NCBI GenBank assembly: GCA_951812625.1
Contig: CATOSP010000004.1
Span: forward strand, 62,001 to 126,000
Source of the DNA: an uncultured Dehalococcoidia bacterium
GTDB lineage: Bacteria; Chloroflexota; Dehalococcoidia; Lucifugimonadales; UBA3495
Direction of reading: 5' to 3'
Length of the DNA stretch: 64,000 nt
The notes below the pieces were generated by a model. That model had not been told where the DNA came from, did not search any database, and worked only from the letters and a program-made list of their open reading frames with translations. This document shows, one piece after another, positions 1-64,000 of this stretch (its first letter is position 1; every line of letters starts with the position of its first letter). Position numbers and translations under genes: made by a program.

Positions 1-455
1 TCTGGATCGTCCACCATCGCCACCTCTGCTACTCCCGCGATAAGCGTGAACGCGAGGGCCAGAGCCACGGCGACAGCAATGCCGAGAGTCTTCCGGCTGC
101 CTGGACGCACCGGCTGGGGCAGGCCCGACTGGGCGTCATCAACACCCTCCATATCGGGGTGAGCATCATCCTCCGCAGCTTCTCTGGGCTGCGGCTCGGC
201 AACCGGTTCGGGCGACTGGGGCGGGGCGTCGGGGGCGAAGCCCGCCGCCAGAAGCAGGCCGTCGCGTTCCCCCGCTTCGAGACGCAACAATTCGGCGCAC
301 CGCAGCACGTCCTCCCGGTAACGAGGCCGCTGGGTGACCCCCTCCTTCCACCGGATGAGGGTCAACAGGCTCACTCCCAGGCGGCGGGCGAACTCGGCGT
401 CGCCGACACCTGTCCGGGCCATGTAGGATGTGAGAAGACCGGCGAAACTCGCCAA
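1..455 (-). CDS. Membrane-anchored helix-turn-helix protein (partial, 3' end outside window)
   Basis: The reading frame runs from a TTG at 455 off the left edge, giving about 151 residues. An N-terminal XRE/MerR-like helix-turn-helix is suggested by EFARRLGVSLLTLIRWKEG near residues 20-40. A Pro/Glu/Asp-rich linker follows, then one hydrophobic segment (TLGIAVAVALALAFTLIAG) near the end of the visible part. The layout recalls RodZ-like proteins, with a cytoplasmic DNA-binding-type domain tethered to the membrane, but no family-specific motif supports that name. The TTG start is chosen because an in-frame TAA lies two codons upstream and GGAG lies about 9 nt before it. A later ATG at 422 would cut into the helix-turn-helix. 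The product is inferred to be a membrane-bound regulator or morphogenesis factor. Confidence 0.6.
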   Translation of the reverse strand, partial: MASFAGLLTSYMARTGVGDAEFARRLGVSLLTLIRWKEGVTQRPRYREDVLRCAELLRLEAGERDGLLLAAGFAPDAPPQSPEPVAEPQPREAAEDDAHPDMEGVDDAQSGLPQPVRPGSRKTLGIAVAVALALAFTLIAGVAEVAMVDDP

Positions 456-624
456 GTGTTACAACTCCGACAACCGGCCGGCGCCGAATGTGACACACCT
501 GTAGTCTGGAGTGTACACCACGACGGGCCATCCTTAACCCATGTTCCGGGGCCACAAGTCCGGCCTGCGGTCCTGGACGGAATAGCCGGGGTGTATTCGG
601 CCCGGAATAGCAGGAGGTATTGGA

Positions 625-1182
625 ATGGCCCGATCACTGAGGAAAATCCTGGCGGCAGGTGCGATGGCCCTGGGAATCGCGGCGCTGGCGGCCTGCGGCG
701 GCATGGCCCCTATGGAGCAGCCGCAGCGAGAGTCAGATTCCAGCAGGATAGTCACGCCGACGGGTGGTACGGCGCAGCAGGAATCAACTCCCAGCAGCAG
801 TGCGGTGCAGCAAATGGAGATCCCCAGAAGGGTCGAAGTAGTGAAGGAAAAGGAGGTAGTGAAGGATGGTGCCGATCGTGGCCCGCGGGGAATACCGGGA
901 GCCAAAGGTGTCGTCCGCGGCGGCGCGGCCGCAACCCAGTCCCCGGCCCACCCGGCTTCCGGAGGCGAGGGATTTAACGCTATCGGGGGGTCAGCGACAG
1001 TCAATGATCAACCCTACGACCTGACCTTCTTCCAGCATTACGGCGTCAACCCCTTCGTTGACACCGAGGACGATCACCTCTCAACCTTCGCAATGGACAA
1101 GGAATACGAGCCTCCACCGGGAATAGGCACGATGTCCTTCTACGACCCAGCGACCCAGACGTTCAGGTTTGACATCACCTGA
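625..1182 (+). pseudogene. Truncated vWA-type (YfbK-like) lipoprotein with internal deletion
   Basis: The 185-residue product has a lipoprotein signal with lipobox LAAC (Cys24) and a strong site AGGAGG before the ATG. A low-complexity stretch containing VEVVKEKEVVK follows, a motif also found in the lipoprotein at 23492-25369. The segment HYGVNPFVDTEDDHLSTFAM is the conserved entry to the N-terminal domain of YfbK-like von Willebrand factor A proteins. In that family it continues into a DVDTASY-type segment, a helix, and only later reaches a YEPPPG motif. Here FAMD is joined directly to KEYEPPPG, and the protein stops 24 residues later with no vWA domain. The gene is therefore read as an in-frame internal deletion plus C-terminal loss. 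It could still be secreted as a short lipoprotein. Confidence 0.6.
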
Positions 1183-1509
1183 CATGCCGCACTTCGACAA
1201 GTCGTTGTATCCAATCCTAACTCGTCGTCTAGTCATCCAGGCCCAGGAACCCGTGGCGGGTCAAGTTACAGTCTGGAGTGGAATCTAGTTCGGTGATTTT
1301 GCGAGCTCGGTCGACCAAGTGTGCCAATCGTCAGCCAGTTTAGACTGCTCCCCGGATGGATTTGCGAGCTTGATAGGAAGTTTGCCCGCGTTCGCGGCTG
1401 ATAGTACTATGGCTCTCGACGATGACGATACTGATGGGTTGGAGTTGGATTCAGGAAGCCAAATGCGGAGAATCCCGGCGGGAGTCCCCAATAGAAGGAG
1501 GCGAAACCC
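1183..1509. other. Intergenic region, 327 bp
   Basis: No gene, RNA or repeat was recognised. The last 20 bases hold the AAGGAGG ribosome binding site for the diiron protein gene that follows. Short open frames here lack a ribosome binding site and resemble no family. Confidence 0.5.
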
Positions 1510-2424
1510 ATGCTTTCACACAACTACACCTACCAAGAGTGTCTCGACAACTCCAAGAGGGTCTCGTGGCTGGAAGACGATGTCCTGGCCGACAAGAATT
1601 TCGACTTCTCCAAACGCTTTCTGCCCAATAGGTTGACCGGTGTAGACGAGATCGGATGCTTAAACGAAAACGAGAAGCTTCAGTTAAATCAGATTATGGG
1701 CAATGGTTACTGCCACATCTTCGCGTTCGTGGAGGAGTTTATCATCCCCACCGTCACGGAAGAGGCTATGAAGGATGTCTATGGGGATGAAATCAGGGCC
1801 CGTTCGTTGCTGCGATTTGCCGAGGAAGAACTCAAGCATCAGGAGTTGTTTCGGAGATCGGTGGAACTCTTCGGCCAGGGTTTCGGCAGTGAATGCGGCT
1901 TGATCCCCGGTCGGGAAGAGGTGGCGAAAGTAGTTAGGAGCAAGTCGAAGCTGGCCGTCATGATCTTGACCGCGATTATCGAATGGTTCACCCAGCTCCA
2001 CTACATAGAGCATGTGCGTGACGACTCGGACCTCGATGGGCTGTTCCGTGACCTCTTGAGGTTTCATTGGATGGAAGAGGCGCAGCACGCCAAGCTGGAC
2101 ACATTGCTGATCGGCGAAGAAGCCGAGCACCTGACCCTTGAAGAGCGGGAGACAGCCATCGATGAGGTCCTGGAACTTGGCGGGGCGATCGACGGGCTCC
2201 TTGCGCAGCAGATTGGCCTGAATATAGAGGCTCTTGAGAAGGTGACAGGACGGACGTTCACCGCTGCCGAGAAGGAGGAGATCACGACGAAGACCCAGCG
2301 GGCGTGGCGGTGGACTTTCCTCGTATCAGGCTTGGAACATCCGAACATCGTCAAGGCGATCGGTGAGCTGACTGCACAAGGGCCGGGCAAAATAGAGGGC
2401 GTCGCCGCAGCGCTCTCGGCCTAG
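1510..2424 (+). CDS. Ferritin-like diiron protein (possible oxygenase)
   Basis: The 304-residue, mainly helical protein has two EExxH-type iron-ligand motifs: EEELKHQELF near residues 106-115 and MEEAQHAKLD near 190-199. Further Glu residues (VEEFI near 75, IIEWF near 157) complete the four-helix carboxylate-bridged diiron pattern of the ferritin-like superfamily. The spacing resembles AurF-type N-oxygenases and other single-domain diiron oxygenases more than ferritin itself, but substrate and reaction cannot be assigned. A strong AAGGAGG lies 8 nt upstream of the ATG. The gene stands alone, with about 440 bp of non-coding sequence after it. Confidence 0.72.
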   Translation: MLSHNYTYQECLDNSKRVSWLEDDVLADKNFDFSKRFLPNRLTGVDEIGCLNENEKLQLNQIMGNGYCHIFAFVEEFIIPTVTEEAMKDVYGDEIRARSLLRFAEEELKHQELFRRSVELFGQGFGSECGLIPGREEVAKVVRSKSKLAVMILTAIIEWFTQLHYIEHVRDDSDLDGLFRDLLRFHWMEEAQHAKLDTLLIGEEAEHLTLEERETAIDEVLELGGAIDGLLAQQIGLNIEALEKVTGRTFTAAEKEEITTKTQRAWRWTFLVSGLEHPNIVKAIGELTAQGPGKIEGVAAALSA

Positions 2425-2864
2425 CACTAAAACCACTCATGGTTGCTCGGAGCGTCGGACGCTCCTTAAATCTCAACGTATGGCTACGGCCAATGTCTCC
2501 GATCCTCATGAAATAAGGCCGGATTTGAGACCGCAAGTACCGAATCCGTGTTAGTGCGGCTGTAGTCTAGGGAACGATCTCAGGACCCTCACCTTGATCC
2601 CATCTCCCTGGGTGGGAGTAGATTGAGGTGAGAGTGACTCATATAGTCCCTTTCATCCGCGGGTCAAGCCATGGCAGGCTCCACCCTTGTCCTGCGGGGG
2701 GAGAGATGGACTTTGAGACAGGTCCCTTAAACAACCCGTTTCCTAGGACAGTACAACTGGCAATGACCGCCTATGGTGAGACCCACGGTGCAGGGTTCCG
2801 GCACTGGGATGACCGTGCGTGGCCTGGAGTGCCGTCCTTGCCATTGGAGAAAGGTGAATCGAAG

Positions 2865-3647
2865 ATGCAACTGGAAGGCAAAGTCGCACTGGTAACCGGA
2901 GGCGCTCGCGGACTGGGCCGCTCCATGGCTTTGGCTTACGCCCGCGAGGGAGCGGACGTCGCCATTGTAGCCCGTACCCCCTCTGAGCTGGACTCTGTCG
3001 GTTCCGAAATTCGCGCCTTGGGCCGCCGTGCCCACACGGTCAACGCCGAACTGACCACCAGCGAGGGCGCGAACCGGGCAGCCGGGGAGACCATCAGCGA
3101 ACTGGGGAAGATAGATATCCTGGTCAACAACGCCGGTGGATACCGTCTATTCACCAACGACCTGACTCACTCGGTTACGGTTTTGGACATCACCGAAGAG
3201 GAGTGGCGGCGGGTCATGGAGTCGAACCTCACCACCACTTTCATGGCCTGCAGGGCGGTCCTGCCCCACATGATGGAGCGTGGCAGTGGCGTCATTGTCA
3301 ACATGACCTCGAAGAACGTGGCCAGCCGGGGCCGTGCCGGGCAGGCGTCCTACGGAGCTGCCAAGGCGGCGGTGGAGCGGCTGAGCGAGTCGTTGGCGGA
3401 CGAGTTGAAGGACTATGGCATCGCCGTCAACATCCTCGACCCCGGCTGGAACCTGACCAGGCCCAACGACGACTACGAGGACGAAGTTCACAAGCGCATG
3501 AGGCTGCCCGACGACATTGCCGAGGTGGCCGTCCACATGGCGCTGCAGATCCCCGAGACTATGACCGGCCAGTTGGTCTCCGCCCCGGAATACGACGAAG
3601 AGCATGGCATAAAACGGCTTTCAGCTTACGAACGGCTCCACGTTTAG
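2865..3647 (+). CDS. Short-chain dehydrogenase/reductase (SDR)
   Basis: The 260-residue classical SDR has the Rossmann nucleotide-binding motif TGGARGLG near residues 11-18, NNAGG near 87-91, and the catalytic YGAAK (Tyr/Lys pair) near 162-166 with an upstream Ser in the VNMTS segment. It should oxidise an alcohol or reduce a carbonyl using NAD(P)(H). The frame is open further upstream to 2628, but the SDR fold begins at this ATG, which is preceded by GGAGAAAGGTG; the upstream extension has no homology-like character. The stop lies 52 bp before a GMC oxidoreductase on the same strand, so the two are probably co-transcribed for sequential oxidation of a hydroxylated compound. The substrate is unknown. 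Confidence 0.85.
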   Translation: MQLEGKVALVTGGARGLGRSMALAYAREGADVAIVARTPSELDSVGSEIRALGRRAHTVNAELTTSEGANRAAGETISELGKIDILVNNAGGYRLFTNDLTHSVTVLDITEEEWRRVMESNLTTTFMACRAVLPHMMERGSGVIVNMTSKNVASRGRAGQASYGAAKAAVERLSESLADELKDYGIAVNILDPGWNLTRPNDDYEDEVHKRMRLPDDIAEVAVHMALQIPETMTGQLVSAPEYDEEHGIKRLSAYERLHV

Positions 3648-3699
3648 CTCCCATCCGGGGAGCCCCGTCCCGATCATCCCTTCCGCAACGAGGAAGAGC

Positions 3700-5307
3700 A
3701 TGAAGTACGACTTCGTCATCGTTGGCGCAGGCTCCGCCGGCAGCATCCTGGCAGCCCGGCTGTCGGAGGACCCCGGGGTGTCGGTGCTGCTACTGGAGGC
3801 CGGCCCGGACTATCCTCAATTTCAGCACCTGCCAGAAGATATCAAGTTCGGATACAACACCGGCGGGAACGCTCCTCCTCTGCGCACATCCGGCGGGCAC
3901 CCGGTTTCATTGTTGGAAAGTCCTCACAACTGGCAGTATGTTGCGCGCGCCACCGAAACGTTCCCGGACATGCCGGTGCCCCGGGGCAAGGTTACCGGCG
4001 GCTCCAGCGCCATCAACTCATCGGCCTTCTATCGTGGAGTTCCCGAGGACTTTGACCACTGGGCCTCGCTGGGGAACGACCTCTGGAGTTTCCGTGAGGT
4101 CTTGCCCTATTTCAGGAAAATCGAGACCGATGTGGACCATCACGACGACTTTCATGGCAGCGACGGTCCCATCTTCGTTCACCACTCCCGGAGGGAAGAC
4201 TGGCATCCGACGCAGGAGGCTTTTTACAACGCCTGCCGGGCTGCCGGGTTTCCCGATTGCCCTGACCACAACAGCCCGGACGCCACCGGGGTGGGACCCG
4301 GCATTACCAACAACCACAACCGGGTCCGCTTCAGCACCGCCCTGGGTTACCTGGAACCGTCCAGGCACCGCCTGAATCTCACCATCCGCTCCGACTGCAC
4401 CGTACTCCAACTGTTGTTCCAGAGGAAGAGGGCTGTCGGCGCCCTGGTCGAGAGCGGCGGAGAGACGTTCACCGTCGAAGCGGAACAGATTATCCTGAGC
4501 GCGGGCGCAATCGGTTCGCCCCAGTTGCTAATGCTGTCTGGGGTCGGGCCAGCGGATCACATGGAAAGTGTGGGAGTCCCCGTAGTCCTGGATTCGCCGG
4601 GGGTGGGCCAGAATCTCAAGGACCATCCCAAACTGTACGTGACCTGGCGGATCAGGGACGGCTACTCCAAGGGTGATGCCCCTGCCCGGGGTGGCGCGAC
4701 CCTGCGTTTCACCGCGCCTGGCTCAGAATACCGGAACGACCTATCCATCGGGATGGCCGCCTTCGTCACACCGCGGGTCAAGACCCTGAGAGTCCCCAAG
4801 GATGGCGAGAGCGAGGCTTCCATTCCCAACCTGGCCGAGATGATGGTAGCCCTACTGCGTCCCGCCAGCCGCGGCGAGTTGAAGCTGAGATCGGCGGACC
4901 CCGACGTTCAGCCCTGGCTGGACTACAACTACCTGAGCGAACCCTTCGACCGTAAGCGTCTGCGCCACGGAGTGCGTCAGGCCCTGCAACTGTCCCGGCA
5001 CGAGGGGCTGAGGGAGTTGCTGGGCGACCGGCTGGAGCCCACCGACCCGGACCTTGTCTCGGATGAGGCGCTGGACGCCTGGATGGTGCGGGAAGCAGTC
5101 ACCTTTTCCCACATATCCGGCACCTGCAAGATGGGGCCGTCATCGGACCCGATGGCCGTGGTGGACCAGCACGGGCGGGTACATGGACTGGAGGGTCTGC
5201 GGGTGACTGACGCATCCATCATGCCGGACCTGGTGCGTGCGCCCATCAACCCGGCGGTGCTGATGCTCGGAGAAAGAATCGCCGACCTGGTCCGACAGGG
5301 TTTCTAA
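3700..5307 (+). CDS. GMC-family FAD-dependent oxidoreductase
   Basis: The 535-residue protein is full length for the choline dehydrogenase/alcohol oxidase (GMC) family. It has the N-terminal FAD dinucleotide fold VGAGSAGSILAARL followed by LLLEAG, GMC signature 1 (PRGKVTGGSSAINSS, near residues 93-107), and GMC signature 2 (GAIGSPQLLMLSG, near 269-281). The C-terminal SHISGTCKMG holds the usual catalytic His, and INPAVLMLGERIA is the terminal FAD-contact segment. GMC enzymes oxidise alcohols to aldehydes or ketones. A ribosome binding site (GAGGAAGAGC) precedes the ATG. It lies downstream of the SDR gene in a likely two-gene operon. Two further GMC genes lie in this window on the opposite strand. 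Confidence 0.92.
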   Translation: MKYDFVIVGAGSAGSILAARLSEDPGVSVLLLEAGPDYPQFQHLPEDIKFGYNTGGNAPPLRTSGGHPVSLLESPHNWQYVARATETFPDMPVPRGKVTGGSSAINSSAFYRGVPEDFDHWASLGNDLWSFREVLPYFRKIETDVDHHDDFHGSDGPIFVHHSRREDWHPTQEAFYNACRAAGFPDCPDHNSPDATGVGPGITNNHNRVRFSTALGYLEPSRHRLNLTIRSDCTVLQLLFQRKRAVGALVESGGETFTVEAEQIILSAGAIGSPQLLMLSGVGPADHMESVGVPVVLDSPGVGQNLKDHPKLYVTWRIRDGYSKGDAPARGGATLRFTAPGSEYRNDLSIGMAAFVTPRVKTLRVPKDGESEASIPNLAEMMVALLRPASRGELKLRSADPDVQPWLDYNYLSEPFDRKRLRHGVRQALQLSRHEGLRELLGDRLEPTDPDLVSDEALDAWMVREAVTFSHISGTCKMGPSSDPMAVVDQHGRVHGLEGLRVTDASIMPDLVRAPINPAVLMLGERIADLVRQGF

Positions 5308-5706
5308 GCTCGACTTCGTACAAAGCGTAGGCAAACCAGGAGTGCAGGGAACCCTCGGACAAAATCACCACAAGGGGTCGAGTATCCCTGTCCTATCCGA
5401 GTCATTGCAACCGTATCGACGAGACCGAGGACCGGCACTGGGGCGCAAGATTGCTGCCGAGGAACGGTATTGGGACCCCGTACGCTCTACTGACGACCAG
5501 GTGGTGACGACGACTGGGTTGCAGTGGGTGAGCCTGGTGCTTCTGACGAGTATCAGGTGATTAGGGCGTATTGGGCGCTGCCAGTTCTGAGGGCGATGGC
5601 ACCGCCCGCCACGACCGGCACAGAACCGGAAGCACAAAATGAAGCGGCGGACCATCCTCTTGGACCAGTCCGCCGCCGTCTGCATGTGTGTCTTGGGCTG
5701 ACCTGG
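5308..5706. other. Intergenic region, 399 bp
   Basis: This stretch lies between the convergent GMC gene (+) and esterase-like gene (-). No credible gene, RNA or strong terminator hairpin was found. Confidence 0.5.
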
Positions 5707-6579
5707 CTACACCAGGTTTTGTTGGATGAACGCGGTCATCTGTTCGAGGGCCTGCTGCGCAACATCCGTGGAAAGGTCCCGCAGTACTCCTTCGCCCTCC
5801 CCTTCGAAGATAGTTACGTGAATCTGCCCACCGGCCTTCCGGTACTGCATGATGAACTCGTCCAGGTCCGGGCGCGGGTGCGCCGCCTCGTAGTTCCGTG
5901 CCAGGCACAGGGTGGGCGGCAGTTCCGTGCGCTCCCCGCGGGCCAGCATTCGTCCCGGAGCAGCTTCTGCCATTGCCTCTTCCGTAACCCAATACATGTC
6001 GTGCATGGCCGCGGTACGCTCGCCAACTGACTCTGGGGGTTTAACATCATCCCGAAGACCCTTGGCGTAATTATATCGACCCAGGGGGTCGATCACCGGG
6101 GAGACCATAATCACGCAGCCCAGGGTGCCATCTACCTCTGTAGCGCCGTTGGCGAGGGACAGCGCAGCGTAGCGGGAATCGTGGGGCCGCATGCCCAGCA
6201 GCATAGCCTGATGGGCGCCGCTGGAGGTGCCCATGGCGCCGACTTTGTCCGAAATGCCGTTCCAGCCTTCGGCGTGAGCCTTGCACCAGCGGATTCCATA
6301 GTGGATGTCGGCCAGGGAGGCAGGGTATGACGCTTCCGGCGGAACGCGAAAGTCTAGGGCTGCCACGATGACTCCGTTCCTGGCCAGCGCTTCGTTGCCG
6401 ACATTGCCGTTCTCACGGTTGCCATTCACCCATGCGCCGCCATGCAACTCGACCATTACCGGAAAGGGTCCGCTGCCCTGGGGTTTGAAGAGGCGCGCCA
6501 GAAAGGGCTTATCACCGTGCCGCAGATATTCCACGTCTTCGATCTGGACTTCGTAGGTAGTCTGTTTGCTGATCGTCAT
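5707..6579 (-). CDS. Alpha/beta-hydrolase fold esterase-like protein (BD-FAE/HSL-like), catalytic His not evident
   Basis: The 290-residue protein has the hormone-sensitive-lipase-type oxyanion motif HGGAW near residues 46-50, a nucleophile elbow GTSSG near 117-121 (Ser119 likely), and DLDEF near 238 as a candidate acidic residue. Relatives usually have GEGHGF or a similar His-containing segment near the C-terminus. The corresponding stretch here reads FEGEGEGVLRD, with Glu where His is expected. The start has a good AAGGAG site. The protein may be a carboxylesterase with a displaced His, or a catalytically impaired relative. It is convergent with the GMC gene and has no operon partner. Confidence 0.78.
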   Translation of the reverse strand: MTISKQTTYEVQIEDVEYLRHGDKPFLARLFKPQGSGPFPVMVELHGGAWVNGNRENGNVGNEALARNGVIVAALDFRVPPEASYPASLADIHYGIRWCKAHAEGWNGISDKVGAMGTSSGAHQAMLLGMRPHDSRYAALSLANGATEVDGTLGCVIMVSPVIDPLGRYNYAKGLRDDVKPPESVGERTAAMHDMYWVTEEAMAEAAPGRMLARGERTELPPTLCLARNYEAAHPRPDLDEFIMQYRKAGGQIHVTIFEGEGEGVLRDLSTDVAQQALEQMTAFIQQNLV

Positions 6580-7161
6580 GGCAGGCTCCTTTTGGCCAAT
6601 TGAACTCTAGATGGGGATGAGCCTACCTTAGAGCCTTGGGGCCTCGCAGTCAATCGGTGTGCCGAAACGGTACCGCACAGTGAGGATCTTGACGACTGGA
6701 AGTATCCCACAACAATTCATTCGACAGATGTGCGGCACAAATGATTGGGCCTGATCAGACGACATGCGTCTCCCATATCGATTCCAGGAAATTCCTATGC
6801 CAGATCCTCGGGACCCCCGCCGCTGGGGCGGGCGCTTTCGAGCCATCCGGGCCCTTGGTCCGCGAAGGGGTCAGTCCCTCAGGGCAATCACGTCTTCAAT
6901 GTTTCCGTTCACCCGAGCCCGGACGGATGTCACCTTGAGCCTGCCACAGGGTGTAGAATCCTGGCAGGTGGCCCCTGACTCTGCGCACAGCGACGAGGTC
7001 CCGTCTGGAGGTTAGATTTTTCGGCTTCGCCCCAGGGTGACACTCATGTCAGACGATGTTGCCCTGCTGTAGGACATATTTCCAGGATCCGCAGTGGAGT
7101 GTGGTAGTACAGGCCGAGGCTATTCCACCAGGCCAAAAGCTATGAATCGAGGAAGTGAGCG
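6580..7161. other. Intergenic region, 582 bp, between divergent genes
   Basis: It separates the divergent esterase-like (-) and SMP-30 (+) genes and so should hold both promoters. Short open frames at 6741-7015 lack ribosome binding sites and overlap each other in three frames, which suggests chance. No other element was recognised. Confidence 0.5.
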
Positions 7162-8154
7162 ATGGTCGGTGATTCTGAATGGACTTCTGAACTGAGCCTA
7201 CGCTGGGACCAGGGAATAGTCCGTTACCCTGATCCTGCGGTGGAGGTGCTGGACCCGCGGTTCCGCGCCTACCGCATCGGGAATGCCGCCATAGAGTGCC
7301 TGTTTACCGGAGCGCGCTGGGCCGAGGGCCCGGTCTGGTTTGGCGACTTCAGGTCCCTGGTGTTCAGCGATATACCCAATAACCGGATGCTGCGCTACAG
7401 CGAGGTAAGCGATGAGGTCACGTTGTTTCGTCAGCCTGCCAACTGCAGCAACGGCAACACCCGGGATTTGCAAGGGCGCCTGATTACCTGCGAGCACCTG
7501 ACCCGTCGCATTACCCGTACCGAGCACGACGGGAGCCTAACCGTGCTGCTGGAACGCTTCGACGGCAGACGCCTTAACGCCCCCAACGATGTGGCTGTTC
7601 ACTCCGACGGAGCCATATGGTTCACTGACCCCGGCTATGGAATCTTGGTGGGATACGAGGGAGAACGTGCCGAGGCCGAACTGCCCAGACGAGTTTACCG
7701 ACTGGATACCGTCACCGGTGCAGCCAACGTGGTCGCCGACGATCTGGTGATGCCCAACGGGCTGTGCTTTTCCCCCGACGAGTCCCTGCTCTACATTTCC
7801 GACAGCGGTGTCTCTCACGACCCCGATGCACCGGGGCACATCCGGGTCTTTGAAGTAGTGGACGGAAGTAAACTGCGTAGAGGCCGGGTTTTCGCTGATA
7901 TGGCGCCAGGATTCGCCGATGGTATTCGGACTGATCGTGACGGCAACCTATGGTCCAGTGTAGGCTGGGCCGGACCAGGGACGGACGGCGTGCATTGCTT
8001 CACGCCCGACGGTGAATTGATCGGGCGGATTCACCTTCCGGAACCCTGCTCGAACCTGTGCTTCGGCGGCGTCAAAAAGAACCGTTTGTTCATGACCTGC
8101 AGCCAGTCGCTGTATTCCCTGTACGTAGAGGCCAGCGGTAACCAACGCCCTTAG
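7162..8154 (+). CDS. SMP-30/gluconolactonase-like hydrolase
   Basis: The 330-residue six-bladed beta-propeller protein belongs to the SMP-30/gluconolaconase/LRE family. Family segments are in order: WAEGPVWFG (metal-ligand Glu, near residue 55), LNAPNDVAVHSDGAIWFTDP (near 136-155) and MPNGLCFSPDESLLYISDSG (near 196-215). This fold binds a divalent cation in the propeller centre and typically hydrolyses sugar lactones, which fits the surrounding sugar and alcohol oxidation genes. GAGGAAGTGAGC precedes the ATG. The TAG stop lies inside the 4-bp TTAG target duplication of a MITE inserted immediately downstream, so the natural gene end appears to be kept. Confidence 0.88.
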   Translation: MVGDSEWTSELSLRWDQGIVRYPDPAVEVLDPRFRAYRIGNAAIECLFTGARWAEGPVWFGDFRSLVFSDIPNNRMLRYSEVSDEVTLFRQPANCSNGNTRDLQGRLITCEHLTRRITRTEHDGSLTVLLERFDGRRLNAPNDVAVHSDGAIWFTDPGYGILVGYEGERAEAELPRRVYRLDTVTGAANVVADDLVMPNGLCFSPDESLLYISDSGVSHDPDAPGHIRVFEVVDGSKLRRGRVFADMAPGFADGIRTDRDGNLWSSVGWAGPGTDGVHCFTPDGELIGRIHLPEPCSNLCFGGVKKNRLFMTCSQSLYSLYVEASGNQRP

Positions 8155-8298
8155 TACTACAGTTGCACATAGGCTGACTCGGTAATTTCGACCTTGGTAA
8201 ACGGGCAATTTCGTTACAGGAAGAGACGTTGCCCGTAGCTGGAACCTGCGGTGATCAAGGTTGACCAATGCCTCGAAAAACTTTCTGCAACTGTAGTA
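8155..8298. mobile_element. 144-bp MITE with IS701-type ends
   Basis: The element is bounded by TACTACAGTTGCA (8155-8167) and its perfect inverse TGCAACTGTAGTA (8286-8298). A direct TTAG flanks both sides (8151-8154 and 8299-8302), fitting the YTAR target duplication known for IS701-family elements. The ends match those of the complete IS701-family element at 21769-23178, so that transposase is a plausible mobiliser. The interior has no coding capacity. Confidence 0.85.
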
Positions 8299-8302
8299 TT
8301 AG

Positions 8303-9738
8303 CAATGATTTCAGCGTTGAAAAGCGTCCGCAAATCCTGAATAACGGACTTGCATCTGCAGGGTACGAGTAAAGCGTCCTCAGTAACACCCGGAAGTTCG
8401 CAAATTATGTGAGTAAGTCGCCCCGTCGCTCGGAGGAAAGCTGCAAGAGAGGCGGTCGCCGCAATGCAATTGGTCATCTAGGAACAAGCCACAGGATACG
8501 CCGGGCAGCGTACCGAATTAGGTGATCCGGTTGATGAGGCGTCTGACCTGAAGCAATGCTATCAGGTTATGGTGCAACCACACCGTGCCCATGTCGTCGC
8601 TCCGCCGGAACTCCCGATTTGACGGTTTCCAGCGTCGTACCCGTCCTGTCCGGTCTCCAGGTGCCGTAACCCTTGATTCAGCGCCTTGCGGCACCAGTAG
8701 GTGCCTCTGCCTTCGGTCAAGGCCATAATCTGCCTCATGTATTCCATCCCTTCCCGCCGGCGCCGGGCAGACGGAAACTCCCTGGCTTCTTCCCGAGTCG
8801 ATCAACGTCAACGAGCCCACGCGTTGGAAGACGGTCGCCAGAAACCTATCCGACTCTTCACTTGAGTTGCTACCGGAGGTCTATCTTGACAGTCCAGAAC
8901 CAACGCTTGAAGACATTGGGCGGGAAATGGAACAATTAGCGAGGATAACTGCGGCCTACATGGTCCGATGGGGAAAGGATGCCGGTGATGTCAACGATCC
9001 CGCTTTAGGGTGTCATTTATGTGCGTCATCCTCGGTCTGCCACCTTGGGCGATCATGAAGACGCATCCGTGCCTTCCTTGGGCAACAAGCTGGCAACAGC
9101 TTCGGAAGCAATCCGATAGCACAATATGTGACGACATGCGAAGGTGATTGTATTTCTTGGTTTGATGCGGTGGTCATATCAGATTTCGGAGAGGCAGGTT
9201 CAATTGGTACTGCCGTGGCGTCTCTTCAATGGTCAGACGATTCCTCGTACCTGAGCATGTTCCCGGGGATCTTCGCATGTCCGTCAATGACTACATCCCC
9301 GACAAGTCCACACTGGCTCCGGAGCAACCGATTCATTTGAAATGTTTTCCGAGCGAGGAAGTCTTCGACGTAAGGCGGGCACGGTCTGCCAGCTTTGATG
9401 ACCGTGAAACCGGTTTGGTCCCTTTGGTCAGCAATGGATTACAATTTCCGTGCTCGCTGGCGGTTTAGTTGGTATAGGCACATCACAATCGAGCATATCA
9501 AACGCCTTTCAGTGAGGTTGCCCGGTGGCTATGGGCAACTGGATAAGACCGCGGATCCATCATTCGTCGTGTAGAGTGTGCCTTATTGAGCAGTCGCTCG
9601 AATGGCATTTCAGGGCTGTGGACCTCAGCCAGACTTTTGAGAAACAACATCGAATTTAGGAACAGTCACGACCCTTCGCACACCCTGCGGTCGGTGGCCG
9701 GGGCGACCGGGAGCCGGAGCACGGCCTCCGGGGCCACT
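8303..9738. other. Gene-poor region, about 1.4 kb, probably decayed
   Basis: No complete gene with a ribosome binding site was found. The frame through about 8770-9058 (+) reads like coding sequence (PTRWKTVARNLSDSSLELL, then EPTLEDIGREMEQLARIT) but has no credible start and no recognised family. Other short frames look random. With a MITE at its left edge and a transposase remnant at its right edge, this is probably a site of past insertion and decay. Confidence 0.45.
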
Positions 9739-10029
9739 CTAGGACCCAGGTACTACATCGGCAACCTTGAGGCTCGGGCAACTCGGCTGCTGAAATGGGT
9801 CCGCAGCCACTGGAGCGTCGAGAAACCGGTGCCCTGGAACTTGGATGTGACCTTTCTGGGAGACCAACTCCGGGTGCGTAGGCACCATGGGCGGCGAAAC
9901 GTGGCTACCCTGCGGCAGACTTCCCACAACCTTCTGAAACGGGAAACCGCTCTCAAAGTGGGCATTCATGGCAAACGCCTGCAGGTTGGTTGGTGAGAAG
10001 ATTACCAGCTCAATGTCCTCCGCAACTAA
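9739..10029 (+). pseudogene. ISAs1-family transposase, C-terminal remnant
   Basis: The frame reads RYYIGNLEARATRLLKWVRS, then HWSVEKPVPWNLDVTFLGD, NVATLRQTSHNLLKRE and KVGIHGKRLQVGW. This order matches the C-terminal end of ISAs1-family DDE transposases, which have an RYYISSL segment, an HW.(I/V)E.LHW.LDV segment containing the catalytic Glu, and a final KR...GW.DDYLL.VL tail. An in-frame TGA at 9994-9996 interrupts the tail, and the expected continuation EDYQLNVLRN follows in the same frame up to a TAA at 10027. The N-terminal two thirds are missing. The remnant cannot encode a working transposase. Confidence 0.78.
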
Positions 10030-10342
10030 AGCGCGATTGCCCTGCCTGCCTCTAGTAGAATTGGACGAAGCCACAGGCTATTGTGTATAATGTCGCCAAT
10101 CGGTTGCCACCTTCAGACGCCAAGACCTGGCGGAACGGGCGGCTGTAACTTCCTGGCCACTGGGAGAATAGTCCCAAGTAGTCCGGAAGGTCCAAGTTGT
10201 TCCTGTGGGAACCAATTGGGGAACAGCCAGAGCTACAGGCCGTAGCCGCCGTGATTTAGCTCTGGTTTTCGGAAGATAGTACTCCCATCCCTCCGCCGGA
10301 CCTGTATCATTTCCGTACCGGATCACCGTAGCCGCGCATAAT
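10030..10342. other. Intergenic region, 313 bp, upstream of miaB
   Basis: Presumed promoter region of miaB-nadA. No clear Shine-Dalgarno sequence lies directly upstream of the miaB ATG, so translation may start on a short or absent leader. No other element was recognised. Confidence 0.4.
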
Positions 10343-11641
10343 ATGGAAACATTCCACCTTTGGACCATTGGCTGCCAGATGAACAAGGCCGATTCCGAAC
10401 GGTTGGGGTCGGCCCTGGAGCAACTGGGCCTTCATCAGGTGGACCGCGCTGCAGACGCCGACGTAGTAGTCCTCAACTCCTGCGTCGTCCGCCAAAACGC
10501 GGAAGACAAAGTCGTGGTCAACCTGAGCAACATGGCCCCGCTCAAGAGGCAGCGGGAGGACCGGGTCGTCGCTCTAATGGGCTGCATGGTTGGCCCAAAG
10601 TCGGACGAACTGGCGCGGCGATTCCCGTTCGTAGACCTGTTCATGCGCCCTCAGGACTATGGGCCTCTGCTTGATCTGGTCGGAGAGCGGCTGGGGCTAG
10701 ACTGGGAAGGTTGCGTCGGCTCCCTGGCCCCGTCACAACCCGACGTCACCTGCTACATACCCATCATCCATGGCTGCGACCTCATGTGCACCTTCTGCAT
10801 TATCCCCTACCGTCGGGGCCGCCAGGTGAGCCGTCCCTTGGATGAGATCGTCCGGGAGGCGGAGTTGCTGGCCGCCCGTGGCGTCAAAGAGGTTACGGTG
10901 CTGGGACAGACCGTAGACGCCTACGGTTATGATCTGGAAGGGAAGACCGATCTGGCAGAACTTCTCACCGAACTCAATGAAGTCCCAGACTTGAACCGCA
11001 TCAGGTTCCTCACCTCACATCCCTCATTTATGAGCGAGCGGCTTATCGAGGCAGTCGCAAAACTCCCCAAAGTCTGCGAACACGTGAACCTGCCAATTCA
11101 GTCCGGCGACGACGAAGTATTGGCCCGGATGCGCAGGCCATACACCCGCTCCGACTATGTCGAACTGGTGGGCCGCATCCGGGACACCGTCCACGGGGTG
11201 TCCCTCAGCACCGATCTCATCGTGGGATTTCCCGGCGAGACCGAAGAGCAATTCCAACACTCCGTGGACCTTATATCAGAGTTGCGTTTCGACAAGGTCC
11301 ACTGCGCCGCATACTCGACTCGGCCCGGCACCATCGCGGCACGTACGATGGAGGACGACGTCCCGCACGAGGCGAAGCTGCATCGCCGGGAGGAGATCGA
11401 CCGGCTGCAGGAAAACATACTTTCGGAGACCAACTCTGCCATGATCGGGCAGGATGTGGAAGTGCTGGTGGAGGACAGCCGCAAGGGAAAGTGGCGAGGC
11501 AGGACCCGATCGGATAAACTGGTATTTTTCCAAGATTCCCGTGACCTCCGAGGCGAACTTGTCACGGTCGGCATCACCAGCGCGGGCCCCTGGTCTTTGC
11601 AGGGAGAACCGACGGTGGGCCGGCCAAATCTGGCTGGTTGA
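10343..11641 (+). CDS. miaB: tRNA-2-methylthio-N6-dimethylallyladenosine synthase (MiaB)
   Basis: The 432-residue methylthiotransferase has N-terminal UPF0004 cysteines Cys11 (TIGCQMN), Cys47 (NSCVVR) and Cys81 (MGCM), which bind the auxiliary 4Fe-4S cluster. The radical-SAM cluster is CDLMCTFC (Cys145, Cys149, Cys152). GQTVDAYG and LSTDLIVGFPGETEEQF are typical of the radical-SAM core, and a C-terminal TRAM-like domain lies near residues 365-425. MiaB converts i6A37 to ms2i6A37 in tRNAs reading UNN codons. The N-terminal and VGQNVxxYG-type motifs favour MiaB over RimO or MtaB, though the paralogues are close. nadA starts 11 bp after the stop, so the two genes probably share a transcript. Confidence 0.9.
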   Translation: METFHLWTIGCQMNKADSERLGSALEQLGLHQVDRAADADVVVLNSCVVRQNAEDKVVVNLSNMAPLKRQREDRVVALMGCMVGPKSDELARRFPFVDLFMRPQDYGPLLDLVGERLGLDWEGCVGSLAPSQPDVTCYIPIIHGCDLMCTFCIIPYRRGRQVSRPLDEIVREAELLAARGVKEVTVLGQTVDAYGYDLEGKTDLAELLTELNEVPDLNRIRFLTSHPSFMSERLIEAVAKLPKVCEHVNLPIQSGDDEVLARMRRPYTRSDYVELVGRIRDTVHGVSLSTDLIVGFPGETEEQFQHSVDLISELRFDKVHCAAYSTRPGTIAARTMEDDVPHEAKLHRREEIDRLQENILSETNSAMIGQDVEVLVEDSRKGKWRGRTRSDKLVFFQDSRDLRGELVTVGITSAGPWSLQGEPTVGRPNLAG

Positions 11642-11652
11642 GGAAACAGACT

Positions 11653-12861
11653 ATGGCCACCAGGACCCGACCGGCGACCATCCCTATCACAGAGATCGAG
11701 CACGCGGCATTCTGCAAGACCGAGGACGAATTGCCCGCCAAGTCCCTCGCCGAGGAACTAGCGGTCAATGTCCGCTGGCAGAATATCTCCCCTGAATACC
11801 TTCACCTGGCCCCTGAAGAGTTGGACGAGCGAATCCACGACGCCCGCCGGCAGCTCGGCTCTGCGGTTACTGTGCTGGGTCACCACTACCAGCGCGAGGA
11901 AGTCATCAAGTACGCCGACTTCCAGGGCGATTCCTTCCTCCTCTCCCAGGAAGCCGCTAACCTGCCTCACGCCGAGTACATCCTCTTTTGCGGCGTCCAC
12001 TTCATGGCAGAGACCGCCTGTATCCTCTGTGCCCCCCACCAGAAAGTCATCCTCCCCAACATCACCGCCGGCTGTTCGATGGCCGACATGGCTCCGATGG
12101 AAGATGTGGAGGATGGCTGGCAGGACCTCCAGGACATTCTGGGAGACCACGGCGGCATCGTCCCGGTTACCTATATGAACTCAATCGCCGGTATCAAGGC
12201 ACTGTGCGGCCGCAACGACGGCGCGGTGTGTACCTCCTCCAACGCCACCGCGGTATTGGAATGGGGATTCCAGCAGGGAGAGCGCATTCTGTTCCTGCCG
12301 GACCAACACCTGGGGCGCAATACCGCCCTCAAGCTGGGCATTCCCCTGGACAAGATGGTGGTCTGGAACCCCTTCAAGCGCCTGGGCGGGAACACACCAG
12401 AGCAGTTGCGCGACGCCAAAATGGTGCTGTGGCAGGGGCATTGCTCTGTCCATACCCGGTTCACCGTGAAACAGATTCAGGCGGCCCGAGAGCGATTCCC
12501 TGATGTGAACGTCCTGGTCCATCCTGAATGCACAATGGAGACAGTTCAGGCTGCGGACATGAACGGCTCCACCGAGTTCATCCGCAAGACCATCAACGAG
12601 GCCCCTGCCGGAAGCAAGTGGGCCGTCGGCACCGAGATAAGCCTGGTCAACCGCCTGGCGATCAACAACCCGGACAAGACAGTCTTCTGCCTCGATCCGG
12701 TCATCTGCCCCTGCTCCACCATGTACCGTATCCACCCCGCATACGTCCTCTGGGTCCTCGAGGGACTGCTGGCCGGACAGGTGATCAACCAGATCACCGT
12801 TCCGGAGCAAATCCAGCGGGATGCGCAGGTGGCCCTGGACAGGATGCTCGCCCTGCGTTAG
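11653..12861 (+). CDS. nadA: Quinolinate synthase (NadA)
   Basis: The 402-residue protein condenses iminoaspartate with dihydroxyacetone phosphate to form quinolinate using an oxygen-sensitive 4Fe-4S cluster. Diagnostic segments are VLGHHYQREEVIKYADFQGD (near residues 74-93), FCGVHFMAETA (near 112-122), NITAGCSMADMAP, VTYMNSIAGIKA, CTSSNA, LFLPDQHLG, VHPEC and FCLDPVICPCSTMYRIHP. It is longer than many NadA proteins because of an N-terminal extension. The ATG at 11653 has GAGGAAACAG upstream; an in-frame TTG at 11638 overlapping the miaB stop is less likely. nadC lies 304 bp downstream on the same strand. No nadB or aspartate dehydrogenase gene is visible in the window. Confidence 0.94.
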   Translation: MATRTRPATIPITEIEHAAFCKTEDELPAKSLAEELAVNVRWQNISPEYLHLAPEELDERIHDARRQLGSAVTVLGHHYQREEVIKYADFQGDSFLLSQEAANLPHAEYILFCGVHFMAETACILCAPHQKVILPNITAGCSMADMAPMEDVEDGWQDLQDILGDHGGIVPVTYMNSIAGIKALCGRNDGAVCTSSNATAVLEWGFQQGERILFLPDQHLGRNTALKLGIPLDKMVVWNPFKRLGGNTPEQLRDAKMVLWQGHCSVHTRFTVKQIQAARERFPDVNVLVHPECTMETVQAADMNGSTEFIRKTINEAPAGSKWAVGTEISLVNRLAINNPDKTVFCLDPVICPCSTMYRIHPAYVLWVLEGLLAGQVINQITVPEQIQRDAQVALDRMLALR

Positions 12862-13165
12862 CTATGAGGGACAGCCCCACCACTTGATCTCCAGGCCCGT
12901 GTCCCCAGCCTGAGCGAACGGGTGGCGGATCTCGAGAGGTCCAGGCCTCCGTGGACCGTGGGCTTCTGTCCCCGGCGTTTTTGCTCGACCACCACTCGTG
13001 GTATGATCCCGTTAACTACTCATCCCCCGGCCGCCTGCTGGAGCCATCCTGTCCTGCAGAATAAAGACTCTAACAACCTCCCAAGGCCATATCCCATGCC
13101 CTGGACGATGGTAGATTGAACCAGTCCTGGGTGAAGTTGCCCCACGAAATGGGAAGGAGGCCCAA
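12862..13165. other. Intergenic region, 304 bp, between nadA and nadC
   Basis: No gene was recognised. The right end has AAGGAGG at 13154-13160, the ribosome binding site of nadC. The size is enough for a separate nadC promoter. No riboswitch-like structure or repressor palindrome was identified by eye. Confidence 0.4.
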
Positions 13166-14023
13166 TTGCTGAGTCCACTACCTCCCAGCGTGTACAACCT
13201 GATAGACGCAGCCCTGACCGAGGACCAGGCCTTCAGCGACCCCACCACAGAGGCCCTGGTACCGCCTGAGGTACAGGCCGATGGCATCATTCGCGCCAAG
13301 GCCCAGGGAGTCCTGGCAGGTATCGACGTATCCCTTGCCGTCTTCCAGCGCGTTGACCCTTCCCTGGAGATACAGGGACTGCTGGCCGACGGTGCTGTGC
13401 TGTCGCCGGGGAACGACATTGCCCGGGTCCACGGCTTTGCGGGGAGCATCCTGCGGGCCGAGCGCACCGCTCTGAACTTCCTCCAGCGCATGAGTGGCAT
13501 TGCCAGCGACACCAACCGGTATGTCCGGGCCATCGAAGGCAGCCGGTCCCGGATCGTCGATACCCGCAAGACCGCGCCGGGACACCGATACCTGGATAAG
13601 CACGCCGTGCGCATGGGCGGCGGCTACAACCACCGCTACAACCTTGCTGACGGCATCCTCATCAAGGACAACCACATCGAGGCCCTGCGTTCCAGGGAAA
13701 TGGGCTTGCGCGAGGTGATCGAGCTTGCCCTTTCCCGCGCCTCCCACACCATCAAGGTTGAGGTGGAAGTGGAGTCCGTGGAGGCCGCGCAGGTGGCTGC
13801 CGAGGCAGGCGCACACATCATCATGCTGGACAATATGGCGCCGGGCATTATGAAACAGGCGATGGATGTCATCGCGGGCCGCGCCGTGGTCGAGGCGTCC
13901 GGAGGCATCACTCTCGACACAGTGCGGGAGGTGGCCGACACCGGGGTGGATCTGATTTCCATCGGCGGGCTGACCCACTCGGTCACAGCCTTGGACATCA
14001 GCCTCGACCTCGAGTTCATTTAG
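13166..14023 (+). CDS. nadC: Nicotinate-nucleotide pyrophosphorylase, carboxylating (NadC)
   Basis: The 285-residue quinolinate phosphoribosyltransferase converts quinolinate and PRPP to nicotinate mononucleotide. Family hallmarks are ERTALNFLQRMSGIA (near residues 92-106), DTRKTAPGHRYLDKHAVRMG (near 131-150), HRYNLADGILIKDNH, VEVEVESVE, IIMLDNM, VEASGGI and ISIGGLTHS. Length is normal for NadC. The start is TTG, fixed by an AAGGAGG site 5 nt upstream and by alignment of the fold with the first residues. Together with nadA it supplies the last two steps of de novo NAD precursor synthesis. Confidence 0.95.
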   Translation: MLSPLPPSVYNLIDAALTEDQAFSDPTTEALVPPEVQADGIIRAKAQGVLAGIDVSLAVFQRVDPSLEIQGLLADGAVLSPGNDIARVHGFAGSILRAERTALNFLQRMSGIASDTNRYVRAIEGSRSRIVDTRKTAPGHRYLDKHAVRMGGGYNHRYNLADGILIKDNHIEALRSREMGLREVIELALSRASHTIKVEVEVESVEAAQVAAEAGAHIIMLDNMAPGIMKQAMDVIAGRAVVEASGGITLDTVREVADTGVDLISIGGLTHSVTALDISLDLEFI

Positions 14024-14084
14024 GTCGGCGACCAACAGCCTAAACCGATACTAGGACACGACGTTTACAGGAGGATGAAAGGAA

Positions 14085-14633
14085 ATGGCGCGATTGTCTA
14101 ACCTCGAACGCGACCAACTCAAACCCGAAGACCAGCAGTATTACGACCAGATCGCGGACAGCCGCGGCAGCGTCAGGGGACCCTATGGTGTGCTCCTCCA
14201 TAGTCCCAATCTAGCCGCAAGGGTGGCCCATACCGGTACCTACGTCAGGTTTGAGTCCGACATGCCCAATTCCCTCAAAGAGGTTGTAATTTGCGCCACT
14301 GCCAGGGAGATCAGGTCCCAGTACGAGTTCGTCGCTCATGCCCGGCTGGCCCGCGCCGAAAACGTCTCCGAAGCCACCCTCGACGCCATCGCCAACGGCA
14401 CTGCACCTGCGGGGCTGTCCGGCGACGAGGAGATTCTGGTCAAGTACGTCCACGAGCTTCTCCGGAATCACAAAATCAGCGACGCCACATATGAGGCCGT
14501 GCTGGACCGCTGGGGAGTGCAGGGCACTGTGGACGTGACAGGGCTGATCGGCCATTACCTGCTCGTAGGCCAGTTCCTCACAGCCTTTGAAGTCGACGTC
14601 GACCCCGAAGAAGCGGCCAAGCTGCCGTTCTAG
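14085..14633 (+). CDS. Carboxymuconolactone decarboxylase-family protein
   Basis: The 182-residue protein resembles the CMD/AhpD superfamily. The core helix pair is SLKEVVICATAREIRSQYEF followed by VAHARLARAENV (near residues 64-97). The CxxC plus His that gives peroxidase activity in AhpD is not present: the corresponding region has SQYEFVAH. This is typical of the large Cys-less group of unknown function in aromatic and dicarboxylate catabolic loci. The site AGGAGGATGAAAGGAA precedes the ATG. It lies 61 bp after nadC and is followed closely by a DinB-family gene, so all three may be co-transcribed. The reaction is unknown. Confidence 0.78.
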   Translation: MARLSNLERDQLKPEDQQYYDQIADSRGSVRGPYGVLLHSPNLAARVAHTGTYVRFESDMPNSLKEVVICATAREIRSQYEFVAHARLARAENVSEATLDAIANGTAPAGLSGDEEILVKYVHELLRNHKISDATYEAVLDRWGVQGTVDVTGLIGHYLLVGQFLTAFEVDVDPEEAAKLPF

Positions 14634-14657
14634 TTCCCATCCAGAGAGGTGAGCAAA

Positions 14658-15185
14658 TTGGCCGCTGCTGAAGGACTGCTATACGCCCTGGAACGCAACT
14701 GGGATATGGTTGATGCTGCCCTGGCAGACCTGGACGCGGCTGCATTGGCCCGCATCCCGGCGGACCAGTGCAACTCCGCCGCATGGATACTGTGGCACAT
14801 GGACCGGGTGGTCGACACCTTCATCCACACCCGGCTCAGGTCGTCCCCCCAACTATGGATAACAGGCGGCTGGCACGAAAAGCACGGTATGCCTGCTGAC
14901 CCTGAGGACCGGGGCGTGGGCTGGACCGCCGGGCAGGTCGCAAGCTGGACTCCACCGCCCAGGGACGTACAACTGGGCTACTACGAAGCGATCAAGAACG
15001 CGGCGCGTGAGTACATGTCCTCACTCTCTCCCGTCGACATGGCTCGGACCCAGGTCATCCCGCCAGTACCGGAACCGCGCTCCGTGGAGCAGGGCCTTGG
15101 ACAAATGACCTGGGACAACATCGCCCACGGCGGGCAGATCGCGTTTCTCCGGGGTCTGTACCTGGGGATGGGTTGGCACCGGTAG
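14658..15185 (+). CDS. DinB-like domain protein
   Basis: The roughly 175-residue protein is predicted to be a four-helix bundle of the DinB/YfiT-like metalloenzyme superfamily. The first metal His is in AWILWHMDRV (near residue 44). The C-terminal helix AHGGQIAFLRGLYLGMGWHR supplies another candidate His. Members include bacillithiol or mycothiol S-transferases and many uncharacterised proteins. The start is placed at TTG 14658 because AGAGGTGAG sits 6-7 nt upstream. A GTG at 14649 in the same frame overlaps that site and has no Shine-Dalgarno of its own. A second DinB gene of different sequence lies at 56505. Confidence 0.72.
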   Translation: MAAAEGLLYALERNWDMVDAALADLDAAALARIPADQCNSAAWILWHMDRVVDTFIHTRLRSSPQLWITGGWHEKHGMPADPEDRGVGWTAGQVASWTPPPRDVQLGYYEAIKNAAREYMSSLSPVDMARTQVIPPVPEPRSVEQGLGQMTWDNIAHGGQIAFLRGLYLGMGWHR

Positions 15186-15205
15186 CAAGGGACCAGGCGG
15201 AGCGA

Positions 15206-15670
15206 TTATACCCGCCGCGGCAAATGCCGGTCAGCACTGTCCAGCATCACGGTCACCGGCCCGTCGTTCTCCAACCGGACGCGCATGTGTTCCTGGAACA
15301 CCCCGGCTCCCACCTTGAGGCCCGTTTGCCGGAACAGGTCCACCGCGTGGTCGTAAAGCCGCTGCGCCTCCGCTGGCGGGGCCGCCCGCGTGAAATCTGG
15401 ACGTCGCCCACGCCGGGTGTCCGCGTATAGCGTGAATTGGCTCACCAAGAGGAGCTCCGCCCCCACATCAAGGGCGGAGCGGTCGAATCGGTCCTGTGCG
15501 TCGGGAAAGATGCGGAGGTTGCTGATCTTTTCCACCAAGTAGGCCGCATCGGCCTCGACATCATCCCGCCCAACACCGAGGAAGATAACCAGACCTCTAC
15601 CCGTTGTGCCGGTCGCTTCCTGCCCCACCAGCACTGAAGACTCTGACACCCTTTGTACCAGGGCCCTCAT
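15206..15670 (-). CDS. dtd: D-aminoacyl-tRNA deacylase (Dtd)
   Basis: The 154-residue protein is full length for Dtd, which hydrolyses D-aminoacyl-tRNAs (and Gly-tRNAAla) to recycle mischarged tRNA. The N-terminal MRALVQRVSESSV, the catalytic motif SQFTLYADTRRG (near residues 77-88), and the cross-subunit motif NDGPVTVMLDS near 138-148 (family NxPxT) are all present. It is the second gene of a probable fmdB-dtd operon on the minus strand, 48 bp after the zinc-ribbon gene. It converges with the DinB-family gene, with about 20 bp between the stops. Confidence 0.94.
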   Translation of the reverse strand: MRALVQRVSESSVLVGQEATGTTGRGLVIFLGVGRDDVEADAAYLVEKISNLRIFPDAQDRFDRSALDVGAELLLVSQFTLYADTRRGRRPDFTRAAPPAEAQRLYDHAVDLFRQTGLKVGAGVFQEHMRVRLENDGPVTVMLDSADRHLPRRV

Positions 15671-15718
15671 GTACGGCGCGCTGCGTTGCTGACCGGATAG
15701 GCCTGCTCTGGCTTTGGA

Positions 15719-16063
15719 CTAGGTAGTGCTTGCCGCAGTGGTGGAATCCGAGGTCGAAGAAGAACTGGGAGCTGTCTCCTTTGCCGGTTCCTTGGACTCG
15801 GTCTTGGTAGGGGTGTCGCTCGACTCCGTCGTCTTAGACTTGCTGTCCGAGTCTTGCTTGTTGCCGTTCTCGACGGGAGGCTTGGGCCGCCCGTAATCGG
15901 TGGTGTAGAAGCCGGAACCTTTGTAGATCACCGGAACCGCGTGGTAAAGCCGCTGACCGGCCCCCTGGCACTCCGGGCAGGCCCCCTTGCCGGCCTCCTT
16001 GAAGCTCTGGACCAACTCAAAAGTGTTGCCGCATACCGTACAGCGATAGTCGTATCGTGGCAC
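15719..16063 (-). CDS. FmdB-like zinc-ribbon protein with Ser/Thr/Lys-rich tail
   Basis: The 114-residue protein starts with a zinc ribbon, MPRYDYRCTVCGNTFE ... CPECQG (Cys8, Cys11 and a second CxxC near residues 29-32), followed by LYHAVPVIYKGSGFYTTDYG, which is the FmdB/YhfW-type putative regulatory family. The last 50 residues are low complexity (Ser, Thr, Lys, Glu, Pro) and probably disordered. The family is often annotated as a regulator of formamidase but its role is not firmly known. It is transcribed away from the MBL-fold gene at 16335 and probably with dtd. Confidence 0.85.
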   Translation of the reverse strand: MPRYDYRCTVCGNTFELVQSFKEAGKGACPECQGAGQRLYHAVPVIYKGSGFYTTDYGRPKPPVENGNKQDSDSKSKTTESSDTPTKTESKEPAKETAPSSSSTSDSTTAASTT

Positions 16064-16334
16064 TGAAACACTCCTGGGGATAAGGCTGCTGTTGAAGATG
16101 CCTGATGGCAGCCCCCAATTAACATCGTCTTAAATTTACCAGCAGAGGTCAACACTGTCAATCCGGCCCATCCTCCCGAACAGGACTGGAGGCCGTGGTC
16201 TGTGATGGTTGACTGCCATTCACCGACCCCACGGCTTGGGTACCGGGTGTGGCGGGAGGATTCCCTGTACAATAGCACGCGCATATCCCGCTGACCCACT
16301 CCTACAGCAAGAAACCATTCCCACAGGAGACGAC

Positions 16335-17195
16335 ATGCCAGAAATCTATGTCCTCGGCGGGGGCACTCCAACTCCCACCGCCGCCCGGTTCGGCAGCTCT
16401 CACGTCCTGAAGGTGGGCGACGACCTGCTCATGTTCGACTGCGGCCCGGCAGCTACCCACAAGCTGGTCAAAGCTGGACTGTTCCCCACCCAGGTCGATT
16501 ACCTCTTCTTCACCCACCACCACTTCGACCACGACATCGATTACCCGTGTTTCCTCCTCTGCCGCTGGGACCAGAGCATCGGCAGGGAGAACCATCTGCA
16601 TGTATTTGGCCCCACCCTGACTGAAAAGATCACCGACGGGATAATCGGTGAAAACGGTGTCTTCACCCATGACTGGATGGCTCGCGTGAATCACCCCCTC
16701 AGCCAGCGGGTCCACGTCAACCGGGGCGGGACGCTGCCCAGAAAACCTCCCTCGGTCAGTGCCAGGGACGTTGCCCCCGGCCCGGTACACAGCGGGGCCG
16801 AGTGGCGCGTCACGTCCGCAGAAGCCGAGCACGTCCAACCCTGGTTGGACTCCCTGGCCTACCGGGTCGACACTGCCGAGGGCAGCATCGTCTTCACCGG
16901 GGACACCCAACCCTGCGATACCGTGACGGAACTCGCTCGGGGCGCAGACATGATGCTGTGCATGTGCTGGGACGACCAGGAAGTCATGGACGAGAACGGC
17001 GAGGCTGGTGGGCAGTGCGGCACCCTCGGAGCGGCACGCATGGCCCAGGAGGCGGGCGTCGGCAAGTTGGTGCTGGTGCATATCGGCCCCCACCTGTCTG
17101 GGCATGGGCCAATGGAGAAGGGCATCGGCGATATCCGCCGCATCTACGACGGTCAGCTAGTCTTCTCGGAGGAGTTGATGCGTATCGCCCTGTAA
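16335..17195 (+). CDS. Metallo-beta-lactamase fold hydrolase (RNase Z-like)
   Basis: The 286-residue protein has the core metal motif THHHFDHD (HxHxDH, near residues 61-68) and a preceding DCGPAATHKL segment. Later metal residues are AEHVQPWLDSLAYRV, FTGDTQPCDTV (Asp ligand near 194) and VLVHIGPH. The arrangement is that of RNase Z/arylsulfatase-like MBL proteins, but the long tRNA-binding exosite of true RNase Z is not apparent, so a small-molecule hydrolase is also possible. The start is the ATG with CAGGAGACGAC upstream; the frame is open to 16209 but lacks support. A terminator hairpin follows the stop. Confidence 0.83.
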   Translation: MPEIYVLGGGTPTPTAARFGSSHVLKVGDDLLMFDCGPAATHKLVKAGLFPTQVDYLFFTHHHFDHDIDYPCFLLCRWDQSIGRENHLHVFGPTLTEKITDGIIGENGVFTHDWMARVNHPLSQRVHVNRGGTLPRKPPSVSARDVAPGPVHSGAEWRVTSAEAEHVQPWLDSLAYRVDTAEGSIVFTGDTQPCDTVTELARGADMMLCMCWDDQEVMDENGEAGGQCGTLGAARMAQEAGVGKLVLVHIGPHLSGHGPMEKGIGDIRRIYDGQLVFSEELMRIAL

Positions 17196-17201
17196 TAGCC
17201 G

Positions 17202-17230
17202 AAGCCCCACCCGATAAGAGGATGGGGCTT
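17202..17230 (+). terminator. Hairpin downstream of MBL-fold gene
   Basis: AAGCCCCACCC (17202-17212) pairs with GGATGGGGCTT (17220-17230) with a single mismatch and a 7-nt loop. It lies 6 bp after the stop. The following GTTCAAG is not a strong U-tract, so termination may be imperfect. Confidence 0.6.
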
Positions 17231-17318
17231 GTTCAAGACGCGTGGTCGCTCTCCCGCTACCGGTCTACCTGGGGCCGTGCATTAACCCGTCAAACATGGA
17301 GGCAGGAGACCGGAAGGC

Positions 17319-17507
17319 TTATCGCCGGTGCTGGCGGCGACGGCGGCGCGCGGCCCGCTGGGCTGCCAGCCGCTCCTTCTGCGCCTTGGAGCGGAAGAAC
17401 CGCCGGTCCTTCAACTCCCGCAAGATGCCCGAGTGTTGCACCGAGGCCCGGAAACGGTTCACCAGGCTCTCGGGGTTCTCTCCCTCACGTGGGGTAACAT
17501 ATGCCAT
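17319..17507 (-). CDS. rpsU: Small ribosomal subunit protein bS21
   Basis: The 62-residue basic protein contains PREGENPESLVNRFRASVQ, then SGILRELKDRRFFRSKAQKE and an Arg-rich tail. This matches bS21, which has REGE(S/N)..S.LRRF...V...GIL.E...R..YEKPS...K. bS21 sits at the mRNA exit platform of the 30S subunit and influences initiation. A GAGGTGAG site lies 6 nt upstream of the ATG. A perfect palindrome lies 23-43 nt upstream of the start. The gene stands alone between the convergent MBL gene and a divergent hypothetical gene. Confidence 0.86.
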   Translation of the reverse strand: MAYVTPREGENPESLVNRFRASVQHSGILRELKDRRFFRSKAQKERLAAQRAARRRRRQHRR

Positions 17508-17529
17508 TCAACTCACCTCAACTGAGTAT

Positions 17530-17550
17530 GTGTTAACCTAAATTTAACAC
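17530..17550. promoter_or_regulatory. Perfect 7-7-7 inverted repeat upstream of rpsU
   Basis: GTGTTAA (17530-17536), a 7-nt AT-rich spacer, then TTAACAC (17544-17550). It lies in the divergent promoter region between rpsU (-) and the hypothetical gene starting at 17698 (+). It could be an operator for a dimeric regulator overlapping the rpsU promoter. The element is seen in sequence; its function is inferred. Confidence 0.45.
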
Positions 17551-17697
17551 AGCCCGTATCTGCGGGCAACCTTGACAACCGTTGCGGCGGGGCGTCCACA
17601 GCGTCTATCGCAACTGGCCAAGGCTTCTCAACCCTGGCTGTCAGGAAAACCCAGAACGGGCCACCGGAGACTGCTAACTGCCGCGGGAGATTCGAAC

Positions 17698-18393
17698 ATG
17701 TCTCAAGAGTTGTCACGAATTGAGCGTCCTTCCGCTGCCCAGTACCAGGGCAAGCGTAAGCTGTTGCTCGCACCTCTGATATTCGGCGTACCCGCCGAGG
17801 CAACGGAGGGGGTGGAGATACTGCGAAGGTACTGGGAACAGGTGCAGTCCCAAATCTCTTCGCTGGAGAGGTCGTTGGGGCCCCTGCGGCGCATCTACCA
17901 TGAAAGCCTGGCCCTGGGCGGAGAAGAGGGGCTGCAACAGTTGGGCCTCGCCGACCAGCGCAGCCACGGTTTCGCCGCCGCCAGGGTGGAGTCCGGCGCT
18001 GTACTGGAGGCCACCGAAGACACCGAAGCCTTCCTCGAATCGCTGGACCTGCAACGTTGCATGATGCTCCCGCTGGCCAGTCCAACCGTCGCCGCGAGGT
18101 TGCAGGAGTGGCTCTCGGATGCCACTCGCAGGCGCTACGCCCGCATCGGCGAACGGATTGACGCTACCCTTCAGGCGGACGAACTGGGACTCCTGATGAT
18201 CAGCGAGCGGCACCAGGTCCAGTTCCCGCCGGACATCGAGGTCTTCTACATCGCTCCACCCGCCCTGGACGACTTCCACCGCTGGGTCCAGAGATGGGCG
18301 TCAGAACAGCAACGTGCCCACGAAGAAGGGATGTGGAAGGCGGAAGCGCCGGACTCCGACCAGTCCGGGGGGCCTGGCGGTCCCGGCCCCTAA
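17698..18393 (+). CDS. Conserved-looking hypothetical protein
   Basis: The 231-residue soluble protein has no signal peptide or membrane segment and was not recognised. It is rich in Glu, Leu and Arg with predicted helices (EILRRYWEQVQSQISSLERS near residues 41-60). A segment LLMISERHQVQFPPDIEVFY near 165-184 looks like a buried beta-strand region, and a Gly/Pro-rich tail ends the protein. ATG 17698 is preceded by GGGAG; the frame is open to 17572 without support. It overlaps the convergent aldolase gene by 4 bp, so the two 3' ends interlock. It is divergent from rpsU. No function is assigned. Confidence 0.65.
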   Translation: MSQELSRIERPSAAQYQGKRKLLLAPLIFGVPAEATEGVEILRRYWEQVQSQISSLERSLGPLRRIYHESLALGGEEGLQQLGLADQRSHGFAAARVESGAVLEATEDTEAFLESLDLQRCMMLPLASPTVAARLQEWLSDATRRRYARIGERIDATLQADELGLLMISERHQVQFPPDIEVFYIAPPALDDFHRWVQRWASEQQRAHEEGMWKAEAPDSDQSGGPGGPGP

Positions 18394-19166
18394 CCGGCGT
18401 CCAGTGCCGCGTCGACCCGCTTTCGGAAGTCCTCCGCGCCCAGTCGCAGCAGGCCCGTGGCCGAGATGGTCACGAAGCTTGCGCCCAGCCTGATGAACTC
18501 GGCCACGCCATCGGCATCGGCGGGGGAGTTGCCCCCGACGCCCACGAACTTTCCCCCGGCCTTGACCCGGGGAATCACCTGGCTCATCAACCGTCGGACC
18601 TCAGCCGGTCCCGGGTTCCCCATGCTCTGACCCAGGTCTCCCGAGGCCACGTGGCAAACGTCAATTCCCGGCACCTGGAGAATTTCGTCCAGGTTCTCCA
18701 CCGCCTCGGTCTCCTCGATCATGGGAATGACCAGCACCTGGGAGTTGACCCAGCGGGTGCCCTCGTCCCGAGATACGCCCACTCCATAGTCCTGTGACCT
18801 GCCTCCGCCAACGCCCCGGTGTCCCTCCGGGTAGTACCGTGACGCGCGGGCCACGGCGTCTGCATCTTCGCGGGTGTTGACGTGGGGCACGATTACGCCC
18901 TGTACTCCCCGGTCCAGGTGCCGCAGCAGGGTTGAGTCGTCGTGATTCGGGACGCGGGCGATGGGGGTGATGCCGAAGACCTCCGCCGCCCGTACCATGT
19001 GCTCCAGGTGATCCAAGTCGATGGGGCCGTGCTCGCAGTCTATCATCACGAAGTCGTAGCCCAATGCCCCGAACAACTCCACCTGGTCCGGCGCGTAACG
19101 GTTGATTATTGCTCCGAAGACCACCTCTCCGGCGTTCAGCTTGGCCTTGGCAGTGTTGGTCTGCAT
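18390..19166 (-). CDS. HpcH/HpaI-family aldolase/citrate lyase
   Basis: The 258-residue class II metal-dependent aldolase has FGAIINRYAPDQVEL at the N-terminus, FVMIDCEHGPIDL (near residues 39-51), PIARVPNHD, GVQGVIVPHVNTREDA (near 88-103; GxxGxxxPxV...A) and VIPMIEETEAVENLDEI (metal-ligand Glu near 150). The family cleaves 2-keto-3-deoxy acids such as 4-hydroxy-2-oxoheptanedioate or 2-keto-3-deoxy-L-rhamnonate to pyruvate plus an aldehyde. Such an enzyme would complement the enolase-superfamily dehydratase at the window's right end, although they are far apart. AAGGGGTGAT precedes the ATG. Confidence 0.88.
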   Translation of the reverse strand: MQTNTAKAKLNAGEVVFGAIINRYAPDQVELFGALGYDFVMIDCEHGPIDLDHLEHMVRAAEVFGITPIARVPNHDDSTLLRHLDRGVQGVIVPHVNTREDADAVARASRYYPEGHRGVGGGRSQDYGVGVSRDEGTRWVNSQVLVIPMIEETEAVENLDEILQVPGIDVCHVASGDLGQSMGNPGPAEVRRLMSQVIPRVKAGGKFVGVGGNSPADADGVAEFIRLGASFVTISATGLLRLGAEDFRKRVDAALDAG

Positions 19167-19193
19167 AGTATCACCCCTTGAATTTAGATCTAT

Positions 19194-19534
19194 CTACCCG
19201 CGTCCTTGGAGGTTTATGAGCCTCTGCTCCACCGCGTCAACACCGGGCAGAAACTGTTCCAATGTTACCGGGCCGAGCAGGGGTTCCGAGCCTTCCGAGT
19301 TGAACATCACTGGCGTGACTATTTCGAGGCCATCCAACCGGACCCATGGCTGCCCTACTTCCAATTTCCTCACGTCGTCCTGCCCGAACCCGAGGCTGGC
19401 GCTCCTAATAGGCTCTATGCCCAGCGCGCGCAAGGCGGAAGCCAACGTTGAGCCAGTACCCACCAAGGCATCGGTTGTTATCCAGCGGTCGCGTACAGGT
19501 AGCCGAGACCTATTTCAACCCCGAAAATCCCGAT
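19194..19534 (-). pseudogene. Degenerate retropepsin-like (clan AA) aspartic protease
   Basis: The main frame reads RDRWITTDALVGTGSTLAS, then RKLEVGQPWVRLDGLEIVTP, GSEPLLGPVTLEQFLPGVDA and EQRLINLQGRG. Small bacterial clan AA proteases have ALVDTGAT at the active site and a C-terminal EPLLG..TLE.FGL.VDP..QRLIP. Here the catalytic Asp is replaced (LVGTG in place of LVDTG). The N-terminal strand IGIFGVEIGLGY is in a different frame and lacks an ATG (ATC at 19532-19534), and an in-frame TGA separates the two. Three independent lesions mark this as a pseudogene. Confidence 0.7.
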
Positions 19535-19579
19535 ACGTCTTCGCCTGTCGTCCGATGATACTTCCGAACCTTGGATGCT

Positions 19580-20350
19580 CTACTGCGCTGTCATTCCCCC
19601 GTCGATGACCAGTTCCGAGCCGGTGACGAAAGATGACTCGTCCGAAGCCAGGTACAGGATGCCGTAGGCGATGTCGTAAGCGTTGCCGACCCGGCCAATA
19701 GGCGTCCGGTCGATGGACCATTGTAGTCTCTCGGGGTCCTCATAGCCCCGGTCGGTCAGGGGCGTGTGGGCGTATCCAGGATGCACCGAGTTGACCCGGA
19801 TATTCTCCCGCGCGTACTGGATGGCCGCTGACTTGGTGAACAGGCGAATCGCACCCTTGGCCGCGTGGTAGGCCGTGGACGTGGGGCTGCCGATGATGCC
19901 ATAGATGGATGAGATGTTGACGATGGAGCCGCCCCCCTGTTGGCGCATCTCCGGGATTGCCAGCTTGGTGCCAAGGAACGTGCCCTTCGCGTGGACGTCC
20001 ATTTGGGAGTCCCACAGCTCTTCAGTAGTATCCTCGACGTTGAACCTTGCTCCCGTCCCGGCGTTGTTGACCAGGATGTCCAGCTTGCCGTAGGTAGAGA
20101 CGGCGGTCTGGATGGCATTCACCCAGTCCTGCTCCTGTGTCACGTTAAGTCGGACGAACACTGCGTCGCCGCCCGTCTCCCGAATCTGGGCCGCGGTCTT
20201 CTCCCCCTCCTCGACCTTAATGTCGGTGAGGACCACCTTGGCCCCCTCCTGGGTGAAAAGCCTGGCGCTTGCGCCGCCGAACCCCATCAGTTCGCCTTCA
20301 ACTCCTGCCGCCGCGCCGGTAATCAGCGCGACCTTCCCTTCCAGTCTCAT
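19580..20350 (-). CDS. Short-chain dehydrogenase/reductase (SDR)
   Basis: The 256-residue classical SDR has an N-terminal glycine-rich region, TGAAAGVEGELMGFGGASA, that carries about a 7-residue insertion relative to the usual TGxxxGxG spacing. It also has NNAG (near residues 93-96), the active-site segment VNISSIYGIIGSPTSTAYHA followed by AKGAI (Tyr and Lys near 160-164), and a C-terminal GSELVIDGGMTAQ. The cofactor is probably NAD(H), since an acidic Asp follows strand 2 (VVLTDIK). AAGGGAG precedes the ATG. It is divergent from the cysteine desulfurase gene at 20588, with 237 bp between them. Confidence 0.87.
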   Translation of the reverse strand: MRLEGKVALITGAAAGVEGELMGFGGASARLFTQEGAKVVLTDIKVEEGEKTAAQIRETGGDAVFVRLNVTQEQDWVNAIQTAVSTYGKLDILVNNAGTGARFNVEDTTEELWDSQMDVHAKGTFLGTKLAIPEMRQQGGGSIVNISSIYGIIGSPTSTAYHAAKGAIRLFTKSAAIQYARENIRVNSVHPGYAHTPLTDRGYEDPERLQWSIDRTPIGRVGNAYDIAYGILYLASDESSFVTGSELVIDGGMTAQ

Positions 20351-20587
20351 GGCAATCTCCCTTCGACCCCGGCCAAGGCCGGGAGGCTCCTGCTAAACTC
20401 CGGTTTCGCCCCGATTATAAGTGCAACTTGCACAAATGCCCACCGGCACCAACATCGGGAATGCCCATCTGTCGGTGGCACCCGAATCTGGCCACCGGCT
20501 ACTGTATTTGGTATATATGTGGCTGGTGCCTTCACCATCCCACAAGCACACCCAACCCTCAAAGCCGCAGAGAGCAGGAGCCGCATC

Positions 20588-21739
20588 ATGGAACCCATCT
20601 ACCTGGACTACAACGCGACTACCCCTATCGACCCCGCCGTAGCGGCAGCCATGATCCCCTACATCTACGAGCACTTCGGCAACCCGTCCAGCAGCCATGC
20701 CTTCGGCCAGCGGGCGAAGACGGCGGTGGACAAGGCCCGCTGCCAGGTGGCGGACCTGCTCGGCTGCCTCCCCGACGAAGTCATACTCACCTCCGGCGGC
20801 ACGGAGTCCAACAACCACGCCATCAAAGGAGTGTCCGGCGCATACCGGGAAAAGGGCAACCACATCATCACCTCCTCGGTAGAGCACCCTGCGGTCCTGG
20901 ACGTTTGCGCCTTCCTGGAAGGGCATGGGTTCGATGTGACCTACCTGCCGGTGGACAGCTACGGCATGGTCAACCCGAGGCAACTGGAATGGGCCATCAC
21001 CCCTCAGACCATTCTGGTCTCCGTAATGCACGCCAACAATGAGATTGGCACCATCCAGCCTATTTCCGAAATATCGGAAATCGCCCACCGCAACGGAGTC
21101 CTGGCCCATGCGGACTGCGCCCAGTCCGTCGGCAAGATTCCGGTCAGCGTGGATGAGTTGGGAGTGGACCTGCTTTCCATCGCCGGGCACAAACTGTACG
21201 CTCCCAAGGGTATCGGAGCATTGTATATTCGGAGCGGCGTTCGGCTGGAGAAGCTGATGCATGGCGCGGGCCATGAGATGGGCTGGCGCGCCGGGACCGA
21301 GAACGTAATCGAGGCCGCGGGCCTGGGCATGGCATGTCAGCTCATTGCCGAGAACCTGGCCGGTTACTGCGAAAGGATGACAGAGACCCGGGACATGCTG
21401 GAGGCCCAACTGGGAGAAAGGCTCCCCGACATGAAAATCAACGGCCACCCGGAGCACCGGCTGCCCAACACCTCCAGCATCAGCTTTCCGTCACTGGAGG
21501 CCGACACCATCCTATCCAACCTGGAATATGTGGCCGCTTCCGCCGGTGCAGCCTGCCACAGCGACCAGGTAGAAATCTCCAGCGTCCTCCAGGCGATGCG
21601 TCTTCCCTTGGATGAGGCGATGGGTACGCTCCGCTTCTCCACGGGCCGCTACACCACCCGCGATGAAATCACCCGCGCCGTCGAAGACGTGGCCCAGGCC
21701 GTTGAAGCCGCCCGGAGCCGGTCGCCGCAGGGCGTGTAG
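20588..21739 (+). CDS. Cysteine desulfurase (NifS/IscS family)
   Basis: The 383-residue PLP enzyme converts cysteine to alanine and delivers persulfide sulfur for Fe-S cluster or thiocofactor synthesis. Motifs are YLDYNATTPID (near residues 5-15), TSGGTESNNHAIKG, SSVEHPAVLD, MHANNEIGTIQP, HADCAQSVGKIPV, the PLP-Lys motif SIAGHKLYAPKGIGALY (near 197-213) and the catalytic-loop Cys in AASAGAACHSD (near 320). It is full length. The ATG at 20588 is supported by the fold beginning there and by GCAGGAG upstream, although the frame is open far upstream. The IS701-family element begins 30 bp after the stop. It may serve Fe-S enzymes such as MiaB, NadA and the Rieske protein. Confidence 0.93.
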   Translation: MEPIYLDYNATTPIDPAVAAAMIPYIYEHFGNPSSSHAFGQRAKTAVDKARCQVADLLGCLPDEVILTSGGTESNNHAIKGVSGAYREKGNHIITSSVEHPAVLDVCAFLEGHGFDVTYLPVDSYGMVNPRQLEWAITPQTILVSVMHANNEIGTIQPISEISEIAHRNGVLAHADCAQSVGKIPVSVDELGVDLLSIAGHKLYAPKGIGALYIRSGVRLEKLMHGAGHEMGWRAGTENVIEAAGLGMACQLIAENLAGYCERMTETRDMLEAQLGERLPDMKINGHPEHRLPNTSSISFPSLEADTILSNLEYVAASAGAACHSDQVEISSVLQAMRLPLDEAMGTLRFSTGRYTTRDEITRAVEDVAQAVEAARSRSPQGV

Positions 21740-21768
21740 CTCATTCACTACTGAGATGAGCAACTTAG

Positions 21769-23178
21769 TACTACAGTTGCAGATCAAAAAGGGATAGAAT
21801 TTCGGGGAACCAAAGGAGTGTTGAGGTGAGGCAGTGGTTGTTGGGAGAGACGAGGTGACGGAGGTCGCCCGGTGGGCCGATGGCATTGAGCGGGTACACC
21901 AGTGCATCGCAGGCAGGTTCCGGCGGCCGGAGCCGCGCAGGCGGGCCCTGGAATATCTGAAGGGGTTGCTCAGCCCGGTGGAACGCAAGAACGGCTGGCA
22001 ATTGGCGGAGCATGCGGGCGACTCCACTCCCTGCGGGGTGCAGCGCCTGCTGTCCGGTTACGTCTGGGACGCGGACCTGGTACGGGACGATCTGAGGCAG
22101 TACGTGATCGAACATCTGGGCGACGGCGATGCGGTTCTGGTGGTGGACGAGACCGGATTCATCAAGAAAGGGGAGAAATCGGTTGGGGTGCAGCGCCAGT
22201 ACAGCGGCACGGCGGGGCGGATCGAAAACTCTCAGATCGGGGTATTCCTGGCCTATGCGCCGGCCAGGGGCAGAACGCTGCTGGACCGGGAGTTGTACCT
22301 GCCCCAGGTGTGGGCTGATGACTGGGCACGCAGACGCGAGGCCGGGGTGCCGGAGAGCATCCGCTTTCGGACCAAACCGCAGCAGGCTCAGGTGATGCTG
22401 GAACGGGCGCTGGAATCGGGTGTTCCCTTCGCCTGGTTCACCGGGGACGAGGTCTACGGGAGCGACCGTAACCTGCGGTTGTGGCTGGAGCGTGAGGAGA
22501 TTCCGCATGTGATGGCCATAAAGAGCAACGAGAAGCTGTGGGCTTTGACGGACAGGGGACCGCTGCAGGTGAGGGCGGACCGGCTGGCGTCCGGGGTCGC
22601 GGAATCGGAACGGGTCAGGTGCAGCGCCGGCGACGGGGCCAAGGGGCCTCGGGTCTACGACTGGGCCGCGGTGGAAATACGGCCCCTGGGAGAACCCGGC
22701 AAGGGCTACTGGCTGCTGGCTCGCCGTAGCGTGGCCAACCCGGAGGAACTGGCCTGTTACGTCTGTTATGGCCCGTCGGGAACGGCCTTGGAGGAACTGG
22801 TCAGAGTCGCCGGGAGGCGCTGGACCATAGAGGAATGTTTTGAGGAGGCCAAGGGTCAGGTAGGCCTGGACCAGTACGAGGTGCGGCGGTGGGATGGCTG
22901 GTACCGGCACATCACGCTGGCGATGCTGGCCCACGCCTATCTGGCGGTAATCAGAAATCAGGCGGCGGAACAGGGAGAAAAGGGGGCCGCTACGGCCCCG
23001 GTGAGGAGCTGATCCCCGTGACTGTCCCCGAGGTGCGACGGCTGCTGACACGCCTGGTATGGACAGAAAGCCAACCGCCCGATTTCATCCTGTACTGGTC
23101 GTGGTGGAGACGCCGCCACCAAGCCCAAGCCAAACAATGCCACTACAAAACGCGCCTGTCACATCTGCAACTGTAGTA
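21769..23178 (+). mobile_element. IS701-family insertion sequence, 1410 bp, apparently intact
   Basis: The element is bounded by perfect 16-bp inverted ends: TACTACAGTTGCAGAT (21769-21784) and ATCTGCAACTGTAGTA (23163-23178). It contains one long transposase gene. The flanks are TTAG on the left and CTAG on the right; both fit the family's YTAR target but they are not identical. A gene fragment lacking its 5' end follows immediately on the right. Confidence 0.9.
21834..23012 (+). CDS. IS701-family DDE transposase
   Basis: The 392-residue protein has the DDE order typical of IS701/DDE_5-type transposases: VLVVDETGFIKKG (first Asp, near residues 101-113), WFTGDEVYG (second Asp, near 203-211) and RWTIEECFEEAKGQVGLDQY (Glu, near 328-347), followed by RRWDGWYRHITLAMLAHAYL. 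No stop or frameshift interrupts it, so the element may be active. The start is GTG at 21834 with TTGAGGTGAGG upstream; a GTG at 21819 is an alternative. It is the likely source of transposase for the MITE at 8155-8298. Confidence 0.9.
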   Translation: MVVGRDEVTEVARWADGIERVHQCIAGRFRRPEPRRRALEYLKGLLSPVERKNGWQLAEHAGDSTPCGVQRLLSGYVWDADLVRDDLRQYVIEHLGDGDAVLVVDETGFIKKGEKSVGVQRQYSGTAGRIENSQIGVFLAYAPARGRTLLDRELYLPQVWADDWARRREAGVPESIRFRTKPQQAQVMLERALESGVPFAWFTGDEVYGSDRNLRLWLEREEIPHVMAIKSNEKLWALTDRGPLQVRADRLASGVAESERVRCSAGDGAKGPRVYDWAAVEIRPLGEPGKGYWLLARRSVANPEELACYVCYGPSGTALEELVRVAGRRWTIEECFEEAKGQVGLDQYEVRRWDGWYRHITLAMLAHAYLAVIRNQAAEQGEKGAATAPVRS

Positions 23179-23184
23179 CTAGGC

Positions 23185-23463
23185 TATGATGGGCCGGTGG
23201 GCCACTTCGCTCCTGTCAAGGTCCACTGTACGCTGACCCCGGACTTCGACGACCGGGAGGGGTTCCAGCCCCACCACTATGCCTTCCACGTCAGCGAGGA
23301 AGACTTCGACGAGATTTTCGGCCGGGTCAAGGCCAGGGGCATTGCCTACGGCAGCGGCCCCCGCTCCCTAGACGACATGGACATCAATCACAGGCGCGGC
23401 GGCAGGGGTGTTTACTTCCTCGACCCGGACCAGCATGTGCTGGAGTTGCTGACCCAACCCTGA
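23185..23463 (+). pseudogene. VOC (glyoxalase)-family protein lacking its N-terminus
   Basis: The frame immediately after the IS701 element reads YDGPVGHFAPVKVH, then FDDREGFQPHHYAFHVSEED, FDEIFGRVKARGIAYGSGP and GGRGVYFLDPDQHVLELLT. This is the typical second beta-alpha-beta-beta-beta half of a vicinal-oxygen-chelate protein, including a metal-type HHYAFHV and a terminal Glu in LELL. The usual first 25-35 residues with the N-terminal His ligand are absent. They are not found left of the IS either, where the cysteine desulfurase ends 29 bp from the element. The gene has therefore been beheaded by a deletion adjoining the IS. Any start codon would lie inside the IS. Confidence 0.78.
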
Positions 23464-23491
23464 GCTTTACGGGTCAGCGTCCCGACGGCGA

Positions 23492-25369
23492 CTACCGGGG
23501 TCTGGTCTCCGGCGGGCCGCCGTTGGAAGCATCCGCCTCCGTGGTCTCGTCAGCGGAGGTATCCTGCGGCTGCTCCCATGATGCGTCCCGGTCTCCGGGT
23601 TGGAGATCCTCGTCAAACCCTTCCTGTGATGCCTCTGGTGAGTCCGGGGGCGCATCCGGCTGGTCGCCGAATCCCGAAAGGTGCCCTGACCGCGCGTTCT
23701 GGCTGCGGAGCCTGCGCCGGAGATAGATTATTCCGAACGCCACGGCTGCAATCAGCAGCCATACCGGGCTGAACACGGCCAGCCAGATGGCTAGTGTGGC
23801 CAGCACTTGCAGCACGACTGACAGGGATCGTATCGCCGTCTTCCCGGTCTCCCCCGCGCTCCAGCCACCGATGATTAGGCCACGGGACTCGGTGACGACT
23901 ACGAAGAAATTGGCCGTTGTCGATACCTTGCCGGCCTCGCTCATGGCGCTCATAGTGAAGGTGACTTCGTAGGGGTCGCGGCGGTAGTCGGCATATCTGT
24001 GGACCGTTCCCACCCGCGTTTCGCCTTCATCGGGTACACCGATTTCGGTGGGCGTGCCGTCCCCGAAATCCCAGCGGTACTCGTAGTCCCATAGCTCTGG
24101 GGGGCGGGTGAATGTGGCCCTGAAGGCCAACTCTTCCCCCTCCTCGGCCACCAGGTTTTCCCCGGCGAATACCTCGATGGTGGGAACTTCGGTGATGTTC
24201 ACGATGACCGTGTCCGAACCTTCGGCCAGCCCGGCATCCCCCTTCCCCGCGATCTTGACCTCGGCTATGTAGTCGCCCTCCAACCCGTAAACATGGCTTA
24301 CTGATGCGGTGACCCTCTCGCCCTCGCTGCCCACCACGGGGGCGGTCTGTGTCCTGCTGGCAGTACTTCCGTCCCCGAAGTCCCAAGTGAATGTGAAATC
24401 GTCTATCCCCGGCGGAGGCGTGAAGTTGGCCTGGAACCTGGCGGGTTGCCCGATGCGGAAGGCTGTGTTATCCCCGATGTCAACCGGCATGGCGGTGGTG
24501 GACAGCTTCAGATTCACGTTGACCAGAGAGAAGGCCGCAACCTGGGACAGGTAGTTGATGCGCCCCTGCATCTGTTCTATCCGTATCTGGATGTCGGATA
24601 TCCGGTCCTGCACCATCAGGGCTTCCTCGACGTCCTGAGCCTTGGACAACATTTGCAGATGCACCTGCTCCGTGACCCGGAGGCTGGCGAGCCTGGACCT
24701 GGTGTCCACAAATTCGTCGGTCACGTCCTGGCTGGTGAGTGCCAGGGATTCGACCTCGATAGCGAGGGACTGCAGTTCGTCCAGCACTTTCTGGAGGGAT
24801 TCGGCGGGCACACGGATGGAGATGGACCCACTATGCCGGGAGCTGCGGTCGGAGCCTACGACCCATCCGCCGTAGGATACGGCCAGGTCTGACACCTGTT
24901 CCACGGCCTGGGCCACGTCGCTGACAACCAGGGTAACGTGGCCCGTATGAACGATGATGCGGTTCTGGGCGACCATTGACGGCCGGATTCTAGATGCTAC
25001 GCCGGGGCCGCCAGGGTCGGACAAGGCTGCAGAGTCCCGCTGAGCCGACTCAGCAATGGCGGATTGCTGGGCCGGGACTTCCTTGACAACCTCGACCTCT
25101 TTCACTACCTCCTTCTCCACCACGACTTCACGGGGGCCAGGTGCTCCGGCAGCGCTATCGGGGCTGGCACCGCCGGGCATGAGCTGAGCTAGTCTTGATC
25201 TTGGTGTGTCCAGCCCCAGGGACTCTCTCATCACTCCTTCGGAAGCTGCCTCTTCAGCAGCGCCACCGCAACTCATGAGAGCCACGGCAAGGGCCAGGAC
25301 GACGGCATAGAGGGCAGTCTTCCAGACGGAAGCTGCCAGGAGGCGCGTTGAATCAGCGGTTAGGGGCAT
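23492..25369 (-). CDS. DUF4349-domain lipoprotein with two PKD domains and a C-terminal membrane anchor
   Basis: The 625-residue protein has a lipoprotein signal with lipobox LMSC (Cys34). A charged repeat of the form VVVEKEVVKEVEVVKEV lies near residues 83-99. A DUF4349-type domain near 135-300 begins with IIVHTGHVTLVVSDV and includes RVPAESLQKVLDEL and a coiled coil (QDRISDIQIRIEQMQGRINY). Two PKD-like domains are marked by FTWDFGDGS (near 330) and YRWDFGDGT (near 430). A transmembrane segment lies near 525-550, followed by RRRLRS and a disordered acidic tail. It is probably surface-exposed and embedded at both ends. A GGAGGGG site precedes the ATG. It is the last of three same-strand genes after an NHL protein and a CoA-transferase. 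Confidence 0.82.
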   Translation of the reverse strand: MPLTADSTRLLAASVWKTALYAVVLALAVALMSCGGAAEEAASEGVMRESLGLDTPRSRLAQLMPGGASPDSAAGAPGPREVVVEKEVVKEVEVVKEVPAQQSAIAESAQRDSAALSDPGGPGVASRIRPSMVAQNRIIVHTGHVTLVVSDVAQAVEQVSDLAVSYGGWVVGSDRSSRHSGSISIRVPAESLQKVLDELQSLAIEVESLALTSQDVTDEFVDTRSRLASLRVTEQVHLQMLSKAQDVEEALMVQDRISDIQIRIEQMQGRINYLSQVAAFSLVNVNLKLSTTAMPVDIGDNTAFRIGQPARFQANFTPPPGIDDFTFTWDFGDGSTASRTQTAPVVGSEGERVTASVSHVYGLEGDYIAEVKIAGKGDAGLAEGSDTVIVNITEVPTIEVFAGENLVAEEGEELAFRATFTRPPELWDYEYRWDFGDGTPTEIGVPDEGETRVGTVHRYADYRRDPYEVTFTMSAMSEAGKVSTTANFFVVVTESRGLIIGGWSAGETGKTAIRSLSVVLQVLATLAIWLAVFSPVWLLIAAVAFGIIYLRRRLRSQNARSGHLSGFGDQPDAPPDSPEASQEGFDEDLQPGDRDASWEQPQDTSADETTEADASNGGPPETRPR

Positions 25370-25422
25370 TCCCCTCCGTTAAGGTGGCAATTGCGGGGAC
25401 GGAGAGCATCCCCGGTTGTTCA

Positions 25423-27708
25423 TCAGCCAGGGCCTACCCCGTCCATCAGGATTACCTCTTTCTCGAGCAACCCGTCGAGGCGGTCGCCCAAGCCGGCTTC
25501 CTCTAGGATTTCCGGAGCGTGCTTGCCGGGTTTGGGAGCGGCGTAACCCGAGTTTACCGGAGTCCGGGACAGGCGCGGCGCGGGACCGCAGGTGGTCACC
25601 AGTCCGATCTCGTCATGGGGGCGGACCAGGCTCAACTCGTGGTCGATTACCCAAGGGTCCTGCATCAGTTCCTCAACGTCCGAGACGACGCGGTGTGCGC
25701 CAATGTCAGCGGCGACAAGCCGGTCGACCCATGCGGCAACGGTCTGTCCCTGGAACCGTTCCTCCAGAGAGTGGGCCATAGCCTCCCTGCTCAGGGAGGC
25801 TATGCCGGAGAGACCATCAATGCTCTCGAGACGCACCAGGTCTGCTTCATCCGCGCCGAGGAAGAACCAGCCGTCGCTGGCCCTGTAGGCCCGGTGGAGC
25901 GGGCTGTCCCCCACGGCGTCCTGGCCGCGTGTCTCGTCCCAGGTCTTGCCGTCGTAGAGGTTGTTGTAGGCCGACTGTAGAGTCATGGCGGTATAGGCCA
26001 GGGCGGCGTCCACGTGCTGACCTTCGCCAGTACGCTGGCGATGCAGCAGGGCAAGGGCGACGGCGTATGCGCCCATGAACCCGGTGCCGTAGTCGTTGAC
26101 CGCGTTGGGCTGGGTTGTCGGCGCGCCGTCGCCCCCGAAACGCCGGTCCATGCCGGTGGCCGCCTGGGCGAACTGCTCGTGGCCGGGCCTCATGGCCCAG
26201 GGGCCGAGGTGTCCGAAGGCGTTGAGTGAAGCGTAGACGATGTCCGGCTTCCGGGCCCGGACGCTTTCATAGTCGAGGCCCAGCTTTTCCAGTTTGCCCG
26301 CCCGGTAATTCTGGGCCACCACGTCGGCGTCTTCCAGCAGCCGCCAGAAAACGTCCCGGCCTTCCTCGGATTTCAGGTCGAGGAGGATGCTTCGCTTGCC
26401 CCGGTTAATGTCGTTGTGGCGGGCCACGGTGCGTCCACGGGCCGGGTTGTCGATCTTGATTACGTCTGCGCCGAACTCAGCCATCGTGCGTCCCAGGGTC
26501 GGCCCGGCGAGGATGATGCACAGGTCCAGCACCTTCACGCCCTGGAGGGCCGACCGCAGGAATGCCTCGGGTGCGCGGGGCCTACGGGGAGAACGCGGAG
26601 TCTGCAACTCGGCGAGAATCTCCCTCCGGTGCTGGTCCAGAGCAGGGGCGGGACTGCCCACCGAGCCGGGGGAGGCCGACAGCCGGGCCGCAATGCCGGG
26701 CTGGAGCATCTTGCCGTAGGTGGGGTCTTCCACCTCCAGCACCATGTGGGATTCGCGGGCGTGGGGGTGCTCGAACCACTCCGTGGCGGTGCGGCACATG
26801 GTGCATTCGCTTCCAGCCTCAGCGACAAGGTCCTCCCATTCCTGGGCAGTACGGGTCTTGAAAAGCTCACGGGAGCGGCGGTCGGCCTCGGCGGCCAGGG
26901 CCGGGTCCTGGAGAAGCCGGTCGAAGTCGGTCAGTCCCTCTTCTCCCCACGACGCTATACCGGCGACCTCGCAGAACTCACGGAAGTTCTGGTTGCCGGA
27001 ACCGCCGAAGCGCACCCAACGGCCATCCTTGCATTCATAGTGCCCGCTCCACAGACCCCTGGCCGAGGGCGGGTCCTTTGACGGGTCGTGGACCTTCATG
27101 CCGCGCCCGCCTATGGAGGGAAACATGGCGTCGAACAGGGGCACCTCGATGTGCTGGCCTAACCCGTCGCGCTCGCGGGCGTTGAGGGCCATTGTGACGC
27201 TGACCACGGACTGGAAGGCCGCGTAGCTGGAGGCAATGGGAATGGCGGTGTAAATGGGCTGGGTGGGGTCGGGACCTTCACCCCTGGGAACGTAGGTCGC
27301 CGCTGCCGCGCCCACGACGCCCTCGAAGGCCCTGAGGTTGACCCTTGGGTCGTCGGTGGCGAATCCGGGAATGGAGCAGTAGACTAATTGAGGGTTGGCC
27401 TTGCGCATCTCGTCCGATCCCAGCCCTAGCCGCTGCATCACGCCGGGCCGGAAGTTCTCCAGCAGGACGTCTGCCCCAGCGATCAGGCTGCGGGCGGTCT
27501 CCAGGTCTGCGGAGTCTTTCAGGTCAAGGACGATGCTGCGCTTGCCCCGGTTCCAGGTTGAATTGGCGGGAGTCTTGAGTCGCGGACCGCCGGGAGGATC
27601 TACCCTGATGACATCGGCCCCCTGGTCCGCCAGCAGCATCCCGGCCAATGGCCCGGCCACGTACTGCCCGAAATCAATAACGCGAATTCCATCAAGCGCA
27701 CCCGGCAT
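25423..27708 (-). CDS. Tandem fusion of two CaiB/BaiF (family III) CoA-transferase domains
   Basis: The 761-residue protein is about twice the usual 390-410. Domain 1 (about residues 1-375) starts LDGIRVIDFGQYVAGPLAGM and contains GADVIRVDPPGG, NRGKRSIVLDLK and GADVLLENFRPGVMQRLGLG. Domain 2 (about 388-755) repeats the pattern: LQGVKVLDLCIILAGPTLGR, GADVIKIDNPARG, NRGKRSILLDLK, VVAQNYRAGKLEKLGLDY. Family III enzymes transfer CoA between carboxylates through an aspartyl-CoA intermediate and work as interlocked dimers, so the fusion may form an intramolecular pseudo-dimer. TAGGAGGCTGAAC precedes the ATG. It lies 58 bp downstream of an NHL propeller gene. Substrate not determinable. Confidence 0.9.
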   Translation of the reverse strand: MPGALDGIRVIDFGQYVAGPLAGMLLADQGADVIRVDPPGGPRLKTPANSTWNRGKRSIVLDLKDSADLETARSLIAGADVLLENFRPGVMQRLGLGSDEMRKANPQLVYCSIPGFATDDPRVNLRAFEGVVGAAAATYVPRGEGPDPTQPIYTAIPIASSYAAFQSVVSVTMALNARERDGLGQHIEVPLFDAMFPSIGGRGMKVHDPSKDPPSARGLWSGHYECKDGRWVRFGGSGNQNFREFCEVAGIASWGEEGLTDFDRLLQDPALAAEADRRSRELFKTRTAQEWEDLVAEAGSECTMCRTATEWFEHPHARESHMVLEVEDPTYGKMLQPGIAARLSASPGSVGSPAPALDQHRREILAELQTPRSPRRPRAPEAFLRSALQGVKVLDLCIILAGPTLGRTMAEFGADVIKIDNPARGRTVARHNDINRGKRSILLDLKSEEGRDVFWRLLEDADVVAQNYRAGKLEKLGLDYESVRARKPDIVYASLNAFGHLGPWAMRPGHEQFAQAATGMDRRFGGDGAPTTQPNAVNDYGTGFMGAYAVALALLHRQRTGEGQHVDAALAYTAMTLQSAYNNLYDGKTWDETRGQDAVGDSPLHRAYRASDGWFFLGADEADLVRLESIDGLSGIASLSREAMAHSLEERFQGQTVAAWVDRLVAADIGAHRVVSDVEELMQDPWVIDHELSLVRPHDEIGLVTTCGPAPRLSRTPVNSGYAAPKPGKHAPEILEEAGLGDRLDGLLEKEVILMDGVGPG

Positions 27709-27766
27709 GTTCAGCCTCCTACTAACTCATCTGCTGTGTGGTCAAAGTTTTTCCAGACCAGAGTCG

Positions 27767-28822
27767 TTAGCCCGCGACCCTGACCAGCTTCTGCATTGAA
27801 CGTAGCTCCCGGGGAGGGTCCATGTGACGCCCATAATCAGTCCAGGAGACCTCGGCGACATAGATGTCCCCCTTGGAGTCCACGGCTATCCCGTGAGGGG
27901 AAAAGAACCGTCCTGACTGCTCCCCATAGCTCTCACGGCCCACCCTGGCCAACACCTTTCCCTTAGTATTCATCACTGTGACCCGGGGGCCAAGGTCGGT
28001 GCCGATGTCGTTGGTGCCGATCCCGCAGAAATACTCGCCGATATAAATCAACTCCTCACCCGACCGATCGTCGATACAGATGGCGGCGGCACGGGAGAGG
28101 TTGCCCCACTGGGTCTCGAATTTGCCTTCGGAACTGAACACCTGGACCCGGTGATTCTCACGGTCGGCAATGTATACCCAGCCGTCCTTGTCCACCACGA
28201 CGTTGTGAACGATGTTGAACTGCCCGTCCCCCGTGCCGGATTCTCCCCAGGAGAGCAGGAGTTTCCCGTCCGGAGAATACTTGTGGACCCTGGCGTTAGA
28301 GTAGCCGTCCGCCACGTAGAATTCCCCGGTACGCTTGTCGAAACCCACATGGGCCGGTACGCAGAACGGTTCGCCGCTCATCTTGGGGCTGGGCTGGTGC
28401 GGAGTGCCCAGGGTCATAAGCAGCTTGCCTTCCGGGGTGAACTGCCGAACCGTGCTGTCGCCGTTGTCGACGCAGAAAATGGTGCCGTCGGGAGCCACGG
28501 TCACTCCATGAGGGTTGGTAAACACCCCTTCGCCCCAGGTCCGCACCACGTTACCCTCGGAGTCGAACACGATCATCGGGATGGTGCCGCGGTTGAAAAC
28601 GTACACCTGGTCCTTTGAGTCCACATCTACCGAGGTGCCTTCTTTGTAAACACAGCCCTCGGGGAGGTCGCCCCAGTTTTCGCCAGTTAAGCGGTAATTG
28701 AAACCGTTTTCGCCGATCACCGCTGGCTCGGAAGTCGAGCCGTCAGCACCGTGACCCTCGGTCCGTATCCCGAATTCCCAGTCCTGCTCTTTGTCCTGTT
28801 CCTGATTGACCAACTTGATCAC
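27767..28822 (-). CDS. NHL-repeat beta-propeller protein
   Basis: The 351-residue protein is built of repeated NHL units such as PHGVTVAPDGTIFCVDNGDS, VHNVVVDKDGWVYIADRENH followed by RVQVFSSEGKF, and SPHGIAVDSKGDIYVAEVSW, giving a predicted six-bladed propeller. There is no signal peptide or membrane segment. Such proteins bind ligands or act as peptidyl-alpha-hydroxyglycine lyase-like or lactonase-like enzymes, but no catalytic set was identified. Start ambiguous: GTG at 28822 (GGAG 7 nt upstream) or TTG at 28813 (GAGGTG 6 nt upstream). It is first of three same-strand genes with the CoA-transferase and the DUF4349 lipoprotein, and divergent from the amidohydrolase at 29017. Confidence 0.8.
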   Translation of the reverse strand: MIKLVNQEQDKEQDWEFGIRTEGHGADGSTSEPAVIGENGFNYRLTGENWGDLPEGCVYKEGTSVDVDSKDQVYVFNRGTIPMIVFDSEGNVVRTWGEGVFTNPHGVTVAPDGTIFCVDNGDSTVRQFTPEGKLLMTLGTPHQPSPKMSGEPFCVPAHVGFDKRTGEFYVADGYSNARVHKYSPDGKLLLSWGESGTGDGQFNIVHNVVVDKDGWVYIADRENHRVQVFSSEGKFETQWGNLSRAAAICIDDRSGEELIYIGEYFCGIGTNDIGTDLGPRVTVMNTKGKVLARVGRESYGEQSGRFFSPHGIAVDSKGDIYVAEVSWTDYGRHMDPPRELRSMQKLVRVAG

Positions 28823-29016
28823 CTCTATTCTCCGATGCCGGTAATTTTAGAACATACCGCCGCGCATTGATAGTTTGCTGGCAGGTACTGGCTGGATTCC
28901 GGTCCAGGCAAGCGTTAAGGGGAAGACGGCGAACTTGGAAAACCGTGCAGCGGTGGCTAAACTCAGTACGAAAATAACAGCGCACTCGCAATGAATGGAC
29001 TTTTTGAGGAGGGTAC

Positions 29017-30627
29017 ATGGACCTGACGCTCATGGGAGGCAACGTCCTCACGATGGACTCTCGAAACAGCCGCGCTGAGGCTCTGGCGGTGAGGGATGGC
29101 AAGATCGTCGCGGTTGGCTCAAATCCGGAAATTGCAAGGCTTGTTGGTGAGGAAACTCGGGTGGTGCATTTGTACGGCAGGACTCTGATCCCTGGTTTCA
29201 TCGACTCTCACAATCACTTCAGTATCAACACCTTGGAGCCAGCGGCAGTTGATTGCAGTGTCCCTCCCCACGATACGGTAAACGGGATCAAGGACTGCAT
29301 TGCGGCTGCGGCCAAGGATATTCCTTCCGGTAGGTGGCTGCGAGGATGGGGACTGAGGACTGCCGCGATCCGGGACGGCAGGGGGATTACCCGGTGGGAA
29401 CTGGATGAGGCCGTGCCCGATAACCCGGTGTGCATCATGGACGGTTCAGTCCACGCCTGCTACGCCAATTCCGCGGCGCTGACCCTGGCTGGCGTCGACC
29501 GAAATACTCCCGACCCGTCCCACGGTCGCATTCTCAGGGATGACTTTGGCGAACCCAACGGCACCTTGTGGGAAGGCGCGATGGACCTGGTCTATAACTT
29601 GTCCCTTCGAGCTTACATGGACTATTACGGTGATGATTCTGCCGGTCTGGTGCGCCAAAATGCTCTCCGCCACGTTTCCCTTGGCATCACCAGCGTGGGC
29701 GACGCCCTGGTGGTCCCTGATGCAGCCGAGTTGTACGCCCTCGCAGACAGGCTGGGCCGGATTCCCATGACCCTGCACCAGATGCTGGGGGCGGAGGGTT
29801 TCTTCGCTCCTCCCCGGCGCGTCGCCTCCGGCGTGTCTGGGCATGGCAACGTTTCTGACCGGCTGCGGGGCGGGACCATGAAGCTGTTCATGGACCCGGT
29901 GTTCCCGGCTTCGGCCTATACCCGTTGCCTTGCACATGGGGAGACCGAAGAGGTGGGGGAGATATACTACTCGCAGGAAGAGGCTGATAGCTTGGTGTCA
30001 GACGCCCACGGCAGAGGGATGCAGGTGGCCATCCACTGCCTGGGCAACCGGTCTCTGGACCGGGCGTTGGAAGCATTTGAGAAGGCGGTCAAGAAGCACG
30101 GTGCGCCTACAGCGCCATTCCGCGTTGAACACTTTACCATTGCTTCGCCGGAGCAGATCAGAAGGGCAAAATCTTTGGGGGTGGTGGCGGTGGTCCAGCC
30201 GGGGTTTCACTTCACCGGGGCTGAGAGATACAAGAGCCGCGCGGACGAACTGGAAGGCGACGCCAGGCCCATCGCCATTCGGACCATGCTTGATGAGGGG
30301 CTGACGGTCGCGGGAAGCTCTGACTATCCCTGCGGCCCCCTGGACCCGTTGGTCGGCATCTACGCGGCAGTGACCCGCCGCACCCGGCAGGAGTCGGGAG
30401 CGGTGACGCCGGAAGAGGCCGTCACCGTTACGGAAGCCCTCCGCATGTATACCATGAACGCCGCCCATGCCATGTCCCGGGACGCGGAGGCCGGCTCATT
30501 GGAGCTTGGCAAGCGGGCGGATATGGTAGTACTGAGCCACGACCCTACAACGGTCAATCCTGACTTTATCCGGGACATCAACGTAGAACAGACATACGTT
30601 GATGGACAACTGCTATATTCCCGGTAG
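29017..30627 (+). CDS. Amidohydrolase family 3 protein (YtcJ-like)
   Basis: The 536-residue metal-dependent hydrolase begins with a small beta-sandwich strand set (LTLMGGNVLTMD). The first metal motif is GFIDSHNHF (His65, His67). IHCLGNRSLDRALEAFE (near residue 340), FRVEHFTIASPEQI (near 370) and GSSDYPCGPLDPL (near 430) supply later His/Asp ligands. C-terminal GSLELGKRADMVVLSHDP closes the composite sandwich. YtcJ-like enzymes hydrolyse amide or related C-N bonds; specificity unknown. GAGGAGGG lies 6 nt before the ATG. It may be co-transcribed with the next amidohydrolase, 165 bp downstream. Confidence 0.9.
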   Translation: MDLTLMGGNVLTMDSRNSRAEALAVRDGKIVAVGSNPEIARLVGEETRVVHLYGRTLIPGFIDSHNHFSINTLEPAAVDCSVPPHDTVNGIKDCIAAAAKDIPSGRWLRGWGLRTAAIRDGRGITRWELDEAVPDNPVCIMDGSVHACYANSAALTLAGVDRNTPDPSHGRILRDDFGEPNGTLWEGAMDLVYNLSLRAYMDYYGDDSAGLVRQNALRHVSLGITSVGDALVVPDAAELYALADRLGRIPMTLHQMLGAEGFFAPPRRVASGVSGHGNVSDRLRGGTMKLFMDPVFPASAYTRCLAHGETEEVGEIYYSQEEADSLVSDAHGRGMQVAIHCLGNRSLDRALEAFEKAVKKHGAPTAPFRVEHFTIASPEQIRRAKSLGVVAVVQPGFHFTGAERYKSRADELEGDARPIAIRTMLDEGLTVAGSSDYPCGPLDPLVGIYAAVTRRTRQESGAVTPEEAVTVTEALRMYTMNAAHAMSRDAEAGSLELGKRADMVVLSHDPTTVNPDFIRDINVEQTYVDGQLLYSR

Positions 30628-30792
30628 GGCCCTCGGTGCCCCCGGGCTGGCATGTTCAGTATGAAGACGACCTTGTTTGACAGCCTGCGGGCGCAATGGT
30701 AGCGTTTCGGTACTGTATGAGACTGGACTCAACCCGCTATAGCTGTTCTTGCGAACTGAGCATGGAATCTAGCGAGTAAGAGGAGAACCAAG

Positions 30793-32010
30793 ATGACTGC
30801 GGAGAGGCTACGGTTTATCGACGGGGATTCCCACGTCCTGGAGCCCGAGTCCATCTGGGAGAATTACCTGGAGAAGAAGTACCGCGACCTGATCAACGGC
30901 CATGTCCGGTGGGTGCGGGTGCCGTCCGAGAACGGCGGCAACGGACACAACGGTGCCGCTGCCAATGGTGACCGTACCAACGCCCTGGCCTTCGAGCTGG
31001 AACTTGAGGTCATGGGGCGGCGACCCCTGGGCGAAAGGGACCCCAACGCCGCCACCCGAAATTTCCAGGACCGAGACTTGGACGAACTGGACACCGCGTA
31101 CGGCAAGTGGGCCGACCAGGACTTCCCGGCCAGCGCATACCGCGAGGTCATGGACGTTCACGGTGTTGACCACATGATCCTCTACCCCACTGCGGGTTTC
31201 TGGACTACCGGCGTCACCGAGATGGACGGCGAGACTGCGATGGCCATCCGCCGCGCCTACAACCGCTGGCTGGGCGATTTCTGCAAGGAGATTGGACGCG
31301 GGGCGTGCGGCGCGGCGTCCATCGACCTCCGCGACCCGGTTCTGGCTGCCGAGGAGGTGCGGCGGTGCGTCAAGGAGTACGATTTCAAGGCTGTCCACAT
31401 GAACCCGGCTCCGGTACCCAACCTGCGTGTCTTCGACGAAGAGTGCGACGTGCTCTGGGAAACCTGCGCTGAACTAGGCGTTCCAGTCGGGCTGCATCCG
31501 AGCGCCAACCATCCCTTTGACCAGGGGTTGCTCGACTACCTCCCCGGTTTGCGGAACTGTCGGACCACCGTCTCATTTGTGCTGGGCAGTATGTTGGTTT
31601 GTACCGCCTTCATCATGGGAGGAGTGTTGGAGCGGCACCCAAACCTGAAGCTGGTTTTTTTGGAGTCTGGTTGCGGTTGGGCGTCGTTCTGGCTGGACCG
31701 GCTGGAGGCAGGCATCCAGGGAGGGACCCGGCGGCTGGCGATACAGGGCCTTAACCGCACGCCGGTCGAATACTTCCAGCGACAGTGCTTCGTGGCCGCA
31801 GATCAGGACGACCCCGGAATCGAGCCTCTGATCGGGGCAATCGGCGACCACGTGATCGTGGGGGCAACCGACTTCGGCCACCCCGAGGGACGGAAATATT
31901 TCAAAGCTAAGCAGGACCTGATGGACCTTCCGGGCGTCTCGTTGGAGAGCAAGCGCAAACTGCTGTGGGACAACGCCCTCCGTGCCTACCCCATAGACCC
32001 GGAAGACTAG
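30793..32010 (+). CDS. Amidohydrolase 2 (PF04909-type) TIM-barrel protein
   Basis: The 405-residue protein has the N-terminal metal motif IDGDSHVLEP (near residues 9-18; family D.(D/H).H..P). Other features are a conserved central barrel strand FKAVHMNPAP (near 200), a VPVGLHPSANHPFDQGL His segment (near 236), and IVGATDFGHPEGR (near 357), equivalent to the S.D.PH.E motif. The family includes decarboxylases (ACMSD, gamma-resorcylate) and hydrolases of ring-cleavage products. This long subgroup is frequent in genomes rich in aromatic and xenobiotic degradation genes. A Gly/Asn/Ala-rich insertion at residues 45-60 is unusual and probably a surface loop. AGAGGAGAACCAAG precedes the ATG. A strong bidirectional hairpin follows. 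Confidence 0.86.
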   Translation: MTAERLRFIDGDSHVLEPESIWENYLEKKYRDLINGHVRWVRVPSENGGNGHNGAAANGDRTNALAFELELEVMGRRPLGERDPNAATRNFQDRDLDELDTAYGKWADQDFPASAYREVMDVHGVDHMILYPTAGFWTTGVTEMDGETAMAIRRAYNRWLGDFCKEIGRGACGAASIDLRDPVLAAEEVRRCVKEYDFKAVHMNPAPVPNLRVFDEECDVLWETCAELGVPVGLHPSANHPFDQGLLDYLPGLRNCRTTVSFVLGSMLVCTAFIMGGVLERHPNLKLVFLESGCGWASFWLDRLEAGIQGGTRRLAIQGLNRTPVEYFQRQCFVAADQDDPGIEPLIGAIGDHVIVGATDFGHPEGRKYFKAKQDLMDLPGVSLESKRKLLWDNALRAYPIDPED

Positions 32011-32040
32011 GCTCTGACGGGAAAGCGCCGTTGAATTGAA

Positions 32041-32070
32041 CGAGGGAGTCCGGCTATTCGGACTCCCTCG
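32041..32070. terminator. Bidirectional hairpin between convergent genes
   Basis: CGAGGGAGTCCG (32041-32052) and CGGACTCCCTCG (32059-32070) form a perfect 12-bp stem with a 6-nt loop. It lies between the 3' ends of the amidohydrolase (+) and an SDR (-). It is followed on the plus strand by CCTCTTTCC, only a weak U-tract. Confidence 0.75.
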
Positions 32071-32107
32071 CCTCTTTCCGACTAATCATACCTGTCGTAC
32101 GCGCCCC

Positions 32108-32908
32108 TTAGTTCATTCGCAGGCCGCCATCCACGTTTATGGCCTGGCCCGTAATGTTGTGGGCATCTTCGGAGGCTAGGAAAGCCGCCAGTTTCCCGAT
32201 GTCCTCAGGGGTCTGCTCCCGGCCCAATGGGATGGAATCGGCTACCCGTTTCTCGAACACTTGGCGCTCCGTCAACCCGGCCAGCTGGTCATCCGCGCTT
32301 CGGTTGCGGGCCGCCAACCGTTCCCAGAGAGGGGTCCAGAGCAGCCCTGGGCAGATGGCGTTTACATTTATATTGTGGGGCGCGAGCCGGGCCGCCAGTC
32401 CTTGGGTCAGACTGATGACACCGGCTTTGGAAGCGTTGTAGTGGGTGATGGTCGGGCTTCCCTGCCTTCCCGCTATTGAGGCGATGTTGATGATTTTGCC
32501 GCCGCGCTGTTCCATCATGGACGGGGCTACGGCTTCTGCCATCAAGACGACACCACGGAGGTTCACCTGGTAGGTGTAGTCCCAGTCGTCGATGTTCGCC
32601 TGCTGCCTTTCATCCCAACCCGCCGCGCCGGCTACCCCCGCATTGTTGACCAGAATGTCAATCTTGCCAAAGCGGCCCACGACAGCTTCGGTCACTGCGT
32701 CAATGGAGGATGGGTCCGTGACGTCCAGCGCGATGGACATGGATTCCCGGCCGAATTCGGCAACCTCGGCGGCCACAGCCTCTGCTCCCTGCGGGTTCAA
32801 GTCTGCAACCACGATGCCAGCGCCTTGCCCGGCCAGCACCAGGCTGATGCCACGTCCGATACCACTGGCCCCTCCCGTAACTATGGCCGTCTTGCCAGTC
32901 AGGTCCAT
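32108..32908 (-). CDS. Short-chain dehydrogenase/reductase (SDR)
   Basis: The 266-residue classical SDR has TGGASGIGRGISL (near residues 11-23), VADLNPQG (acidic residue after strand 2, favouring NAD), NNAGVAGAAG (near 88-97), and INIASIAGRQGSPTITHYNA followed by SKAG (catalytic Tyr and Lys near 160-164). The C-terminus is ITGQAINVDGGLRMN. AAGGAGGCCGAGT precedes the ATG. It lies upstream on the same strand as nothing obvious; aroA ends 54 bp before its start region and may share its transcript. The substrate is unknown; alcohols or beta-hydroxyacyl compounds are typical. Confidence 0.9.
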   Translation of the reverse strand: MDLTGKTAIVTGGASGIGRGISLVLAGQGAGIVVADLNPQGAEAVAAEVAEFGRESMSIALDVTDPSSIDAVTEAVVGRFGKIDILVNNAGVAGAAGWDERQQANIDDWDYTYQVNLRGVVLMAEAVAPSMMEQRGGKIINIASIAGRQGSPTITHYNASKAGVISLTQGLAARLAPHNINVNAICPGLLWTPLWERLAARNRSADDQLAGLTERQVFEKRVADSIPLGREQTPEDIGKLAAFLASEDAHNITGQAINVDGGLRMN

Positions 32909-32962
32909 TACTCGGCCTCCTTGGTCGTTATAGTCCCGCCCGACGACCCGCGCAGTTACCGC

Positions 32963-34240
32963 CTATTGCGTGATTGACGCCAGTTGCTCAAAGTAGTCTG
33001 GGAACGTCTTGGAGACGCAGTCGGGATTGTTGATGGTGATGGACGCACTACCCAAAGCTGCCAAGGAGAAACTCATGGCCATGCGGTGGTCGTTATAGGT
33101 GTCTATGGCAGCGGGTCTTATGCTGGCCGGTGGAGTGATTTCGAGGCAGTCGTCGCCTTCGTAGACCTCGGCTCCAACCTTGCGCAGCTCCGTTGCCATC
33201 GCGGCCAAGCGGTCGGTTTCCTTGACCCTCCAGTTCGCTACGTTCCGGATGGCAGTCTTTCCTTGCGCGAAGAGTGCAGTGGTGGCGACCGTCATCGCCG
33301 CGTCGGGGATGTGGTTTAAGTCCAGGTCCACTCCGCGCAGGTCACCCCGGGAGACCTCGATCCAGTCGGTGCCACGAGACACCGTTGCGCCCATCTGCTC
33401 AAGGACGTTGGCCAGCCGAATGTCGCCCTGAACGCTGTTAGCCCCGACCCCGTTGACCCGGACCGTGCCACCTCGAATGGCAGCGGCGGCCAGGAAGTAG
33501 GTCGCGGACGAAGCGTCTCCCTCCACCAGTGCCATCCCGGGCGAGCGGTAGGTCTGGTGGCCGGGCACATGGAAGGTCTGGTACCCCCGGGTCTCAACCG
33601 TCGCGCCGAAGCTGCGGACAACGTCCACGGTCATGTCTATGTACGGTTTGGATACCAGTTCACCCACTACGTTGATGACCATGTCGCTCTGGGCCAGCGG
33701 CGCGGCCATCAGCAGGGCGGTCAGGTACTGGCTGGAAATGTTCCCGCGTATCGATACTTCTCCCCCGGGGATTCCATTGGAGATTATCCGAAGCGGCGGA
33801 TAGCCGTCTCTTAGGAGATACTCGATGCGCACTCCCAGTTGAGCCATGGCGTCCACTAGGTCTTTGATGGGCCGCTCGTACATTCTGGGTTCGCCGGTCA
33901 GGTCGAACACTCCCCTGCCCAGGCAGAGCGCAGCACACAATGGCCGGATGGCGGTGCCGGCGTTTCCGAGGAAGAGTTCGGTCTCCTGCGGAGGGAAGGG
34001 ACTTCCCAAGCCGTATACCCGGCAGCGCGTCCTGTCTGGGGACAACTCCAGCCTGACCCCCAGCCGCTGGAGTGAGTCGAGCATGTGGCGGGTGTCATCG
34101 CTGTCCAGCAGGTTGTAAACGTCGGTGGTCCCTTCGGCCATCGAAGCCAACAGCAGGATTCGGTTGGAGAGGCTCTTTGAACCGGGGAGTTGAACACTCC
34201 CGTCCACACGCTTGATCGGTTGTAGAACGAGTTGGTCCAT
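32963..34240 (-). CDS. aroA: 3-phosphoshikimate 1-carboxyvinyltransferase (EPSP synthase)
   Basis: The 425-residue enzyme joins shikimate-3-phosphate with phosphoenolpyruvate to form EPSP, the sixth shikimate step. Signatures are [15 protein letters not shown] (near residues 17-31), [17 protein letters not shown] (near 89-105), [32 protein letters not shown] (near 166-185), [10 protein letters not shown] (near 241), [11 protein letters not shown] (near 348) and [12 protein letters not shown] (near 386). The NAGTAxRP pattern and length match the class I (E. coli-like) type. The frame is open to 34513, but the fold starts at ATG 34240, near the C-terminal end of that extension. Only a weak GGGGG site is visible. 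The upstream NHL gene has its own terminator. Confidence 0.95.
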
Positions 34241-34288
34241 GTCTGTGACCCCCAGAGAAGACTGTTGCTCGATGGAAGAGTGAGTCAG

Positions 34289-34322
34289 AAAACGCCGCTT
34301 GATCCTTTGAAGGACGGCGGCG
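34289..34322 (-). terminator. Rho-independent terminator after NHL gene
   Basis: On the minus strand GCCGC and TCCTT pair with AAGGA and GCGGC around a small loop, and the stem is followed by GTTTTC. It lies about 55 bp after the stop of the NHL gene at 34377 and separates it from aroA. Confidence 0.6.
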
Positions 34323-34376
34323 CTTTCATTGAGAGCGGGTCTGGCCCGGGATTCCGGGCGTGCCGGAGGTACTCGG

Positions 34377-35411
34377 CTAGGTGGTGGCCAGGGTTGGGTT
34401 TCGTATGGGTGCGGCCATCGTATCTTCATCCAGGGGTATGGCGTCCTTGACATATATCTGGACGCGGTATGACTCATAGTCGGGGATATAAAGCCTGAAC
34501 TCGCTGTCGACACGCACCGAGCGAGGATGCCGCAGGTACTTCTCTTCCTCCAGCTTCCCCATCTCCCGCAGGCGATTTGGCATGGCGTTGGTCATCATGT
34601 AGGTGCGGGATACCCTGGACAGGGATGCGTCGCCGAGGAACTTCCAGATATAGCGTCCTTCCTGGTTGAATAGTTGCACCCGATTGTTACCCCAGTCGCA
34701 TACATAGATGTCTCCGTGCGGGTCGACCGCCACGCCGGTTGGCCGGCTGAACTCGCCGTCATCCGAGCCTTCCTGCCCGATGATCATGAGTGGTTCCCCG
34801 GATGAGCTGAGCTTCTGTACCCGTTGGTTGCCCCAGTCTGCAACGTACACATCGCCGAACTCATCAACATGGACCCCCATTGGCAACTCGAACTGGCCCG
34901 GCTCGTTTCCCTGTGAGCCGAAGCTCCCCAGGAACTCTCCGTCCACAGTGAATCGCTGCACCCTGTGATTGCGGGAATCTACCACCACCAGGTTGCCCTC
35001 AGGGTCGAAGGCGATTCCTGCAGGCCCGCTCAACTCACCAGGCCCCTCACCCTCGTCCCCAAACTTGGATACGAACTCCCCGTCGGGATGGAACCGGGTT
35101 ATCCGATGAACTGCCTCGTCGCTGACGAACAAGTCGCCCGCGCCATCGGTTATGACCTGCACCGGCCATTCAAACTGGCCGTCGGCCCTACCGTAGCCGC
35201 CAATCTGCACCAGGTCGCCAGACAACTGTTCGGCGTCGTTGAGAGACCAGACGCGAATCAGCGATGCGCCCTCGGAGCGAAGGAGGATATACACCGTATC
35301 ATCCTTGCCGAAAGCCACGTCAATGGGGAAATTAGTGATCCGGCGCATCCCCAGGGTGCGAAGGTAGGGAAAACCCGCTCGGAGCAGCCCGTATGGTCGT
35401 GCCATTTGCAC
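34377..35411 (-). CDS. NHL-repeat beta-propeller protein
   Basis: The 344-residue protein has at least four clear NHL units: [60 protein letters not shown] and [20 protein letters not shown], each followed by an RVQ/ITRF-type strand. No signal peptide is present. It is a predicted cytoplasmic six-bladed propeller of unknown activity. It is distinct from the NHL protein at 27767. On the minus strand it follows DUF1501 and DUF1800 genes, so it could be part of that cell-surface-associated unit. A large hairpin lies just upstream of its start. Confidence 0.8.
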
Positions 35412-35428
35412 TTCTCCCTCTGCAATGC

Positions 35429-35467
35429 GGATCCTCGACGGTGGCCCGGGGCCGCCGTCGAGGATCC
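35429..35467. repeat. Long hairpin (18-bp stem) between DUF1501 and NHL genes
   Basis: GGATCCTCGACGGTGGCC and GGCCGCCGTCGAGGATCC form an almost perfect 18-bp stem with one G-U-type mismatch. It lies 38 bp after the DUF1501 stop and 18 bp before the NHL start on the minus strand. There is no U-tract on either side. It may stabilise mRNA ends or attenuate transcription into the NHL gene. Confidence 0.7.
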
Positions 35468-35504
35468 TTCCCTTTGAATGGATCTTTGGTTTGTGGGCCT
35501 TGCT

Positions 35505-36641
35505 CTAGTCCTTGAAGGGAGTGATCTGCTCGAAGTGGCCCTTGACTATGGGCGCAGCCTCGACGGTCAGCCACTGCTCAAGGACCGTTCCATACACCCC
35601 CCGGAAGTCGATCATATGGCGGAGGTCTTCACCGTGTTCCCACTCTCCTGGGTCTAGGGGCGGGTACTCGGAGTATAGGCCACCCTCAATAGGCTTGCCG
35701 AAGAGGAACGCGCCGCCGCCCGAGCCGTGGTCGGTGCCGCTGCCGTTGTCCCTCATTCGGCGTCCGAACTCCGTGAATACGAGGACAGCAACGTTGTCCC
35801 CGGCTTCGTGCCGATCCAGATCGTCCAAGAAGTCGGCGATGGCTCCCGAAACCTCGTTCATCAGCTTAGGATGGGCAGCCATCTCGTTTGCATGGGTGTC
35901 ATAGCCGATATGGTTGGTGTAGAAAATGCGCGTCCCTAGACCAGCCAGATGTATGCGGGCCACGTCACGGAGGCTTTTGGCTATGGGGTTATCGGCGTAT
36001 TCAATAGTCGATTCGTACTGGGATGCCACATCGCCCAACATGTCCGCGCCCTTGAGCACGTCTATTCCAGTCTTGCCGATGTACTCCGCCGTTGGCCCAG
36101 TACCGATTGCGCCGCCGTAGATGTTGCGGAACATGGACACGGCCTTGTCGCGCAGGTCTTCCTGTTCCACCTCAGTCATCACGCCGTAGCCTTCTAGGTC
36201 CCCTATTGACGTGATGGGCACACCGGAAACTGCCATTGCACGTGGCAGGCCTCGACCGATATTTATCCCGGTCAACACGTTCTCGGCATGGGGGTCAAGC
36301 TCCCGGACGGCTTGTCCCAGCCAACCTTCCAGCCCTACTTTTTCCGGTTCGCAGGTGTGCCAGATGTCCATGCCGCGGAAGTGGGAGCGATTTGAGTTGG
36401 GATAGCCGATGCCTTGGACGATGGCCACCAAGCCCTCATCATAGAGGCGCTTGAATGGCGCGGCATTCTCGTTAATGCCCAGTTCGTCATTGATGGGCAT
36501 CACTTCATCCGGGTTGATGCGAATCTTCTTCCGGGCGTCAAAGTAGTGCCCGTTGTTGAATGGCACGATCGTGTTTAGGAAGTCGTTTCCCCCGGTCATC
36601 TGCACCACCACTAGTACCTTGTCATCGTGCTGTGTGCTCAT
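35505..36641 (-). CDS. DUF1501 family protein
   Basis: The 378-residue protein matches the DUF1501 family, related to the alkaline phosphatase/sulfatase fold. Conserved segments are VVQMTGGNDFLNTIVPF (near residues 11-27), IVQGIGYPNSNRSHFRGMDI followed by WHT (near 75-97), YDTHANEMAAHPKLMNEV (near 238-255) and VLVFTEFGRRMRDNGSGTDH (near 276-295). Members often carry a Tat signal; none is obvious here. DUF1501 genes almost always neighbour DUF1800 genes, as here, 57 bp apart on the minus strand. The pair is abundant in Planctomycetes and related environmental bacteria, with cell-surface or carbohydrate-linked roles proposed but unproved. Confidence 0.9.
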   Translation of the reverse strand: MSTQHDDKVLVVVQMTGGNDFLNTIVPFNNGHYFDARKKIRINPDEVMPINDELGINENAAPFKRLYDEGLVAIVQGIGYPNSNRSHFRGMDIWHTCEPEKVGLEGWLGQAVRELDPHAENVLTGINIGRGLPRAMAVSGVPITSIGDLEGYGVMTEVEQEDLRDKAVSMFRNIYGGAIGTGPTAEYIGKTGIDVLKGADMLGDVASQYESTIEYADNPIAKSLRDVARIHLAGLGTRIFYTNHIGYDTHANEMAAHPKLMNEVSGAIADFLDDLDRHEAGDNVAVLVFTEFGRRMRDNGSGTDHGSGGGAFLFGKPIEGGLYSEYPPLDPGEWEHGEDLRHMIDFRGVYGTVLEQWLTVEAAPIVKGHFEQITPFKD

Positions 36642-36698
36642 AAGATTGTAACCCTCTCACCAGGTTGGCTCGTTGAGTCTTGAGAAACCCCGAACGGT

Positions 36699-38078
36699 CT
36701 ATGCGAACTGGTAGTCCACGGTGGAAACGATCATCTGCAAGAGGTTGAGAACGTCCACCCGCTCTTCCTCGCCGTTGCCCTGATTCAATGTCTCGAGTTC
36801 CTGGGCATATCCCACCAGGAGGCGATGGGTTGCCTCGCTGACACGGAGTCCGCCCATCAGGTCCAGGCAGGTATTGACCAGCGTCTCGGGGCTATCTCCT
36901 AGTCCACCGGCACGGTCCAGTATTTCCTTGATGCCCGGCTTCTCCGGGTCGCCGAACTGCTTCTCGGCAAAGTTGACGCGCTCGCTCAGGGTGCCAGAGT
37001 CAATCCACTCGTGGCCGGTGTGCCACCCCTCCACGGTTGGTGGGTTGAGCAGGTTCTGGCCCATGACGGTGGATGCGCCCGCAAAATTGTGCATCCCCGG
37101 TTTGGGGTAGCGGAACTCGCCGGTCTGTTTCAGCACGCCTGCGACCAGTTCGGCAGGACTCTTGACCTTCTTCTTGCCGATGGCGTTCTTGAAGAAGTCG
37201 GACTTGAACAGCGCCGCTAAAACTGCCCTCATGTCCCCGTTGGACTCCAGGAACACGGTCGCCAGCTGCTCGACGGCATCCTCGTCGCGCGGCGGCTCGA
37301 TGGACCATGACGGGACCTGTGGTTCGTCCTCCACGAAGAAGTTGTAGAGATGACGAGAGATGAACCTGGCTGTGGCGGGTTGCTGGACGATGATGTCGAT
37401 GATGTCGTCGCCGTCGAAGTTGCCGGTGTAGCCCAGGAAGGTCTTTTCCCCGTAATCGTGATCCTCGGAGAGGAACTCGAACTCGGCTTGATGGTGGCCC
37501 ATCGGGTATAGAGATAAGGGCTGTCGGAAGGTCCAGCCGGTGAAGGCGCGGGACGCGCTCTTGATGTCGTCCTCAGAGTAACTGCCAATGCCCATCGAGA
37601 AGAGTTCCAAAAGTTCCCGGCCGTAGTTCTCGTTGATTTCGTCCTTATGGTTCTCGTTGTTGTCCAGCCAAAAGATCATGGCCGGGTCTTTGGAAAGCTC
37701 CAGCAGGATGGTCTTGAAGTCGGTGAGGCCCACCCGGCGGAAGGTATTTATCTGCGTGAAGATGGAGGGCCCATGCTCACTCTTGCCCCAGGCCACCGGG
37801 TAGATGTGGTGGAGGAAGAGGGCCATCTTCTCCTCCAGGGGGCGCGGGGTATTGATCATCCGATAGAGCCACTTGGCCACGTAAACAGCCACCGGCTCCC
37901 CCCCGTAGTACCTTTCCACAAAGCTCTGGTCCACTTCGGGGAACCGCTCGATATCGACTAGGTCATCCACAATCTCGTCGTAGGTCTTCTCTGCGGTCAG
38001 GATGTCCAGTTCCGATGCCGTCGCGCCGAAACCCGCGCGCCGCATCAGGTGCGCTACTTCAATGCGGTCTGACTTCAT
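36699..38078 (-). CDS. DUF1800 family protein
   Basis: The 459-residue protein starts VAHLMRRAGFGATASEL (near residues 7-23), the family N-terminal signature. Other signatures are WLYRMINTPRPLEEKMALFL followed by HHIY (near 68-93), DPAMIFWLDNNENHKDEINE followed by NYGRELLELFSMG (near 132-165), YSEDDIKSASRAFTGW and FISRHLYNFFVEDEP. GGAGGACTTGGAGC precedes the ATG at 38078; an in-frame extension to 38150 has no support. It lies upstream of and probably co-transcribed with the DUF1501 gene. The function of the family is unknown; partnership with DUF1501 is known from genome surveys. Confidence 0.9.
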   Translation of the reverse strand: MKSDRIEVAHLMRRAGFGATASELDILTAEKTYDEIVDDLVDIERFPEVDQSFVERYYGGEPVAVYVAKWLYRMINTPRPLEEKMALFLHHIYPVAWGKSEHGPSIFTQINTFRRVGLTDFKTILLELSKDPAMIFWLDNNENHKDEINENYGRELLELFSMGIGSYSEDDIKSASRAFTGWTFRQPLSLYPMGHHQAEFEFLSEDHDYGEKTFLGYTGNFDGDDIIDIIVQQPATARFISRHLYNFFVEDEPQVPSWSIEPPRDEDAVEQLATVFLESNGDMRAVLAALFKSDFFKNAIGKKKVKSPAELVAGVLKQTGEFRYPKPGMHNFAGASTVMGQNLLNPPTVEGWHTGHEWIDSGTLSERVNFAEKQFGDPEKPGIKEILDRAGGLGDSPETLVNTCLDLMGGLRVSEATHRLLVGYAQELETLNQGNGEEERVDVLNLLQMIVSTVDYQFA

Positions 38079-38319
38079 GCTCCAAGTCCTCCGGGGTGGC
38101 ATAGATGTACTGGAGGCCAGGAGACCCACTCTCCCAGCGTTAGATACCAACTAAGATTATAACGATTATTGGAGAGGCTTCAAGTCCAGCGATTCGTATT
38201 CTCACGCCGCAGGCGATGATGAGATGATGATATGAGCGCAATCACATATTTGGAACGCAAGTGAACGTTTAGACTCCTAGCTGCCGACCAGCACGGGGAA
38301 TCTGTCACGCTCTGAATTA
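38079..38319. other. Intergenic region, 241 bp, left flank of IS630 array
   Basis: AT-rich for this window; it probably contains the DUF1800/DUF1501 promoter on the minus strand. It ends in the TA dinucleotide (38318-38319) that is the target site of the first IS630 element. Nothing else was recognised. Confidence 0.4.
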
Positions 38320-39533
38320 GTACCCAGTCAAAGTTGATTTAGGCGGTGAATCAGGGTTACCCCTTCAGATGGTATGCTGGTGCCGGATTGTGTAGTTGTG
38401 AGGTGGCGGTATGGTCCGAGAGAGGTTTGCGGTCAGACTCAACCCGGAGGAGCGGGAACGTTTGGAGCGTCTGGTGCGGGCGGGGAGGAGCCCCGCGCGA
38501 GTTGCGACACGGGCACGCATCCTGCTCAAGACCAGCGAGGGCTGGTCTGCTCCCAAGGTGGCCTTGGCCCTGGATGTGGCCGAGTCCAGCGTATACCGCA
38601 TCAAGCGGCGTTTCGCCGAGGACGGGCTGGACGGGGTGCTTAAGGACCGGCCCCAAGCCAACCGGTACCGCAAGCTGGATGACCGGGCCGGGGCCCATCT
38701 CACCGCCCTGGCCTGCACCCCGGCTCCCGAGGGGTATGACCATTGGACGCTGCGGGCCCTGGCTGGCAGGGCGGTGGAGTTGGGACTGGTTACGTCTTTG
38801 TCCCATGAGAGCGTGCGCCGGCATCTCAAAAAAGCACCCTCAAGCCGTGGCAGAGGACGCAGTGGTGCATTCCCGAGGTGAGCGCCGACTTCGTGGCCCA
38901 CATGGAGGATGTGCTGGACCTCTACGCCGAACCCTATGATCCCATGAGACCGGTGGTCTGCTTCGACGAGACCTCCACCCAGTTGCTGGTCGATGCCCGT
39001 CCGCCCATTCCGGCGGCCCCGGGGCGTCCGAGGCGGGAGGACTACGAGTACCGGCGGGAGGGCACCCGCAACCTGTTCCTGACCTGCGAGCCCCTGGCTG
39101 GCGCCATGTGGAGATAACGGAGCGGCGCACCAAGGTGGACTTCACCCATCAGATGCGCTGGCTGGCGGAGGAGGCCTACCCCGAGGCCGAAGTGGTCCGG
39201 GTGGTCTTGGACAATCTGAACACCCACCGCAAGGCGTCGTTGTACGAGGCGCTCCCGGCGGAGGAGGCCCGGCGCATCGCCCGGAAGCTGGAATTTCACC
39301 ACACGCCCAAGCATGGCAGTTGGCTGAATATGGCAGAGATCGAGTTCAGCGTCATATCCCGCCGCTGCCTCGGGCAGAGGCGCCCGGAAGAGGACAGTCT
39401 CTGCCGGGAGGTACATGCCCTGGAGCTGGAACGCAACGAGGCCCAGGCGATCATCAACTGGCGCTTCACCACCCAGGACGCCAGGACCAAACTCCATCGC
39501 CTCTATCCCCCTATTCCCAGCTTGACTGAGTAC
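38320..39533 (+). mobile_element. IS630-family element, array copy 1 (1214 bp)
   Basis: The ends are GTACCCAGTCAA at 38320 and TTGACTGAGTAC at 39533, inverted with one mismatch in 12. TA flanks both sides (38318-38319 and 39534-39535), the standard IS630/Tc1-mariner target duplication. The transposase gene is on the plus strand but is frameshifted. The right-hand TA is shared with copy 2. Confidence 0.88.
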
Positions 39534-39536
39534 TAG
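38411..39536 (+). pseudogene. IS630-family transposase (copy 1), inactivated by a 4-nt deletion
   Basis: Part A (38411-38881) is a helix-turn-helix domain: RARILLKTSEGWSAPKVALA followed by LDVAESSVYRIKRRF. At 38828-38834 the slippery A AAA AAG occurs, where a -1 shift would join part A (HLKK) to the catalytic frame starting around [17 protein letters not shown]. The catalytic part has [10 protein letters not shown] (first Asp) and VVLDNLNTHRKASLYEA (second Asp). Its NMAEIEF carries the Glu. Near 39097-39103 the frame breaks (PLAGAMWR then stop). Compared with copy 2 ([11 protein letters not shown]), four bases are missing. The final stop TAG is formed by the target TA plus the first base of copy 2. 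The transposase is therefore probably inactive. Confidence 0.82.
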
Positions 39537-40753
39537 TATTCAGTCGAATCAAGAATGGCACGGGTAGAGACGGTGGAGTTTGCGTCGGGCGTCCTTGGCG
39601 GTGAAACGCCAGTTAATGGCGGATGCCGTAGTGTTGCGCTCTGACACGCAGGCGTCCACGGCAGTTTCCAGGCTCTCCCCGTCGGCGTTGCGTCCGCGCA
39701 GGCAGGCCCGGGCCAGCACGCTGAACTCGATCTCCGCCATGTTCAGCCAACTCCCGTGCCTGGGCGTGTGATGGAACTCCAGCCGCCTGGCGATGCGCCG
39801 CGCCTCCGGGGCCGGGAAGGTCTCGTACAGCGACGCCATCCGGTGAGTGTTCAGATTGTCCAATACCAGGCGGACCACCGGAACGTCCGGGTAGGCCTCG
39901 TCCACCAGCCAGCGCATCTGATGAGCGAATTCCTGCATGGTGCGCCACTGGGTTATCTCCACATGGCGCCAGCCAGCCTTGGGCTCGCAGGTCAGGAACA
40001 GGTTGCGGGTGCCGGACCGCACGTATTCGCAGTCCTCGCGCCTGGGACGTCCGGGCCCGGCCGGCAGGGGAGCCCTGGTTTCCGCGAGCAGTTGGGTGGA
40101 GCTCTCGTCGAAGCAGACCACCGGCCTCCGGGGATCGCAAGGCTCAGCGTAGAGGTCCAGAATATCCTCCATGGCCGCCACGAACTCCCCGCCTGCCCTG
40201 GGGATACACCACTGCTGCTTCCGCCACGCCTTGAGGGTGTTTTTTTCAGGTGCAGCCGCACCGTCTCGTGGGACAGGGATTCCACCAGCCCCAACTCAAC
40301 CACCTTGCCTGCCAACGCCCGCAGCGTCCAGTGATCGTGACCCTCTGGCGCCGGGCTGCAGGCCAAGGCTATCAGGTGGGCTTCGACCTTCTCGTCCACC
40401 TTCCGGTACGGGTTGGGCGAGTTGTGGCGCCGCAGCACCTCCTCCAGTCCCTCCTCCACGTACCGGCGCCTGGCGCGGCGCACTGTGCGCTCCGACACGT
40501 CCAGGGCTGCTGCCACCTGAGAAGCGCTCCAACCCTCGTCGGTCTTCAGCAGGATGCGCGCCCGCGTGATGGCCTGAGCCGAGTTCTTCCCCGCTCTCAT
40601 CATCTTCCTGAGCCGTCCCTTTTCTGCAGCGCTCAGATGGACCCCGGACTTCTCCTGAACCATGGATGACACACCCCCACAACCCAACTCCCCCAACAGT
40701 AGCATCCCGGCTCACTCCGCGTGACATCTGCCAAAACAAGTTGGACTGAATAC
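39536..40753 (-). mobile_element. IS630-family element, array copy 2 (1218 bp)
   Basis: The ends are GTATTCAGTCGAA at 39536 and TTGGACTGAATAC at 40753, inverted with one mismatch. TA flanks at 39534-39535 and 40754-40755 are shared with copies 1 and 3. The transposase is on the minus strand, opposite to copy 1. The gene is complete if a -1 frameshift is allowed. Confidence 0.9.
39549..40663 (-). CDS. IS630-family transposase (copy 2), intact with predicted -1 frameshift
   Basis: Part A begins at ATG 40663 (MVQEKSGVHLSAAEKGRL) and carries the helix-turn-helix ARILLKTDEGWSASQVAAAL followed by DVSERTVRRARRRY. At plus coordinates 40240-40246 the minus strand reads AAAAAAAC, which contains the classic slippery heptamer A AAA AAC. 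A -1 shift links LHLKK to NTLKAWRKQQWCIP and then the DDE domain: VVCFDESSTQLL, LVLDNLNTHRMASLYE and [17 protein letters not shown]. The catalytic part ends at 39549. No lesion was found, so this copy may be active and could act on copy 1 ends, which are similar. Confidence 0.88.
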
Positions 40754-40755
40754 TA

Positions 40756-41986
40756 GTCGTCGATCACTGTTGTATTGATGGGTAGAGGCACTTGAGCTTG
40801 ACCCGTGCGTCCTCGGTAGTGAAACGCCAGTCCACCCGGACCCCCTCCCCGTTCCGTTTCTCCTGCCATGCGCTTGTTTCCTGCTCGAGGATTTCCTGAC
40901 TGGGAATCCGGCGGTCCAGACACTGCCGCGCCAGCACCCCCAACTCTATCTCGGCTATATTGAGCCAACTCCCGTGCTTCGGCGTGTAGTGTATCTCCAG
41001 CCGCCCGGCAATGCGCCGGGCCTCCGCAGGCTCGAGTGCCTCGTACAAAGATGCGGGATGATGGGTGTTCAAGTTGTCCATCACCAGCACTATCCGCTCA
41101 CGGTCGGCGTAGTCCTCGTCCACCAGTTTCCGTACCACCCGCGCCCAGTCAACCTTGGTGCGCCGCTCCGTGACTTCCACCCGGCGCCATCCCTCCAAGG
41201 GCGCGAACAGCATGAACAGGTTGCGCACCCCGTTGCGCTGGTATTCGTAATCGTATGCCATGACCGCTCCCGGTCGCGCCGGGCGGGGCTGGCGGGTCTC
41301 CTGCACCAGTTGCTTGCTGGTCTCGTCCAGACACACCAGCACCTCATTCTCTCCGTAAGAGCGGTGATAAACTTCCAGCACGTCCTCCATGGCGCACACG
41401 AAGTCGGCGCTGCCTTGGGGCGGCAGGCACCAGCACTCTTTCAGCCAAGGCTTCAGTTCGTTTTTTTCAGCGTCCGGCGCACTGTCTCCGTGCTGATGGT
41501 GTCCACTATCTCCCGCTCCATCAATCCGTCCGCCAGCATTCGCAGGGTCCAACTGACCCGTCCCTCCGGGGGCTGGGAGCAGGCCATGGCCACCAGATGC
41601 GCTTCACCCTGACCGTCCAGCTTTTTCCGGCGGCGGTTGAGTTGCTGTTTGCGGCCCAAGGCGGCCTCCACACCTTCCTCCACGCAACGGCGGCGCACCC
41701 GTTCCACCGTGGCCGTTCCTACCTTCAGGGCCCGGGCTATCTCCTGGTCCATCATTGGGCCGTCAGCCTGGTTCTCATCGCAAAGCAGCAGAATGCGGGC
41801 GTGAGTCTGCTTATAGGCCGCCGCCCGCCCCTTGGACACCATCGCCTTCAGCTCTTCCTGTTCCTCCTCCGTCAGTCCCACACGATATTTCTTCGCCATC
41901 ACATCCACCTCCACTTCCTGACCTTCTTCCCTTGGCTGCTTGCCCTTTACATCTTACCAGCCATCATTACAAAGATTTCGTACTAC
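40756..41986 (-). mobile_element. IS630-family element, array copy 3 (1231 bp)
   Basis: TA dinucleotides at 40754-40755 and 41987-41988 bound a segment with imperfect inverted ends (GTCGTCGATCACTGTTGT against GTAGTACGAAATCTTTGT). Its transposase is of a different subtype from copies 1 and 2. The left boundary is fixed by the abutting end of copy 2, the right by the expected length and the weaker end match. Confidence 0.78.
40764..41899 (-). CDS. IS630-family transposase (copy 3), intact with predicted -1 frameshift
   Basis: Part A starts at ATG 41899 (MAKKYRVGLTEEEQEELK) after GGAGGTGGATGTG and contains HARILLLCDENQADGPMMDQ followed by EIARALKVGTATVERVRRR. At plus 41461-41467 the minus strand reads AAAAAAACG with slippery A AAA AAC. 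In frame 0 the product ends LKKTN-stop; a -1 shift gives [20 protein letters not shown] and the DDE domain: [16 protein letters not shown] (Asp), [20 protein letters not shown] (Asp) and HGSWLNIAEIELGVLARQ (Glu). It ends KLKCLYPSIQQ. No lesion was seen. Its closest relative in the window is the element at 61295-62504. Confidence 0.86.
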
Positions 41987-41988
41987 TA

Positions 41989-43333
41989 GCGGCCCGGCTA
42001 CTTCAGTACGGTTCCAGCAGAATTCCTGGCTCATGGGGATCACGAATACGGTTGGAATGCCAATAGCCGTGGGGCCCTGGCAAACTCGATGACGAAGCGG
42101 AGACAACGACCCACCATCCGTAATAGATTCTCCCAAGCAGGACTTTCACTTAACGACACTGATATGCCAGGTTTACCGGTACACCAGCCTGACAGATTAC
42201 ACCAATTGCAACTGGCGTTTCGTGTAGGCGCCTCTATCGAAAGGGATCTGAATCGAGACTCGCCACATACTCTGGGAGAGACGGTGCAATGAGAATCGAG
42301 TTCAAATTGCAGGGGATGTCGGTCCACGGGATTTGGGTGGTACGCTGACGCAGATTAGGTAAAGATTGGGATTGTGTCACCTTTGTGCCTGGTCGACATA
42401 TCCTGTCCGTGGGTCCCGGTCCATGAGGTGGTTGGCGACGGGTTTAACTTGTTGGTTTCGGTTGGGCTAGCGCCAAAGCATCTCACATTCACGAGACATC
42501 AATTCAGGGCAGTTATTTGCAAACGGTGGTTCTTCCAATGGATATCCAGGTCTCGGTCAATTCTCCCCCACCAAATGCAGATGTCCCCTAACACCTGAAG
42601 TTTCGTGCAACCTCGACTGATTCCCATCCTTCAAGCAAGGAAGGAACGACCCTGGGTAGTCGCCTTAGATCGCATCCGCAGCCAATCCACTGATCGACGT
42701 GGTTAGGCCGCTCTGAAACTCATGGCCTGATCCTCTCCTCCTCAGATAAGCTAGGGCTAGCTCATTAGTCGAGGCTATCAGCCAGACCCCGCACAAAGTG
42801 CCCGGTAACATCGCCTCCAAACACCTCAGCATCATCACCTGGCCGGTACAGCTATACCATTTGCCCAACCGGCGCCAGAAACTCGGTGTCCATGGGTCGT
42901 GGATTCGCCTCGACAGTTGACTCAGCACACCAGGACCGGCCTAGAACAGGTGTCCGATTTGTGGGCGCGGCCCCATGGGCCGATCTAAGGGCAATGTATG
43001 AGGTTCCAGATTCGAATAGGCGATAAAACCCTGCAAACTCCATAGACACCCAGCGGTTACATTGCCTGAGAGGGAATCAAGGGGGATTATCAGGAGCCAG
43101 GCAATACCAGTTATGAGTCCCGTTCGGACCGCGATGCTTCCAACCGATACCCGATTGACCCACGAGTCGACTCGCCGGACATCCGTCCAATGGCCGTTGT
43201 GGTTACCATGCTTGTCGCGGCGCGTGCAAACGGCTCTATTCCAACAACCTTGCAGGCATCAGTAATTCTTTTGAAGAGAGGCCCTTCACCTTAGGCTTCC
43301 CTTGGTACACGGGCTAGTCAAATCCATCTGAGT
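41989..43333. other. Gene-free region of about 1.35 kb right of the IS630 array
   Basis: No open frame here has a ribosome binding site, a recognisable family or credible length; stops are frequent in all six frames. No terminal repeats or RNA structures were recognised. It is probably eroded sequence left from earlier insertions, but a structured non-coding RNA or a highly divergent short gene cannot be excluded by eye. Confidence 0.45.
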
Positions 43334-44881
43334 TCACTTCCCCTGCTTGATGAAGTCGGCGACGCGCTCGGCAATCATCATTGCGGTTACGTTGGTGTTG
43401 GCGCGGACGACATCGGGCATTATGGAGGCATCCGCTACGCGAAGGTTGGAGACGCCCCGAACCCGCAGTTGCTGATCGACGACGGCCATGGGGTCGCTGT
43501 CCGTCCCCATCTTGCAGGTGCCGGAGATATGGTATGAGGTGCTGATGTTGCGGCGCAGCCAGCCGTCCAACGCATCGTCGGTCTCCAGGTCACCGGGCGT
43601 GGGTGCGATTATCTCTTCGATGATGGGCTCGTAGGCGTTGTGCTGCAGCAGGGACACGCAGAGCCGGACACTCTCCCGCAGACGCTCGCGGTCCCAGTCC
43701 TCTTCCAGATAGCGGTAGTCCATGCTGGGCGGAGCGTGCGGGTCTGCGGACTCCAGCCGCAACTCGCCCTTGCCCGTCGCCAGGTATAGGCCACAGTTGA
43801 CCGCATGGGCTGGGTTGTCGTCCCGAACCACCGTATTCAGCGATGCCGGCGACAGTATCATGTCGTTCGGGGTGGTTGAACCGGTGGCGGTGTAACGGAG
43901 CCTCAGGGCCCTCATGCCATTGGGGTCCTGGGGAACATCTTCCTTGACCAGGAAACGCACTGACACGTTGGGGTGGTCGCGCATATTCTGGCCAATGCCC
44001 GGCAACTCCACCGCCACTGGAATCCCCTGAGCGTTCAACTGGTCCGCCGGGCCGATCCCCGACAGCATCAACAGTTGCGGGGAAACCACGGCGCCGGCGC
44101 AGAGGATGATCTCGCTGCCCTCAACGACGAAGGTCTCGCTGCCGCTCTCCACCTCGACGCCGACGGCCCGATTGCCTCCTGGCCCGTCTACCAGCACCAG
44201 GCGGTTGACCCGGACGTTGGGTCGGATGGTCAGGTTCAACCGGTGGCGCACCGGGGCGATGTAGGTCAGGGCCATGCTCATACGCACACCGTCAATGTTG
44301 TTCTCCGCCCGTAAGCTGACACCGGTTGACTCAGGGTGGTTAACGTCAGGATGGAAGGGGTATCCGGCGGAGGTGGCAGCCTGAAAAAAGGCCTCCTGAG
44401 ACGCCGGCCAGGTCTCCCGTTGATGATGGCGCACGGGCACAGGGCCATCGGTGCCGTGGAAATCGTCGTGGAAGTCGGCGTCGTTCTCCAGCTTGCGGAA
44501 GTACGGCAGGCAGTCCAAATAGCCCCATCCGTCGTTGCCCCAGGACTCCCAGGTGTCATAGTCGTCGGGTGCGCCGCGGATGAATGTCTGTCCGTTAATT
44601 GCGCTGGAGCCGCCCAGCACCTTGCCTCGGGGCACGGGCATCGGCCCCTGATCCGGCGTGGCCGTCCCGGTGAAGGACCAGTTGTAGGGAGAACCGGCGG
44701 CGCGGGCCTCTAAGTTAACCGTCCCCCAGCCGAGCTTGAGCATGTCGGGCAACTGAGCGAAGTCGGGAAAGTCAGGGCCGGCCTCCAGCAGCAGCACTGA
44801 GAGTCCCGGGTCCTCGGAGAGGCGCGCCGCCACTATGCAGCCAGCCGTGCCGCCGCCGACAACTATCTGATCGTATTTCAT
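43334..44881 (-). CDS. GMC-family FAD-dependent oxidoreductase
   Basis: The 515-residue protein starts MKYDQIVVGGGTAGCIVAAR with LLLEAG after strand 2. It has GMC signature 1 PRGKVLGGSSAINGQTF (near residues 80-96) and signature 2 GAVVSPQLLMLSGIGP (near 255-270). The active-site region is SYHISGTCKMGTDSDPMAVV (His near 455), and NTNVTAMMIAERVADFI closes the FAD site. It is complete. The start at 44881 is chosen over an extension to 44950 because the FAD fold begins there and GAGGGAG lies upstream. Its closest resemblance in the window is to the other two GMC proteins (3700 and 54799). Substrate is probably a primary or secondary alcohol. Confidence 0.92.
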   Translation of the reverse strand: MKYDQIVVGGGTAGCIVAARLSEDPGLSVLLLEAGPDFPDFAQLPDMLKLGWGTVNLEARAAGSPYNWSFTGTATPDQGPMPVPRGKVLGGSSAINGQTFIRGAPDDYDTWESWGNDGWGYLDCLPYFRKLENDADFHDDFHGTDGPVPVRHHQRETWPASQEAFFQAATSAGYPFHPDVNHPESTGVSLRAENNIDGVRMSMALTYIAPVRHRLNLTIRPNVRVNRLVLVDGPGGNRAVGVEVESGSETFVVEGSEIILCAGAVVSPQLLMLSGIGPADQLNAQGIPVAVELPGIGQNMRDHPNVSVRFLVKEDVPQDPNGMRALRLRYTATGSTTPNDMILSPASLNTVVRDDNPAHAVNCGLYLATGKGELRLESADPHAPPSMDYRYLEEDWDRERLRESVRLCVSLLQHNAYEPIIEEIIAPTPGDLETDDALDGWLRRNISTSYHISGTCKMGTDSDPMAVVDQQLRVRGVSNLRVADASIMPDVVRANTNVTAMMIAERVADFIKQGK

Positions 44882-45205
44882 TGGGAAAGCTCCCTCGGTA
44901 AATTTGCGCCATTGTACACGGTTTTTCCCCAACGCCCCGGTCTTCCCCACCTACACGAGAGGCCTGATACAAACGCGACTGTACATGAATTAACTTCGAG
45001 CTTACGGTACAGCCCAAGCCGTCGTTGGACAATCAGCAAGTCGGAACTGTATGGGTCGTGTGTCCTGGAAAGGGCTGCGACAGAGGATTGTTGCGAAGGA
45101 GGGAACCCCTTCGTCCTTTCATTCTTGGACCCGGACCTTGCCCTGGCGGAGACGTCCTGTGGCGACTACATCAAACGTCACGGCACAGACGATGGGAGCA
45201 GGACC
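44882..45205. other. Region of 324 bp between divergent GMC and META-domain genes
   Basis: The frame of the META-domain gene is open back to 44912 but without an ATG that has a ribosome binding site. The part from about 45105 (NPFVLSFLDPDLALAETSCG) could be coding, in which case the gene is longer or has lost its 5' end. Promoters for both genes should be here. Confidence 0.4.
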
Positions 45206-45808
45206 ATGTTTCAGAGCGGGCCGCTGGTGGAGTACAGGTCTGACTGTCCAACCGACCGTGCCTATGCTCAGGACCCATCCCTGCGGACCCTTGGCAGCCT
45301 TCGGGAGTTCGCCGTCCAGAGGGATGGCGAATCGCCGAGACTCATGATGCAGACCTATCTCGGCAAGTTCGCGGCGTTCGAACCCGTGCGCCGGGACACG
45401 CCAGGCATTTTTGATGGAAAATGGACCCTGTGGGCGTTCGGCGAGCTTGAGGTCAATCAACTTCACGGTGCGATTCTAGCCATGGACATGTCGCCTGTGA
45501 TCTCCGGGACGGAGGTCACGGCCAACTTCAGGCCGGCGGGCATAAGCGGCGAGACTTTCTGCGGACCTTACGACTACGTGAACCCGTGGGAGACCATGGT
45601 CAGCACGGACGGTCAGACCGCCACACCGGGCCTGCCCCCATACGAGCGACACGACTGCTCAGAGTTTCGGGACATCTCTGAACAGGAGAAACTTTACTTT
45701 GAGATTCAATCCAGCCTCAAGAAGTTCCGCACGTCCCAGGGGTATCTGATCGCCTACGACCGAGAGGACAGAATCCTCATATTCAGGTCCAGTGAAGACC
45801 GGCTGTAG
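45206..45808 (+). CDS. META/HslJ-like domain protein (5' end uncertain)
   Basis: From ATG 45206 (GGGAGCAGGACC upstream) the product is 200 residues. The second half fits a META (HslJ-like) domain: KWTLWAFGELEVNQL (opening strand), SGTEVTANFRPAGISGETFC followed by GPYDY (in place of the usual S..SGxAGCNxY.G.Y), SEFRDISEQEKLYFEIQSSL (helix) and KFRTSQGYLIAYDREDRILI followed by F. META domains occur in heat-shock and secreted proteins of Gram-negative bacteria. No signal peptide is visible from this start, so the true 5' end may be further upstream or lost. It is followed 197 bp later by a coupled pair of unknown genes. Confidence 0.55.
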   Translation: MFQSGPLVEYRSDCPTDRAYAQDPSLRTLGSLREFAVQRDGESPRLMMQTYLGKFAAFEPVRRDTPGIFDGKWTLWAFGELEVNQLHGAILAMDMSPVISGTEVTANFRPAGISGETFCGPYDYVNPWETMVSTDGQTATPGLPPYERHDCSEFRDISEQEKLYFEIQSSLKKFRTSQGYLIAYDREDRILIFRSSEDRL

Positions 45809-46005
45809 GCCTGTGGGACCATCAAACTTAAGAGCTGGTAACGTTCTACGAGTCACTCCATTTTCGACGCGGTCCGACATGTCCTCTGGCTACACTACTG
45901 AGTCTACAGATTCCAGTTAACGACTCCTCAGACAAACCCTGGAAGCGTCATGGACAGAATGCTACACTGGTGGGCATTATACTCCCTGAATCGCAGGAGG
46001 TTGGC

Positions 46006-47097
46006 ATGGTTGAGTACGGGACCGCGATACACGTAGAGGATTTTGGCCTAGAAGTCGGTACACCGACGGTAAGATCAGTGGGTCCGCTGACCTTCGGGCC
46101 GGAGGGGATACTGTTTGTTGCGGACAATGTAGGGGCAGTCATCTTCGCCATCGACGTTGGCGACTCTAACAATGGCAGACCTCAGTCCGTGGACATGACA
46201 AACTTCGATACCTCCCTGGCGTCCTACCTGGGCTGCTCACGGGATGACTTGGCCATCCGGGACATGGCTGTCCACCCCAGATCGGGCAACGTGTACTTTT
46301 CCGTCATTCGAGGCAGCGGCGACGCTGCACTCCCAGTGATCATCAGAGTCTCCGGCGGCGGAGCGATCAGCGATGTCCCCCTGGAGAACGTGGCCTTTTC
46401 CCAGACAGTGATCACCGACGCGGCGGACAAGGACGACCCGCGCCTGGTCACGCGGGAAAAATTGCGGACGGTGACTGTGACCGATATGTCCTACGTAGAC
46501 GGGCTGCTGCTGGTGGCTGGGACGTCCAACGAGGAGTTCTCCTCCACCCTGCGGCGGATTCCTTTCCCCTTCAACGGAGATGTGGACTCCAACTCGCTGG
46601 AGATCTTCCACGTTTCCCATGGGAAGTACGAGTCGGAGGCTCCCATCCGCGCCTTCGTCCCTTACCAAGGGAACGCCAGCATCCTGGCCAGCTACACTTG
46701 CACGCCGGTGGTTCAGTTCTCCATAGCCGAGTTCGAGCCGGGTAAGAAGGTAATGGGGAAGACCGTCGCCGAGCTGGGCGCCCACAACCGGCCCCTGGAC
46801 CTGGTTTCCTACGAACACGGAGGCTGGGAATACCTGCTGGTGTGCAACGACCGGCATCCCCTTTTCAAGATTGCCTGCAAGGACATCGACGTTCAGGGAC
46901 CGCTGACGGTACCGGATGATTCACTGGACGAAAGTCCGGCCGACCCGGTAACCCCCGGCGTGGGCGTACCCCGGCAGCTGCTGCCCCATGCCGGGGTCAA
47001 GCGCATGGCCAGCCTCAACGGCAGCGGTGTGCTGATGATGCAACAGGACGAGGATGGCAACATCCACCTGCACTCCTATTCTGTGGAGTCGCTGTGA
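46006..47097 (+). CDS. Predicted beta-propeller protein of unknown function (first gene of coupled pair)
   Basis: The 363-residue protein is not assigned to a known family. Repeated strand patterns such as VGPLTFGPEGILFVADNVGA (near residues 25-44), IRDMAVHPRSGNVYFSVIRG (near 84-103), VTDMSYVDGLLLVAG (near 153-167) and PLDLVSYEHGGWEYLLVCN suggest a propeller fold. It has no signal peptide or membrane segment. A conserved-looking Cys pair (YTCTPV near 226 and IACKDID near 293) could bind metal. A very strong site CAGGAGG precedes ATG 46006. The next gene overlaps it by 4 bp (GTGA), which indicates translational coupling and suggests the products act together in fixed ratio. Confidence 0.75.
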   Translation: MVEYGTAIHVEDFGLEVGTPTVRSVGPLTFGPEGILFVADNVGAVIFAIDVGDSNNGRPQSVDMTNFDTSLASYLGCSRDDLAIRDMAVHPRSGNVYFSVIRGSGDAALPVIIRVSGGGAISDVPLENVAFSQTVITDAADKDDPRLVTREKLRTVTVTDMSYVDGLLLVAGTSNEEFSSTLRRIPFPFNGDVDSNSLEIFHVSHGKYESEAPIRAFVPYQGNASILASYTCTPVVQFSIAEFEPGKKVMGKTVAELGAHNRPLDLVSYEHGGWEYLLVCNDRHPLFKIACKDIDVQGPLTVPDDSLDESPADPVTPGVGVPRQLLPHAGVKRMASLNGSGVLMMQQDEDGNIHLHSYSVESL

Positions 47098-48191
47098 CCC
47101 GGTGCCGTCAACTACATCTTGAGTGGCTGGAGCATAGGGGACGTACCTGCCTGAGAGTCCGAGGTTGGGCCGAGTCCGAGTGGCACGGCTTTGGAGTGAT
47201 GGCCAGTGCCCTAGACCGTCGTTTGTCCATCCTGCCGAGCGATGTGCTGGAATCCGGCGTCGACTTCAGGACGGTTCCTACCTTGGCCGGGGAATTAATC
47301 ATGGAGCATGCCTCGGTGTGTTTCGTTCCCCGGTTCCCATTCATGGATGGCACCAGCTACACGCTGTTGGTTTATCCCGACGGTAGGAGCGAAGGCCCCG
47401 AGGCTTGGGCAATCCGACGTCCGTTGCCGCCATCGGCTCCTCACACGGAAGCCCTGGCGATCTACCCGACCGCCGCGGCGCTCCCGGTCAACCTGCTGAG
47501 GATATACGTGCACTTCTCCGGGCCAATGAGCGAGGGCTGGGCAGGCCGGGCCGTAAGGGCCTGCTGTGAGGACACGAGGGAGGTGTTGGAAGAGGCCTTT
47601 TTGCCCCCCGACCCGGAGTTATGGGACCCGGAGCGGCGGCGCTTGACCATGCTCCTGGATCCCGGGCGGATTAAGCGCGGCCTTGCACCCAATCGGGAAG
47701 TCGGCTACCCGTTGGTAGAGGGGGCGACTGTCAAAGTAATCGTCGATACAGAGTTCCGGGACGCCTCGGACCAACCCCTGAAGTCCGCAGTGAAGCGCAG
47801 CTACCGCATCGGCCCAGCTTTGAGGTCGCGGGTCTGTCCGGAACATTGGCGGCTGAAGGCTCCAAAAATCGGCTCTCTGGGCCAGCTGAAGATCCAATTC
47901 GACCGTCCCATGGACCACGCGTTACTGCAACGCGGCCTCACTGTCTGCGATGCCGACGGCGTTCCTGTGCCGGGTCTGGGAGCTCCCGGCGCATCAGAGG
48001 AGAGTTGGCTGTTCACCCCGGACTCACCATGGGGAGAGGGACGTTACCGGCTGCTCGTAGAACCCAGGCTGGAAGACGTTGCCGGGAACTCCCTCCTCCG
48101 CGTGTTCGACCGGGACGTTACCAAGGACGAGCCTCCTCCATTACGGGGCAGACGGGTACGTCTCGATTTTTCCTGCGCCTCAACCCCATAG
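47094..48191 (+). CDS. Protein with two SbsA/Big_5-like Ig domains, translationally coupled partner of the propeller
   Basis: The 365-residue protein starts at GTG 47094, overlapping the preceding stop by 4 bp. An N-terminal region (about residues 1-125) is unrecognised. Two domains with the bacterial Ig-like Big_5/SbsA pattern follow: LPVNLLRIYVHFSGPMSEGW near 130-149 and LGQLKIQFDRPMDHALLQRG near 260-279. Each has an F(S/D).PM motif followed by later strands (ERRRLTMLLDPGRIKRG; SWLFTPDSPWGEGRYRLLVE then DVAGN). Such domains usually sit in secreted proteins, yet no signal peptide is seen, which is odd. Together with the propeller gene this forms a two-gene unit of unknown function. Confidence 0.72.
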   Translation: MTRCRQLHLEWLEHRGRTCLRVRGWAESEWHGFGVMASALDRRLSILPSDVLESGVDFRTVPTLAGELIMEHASVCFVPRFPFMDGTSYTLLVYPDGRSEGPEAWAIRRPLPPSAPHTEALAIYPTAAALPVNLLRIYVHFSGPMSEGWAGRAVRACCEDTREVLEEAFLPPDPELWDPERRRLTMLLDPGRIKRGLAPNREVGYPLVEGATVKVIVDTEFRDASDQPLKSAVKRSYRIGPALRSRVCPEHWRLKAPKIGSLGQLKIQFDRPMDHALLQRGLTVCDADGVPVPGLGAPGASEESWLFTPDSPWGEGRYRLLVEPRLEDVAGNSLLRVFDRDVTKDEPPPLRGRRVRLDFSCASTP

Positions 48192-48594
48192 GCATGGGAC
48201 GGGCAACCCTTGGCTTGGGGTACCACAGAGCCTCGGACAGGGTTGTCGTCCTCTTCATTGGCAACCGATTTCACTGACAACCGCATCATTACCAGGACAC
48301 GATCTATCCGGCGTCGTCCTCAAAGATGCCCGCTCCTGCCCCGTGGCTTCGGGTAAGTCTACTACCCAGAACTACTGGTCGGTCTGATCTTGTTGCGGGT
48401 TTGGGATGTCTCATGTGGAGTTGCAGTTCCAAGGCTAATGAGGAACACCTGCATGGAATGGAATGTAGAATCCGATGTACGTCAGTAAATTGACATGGAT
48501 GGTCGAGGGACTTACACTTCATAAAGATCAGATTGCTCAAGTCGTTGTATTGGACAAGATGGAGTCGTCGTAATTCGTCGTTGGAGGCAACTGT
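48192..48594. other. Intergenic region, 403 bp
   Basis: Between the coupled unknown pair and the deacylase gene on the same strand. No gene or clear terminator was recognised. It probably contains the deacylase promoter. Confidence 0.4.
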
Positions 48595-50271
48595 ATGCCC
48601 GAGTTTGATTTGGTTATCCGTGGCGGGACCGTAATCGACGGCACAGGCATTCCCCGCATCCGCGCCGACGTTGGCATCAAGGACGGGCGCGTGGCCATGA
48701 TCAGCGGCCGGATACCTGCTGGCGGCGCCAGGGAGTTGGATGCGAACGGCTGCATCGTGGCGCCGGGGGCGGTAGACCTGCACACTCACTACGATGCGCA
48801 GCTCAACTGGGACCCCTATGCGTCCCTGTCCGGTTGGTTCGGGGTAACCTCCCTGACAGTCGGGCAGTGCGGCTTCGGGTTTGCTCCAACGCGGCCCGAG
48901 GACCGAGAATTGAACATGCGGATGATGAACCGCATCGAGGCGATACCCCTGGAGTCCATGCGCCAAGGGATGCGGTGGGACTGGGAGACATTCCCAGAGT
49001 ACATGGACAGCCTTGACCGCCAGGGGCTGGGGGTAAACGTGGGTGCACTGGTGCCCTTCTCACCCCTGCGCGGCTATGTCTTGGGCATGATCCCGGCCCG
49101 AGAGAGGCCCTCCGTAACCGAGGCCGAATTGAACCAGATGAAGCAGATACTGTACGACTCCATGAAGGCTGGAGCTTTCGGGTTGTCCGCTGACAAGAAC
49201 CTTGAGGACCGGCCGGAGGACGGTAGCTGGTTGCCTAGCCATGTGGCGTCCCCGGAAGAATTCTACGCCTTATCACAGGTTTTGGGGCAATTCGGAGTAG
49301 GGCACCTGGGATGGACCATAGGCATCTCTGACGACCGCGCCGGACAGAGGGAAATGCTGGCTGAAATGGTCCGGATGAGCGGGCGCCCACTGCACGTCGC
49401 CCTCGGGGACGATGAGGGCTACGAGTGGCTGAAAGAGGTCCGGGATGAGGGACTCCCCGTCCTGGCGCAGCAGGGGTCGGTGCCGACCATCGCCGAGTTC
49501 AAGCTCTCCGAGTACAACCTGTTCGACTATATGCCCAACTGGGTGCAGCCGCTCGTTGGCACCAGGGAGGAGCGGATCGCCAAGTTGTCCGAGGACGGTG
49601 TTCGCGAAGGTATGAAGCGCGACGTGATAGAGCGCCCACACGCCAGGACCGACTGGACTCAGGTTCAGGTGGTCGAGGTTGCCTTGGAGAGAAACCTCAA
49701 GTACGAGGGGCTGTCCATCGCCGACATCGCTGAAGCCGAAGGAAAGCACCCGCTGGACGCATTCCTAGACATCGCCCTGGACGAGGACCTGGAAACCGAA
49801 TTCGCGCACCCTGCGGGGGGACAGGGGGACGACGCCCGGGCCGAAAGGCTGTTGGACCCATACGTTCACATTTCAGTATCCGACGGCGGGGCCCACACCA
49901 GGTTCCTGGTCAACAGCGTGTGGCCGGTCTATTTCCTGGGACACTGGATCCGCGACAACGGCCTTATGACCCTGGAGCAGGCCCACCACAAGATGAGCGC
50001 GCTGCCGGCATGGTTCTCCGACATGAAGGGCCGTGGCACTCTGCGCGTCGGCGACTGGGCTGACGTCATGGTCTACAACATGGACGAGTTGGGACTCCTG
50101 TACGACAAGCCGCGGTTCGAGACTGATTTCCCTGGTGGTGAAAAGCGGTTGGTGCAGAAGCCGACCGGGATTCGCTATATCCTGGTCAACGGCACCGTTA
50201 CCTTCGTGGAAAACGAATGCACCGGCGCCCTGCCCGGCAAACTGCTGCGCAGCTATGACATGGTGGGCTAG
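48595..50271 (+). CDS. N-acyl-D-amino-acid deacylase family amidohydrolase
   Basis: The 558-residue amidohydrolase family 3 enzyme has LVIRGGTVIDGTGIPRIRAD at the N-terminus and the first metal motif VDLHTHYDAQLNWDP (His63, His65). It has a family Cys in VGQCGFGFAP (near residue 93), GAFGLSADKN (near 195) and SVSDGGAHTRFL (near 425, Asp ligand). The C-terminal composite sandwich has GTLRVGDWADVMVYNMDELG and RYILVNGTVTFVENECTGAL. Relatives are N-acyl-D-Asp/Glu deacylases and D-aminoacylases; the substrate here is unknown. GGAGGCAACTGT precedes the ATG. A strong terminator hairpin follows. Confidence 0.9.
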   Translation: MPEFDLVIRGGTVIDGTGIPRIRADVGIKDGRVAMISGRIPAGGARELDANGCIVAPGAVDLHTHYDAQLNWDPYASLSGWFGVTSLTVGQCGFGFAPTRPEDRELNMRMMNRIEAIPLESMRQGMRWDWETFPEYMDSLDRQGLGVNVGALVPFSPLRGYVLGMIPARERPSVTEAELNQMKQILYDSMKAGAFGLSADKNLEDRPEDGSWLPSHVASPEEFYALSQVLGQFGVGHLGWTIGISDDRAGQREMLAEMVRMSGRPLHVALGDDEGYEWLKEVRDEGLPVLAQQGSVPTIAEFKLSEYNLFDYMPNWVQPLVGTREERIAKLSEDGVREGMKRDVIERPHARTDWTQVQVVEVALERNLKYEGLSIADIAEAEGKHPLDAFLDIALDEDLETEFAHPAGGQGDDARAERLLDPYVHISVSDGGAHTRFLVNSVWPVYFLGHWIRDNGLMTLEQAHHKMSALPAWFSDMKGRGTLRVGDWADVMVYNMDELGLLYDKPRFETDFPGGEKRLVQKPTGIRYILVNGTVTFVENECTGALPGKLLRSYDMVG

Positions 50272-50299
50272 TTCGGCCAGGGTGTGATTCCGGCTATCC

Positions 50300-50345
50300 G
50301 CCCCGTCTCGGGACCTGGGGCTCCGGGACGGGGCCTTCTATTCTA
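50300..50345 (+). terminator. Rho-independent terminator after the deacylase
   Basis: GCCCCGTCTCGG (50300-50311) pairs with CCGGGACGGGGC (50323-50334) with one G-U pair, and is followed by CTTCTATTCT. It lies 29 bp after the stop codon. Confidence 0.78.
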
Positions 50346-50411
50346 GATTGATTGCAGGTCTCAGGCCTGGTCGCGGACGAGCTCAAAGTTGCATGGTGGC
50401 GGATTGACGGG

Positions 50412-50780
50412 CTACTGGTCGGGAACGAGCGCGACTAGGCGGTCGTTCTGGAGCGTAACCAGGAACGCCTTCATTCGGAAGTCAGCACGGTTAGTGCAGA
50501 TACCCTCGCCCTTTTCGTACTGCCAACCGTGCCCATCGCAGACGAACAAATCATCCCCTTCGTCCATGATTTCTCCCCCTTGATGAGGGCAAATCGTCGA
50601 TAACAGCTTGTATCCATCACGTCCCCGCACGAGAAAATACGAGGCGTCGCCCACTTTCACTGGTGTAGGTAAGGAGGAAAAGGAGGATTCCTCTCCCAAG
50701 TCCACTCTAACCTTCTTGGACCTGGCAGACCCGCTGACCTGGCGAAGGGAAACGGTCCCTCTTCGGTGCTCTGTAGTCAT
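50412..50780 (-). CDS. Rieske-type [2Fe-2S] ferredoxin
   Basis: The 122-residue single-domain protein has both Rieske cluster motifs: CPHQGG (Cys-x-His, near residues 67-72) and CDGHGWQYE (Cys-x2-His, near 84-92). There is no membrane anchor, so it is a soluble ferredoxin-type electron carrier, likely for a ring-hydroxylating or other oxygenase, or a stand-alone regulatory subunit. The start at ATG 50780 is supported by GAGGAAATTGCA; an extension to 50948 in frame is unlikely. No oxygenase alpha subunit is adjacent. It converges with the deacylase gene and is divergent from the LLM gene at 51221. Confidence 0.88.
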   Translation of the reverse strand: MTTEHRRGTVSLRQVSGSARSKKVRVDLGEESSFSSLPTPVKVGDASYFLVRGRDGYKLLSTICPHQGGEIMDEGDDLFVCDGHGWQYEKGEGICTNRADFRMKAFLVTLQNDRLVALVPDQ

Positions 50781-51220
50781 TGCAATTTCCTCGCCTCTGG
50801 TATGAATTCTCGGCGATGAGGACTGGCCCAAGTATATCAGAGCACCACATTCGGATGGTGTAGTGTACAGATGGGTCAAGCATACGTTGACGGCGGGCGA
50901 CTCTCTCATCGGCAAGAACCCTGGATTCCTCCCTTCGGCCTGAATCACTGCTAGGGTTGTGAAGATAACTGAAACACCCTGCGTGTGCCGTTCAGGGCCG
51001 TCACTGGTTTCTCTTTCATCAGGTCACGGTGAACCTGTCGAACCATCGTCGTATAGTGCAGGGCCCTGCGGCTATCTATGGATGATCAGAAAACAATAGA
51101 GGCCGTTCCCCGATCTATCGCCCCGATATATGTAACCCAATGTTGACTCTGCCAGCCGTCGGGAATAACATCAGGAGCAACGACGGACCGTATGCCCGAG
51201 TTTTTTCAGGAGGGGCGAGC
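50781..51220. other. Intergenic region, 440 bp, between divergent Rieske and LLM genes
   Basis: Should hold both promoters. The right end carries CAGGAGGGG, the ribosome binding site of the LLM gene. Nothing else was recognised. Confidence 0.4.
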
Positions 51221-52336
51221 ATGGACTTCGGATTGTTTACCACTTGGAATGCCGTTTATGAGGGCGGCAAGGTCCCCTGGGACCCCGACTATCAGGGTGG
51301 CAAGCTCCTCGAAGCCGAGGCCTACAAGCAGAACTTCAAGGAGATCGAGCACATCGAGGACGCAGGCTGGGACTATGTCTGGTTCGGCGGTGGTCACTTC
51401 TCCACCCAGGGCAGCATGGACCCCCAGTCCCTCATGCTGTCCGCCGCCATCGCCAACCACACCGAACACATCAGGATTGGCACCTCTATCCACCGCCCGA
51501 CCCTACGGCTACCCGGTGAGACCGTATCGCCGCGAGCATTGCCTCACGAAAGGTACGCCTTCGACAATCTGCAGGCCGAGGACCCCTTCCAGGTCGCGGA
51601 GCAGGTTTCGATTGTTGACCAGATCAGCGAGGGGCGTTTCATATACGGCGCAGGCGCCCGCACCCGCGGCTCCGATGAGCGCCGGGAGTACTTCTTCGAG
51701 TACCTGGAGCTCCTCAAGCAGCTCTGGGAAGAGGAACGATTCTCCGGTTTCGAGGGCAAGTATTTCAACTATCCCGCCTTCTACGAGGGATACATGAGCA
51801 TCCCCAAGCCGGTGCAAAAGCCCTTGCCCATGCTGCTCCCTGTCGACAGCCAGGAGAGCTTCGTGCCGATGGGGGAGAAGGGATACCGCATAGCCATCGG
51901 CGCTGGCAGTTCCCCCCACAACCTGCGGGGATCGGCCGTGCTGCGTGAGGACGTCAAAGCCTACCGCAAGGCGTGGGTGGATGCTGGGCACGAGGGTGAT
52001 CCCAATACCGTGGTCCGGGTGCCCACTCTCGTTGCCGACACCCAGGAAAAGGCCGACCGTCGCGTTGAAAACCTGATGGACCTCGCCCGCATCTATTACG
52101 CTGGCCGGGTCGCCATCGGCAGCACTGACGCCGGCAGCGCCGGCCCCGATGCCACCGAGGAAGTCAACCTCTTCGGCACCCCAGAAGAGGTGGTCGAGAA
52201 AATCCACATGTTCAGGGAGGCCTTCACTACCGACGAGATTATGTTCGAGTGCAACTGGACATCATCCGTCCCCCGCGAGGTAGTCATGGACACCTTGAAG
52301 TGCCTGAGCGAGGACGTCATTCCCCACTTCAAATAG
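51221..52336 (+). CDS. Luciferase-like (LLM) flavin-dependent monooxygenase
   Basis: The 371-residue TIM-barrel protein of the bacterial luciferase/F420-dependent family begins MDFGLFTTWNAVYEGGKVPW. It has IEDAGWDYVWFGGGHFSTQG (near residues 50-69), IRIGTSIHRPTLRLP, the typical VAEQVSIVDQISEGRFIYGA followed by GARTRGSDERRE, FFEYLELLKQLWEEERFSGF, GKYFNYPAFY and a C-terminal GTPEEVVEKIHMFREAF. Members use reduced FMN or F420 to oxidise organic substrates, including alkanesulfonates, amines and ketones. The frame is open to 51140 but ATG 51221 has the ribosome binding site. A perfect terminator follows. A second, broken LLM gene lies 1 kb downstream on the other strand. Confidence 0.9.
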   Translation: MDFGLFTTWNAVYEGGKVPWDPDYQGGKLLEAEAYKQNFKEIEHIEDAGWDYVWFGGGHFSTQGSMDPQSLMLSAAIANHTEHIRIGTSIHRPTLRLPGETVSPRALPHERYAFDNLQAEDPFQVAEQVSIVDQISEGRFIYGAGARTRGSDERREYFFEYLELLKQLWEEERFSGFEGKYFNYPAFYEGYMSIPKPVQKPLPMLLPVDSQESFVPMGEKGYRIAIGAGSSPHNLRGSAVLREDVKAYRKAWVDAGHEGDPNTVVRVPTLVADTQEKADRRVENLMDLARIYYAGRVAIGSTDAGSAGPDATEEVNLFGTPEEVVEKIHMFREAFTTDEIMFECNWTSSVPREVVMDTLKCLSEDVIPHFK

Positions 52337-52364
52337 GCGGGGAGTCTGATTGGAGGGAATTAGA

Positions 52365-52390
52365 ACGGGCCGCCGGTTGGCGGCCCGTTT
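52365..52390 (+). terminator. Perfect 11-bp stem terminator after the LLM gene
   Basis: AACGGGCCGCC (52365-52375), loop GGTT, GGCGGCCCGTT (52380-52390), then TCCC. It is 29 bp after the LLM stop. It overlaps the first codons of the IstB remnant's homologous region. Confidence 0.8.
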
Positions 52391-52970
52391 CCCGTCAGCA
52401 GAGACCCTGAACAGCTTCGACTTCCCGGCCATCCGCTCGGTGAACAAGCCACTGGTGGTTGAGTTGTCCCACTGTGAACTCGTCGAACGCCGGCAGAACG
52501 TCATCGATGTCGGCAACAGCGGTGCTGGCAAGACCCACGTGGCCCCAGGGTTGGACTTGATTGCCTGCCAGCACGACACGTCCGCGGTCCCCATCCAGGT
52601 GGTCGACTTGGCGCATGAGATGATGGAGGCAAGGGATGATAGACAGTCGTTGGACCTGAACAGGCAGCTTTCCCGGCTCAAGCTGCTGACCGTCAACGAA
52701 CTGGGCTTCGTGCCATTGTCACGCACCGGGGCCGATTTGCTCTTCGACGCCTTCAGCCAGCGTTGCGAACGGGGTTCCATCCTTGGAACCATCACCTTCC
52801 TTTTCAACCAGTAGACCGGGGGATTCGGTTCGGAGTGCCTCACCGGCGCGTTGATGGACCAGCTGACCCACCACGTACACATCCTCGAAATGAACGGTGA
52901 GCGCTACTGCCTCAAGCACAACAGGGAAACCTCCCCGTCCCAAGCTCCAGGCGATCGGGATGACAGGTAG
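52371..52970 (+). pseudogene. IstB-like ATPase (IS21 helper) remnant
   Basis: The frame reads AARFPSAETLNSFDFPAI, NKPLVVELSHCELVERRQNV, IDVGNSGAGKTH (Walker A intact), MEARDDRQSLDLNRQLSRLK, LLTVNELGFVPLSRTGADLL, FDAFSQRCERGSILGTIT. After a stop it continues with FGSECLTGALMDQLTHHVHI and LEMNGERYCLKHNRE. This is the order of IstB/IS21-type helper ATPases. A TAG at 52812-52814 falls where relatives have the EW..VFGS segment, and the Walker B segment reads VNELGF instead of VDELGF. The N-terminal third and any IstA transposase are missing. The gene is a dead IS21 fragment. Confidence 0.82.
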
Positions 52971-53308
52971 GTCACACCTGAAACAGTCCTCTTGACTTGT
53001 TTGCCCCATACCCGCCGATGTCGGGTCCACCAACGACTGCATGGACACTTGCTCTGGCCAGTTATTCCGGACTTTTTCGCCGCACATTAACGCCCCGATG
53101 GCCCAACATCACGCAGCCCTCGACAGAGGGAGTCAAGCCAGTGCAACTTCACACTCCGACTCCGCTTGCTTCTTCTCCGAACAATCTTACGTTTTGCCTC
53201 GACCCAGAGAATTGTCCATCAGGCAAGCAGCGGTCACAGAACCGGAACCCTCCTCCAAGGTACGGCGGCCTATGGACGCCTATGGGCAAAGAAAAAGGGG
53301 CCTCGCGG
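52971..53308. other. Intergenic region, 338 bp
   Basis: Between the IstB remnant and the 3' end of the LLM pseudogene. Two overlapping open frames (52997-53331) have no ribosome binding site or family resemblance. No IS21 end was recognised. Confidence 0.4.
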
Positions 53309-54372
53309 CTATGACGCTTGCGAATCGGTGAACCGCGGCATGACTTCGGAGGCGAACAATTCCAGTGAGTCCAGCACATTTTGATGTTCGATGCCGCCGA
53401 AGTTGACAAAGAATATCAGGTTCTCGGCGCCTGAATCGAGCAGTTGGCCGACGCGCTCAGCGATGTGGTCCGGACTGCCGAAGAGCATCACGTTGTCGCA
53501 TGACGCGGCGTAGTCGAAGCGGGCGTCGGGCGTATAGCGGCTGTGGTAGGTGGCGAACTCCTCGGGCAGCAGTTCTACCCTATGGTCAGGCGGCGCGCTG
53601 ACCTCCTGCCCGGTATCCTTGAACCACAAGAAGGGGATTTTCGCCTCGCCCCGGGCCTGCTCGGTGGTGGGGGCGGCGTACATGGCCCGCGCTACCACCA
53701 CCCGCTGCGACGTGTAGTCGGCTTCGGAATCCGCGAGGGTGTTCCGGTAGAAGTCTATCTGGTCCGCGACCTGTCGTTGGCTTTCGGCCTGGCCAATCAG
53801 CAGGTTCCAGTCGTTTTGCACCACTCGCTCCATGCTCACGACTCCCGAGGCGGCCACATACACCGGCGGATGGGGCTGCTGCACCGGCCTGGGATGGACG
53901 GTCAGGTCGTCGAAGTTCTAGAACTCGCCGCGGTGGTCGAAGGGTTCGGTGTCGGTCCAAGCGTGGGTGAGCACTTCCATGCCTTCCTCGAAGCGGCGAG
54001 TGGCCTCGTCCATCGGCACCCCCATGCGGTTGAACTCGCCCCACTGGTAGCCTCGGCCCACGCCAAAATCAAGCCGACCATTGCTCAGCACGTCCACTGT
54101 CGCGGTCTGCTCGGCGAGCTGAACAGGGTTGTGGAAGGGCAGCACGGTGACCGCCGTGCCCAAGCGGATAGAGTCGGTGAGGCCGACGAGGTAGGCCAGC
54201 ACTGATAGGTATCCGATACGATGCCGTGGTGGGTGAAGCGGTGCTCGGTGATCCAGACCGAGTTGTAGCCCAACCGCTCGGCGTGGAGGACCTGCTCCAG
54301 AGCCTCGCGATAGTACCGCTCCTGCTGCGAGGGGTCGGGTAGCTGAACCGAGTGGAAGAGGCCGAACTTCAT
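53309..54372 (-). pseudogene. Luciferase-like (LLM) monooxygenase with frameshift and nonsense codon
   Basis: ATG 54372 begins MKFGLFHSVQLPDPSQQERY, then HAERLGYNSVWITEHRFTHH and GIVSD. The frame then shifts near 54200. The next frame gives LSVLAYLVGLTDSIRLGTAV, LAEQTATVDVLSNGRLDFGV and GRGYQWGEFNRMGVP. At 53918-53920 a TAG interrupts RGEF-stop-NFDDL, where the family usually has RGEFW.F (TGG to TAG is the simplest change). The same frame then continues with VQQPHPPVYVAASG, LFGSPDHIAERVGQLLDSGA and NLIFFVNFGGIEH to 53309. All family parts are present in order, so the gene was recently functional. Its orientation is opposite to the intact LLM gene at 51221, and the two differ in sequence. Confidence 0.85.
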
Positions 54373-54798
54373 TATCCGTCCAGTAATCTGTGGTTGTTCC
54401 TGGGTCTTGTATTGGTGTCCGGTCACGTTCATGCCAAGGCTACAAGGGTACGCTCTCCATCGGAACCAGCCTCTACTCCACAGGTTCAACGGTCAATAGC
54501 AGGGAATTGACAGCCAAACGCCCCATGACAGGTTCGTTGTGTTCGCAGTTACAGGCAATGAACATCACCGTGTCGCAGCGACTGGCCTGTATCCAAGTGT
54601 AGGCGACGTTAATACTCCTTATTGCGCCGTCGGCAGTTCGGAAGTCCTGGGTGAAGCCAGGGATTGTCACCAGGCTCCCCAGCATTGAACCAGCACAGAA
54701 ATCATAAATGCTCTGGTGTCAAACTTAGCCGACAATTCCATCCATTTTCGGTGTTCATTGTCGCTGATGGACACCTTAGCGTTGAAAGTTTCGATCGG
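54373..54798. other. Intergenic region, 426 bp
   Basis: Between the LLM pseudogene promoter side and the 3' end of a GMC gene, both on the minus strand. A 70-codon open frame at 54473-54685 (-) has no recognised family or clear ribosome binding site and is not called. Confidence 0.4.
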
Positions 54799-56337
54799 CT
54801 AACTCCCGGCCACCCAGTCGGCGACGCGCTCGCCGATCATGATGGCGGTTGCGTTCGTGTTGGCGCGGGTTACCTGGGGCATGATGGATGAGTCGGCGAC
54901 CCACAGGCCGTTGACTCCACGCACACGGCACTGCTGGTCGGTCACTGCCATGGCGTCGCCGTCGGGGCCGATGCGGCAAGTGCCGGAGACATGGCGGGAG
55001 CTGCCGAGGGTCTGGCGAATCCAGGCGTCCAGACCGTCGTCGCTGGTGAGGGTGTCGTCGTCGGGGGCAACGCGTCCCTCGGAGATGCCAAGGTAAGCGT
55101 TGGACTCCAGAATGCTGCATGCCAACCGCACGGCGTCGCGCATCCGGCGCATATCGTTCTCGTTGTGCAGGTAGCGGTAGTTGATGGAAGGCTGCACCGT
55201 GGGGTCGCCCGACTGCAAGCGCACCCAGCCGGAGCCGTCGGGAAGCTCCAGGGCGCAGGCGATGCGGGCGGTGCCCGAGGGCACCATCTCGCCGGTCATC
55301 ACATTCCAAATAGCGAGGGTGTGCAGCATGACGTCGTTGGGGTGGGACGGTGGCTCGGACGTTACCCGGAGGCCGAAGCGCAGGGCTTCAGCGTTGGCCG
55401 TCAGCTTGACGTTCTCATTGACCCGGAAGGTAACTGACCCCATGGGGTGGTTGAACAGGTTCTGTCCAACGCCGGGGGATTCCACCAGGACCGGGACGCT
55501 GTTCTCCTCCAACTGGTCGCGGGGTCCGACGCCGGACAGCATCAGGATGTGGGGTGACTTGAGCGCCCCGGCGCACAGCACCACGCGATCACCCTGGACG
55601 GTGAAAATCTCGCCGCCGCTCTCCGCCTCGACGCCGGTGACCTTGCCGTCCTCGATAACCACGCGGCGGACGAACACGTTGCCGCGTATGGTGAGATTGA
55701 GGCGGTGTCGGGCGGGCGTGAGGTGGGTGACGTTCGTGCTCATGCGCCAGCCGTTGCGGTTGTTCATGGGGATGGCGCCGATGCCGCCGGAGTCGGGCCC
55801 GTTGAGGTCGTGGTTGGATGGGTAGCCCAGCTCTATGCAGGCGTCGTAGAACGCCTTCTGTACCGCTGGCCACTCCTCGTCCTCGCGGCGGACGATGGGG
55901 ATTGGACCTTCTGAGCCGTGGAAGTCGTCCTGGATGTCCAGGTCGGTTTCAGCCCGGCGATAGTAGGGCAGGACCTTGAGGTAGCCCCATTCCTGGTTGC
56001 CGAAGTGGGACTCCCAACGCTCGAAATCCTCAGGCAGGCCGCGTAGGTAAACTTGGCCGTTGATGGAGCCGGAGCCACCGATGACCTTACCCTGGGCGAT
56101 GTTTATCTCGCCCTGCTGGTCGTTGATGACGCCGCGCAGGTTCCAGGAAACCGCCGAGCCGATGGCTTCGCCCTCCGACGAGTGGCCGTTGCGGACCGGC
56201 TCCGGGAGCTGCTCCGGATCAGCGTAGTCCTGTCCCGCTTCCAGGAGCAGCACCGAGCAATTGGGATCTTCCGACAGCCGGCAGGCCACCACGGAACCGG
56301 AGGACCCGCCGCCTACTACAATAACGTCATATTTCAT
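54799..56337 (-). CDS. GMC-family FAD-dependent oxidoreductase
   Basis: The 512-residue protein starts MKYDVIVVGGGSSGSVVACR with LLLEAGQDY. It has GMC signature 1 AQGKVIGGSGSINGQVYL (near residues 80-97), signature 2 GALKSPHILMLSGVGP (near 252-267), active-site RHVSGTCRIGPDGDAMAVTD (His near 450) and NTNATAIMIGERVADWV. Length and motifs are complete. GTGAGGAACGGTT precedes the ATG. It is transcribed divergently from the DinB-family gene at 56505. It follows the same layout as the GMC gene at 43334 and probably arose by duplication within this lineage. Confidence 0.92.
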   Translation of the reverse strand: MKYDVIVVGGGSSGSVVACRLSEDPNCSVLLLEAGQDYADPEQLPEPVRNGHSSEGEAIGSAVSWNLRGVINDQQGEINIAQGKVIGGSGSINGQVYLRGLPEDFERWESHFGNQEWGYLKVLPYYRRAETDLDIQDDFHGSEGPIPIVRREDEEWPAVQKAFYDACIELGYPSNHDLNGPDSGGIGAIPMNNRNGWRMSTNVTHLTPARHRLNLTIRGNVFVRRVVIEDGKVTGVEAESGGEIFTVQGDRVVLCAGALKSPHILMLSGVGPRDQLEENSVPVLVESPGVGQNLFNHPMGSVTFRVNENVKLTANAEALRFGLRVTSEPPSHPNDVMLHTLAIWNVMTGEMVPSGTARIACALELPDGSGWVRLQSGDPTVQPSINYRYLHNENDMRRMRDAVRLACSILESNAYLGISEGRVAPDDDTLTSDDGLDAWIRQTLGSSRHVSGTCRIGPDGDAMAVTDQQCRVRGVNGLWVADSSIMPQVTRANTNATAIMIGERVADWVAGS

Positions 56338-56504
56338 AACCGTTCCTCACTGACATCGCATTGTCGCGCCGATTCTACACCCTGCCGCCCGGCGAGGCCA
56401 AACCCGCTGGCCAACAGCGACGTTGACGCTGCGAATGCAGCTATCTATCATTCCCGCAAACGTATTGGGAGTTTGGAAACGGGAATTCCCCACGAGGATT
56501 AAAG

Positions 56505-57032
56505 ATGATTACCGACCTGCCAACGCTGCTTCGCTACTTCGACCGCTTCCACCAGCGTACGGTGCGGGACATTCTGGCGCTGCCACCGGAGGCCGACGGT
56601 TGGCGGCCTCCCCGGGGAGAAGGCGAGAAGGCTTGGAACATCAATGAGATTGTGCATCACATCGCGGAATCCCGGCTCTACTTCGCCAGCGCCTACTGCG
56701 GGCGGGGCTGGCTGTACGACTGGCCCGTGCCCAGCACCGAGCGGCAGTCGGACTGGATTCCGGCCATCGGGGGGTCCTTCGACGAGTTCCACCGGCGGCT
56801 GGACGACAGCCCGCCGGAGTGGCTGCAACGCCGTGTAAGGATGATAGACACCGACGGGATGCTCAGCGGATGGCGCATCATGATGATGTTGTTCGAGCAT
56901 GAAACACATCACCGTAGCCAGATAGACACCTACGCGGGACTGGAGGGATGGGATGTGCCACACATCTACGGTAGGTCAAGGGAGAGCATAGACGAGTTGC
57001 AGGAGGAGCAGCGCAGGCGGGCGGGGCTGTAG
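56505..57032 (+). CDS. DinB-family protein
   Basis: The 175-residue four-helix-bundle protein of the DinB/DUF664 superfamily has three likely metal His ligands: one in NEIVHHIAESRLYF (near residues 47-60) and two in MLFEHETHHRSQIDTYAGL (near 128-146). Tryptophan-rich segments are typical of the family. Possible activities are thiol S-transferase or hydrolase; no specific one is supported. GAGGATTAAAG precedes the ATG. It differs from the DinB protein at 14658, in which the metal site is less clear. Confidence 0.85.
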   Translation: MITDLPTLLRYFDRFHQRTVRDILALPPEADGWRPPRGEGEKAWNINEIVHHIAESRLYFASAYCGRGWLYDWPVPSTERQSDWIPAIGGSFDEFHRRLDDSPPEWLQRRVRMIDTDGMLSGWRIMMMLFEHETHHRSQIDTYAGLEGWDVPHIYGRSRESIDELQEEQRRRAGL

Positions 57033-57307
57033 ATAGCAACCTGCCTTTAGGCGCGGACCAGGACGAATCGACAATTGGTAACACCAAGTGATTGAGGAGA
57101 CGAGATAGAGGGCCAGCAGGAAATGGATGCTCCTTCTATGGAATTCTAACCGGTTCGCCCCGACGACGAATCAACTCTGGTGCATGGGTGTCCCTGTGGT
57201 ACCCACTGGTTTTGCACCTGGGAGCCGATTCCTCTCACCTGCGCTAAGTCGGATGACATGCCCACTTGGCCCTCGAAGAAACCGGGCGCCAGCAGAGAAC
57301 TCGAACA

Positions 57308-58015
57308 TCACGGGGCTGTGAGACCCCACTGACTCCGGTTGGACCGGAACACCAACTCCTCAACTTCCCAGACTTTGTTGACGATGTAATCTGGATATGG
57401 AAACTTGACCTCCCACTCCCTGTCCAAGGACATCCAGGCAGTCCGCATATTCATACGAGCTGCTCCAATGATGTCGTGTTCAACATTATCGCCTACGAAT
57501 AGCGTAGACTCCGCTTGGCCACCTATCAATTTAAGAGCGTGACGGAAGATAGCGGGGGCGGGTTTCCAAACGCCGAAGTCCTCGGAAACGACACAAGCTT
57601 GAACCAGTGTCGCTACGCCGGTGGTCCTGAGCTTGCCCCACTGTGTCTTGGAGCCGCCGTTGGTGACCACACCAACTGCAACTCTATGTGACCGGAAGCG
57701 TTCCAGCATTGCCTCGGTTTTGGGATCCAGGCCCACTACATCGGGCATCATGTCGAAGTGAGACTTGACTGCCACGTCCAGACTCGAGAAGCTGCCCGGC
57801 CATTCGTCCAGCATGTCCCGGTAGATATCCGGAATCGGCTCGTAGCCTTTGCCACGACGCCCCATGCGGGAAACAAACTCTTCTAAGTCAGTTGGCCTAC
57901 CGGTCGAGGGCAAGGTCCGACACCAATGCTCAAAGAGGCGCGCGAATGCCTCTGATCGGTCAATCAGGGTGTTGTCCAAGTCGAATAGGACGCTCTTTAT
58001 CGGTTGGTCCGTCAT
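57308..58015 (-). CDS. HAD-superfamily hydrolase
   Basis: The 235-residue haloacid-dehalogenase-like phosphatase has motif I LFDLDNTLID (near residues 10-19; nucleophile Asp12 and Asp14), motif II GVVTNGG (near 115-121), motif III Lys in VWKPAPAIF (near 149-157) and motif IV FVGDNVEHDIIGA (near 172-184). A helical cap lies between motifs I and II, as in subfamily IA phosphoglycolate phosphatase/YjjG-type enzymes. The substrate is probably a small phosphate ester or pyrimidine nucleotide. It has no evident operon partner. Confidence 0.9.
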   Translation of the reverse strand: MTDQPIKSVLFDLDNTLIDRSEAFARLFEHWCRTLPSTGRPTDLEEFVSRMGRRGKGYEPIPDIYRDMLDEWPGSFSSLDVAVKSHFDMMPDVVGLDPKTEAMLERFRSHRVAVGVVTNGGSKTQWGKLRTTGVATLVQACVVSEDFGVWKPAPAIFRHALKLIGGQAESTLFVGDNVEHDIIGAARMNMRTAWMSLDREWEVKFPYPDYIVNKVWEVEELVFRSNRSQWGLTAP

Positions 58016-58481
58016 CGTGAGTACTCCCGGGTCTGATCCCTTAAGCGGCCTAACCGATTCTTGCTGCTGTGTAGGGTAATGTCAAACTGATTCCCAATAG
58101 TGGTCGCACCATCTCTGACGTTGTACCGGATAGCTTGGGAACTAGAGGCGGCTGGCACGAGGCATTTCGGACCTGGAAACTGTAGGCCAGGTATGGGGTT
58201 CGTGCCGACTTCATCGACCACTCGTCGCATACTGTTGAGCGTCCGGGGATTGGATCCGGCTACAGATCCAGAACAATTCTAAGAGTGAAGCTTCTTGATT
58301 TTGTTCGAGTTGGGTGGGTGCGAGTAGTCACCCGAAAGCCCGCATGGACTTGGTATTGGGAATTAACCGTGACCGAGATGGGGATGTAGTGACAACCGGC
58401 CGGGAACTCCGTGGACTGTTGGGCGATCCCTTTCGCCATCATGCTGTATCCTTCTTCCGGTCGCGCATCGGCCAGTCTCGC
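58016..58481. other. Intergenic region, 466 bp
   Basis: Contains the presumed HAD-gene promoter. No gene, repeat or RNA was recognised. It adjoins the permease remnant. Confidence 0.4.
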
Positions 58482-58676
58482 TCAGGAAACGCTGGGGGAC
58501 AGGCGGAACCGCACGAAAGCGATGGCCAGGAAGCCCACGCCGAAGAGCATCAGCTTGTTGAAGGCCAAGTTAGCCCAGCCGTACGGCGTCAACTTTGCCA
58601 GCGTCTGCATCGACTCGGGAGTTATGAACAGCGGCCACGAGCAGCCGCCGAGTGGGATGAAATAGATCTCCAATCC
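58482..58676 (-). pseudogene. ABC-2 type permease, C-terminal remnant
   Basis: The frame reads IYFIPLGGCSWPLFITPESM, QTLAKLTPYGWANLAFNKLM and LFGVGFLAIAFVRFRLS. ABC-2 export permeases end with a very similar GG.WWPLE.VP.WMQ....LTP.GWAM.GF..L...G segment, then a final hydrophobic helix and R.FR. Here about ten residues between LFGV and the last helix seem missing, and nothing upstream in the frame resembles the other transmembrane helices or the ATPase partner. The fragment is the end of a decayed exporter gene. Confidence 0.65.
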
Positions 58677-58926
58677 AGGAGCAAACCCCTTCGCCGTCAT
58701 CCCTGCATCAAACTTGTTACGGACTGTGAGATTTCCTGAAACACTGGCCGTCCTCGCTTTTCTTATATGAAGAGGACGTTGTCGTCCTTCACTCTCCCAG
58801 GTGACCGTGAGCTGAACCACCAACTCAGGACGAGCTGATTGCGGTGTTCGTAGACCGAATATCCATCGTCGCCACAGCCCCGGACCCGGTGCAATAAAAT
58901 GGGCCCTCACGGACCAAGGAGATGGA

Positions 58927-59160
58927 ATGGTCGACAACCACGCGCCAACCGATTCTGCATCAAGCACTGCGAAAGGAGCGGCATCTGAACGTGCCGCACA
59001 GATATACTTTGGCAACCACCGCAAGATTGAGCCCACCAAAGGGTGGGAGGTTCAAGTTGGAATCGGGAGCAAGAAGATCCGGAAGTTTGACCTAGGCTAC
59101 GCCGACCTTCCTACACTTGTTGACCACTTGTCGACTGTAAGGCTGTATCATGAACCGTAG
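58927..59160 (+). CDS. Small hypothetical protein (77 residues)
   Basis: The ORF starts with an AAGGAG site 4 nt before the ATG. The product is hydrophilic, with a lysine-rich middle (VGIGSKKIRKFDLGYADLPT) and an HLSTVRLYHEP end. It has no signal peptide or recognised family. Its stop overlaps the ATG of the following broken frame by 11 bp, suggesting the two were once coupled. It may be a short regulatory, toxin/antitoxin-like or phage-derived protein, but nothing in the sequence proves this. Confidence 0.45.
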   Translation: MVDNHAPTDSASSTAKGAASERAAQIYFGNHRKIEPTKGWEVQVGIGSKKIRKFDLGYADLPTLVDHLSTVRLYHEP

Positions 59161-59383
59161 CGGTCATTATCCCGGAGGCAAGATACACGCCTGGAACGAG
59201 GCGATGTTCTTCTTCTAACGGGCTCCAAGCAAATGCCACAAGGTCTTCTTCGGGCTATGGGCGTTCAATGAGAAGAAGGGAGTCACTGTAGCGGAGTATT
59301 ACGTAGAAAAGTACAAGCACCTGGCACCAATTGAGGTGGAAATCTTGGAATACCAATTGAAGACAGATAGAAGAGTGGATTAG
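59150..59383 (+). pseudogene. Small hypothetical frame with internal stop
   Basis: The frame starting at ATG 59150 reads MNRSGHYPGGKIHAWNEAMF then FF, a TAA at 59216-59218, and continues HKVFFGLWAFNEKKGVTVAE, YYVEKYKHLAPIEVEILEYQ to a TAG at 59383. The downstream part looks like coding sequence. The combination suggests one 77-codon gene split by a nonsense codon, overlapping the preceding small ORF. No family was recognised. Confidence 0.3.
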
Positions 59384-59468
59384 ACACGGGTGGAATGAAT
59401 CCCATCCTTGGTGTCAGGGGCAGCCTTGAAGCCGTATACACGCAAGAATCCAATTCAACGAGGCAGGT

Positions 59469-60722
59469 ATGAAGCACAGCGAGCCGGAACCCGCGGCGGG
59501 ACGGCGGCACAGGGAATGGCTTTGGGAGTTCGCCAGCGCACGCGGGATGAGCCGTCGCCAGTTCCTGCGGCTAATGATGGGGGGAGGCACCTTGGCAGTC
59601 ATCGCGGCCTGCGTTGGCACACCTCCACTCGCGGAATCGCCTCAGCCGGCCGCCACACACGCTAGTCGCAGTTCAGCCTCGACTTCCCCCTGGTTCAAGG
59701 ATCCCGAGCCCTTCATTCGGCACGATAACAAGAACCTGGAAGCGCGACTAGAGGGTATGCAGGGCCTGCTCACACCCACCTGCCTTTTCTTTGTTCGAAA
59801 CAACTCCAGCAGCTTGGACCTCAGTGCTTCGGGCTGGCGGCTCTCCGTGGAGGGAAATGCAGTGGCAGAGACGACGGAGTTGACCTACGATGACATCAGG
59901 AGTCTCCCTAGCCGCACGTTGACATCTTACCTGGAGTGCGCTGGCAACCACCGTGCCATGTTCGATCTCGTGAAGTGACAGAAGGTGTCCGGCACACAGT
60001 GGATGATGGGAGGAGTGAGCAACGGCGAATGGGTCGGGGCAGGCCTGAAGGACGTGCTGACTCTGGCAGGCATTCATGCCGGCGCGGTCAGTGTACTGCT
60101 AGTGGAGCTGGACGCCGAATCGCCGGAGGAGGGCTTTTGGTACGCTCTGCCGGCGGAAAAGGCTATGCACCCGGATACTCTGCTGGCCTACGGGCTCAAC
60201 GGCGAGACGTTGCCCAGAGACCACGGCTTCCCCTTGCGGGTGATCGTGCCAGGCTGGGTGGGCAGCGCCAACATCAAGTGGCTTGGGCGCATCGTAGCTG
60301 TTTCCGAGCAGGTGTGGACGCGGAACAACACTACCTTCTACGTTCTCATGGGTGACCAGTACCCGCCGCAGGACGAGTCGCAGAGCAAGCCTGTGACAAT
60401 GCAGGTAATAAAGAGTGCGCTTGTGTTGCCTTGGCCGGCGGAAAGTCCCGCCGGTCGCCAGCGTATCCGAGGATACGCCCAGTCCCCGGCGGGCCCAATC
60501 TCACGCGTAGAATGGAGCACTGATTCCGGCCGCACTTGGACCGACGCTGATCTGCCGGGTCGGCAGTCTGACTATTCTTGGGCCCGGTTCGAGTTCCTTT
60601 GGGATGCGTAGCAGGGCAATCACGCCATCATGACGCGCGCCACCGACGTTGCGGGCAATACCCAACCCGATCAGGTGCCCTTCAATGAGAAGGGCTATCT
60701 TTTCAACCAGCCAGTGCCCCAT
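59469..60722 (+). pseudogene. Sulfite-oxidase-like molybdopterin protein with two in-frame stops
   Basis: The gene starts MKHSEPEPAAGRRHREWLWE and has a twin-arginine signal (MSRRQFLRLMMGGGTL with a following hydrophobic run and Cys). It then shows IRHDNKNLEARL, LTPTCLFFVRNNSSSLDLSA, LTSYLECAGNHRAMFDLVK (the Cys is the expected Mo ligand), a TGA at 59976-59978, then GTQWMMGGVSNGEWVGAGLK, PRDHGFPLRVIVPGWVGSAN, IKWLGRI, RTWTDADLPG and YSWARFEFLWDA. A TAG follows at 60609-60611, after which MTRATDVAGNTQPD and FNEKGYLFNQPVPHP continue in the same frame. The gene end abuts a truncated IS5 element. Both stops lie inside conserved regions, so it is a recent pseudogene of a Tat-exported oxidoreductase. 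Confidence 0.85.
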
Positions 60723-60724
60723 CC

Positions 60725-61232
60725 GACCCTTGGGTCATCAACACTTCGAACACGCTGGACTCGTGCCGCTGACCTGGGGTCAGCACGAATGCCACCGGCT
60801 TGCCCTGACCCTCGACTCTCAGATGGACTTTGGTACCGAACCTTCCCCGGGACCGGCCCAGCGCCTGATCGCCCTCCCCCTTTTTGCCCCGGCAGCGTGC
60901 TGATGTGCCCGCACGTTGGTGCCGTCCACGTAATGGACTTCCCACTCAACCTGACCGATGTCATCAGCTTTCCTCTGCACCTCAGCCAGAAGCCGGTCCC
61001 ACAATCCCTGCTTCCGCCACCGGTAGAAACGGCTGGTTATGGTAGCCCAGGGACCAAAGCGCCCGGGCAGGTCCCGCCATGGGGCACCGGTACGCAAAAT
61101 CCACAAAATCCCGTTGATGACCGTGCGATGGTCCTTCCCGGGTCTTCCGGTCCTCGGCTTCCGGGCCGGCAATAGCGGCCTCAGTCGTCGCCATTGATCA
61201 TCCGTTAAATCTCCTCGCCCCACACACCTCAC
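60725..61232 (-). pseudogene. IS5-family transposase, truncated at its C-terminal half
   Basis: From GTG 61232 the frame reads GDLTDDQWRRLRPLLPARKP, GRPGKDHRTVINGILWILRT, GAPWRDLPGRFGPW and VEWEVHYVDGTNVRAHQHAA followed by GAK. This is the N-terminal half of IS5-family (IS427-like) transposases, including the first catalytic Asp in YVDGT. A C AAA AAG run near 60895-60900 then offers a -1 shift into GDQALGRSRGRFGTKVHLR, GKPVAFVLTPGQRH and FEVLMTQG, matching the usual part B. The homology ends near 60725, before the remaining catalytic residues. The breakpoint coincides with the end of the sulfite-oxidase-like gene. Confidence 0.8.
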
Positions 61233-61294
61233 CTCTCATTTCAACCTGTCCCTTCCAGTTTAGGCCCCACAATTGGGTTTGCAAACACCCCATA

Positions 61295-62504
61295 GCAGTT
61301 AGACAGGGTTGAAGTGATGGATAATGAGGTAAATGGGAAGGGCCAAAGAAGGAAGTGCGGGGAGGGGGAGATGGAAAAGAAGTACCGGGTGCAACTGACG
61401 CAGGAGGAGCAACAGGAACCAAAGGGGTTGGTGTCCAAAGGGCAGGCATCGGCTTACCGGCAGACCCATGCCCGGATTCTCATGTTAAGCGATGAGAACC
61501 AGGCGGAAGGGCCGATGAAGGACGGGGAGATAGCCCGGTCTCTGAAGGTGGGGCGGGCGACGGTGGAGCGGGTGCGCCGCCGCTGTGTGGAGGAGGGTCT
61601 GGAGCGGGCTTTGGGACGCCGGGAGCAACTCAATGGCCGTCGGAAGAAGCTGGACGGTCAGGGGGAAGCTCACCTGATTGCGCTGGCCTGCGGAGAACTG
61701 CCGGAAGGCCGGGCAGGTTGTACGCTGAAGCTGTTGGCGGACCGGCTGGTTGAGTGCGAGATAATAGAGAGCATCAGCACTGAAACGGTGCGCCAGACGC
61801 TGAAAAAAACCAACTCAAGCCCTGGCTGAAGGAGTGCTGGTGCATTCCGCCCCAGGGCAGCGCCGAGTTTGTCTGCGCCATGGAAGACGTGCTGGAGGTC
61901 TATCATTGCCAGTATGGAGACAAGGATGTGCTGGTGTGCTTGGACGAGACCAGCAAGCAGCAGGTGAAAGAGACCCGTCAGGCCCGTCCATCGCGGCCTG
62001 GGGCGGCCAGGAGTTACGATTACGAATACCAGCGCAACGGGGTGAGCAACCTGTTGATGGTGTTTGCGCCCCTGGAAGGGTGGCAGTGACGGACCGGCGT
62101 ACCAAAGCCGATTGGGCCCGGGTGGTGCGGAAACTGGTGGATGAGGACTACCCGGACAAGGACCGTATCGTCCTGGTGATGGACAACTTGAACACCCGCC
62201 ACCCAGCCTCATTGTATGAGGCGTTTGAACCCGCCGGGGCCCGGCGCATCGCGGGGAAGCTGGAATTTCACCACACGCCCAAGCATGGCAGTTGGCTGAA
62301 TATGGCAGAGATCGAGTTCAGCGTCATATCCCGCCGCTGCCTCGGGCAGAGGCACCCGGAAGAGGATAGTCTCTGCCGGGAGGTACATGCTCTGGAGCTG
62401 GAACTCAATGAGGCCCAGGCGATCATCAACTGGCGCTTCACCACCCAGGACGCCAGAATCAAGTTGAAGTCCTTGTATCCATCAATCCAATGCTGAAACA
62501 CTAC
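61295..62504 (+). mobile_element. IS630-family element, mosaic copy 4 (about 1210 bp)
   Basis: TA dinucleotides flank at 61293-61294 and 62505-62506. Ends are weakly inverted (GCAGTTAGACAGGGTTG against GTAGTGTTTCAGCATTG). Most of the element is like array copy 3, but about 190 bp near 62261-62450 is almost identical to array copy 1. It sits beside the truncated IS5. Confidence 0.75.
61371..62496 (+). pseudogene. IS630-family transposase (copy 4), frameshifted mosaic
   Basis: Part A begins at ATG 61371 (MEKKYRVQLTQEEQQEPKGL) after GGAGGGGGAG and resembles copy 3 throughout. A slippery A AAA AAC run at 61803-61810 would allow a -1 shift into [20 protein letters not shown] and [16 protein letters not shown]. 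At about 62083-62090 the frame breaks (PLEGWQ then stop); compared with copy 3 (PLEGWRRVEVTERRTK) roughly ten bases are missing. The rest ([49 protein letters not shown]) is in another frame. The transposase should be inactive. Confidence 0.8.
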
Positions 62505-62507
62505 TAG

Positions 62508-62737
62508 ATGCGAAGAGAAAATTCGACTGTCAAGAGTCACAAGTACGCTCAACAGCTAACGTTGTGTTCTTCAACCTCACAGCCATAGATACTCCTCAGA
62601 TGCCCAAAGCTGAAGAAGTCCTCAAGAACCTCATGAAGTGGTCCGAACTGAAGGAAGAAGCGATTCCCGATGTGACGATAGTCATGTGTTACGGGTACAA
62701 CTGGAGAATCCCATTCAGAGACGCTTTCAACCAATAG
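62508..62737 (+). pseudogene. Possible 3' fragment of an unknown gene cut by IS630 copy 4
   Basis: Immediately right of the element an open frame without a start codon reads ANVVFFNLTAIDTPQMPKAE, EVLKNLMKWSELKEEAIPDV and TIVMCYGYNWRIPFRDAFNQ, ending at TAG 62737. Its residue composition looks like coding sequence. No matching 5' part is found left of the element, which is occupied by IS5 sequence. The family is not recognised; chance open frame is an alternative. Confidence 0.3.
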
Positions 62738-62809
62738 ATAACAGACCATTCGCCGCCGGCCGCTATGTGAGATGTGGTAGAGAAAGACCACAGACCGACT
62801 GCGGGTAAC

Positions 62810-63961
62810 TTACGGCCCCTCCTGGAAGAACTGACGGGGAGACCTGGCTGGGAAAGGCTCGTAGGGGTGGCGGGCCAGCGCATCCTCGTCCAGTTCCAGA
62901 CCCAGACCCGGGCCGGTGGGAATCCGGATGTAACCGTCCTCTACCTTGAAGGGCTCCACCGCGATTTCCTCGCCGAAGGACTCCAGGTTCACGAAGTACT
63001 CGGTGATGAGGAAATTGGGGATGCAGGTCGAGACGTGCAGCGTTGCCGCCAGCCCCACCGTGGTGCTGTTGAAGTTGTGGGGTGAGACGATAACGAAGTA
63101 AGGCTCGGCCATCGCCGCGATTTCCTTCAACTCCAGGATGCCCCCCACATTGCAAACGTCCGGGTTGATAATGTCAGCGGCCTGCTTCTCGAAGATTTCC
63201 CGGAACTCGAACTTGGTGTACAACTCCTCGCCGGTGACCACCGGAATCCTGATGTCCCGCTTCGCTGTGGCCAGCGCGTCCACGTTCTCCGCCAGCACCG
63301 GCTCCTCGTACCAGAAGGGCCGGTACTGTTCTATCTCCCGTGCGATGCGCACCGCGTGCATGGGGGCCAACCGCCGGTGCATCTCCACCAGTATGTCCAC
63401 GTCGGGGCCGACCGCCTGCCGCACCGCCGCCACGTTCTCGATGGTCTGGTCCTCCACATCCCGGCTGACGAATGTGCGCCACGGGCCGGGAATAGGGTCG
63501 AACTTCATCGCGTCGAAACCCATCTCAATGACCTGTGAAGCCCGCTCCGCCAACGCCTCCGGGGTCTTGGCCCCCTCCGACCAGCCGTTGGCGTAGACCC
63601 GGATTTTGTCCCGGCAGGCGCCCCCCAGCAGCCCGTACACCGGCGTTCCCAGCGCCTTCCCGGTGATGTCCCACATGGCCTGCTCGAGACCGCTGATGGC
63701 GCACCAGAAGTCCATTGCTCCCCGGCGGCCCGCGAAGTCGTCGTAGGCGACCTGGGTGAAGTGCTTGATGTTCCTCGGGTCCCGCCCGATCAGATAACGC
63801 TCCAGTTGGTCCACATGGGCCACCACCTGCAGATCGCGGTCCGACTGCGTGTAGCATTCCCCCCAGCCGTGTATCCCCTCGTCGGTATCGACCTTGACGA
63901 AGCAGAGGTTTTTGCCAGCGCCCGGATGAGTCAGGAACGTCTTGACGCCCGTAATCTTCAC
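62810..63961 (-). CDS. Mandelate racemase/enolase superfamily dehydratase (galactonate/mannonate dehydratase-like)
   Basis: The 383-residue protein has an N-terminal capping domain and a TIM barrel. Motifs are KVDTDEGIHGWGECY (near residues 17-31), GLEQAMWDITGKALGTPVYG followed by LLGGACRDKI (near 90-119), GFDAMKFDPIPGP (near 142-154), ILVEMHRRLAPMHA (first metal position, near 184), FWYEEPV (Glu near 212), VVTGEELYTKFEFR (third ligand near 235), DVCNVGGILELKEIAAMAE and VSPHNFNS (catalytic His region). The pattern resembles the GalD/ManD/RspA-type acid-sugar dehydratase group; the exact sugar acid cannot be told. The start is GTG 63961 with AAGGAGATGGGCT upstream; the extension to 63985 is less likely. 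Confidence 0.88.
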   Translation of the reverse strand: MKITGVKTFLTHPGAGKNLCFVKVDTDEGIHGWGECYTQSDRDLQVVAHVDQLERYLIGRDPRNIKHFTQVAYDDFAGRRGAMDFWCAISGLEQAMWDITGKALGTPVYGLLGGACRDKIRVYANGWSEGAKTPEALAERASQVIEMGFDAMKFDPIPGPWRTFVSRDVEDQTIENVAAVRQAVGPDVDILVEMHRRLAPMHAVRIAREIEQYRPFWYEEPVLAENVDALATAKRDIRIPVVTGEELYTKFEFREIFEKQAADIINPDVCNVGGILELKEIAAMAEPYFVIVSPHNFNSTTVGLAATLHVSTCIPNFLITEYFVNLESFGEEIAVEPFKVEDGYIRIPTGPGLGLELDEDALARHPYEPFPARSPRQFFQEGP

Positions 63962-64000
63962 AGCCCATCTCCTTGTGATCAACAATTGGTGGCCAGCATA

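Follow-up and report, generated by a model that had tools for sequence, protein, structure and literature searches.

Quinohemoprotein amine dehydrogenase consists of a beta-propeller subunit and a subunit with Ig-like domains. The gene pair analysed here, in which gene A is predicted to encode a six-bladed beta-propeller and gene B a protein with two Ig-like domains, shares with that enzyme the general idea of a propeller subunit joined to a subunit of beta-sandwich domains. However, the partner subunit of the dehydrogenase has haem c (CxxCH), whereas B is without CxxCH, and among the annotated or Pfam-matched neighbours of the pair, neither a CTQ gamma subunit nor maturation genes were recognised. 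When the propeller is considered alone, the SMP-30/gluconolactonase, DFPase and NHL proteins (SGL, PF08450) have the predicted six-bladed fold in common with A, via matches at Z about 15 and rmsd 3-4, and in SGL-type propellers the loop residues of one face are conserved, as in A. The conserved set of A differs from theirs in having two His, a Cys and a Tyr, and A has a fixed Ig-like partner. The best single fold match of A was 3q6k (Z 17.9, rmsd 3.2, 249 aligned residues), which we take to be the yellow-related salivary protein of Lutzomyia; its identity to A is yet only 9%, and it is not known to have an Ig partner. Many propellers followed, tied near Z 15. Most relatives of B match the Big_5 profile, and the first Ig-like domain of B resembles CopC in its predicted fold, but a fixed propeller partner is foreign to these families.

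The window, i.e. the whole stretch of 64,000 nucleotides that was analysed (G000:C4:62001-126000), belongs to an assembly of 4.03 Mb in which A is present once. Gene A extends from its ATG start at 46006 to the stop codon ending at 47097 (+ strand, 363 aa), and gene B from a GTG start at 47094 to the stop ending at 48191 (+ strand, 365 aa), so that the TGA stop of A and the GTG start of B overlap in a GTGA at 47094..47097. The strong ribosome binding site ascribed to the first gene by an earlier, sequence-only reading is indeed there, as a Shine-Dalgarno stretch AGGAGGT at 45995..46001 (+ strand); the sequence ahead of gene A reads GCAGGAGGTTGGC-ATG, with a GGAGG site. Each of the 17 upstream regions compared has GAGG or GGAGG ahead of A, with the GAGG type in L034. 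The overlap of two full-length genes, likewise part of that reading, is kept in all 16 loci of the family (window and L019-L033) and is also found in L034, which represents a neighbouring family of the same order. Between the window and L019, gene A differs at 45, 35 and 132 sites of codon positions 1, 2 and 3, respectively, and gene B at 94, 70 and 169. Both frames are kept and the differences fall mostly on third codon positions; thus A and B are both real genes, and the observation of the pair is confirmed as more than chance.

The nonamer TGCTACACT (45960..45968, + strand) begins 45-47 nt 5' of the start codon of A in all of the 11 nearest loci (window, L019-L028). In these loci (483,242 bases, both strands) there were 11 copies of TGNTACACT, each of them one of the TGCTACACT sites. 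We read the conserved nonamer as a putative promoter element of the extended -10 type, serving A and B. It sits between A and the end of the upstream ORF, which lies 197 nt before A. On the other side, the next gene, an amidohydrolase starting at 48595, follows about 400 nt past B; it is a recurrent neighbour in eight loci of the family, and no other system recurs there. The GTGA overlap, the conserved upstream element and the distance of the downstream gene suggest that A and B are a bicistronic unit under a promoter of its own. A wider operon around A-B in the window was rejected in view of the gap of about 400 nt after B and the 197 nt before A that hold the putative promoter. In L029, L031, L032 and L033 a TGCTAAACT or TGCTAGAAT-like element was found about 100 nt 5' of A, which suggests a longer 5' leader there than in the nearest relatives of the window.

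When the pairing of both genes was followed across 57 sources (Chloroflexota, Acidobacteriota and plasmids of Pseudomonadota), B came immediately after A in 56 of the 59 places sampled. The three exceptions are L124, where the contig ends, L130, where B has been relocated about 4 kb away onto the opposite strand, and L111, which has an extra A copy without B. In L111, a LodA-like gene (broken in the record) and a tryptophan-halogenase-like flavoprotein gene lie between the two A copies (3517-6491, + strand). Among 99 relatives, A was detected in 17, the own genome counted, and B in 18, namely the same 17 and G035; A was not found in G035 in this search. Named relatives are SAR202, Dehalococcoidia and Chloroflexi metagenome bins. 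Searches with the family profile found A in 3 of 400 Chloroflexota (again with the own genome counted) and in 30 of 396 genomes from the phylum of G099, an Acidobacteriota bin. The spread of the pair is therefore patchy. Among 72,556 plasmid records, A and B were present in the same 11, at 12 places each: nine records of Vibrio, one of Leisingera and one of Mesorhizobium, the last with two copies. Confinement of the pair to SAR202 was rejected, as it also occurs in Acidobacteriota and on plasmids, and so was a viral origin, as one scan of viral contigs found no relative of the pair.

The distances between rows of A and of B correlated with 0.89 (44 pairs), and with 0.74 when the family was left out (33 pairs), compared to a maximum of 0.28 in 2000 permutations; such a correlation is expected for neighbours that are inherited or transferred together. 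Separation of the two genes in related genomes had been named as the outcome that would speak against a coupled pair, and the neighbourhoods instead keep them together. The A protein of L144, a 5 kb contig of a genome (G597) drawn with the Acidobacteriota sample, is 85% identical to the leaderless Mesorhizobium copy, reflecting either transfer or contamination.

In the AlphaFold2 model of A (pLDDT 89.2, pTM 0.90), six blades were counted by manual reading of the DSSP string, and the predicted fold and the fold comparison agree with the beta-propeller proposed from the letters alone. Both propeller enzymes and binders are among its fold neighbours. The 47 members of A gave no Pfam match better than E 0.016 and no NCBIfam match better than 0.0046 (newest models from 2025 and 2026, respectively), and in both libraries the matches were scattered over unrelated families. 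None of the 47 members matched MRJP (PF03022) at E up to 0.1; a search of 98 relative genomes for MRJP gave no match, but its positive control likewise had no match anywhere, so that this genome search is uninformative. For SBP56 (PF05694, selenium-binding protein/methanethiol oxidase) there was no Pfam match in the 47 members either, and hhalign of A against six SBP56 proteins gave 0.1%. PADLOC profiles of anti-phage defence matched none of six A and B proteins (0 families), and in PHROGs the best E was 0.048, for one B, and A had no family. Sequence matches of A in the PDB were weak and spanned about one blade (PkwA, E 0.0059). On the strength of these searches (Pfam, NCBIfam, PADLOC, PHROGs and the PDB sequences), membership in a known family was rejected. 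In the literature covered, which consisted of titles and beginnings of abstracts with most subscription papers outside the coverage, the A-B pair was not named. Altogether, A and B stand as a real two-protein unit that is conserved in three phyla and on plasmids and is undescribed in the libraries searched; its first protein matches no Pfam or NCBIfam family. The suspicion that no standard family fits the propeller is borne out within these libraries, and no characterised operon was hit.

For B, AlphaFold2 predicted (pLDDT 91.4, pTM 0.73) an N-terminal beta domain of about residues 1-113, followed by Ig-like domains of about 117-242 and 245-365, which bears out the Ig-like nature suspected for the second product. 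Residues 117-241 matched CopC 6nfq with Z 10.7 and rmsd 2.1 over 96 aligned of 97 residues, and 117-242 matched SbsC with Z 10.8; for 245-365 the matches were to other Ig-like domains (8q00, Z 10.6; SbsB 4aq1, Z 8.8). B was not taken as a CopC member, since a fold match alone is not membership. As to the more specific description as two Big_5-like domains, 34 of 44 relatives match Big_5 (PF13205) at E up to 0.1 (best 2e-12), and the window's own B scores 17.8 bits, below the Pfam cut-off of 23.6. In NCBIfam, no family matched B better than 0.044. Similarity to artificial ATP-binding proteins (E 0.03-0.06) was weak and taken as chance. Of 32 columns of B that are conserved to at least 90%, only the start Met falls within residues 1-113, and the shorter plasmid-borne B proteins are without the N-terminal domain. 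R183, R192 and K194 in the first Ig-like domain are invariant in 44 of 44 B proteins. Cys residues are found at positions 4, 19, 76, 157, 158, 248, 285 and 361.

Neither protein of the window has a signal peptide, and the N-termini agree with the sequence-only reading on this point. By the N-termini of the relatives, this lack is a matter of lineage: in most of the distant relatives an export signal is found on both A and B, and the exported B often has a lipobox-like Cys. No signal on either protein was found in 23 pairs (window, L019-L034, L069, L111, L112, L119, L144 and the first Mesorhizobium copy), with L020 and L022 counted as leaderless, as the script had flagged A there from far-upstream starts. 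The script found signals on both proteins in 24 pairs, on A only in seven (L118, L122, L125, L129, L137, L138, L139), on B only in one (L134) and on neither in two (L116, L143; A of L116 is cut by the contig end). This home-made script gave false positives (L020, L022) and missed several signals that are plain by eye. Inspected by eye, none of these remaining 10 pairs was clearly discordant, and each complete protein missed by the script has a hydrophobic N-terminal segment. In the A tree the leaderless state (18 of 47 rows) takes two changes, which are forced by supported branches; in the B tree, a rougher tree with several long branches, it also takes two (16 of 44 rows). The changes of A and B fall in the same genomes. 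G693 even carries one pair of each kind, L119 being leaderless and L128 having signals. Since the two signal peptides are present or absent in concert, the unit offers a clean case of a whole protein pair changing compartment. Among the exported versions are pairs in annotated, named plasmid records from Leisingera and Mesorhizobium. The Mesorhizobium ciceri plasmid (L073:11980-20963, + strand) has two A-B pairs, of which one is leaderless and the other has signal peptides.

Seven residues of A, namely D40, H202, H205, E209, Y230, C232 and N281, are identical in all 47 proteins, and by our own DSSP-based assignment of blades all seven lie in loops of one face. Two isolated Cys residues had been noted in A before; the protein has four (77, 232, 280 and 291), of which only C232 is invariant (47/47). 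Among 19 polar residues conserved to at least 90%, 15 are in the B-C and D-A loops, four in strands and none in the A-B and C-D loops. The B-C/D-A loop face is also better conserved overall (mean 2.52 vs 1.84 bits, Mann-Whitney p = 9e-6), with loop positions taken from the DSSP string of the predicted model. The ligand site of propellers is usually on that face. The invariant set matched no known metal-site motif. A is probably an enzyme or a ligand binder with a Cys/His/Glu site; with a Cys, two His and a Glu, this site may hold a metal or use a catalytic Cys on a small molecule. The seven invariant residues offer a small set of targets for testing the function directly.

We favour, at a probability of about one half, an obligate two-protein complex in which A carries the binding or catalytic site and B is its dedicated partner. 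A and B would then be a self-contained unit of two translationally coupled genes, with products that work together as one complex in a single compartment. The site of A would be on the face of the B-C and D-A loops, around H202, H205, E209, C232, Y230, D40 and N281, and the two Ig-like domains of B may hold or cap A. In the exported relatives, the signal peptide of B, often with a lipobox, would be the envelope anchor of the complex. The N-terminal domain of B, missing from the plasmid-borne versions, would be an accessory. In the SAR202-like lineage of the window, we infer that the same complex works in the cytoplasm and is expressed from its own promoter. Against this reading stand the patchy spread of the pair, the lack of a match to a known metal-site motif and the unsteady neighbourhood of the genes. 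A bolder version, that the pair founds an undescribed enzyme family, is put forward only tentatively: it would combine a six-bladed propeller, a new type of metal or catalytic-cysteine site (H-x2-H-x3-E with Cys, Tyr, Asp and Asn on one face) and a dedicated Ig-like partner on which its working would depend, in a complete two-protein module that would have moved at least two times between envelope and cytoplasm.

The conserved face of A could instead be a docking surface for B. If A were a structural or recognition propeller, its invariant face would dock B or a third protein, and the pair would be a surface or envelope scaffold or adaptor, a possible but doubtful alternative. Many propellers bind proteins rather than catalyse, and the basic R183, R192 and K194 of B could face the acidic D40, E177, E199, E209 and E256 of A. 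The Ig-like fold matches of B to the S-layer proteins SbsC and SbsB (Z 10.8 and 8.8) point in the same direction, since such domains are at home in scaffolds. However, an invariant H-x2-H-x3-E together with an invariant Cys and Tyr would be unusual for a mere docking face, and the leaderless lineages have a cytoplasmic pair, which leaves no place for an envelope scaffold.

The Pfam tally of 110 neighbours of the pair gave no steady functional hint, the commonest families having only seven and five members; in the clustering of neighbours, clusters 2-6 and some further ones were set aside as apparent antisense shadows. The adjoining gene at 44912-45808 had been described as encoding a META domain, which was not confirmed: no Pfam family matches it at E up to 1, and it is not conserved, the clustering of 16 related loci having given no relative. 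The GMC oxidoreductase of the window (43337-44950, - strand) scores above the NCBIfam cut-off for the mycofactocin dehydrogenase MftG (403.1 vs 387.45 bits). Near the pair, 9 of 33 Acidobacteriota loci (for example L115:5951-7033, + strand, and L071:10110-11012, - strand) have a gene that encodes squalene-hopene-cyclase-like repeats and a CxSCHNN (haem c-like) motif; in eight of the nine it is convergent and directly behind B. The motif is not seen in the L116 row, which starts later.

Certain neighbours would fit a role of the unit in the handling of quinones or electrophiles, as a partner of quinone-cofactor amine oxidases or as part of a thiol/electrophile detoxification set. In L111 (G283), the extra A stands directly before the LodA-like gene (LodA_N 8.7e-60, LodA_C 2.1e-39), which is followed by the FAD/tryptophan-halogenase-like gene and then by the second A and B. 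A copper amine oxidase (3.9e-164) is encoded upstream in L025, a peroxiredoxin-like gene lies just before A in L144, and the plasmid neighbours include glutathione S-transferases, pirin, an NAD(P)H-dependent oxidoreductase, hemerythrin and a peroxiredoxin-like protein, besides LysR regulators. Yet of 13 genomes screened for LodA_N, mostly carriers of A, a single one had it, and L111 was the sole locus with LodA/B-like proteins; a link of LodA to A-B was rejected as a single case. Moreover, such neighbours are common and plasmids mosaic. We consider this role unlikely.

Least probable of all is that A is a divergent SMP-30/lactonase-like hydrolase with a metal in the propeller centre and B only a co-transcribed accessory. 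In favour of it are the fold matches of A to the lactonase RPA3624 (8djf, Z 15.1), DFPase (1pjx, Z 14.8) and Drp35 (2dg0, Z 14.8) and a weak SGL profile similarity of 2 of 47 A members (best E 0.016). However, these fold matches are tied with many unrelated propellers, the six-bladed fold is shared by many families, and no significant sequence relationship to SGL was found: hhalign of A against 20 SGL proteins reached only 21.6% probability over 74 columns, where a control of one SGL half against the other gave 100%. SMP-30-like propellers as such are abundant in the family; the own genome has eight that match at E 1e-20.

Follow-up and report, generated by a model that had tools for sequence, protein, structure and literature searches.

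Whether one transposon copy can be partly overwritten by a diverged relative of the same genome is the question raised by the fourth IS630-type copy in the DNA stretch studied here (the window; 64,000 nucleotides, bases 62001-126000 of contig C4 in an assembly of 4.03 Mb and five contigs). A preliminary description had read copy 4 as a mosaic, with the type of copy 3 over most of its length and an internal tract of the type of copy 1. In this study copy 4 was compared with copies 1-3 and with all related elements that the genome was found to contain, and the mosaic of two IS630 types was confirmed by sliding identity, by informative sites and by a sibling element, L150.

A search with Pfam DDE_3 found 32 IS630-type transposase regions in the genome, most of which sorted into subfamilies A-F. 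Type A consists of seven near-identical elements, i.e., copy 1 (38319-39536, forward strand) and six others; type B has about ten near-identical copies; type C includes copy 2 and others; type D comprises copy 3 and four others (99-100% identical); and type F is a single element at C2:1.956 Mb. Copy 4 falls with L150 and L151 into the small type E. The assignment of copy 4 to the copy 3 type was thus right in a broad sense, but the two are 78% identical and copy 4 belongs to a subfamily of its own. PF13358 (DDE_3) matched all four copies in the window, and copy 3 passed NF033545 with a score of 136 bits (cut-off 100). Elements belonging to different IS630 subtypes were also seen lying tip to tip with common CTAG junctions (window 39530-39545 and 40745-40760), and five of them stand in a row at C2:1954000-1961500 (L152) in the order A-B-B-F-B. 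Insertion into a CTAG formed by the end of another copy would explain this arrangement.

Copy 4 is a whole IS630-family element of 1,215 bp on the forward strand, running from the left TA to the end of the right CTAG at 61293-62507, slightly beyond the span of 61295-62504 first given for it. Its ends are common to L151 (left) and L150 (right), whose flanks are otherwise unrelated. The left terminal repeat, TAGCAGTTAGACAG (61293-61306, forward), imperfectly matches the reverse complement of the right end, CTAGTAGTGTTTCAG, the right terminal repeat lying at 62493-62507 on the reverse strand. Inverted repeats are therefore present but imperfect (GCAGTTAGACAG vs. GTAGTGTTTCAG after TA), and these copy-4-type repeats differ from the copy-1-type ends (TAGTACCCAGTCAA). 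TA is found at both ends, as for TA insertion (left ...CCCCA/TAGCAG, right ...CACTACTAG/ATGC). The end of an IS4/5-type element (DUF4096; window 60819-61290) adjoins copy 4 on the left, and the same end adjoins the type-A copy L002 on its right.

The transposase of copy 4 is read in two frames. ORF1 (61314-61829, forward) holds the N-terminal DNA-binding part (HTH_32, HTH_29; NF033545 profile 4-110), and ORF2 (61834-62496, forward) holds the C-terminal DDE part (DDE_3 profile 53-145; NF033545 profile 199-295), its first part being outside the transposase frame. Each ORF scored under the whole-protein cut-off of NF033545 because the gene is split; by the two parts together and by PF13358, copy 4 is identified as carrying an IS630-type transposase with DDE_3. 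A search of solved structures by sequence gave no match. The frames change at a run of seven A (61803-61809, forward), as in the other subtypes examined, all of which keep a run of six to seven A at this position (38829-38834 in the window, and equivalents elsewhere). Judged from sequence, such conservation suggests programmed frameshifting or transcriptional slippage. Frameshift expression has been reported for the IS630 family (PMC5009743), with which the two-frame layout of copy 4 is consistent.

Copy 4 has a further frame change. L150 contains three copies of a 10-bp unit, GAAGGGTGGC, and L151 contains two; copy 4 has lost one unit and retains a single one (62075-62084, forward), a contraction that shifts the transposase frame upstream of the tract. 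Copy 4 is for this reason probably a decayed copy, inactive on its own, and the acquired catalytic segment probably does not end up in a functional enzyme. The exchange itself kept the reading frame, the frameshift being a separate matter. Variable short tandem repeats occur at this place in the transposase gene both in type A (TGGC; window 39090-39120) and in type E (GAAGGGTGGC), and changes in repeat number break the frame in copy 1, L002, copy 4 and L150.

The foreign tract lies near the 3' end of the transposase gene. Sliding identity between copy 4 and copy 1 was 45-80% up to about 62241, 90-100% over 62242-62461 and at most 50% thereafter, i.e., the drop, proposed beforehand as a check, was sharp at both borders. 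Sites compared with the unconverted sibling place the first donor site at 62255, the last at 62455 and the next native one at 62457, so that the converted tract (62255-62456, forward) is about 201 bp long. A tract had been described at 62261-62450; it is indeed there, with bounds about 6 bp wider at each end (62255-62455/6). The five differences to copy 1 counted in the narrower interval were exact (62354, 62367, 62391, 62405 and 62409), and the tract does encode in frame the 20-residue stretch noted earlier. The predicted catalytic Glu, inferred from its motif, falls within it (codon 62308-62310). The equivalent stretch of copy 1 is 39283-39484 on the forward strand (offset 22972).

Within the tract, identity between copy 4 and each of the seven type-A elements is 96-98.5%, whereas native and donor types are only 58% identical there and the two subfamilies 55-65% identical outside it. 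The tract is collinear, with zero indels. At the left border the last native-specific site is 62254, and 62253 matches neither parent. This border abuts a 17-bp block (62236-62252, forward) that is identical in native L150 and the donor elements; nowhere else in the aligned 3' region do they share so long a run. Copy 4 has a private change within the block at 62237. Another run shared by native and donor types, of 13 bp (62429-62441, forward), lies just inside the right border. Native sequence resumes at 62457-62507 (forward) and equals L150 at 51/51 positions.

The decisive evidence comes from outside the window. On the minus strand at C2:1645800-1648000 (C2:1646.5 kb), L150 preserves the 3' part of a type-E element; it shares the terminal repeat of copy 4 but is set in a different flank. 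In the sequence to the left and right of the tract, 226 of 232 positions are the same in L150 and copy 4; within the tract only 118 of 201 are, and there L150 resembles types D and F and the G010 copy of another genome. The same native state runs through the tract in the outgroups copy 3, L152 and G010. Since L150 keeps the unconverted state, the event can be polarised: copy 4 was changed and type A was the source. The other type-E element, L151, could not be used here, as its match to copy 4 ends at 62181, before the tract.

With native L150 and donor L002 as parents, 169 sites were informative. Left of 62256 there were 62 native and two donor sites, one of them the first site of the tract (62255) and the other (62222) looking like a change in L150; inside the tract 81 were donor and one native; and to the right all 23 were native. 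They form a single native-donor-native block with two stray sites, and none of 200,000 shuffles was as extreme. Maximum-likelihood trees of the tract and of its two flanking regions conflicted over copy 4. The tract tree grouped it with type A (98/96) and rejected its placement with D/E/F (p-AU 0.0076), whereas both flank trees grouped it with D/E/F (100/100) and rejected type A (p-AU 8e-8 and 2e-63). The sibling allele, the site block and the tree conflict together establish copy 4 as a recombinant with a donor of the copy-1 subfamily, and recombination or gene conversion between IS630 subtypes, as originally suggested, was thereby strongly supported.

The suggestion that the exchange took place between copies 22 kb apart was not supported: the genome has six other type-A elements, of which three are closer to the tract than copy 1 is. 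Over 62256-62456 the differences to copy 4 numbered 3 in L002, 4 in L003 and in L004, 5 in copy 1 and in L006, and 8 in L007 and in L008. Copy 1 is thus not the best candidate, and its role as sole donor is not supported. The closest donor-type copy is L002 (C4:32 kb), with 3 differences in 202 sites, of which one is private to copy 4; no extant copy is exact. Type-A tracts are retained in 7/7 type-A copies, and so there is no reciprocal product. No comparable tract was found in 59 genomes of relatives, in 250 genomes belonging to the order or in a sample of 393 from the class (about 640 other genomes for order and class), the best match in the order being about 78% over the tract length, and the exact 26-base tract pattern was not found in viral contigs. 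The event was therefore probably local. A search for the same mosaic elsewhere had been proposed, and no genome searched contained it; a stable mosaic family was likewise not found among the 250 order and 393 class genomes.

The explanation that we consider very probable is that about 201 bp of copy 4, a type-E element, was overwritten non-reciprocally by the homologous stretch of a type-A IS630 element of the same genome. We infer that this happened within this lineage and that the copying was by homology-directed repair. RecA would have paired the strands at the 17-bp block by the left border, a short synthesis on the type-A template would have followed, and a return to the original strand would have let the native sequence resume. 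In favour of conversion, the left border abuts the longest block of native/donor identity; recA, mutS and mutL are all present in the genome. RecA recombination, however, normally needs higher identity than the 58% found in the tract or the 55-65% beside it, and this low parental identity, with MutS and MutL present, speaks against the explanation, as do the lack of an exact extant donor and the incomplete state of the unconverted sibling, which consists of a 3' fragment alone. Loss of mismatch repair as a cause of recombination between diverged sequences was rejected; as mutS and mutL are present, it does not explain the tolerated divergence. Repair of an excision gap was also not favoured, as native sequence is found at both element ends and over the 51 bp beside the right end.

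The low identity of the parents (58-65%) could possibly point to a different copying step, in which a microhomology-guided replicative switch of template from type E to type A and back, not RecA conversion, transferred the tract. The short homology at the right border (GACGCC, then a donor-specific A) and the sole 17-bp block at the left would suit such a switch, but the tract is exactly collinear without an indel, and its left border falls next to the longest stretch of homology, as pairing-based conversion predicts. We regard this as possible, though short of probable, and it competes with conversion only over how the sequence was copied. That the mosaic was made in another lineage and arrived ready-made by horizontal transfer is unlikely. 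IS630 elements are mobile, and with the closest donor 3 sites off the true one may be unsampled; on the other hand, this genome itself contains type-A donors at 96-98.5% as well as the type-E sibling with the unconverted tract, and 0/~640 genomes of the order and class carry a comparable tract.

Misassembly of type-A reads into copy 4 has to be considered because seven near-identical type-A copies exist and short-read assemblies can switch between repeats. It would need two switches within 201 bp between sequences 58% identical, in an assembly of only five contigs, and T at 62405, found in no other aligned element, and T at 62367, found in no donor, also speak against it; such an artefact is very improbable. 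Finally, the likeness of the tract could be put down to convergence or to purifying selection acting on the catalytic region, as a conserved catalytic motif lies within the tract. The near-total identity nevertheless includes silent sites, other subtypes with the same motif are only 40-85% identical there, and the comparison with L150, whose tract is different, refutes this reading, to which we give practically no credence.

Conversion by a type-A element of the same genome thus remains the preferred account, and copy 4 may not be the only product of such copying. A second clear inter-subtype mosaic is present at C2:1105202-1106126 (L153:3203-4127; L179), where a 5'-truncated type-C start is joined to a type-A body; its first ~140 bp are 96-97% like copy 2 and the remainder is type A. 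This is consistent with frequent copying between subfamilies. It is nonetheless rather doubtful that copying between ~58%-identical IS subfamilies is frequent in this lineage, shuffling catalytic segments and leaving the IS630 subtype boundaries partly reticulate. If such events were common, trees of whole transposase genes would mislead about IS subfamilies, and bacterial gene conversion would span a wider sequence divergence than usually assumed. In copy 4 a transposon has been partly overwritten by a distant relative, and the recipient, the donor family and the borders can all be read from a single genome; it is an unusually clean example because the version that was not overwritten survives in that genome.

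Ectopic gene conversion is a known process, and copy 4 adds a well-resolved new example of it across IS630 subfamilies, unusual in the low identity of the partners. Gene conversion has been reviewed (Santoyo and Romero 2005, listed in PMC3004938) and is known among IS copies of Wolbachia wBm (Cordaux 2009, as cited in PMC3196728 and PMC3004938). As described in the papers citing that work, the wBm case likewise involves non-reciprocal transfer between IS copies of one genome, including copies with disabled transposases, but its copies are highly similar, whereas the partners of copy 4 are of different subfamilies and 58-65% identical at the site. In Mycobacterium tuberculosis, gene conversion between paralogues was studied by long reads, comparing PE/PPE genes among strains (PMC12046097); here, in contrast, mobile-element copies within one genome were compared. 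Copy 4 resembles the IS630 family (NF033545, PF13358) in its helix-turn-helix and DDE_3 transposase, its TA/CTAG-flanked ends and its two-frame layout with an A run, and differs from it in an additional frameshift and in its catalytic segment, which stems from another subtype.
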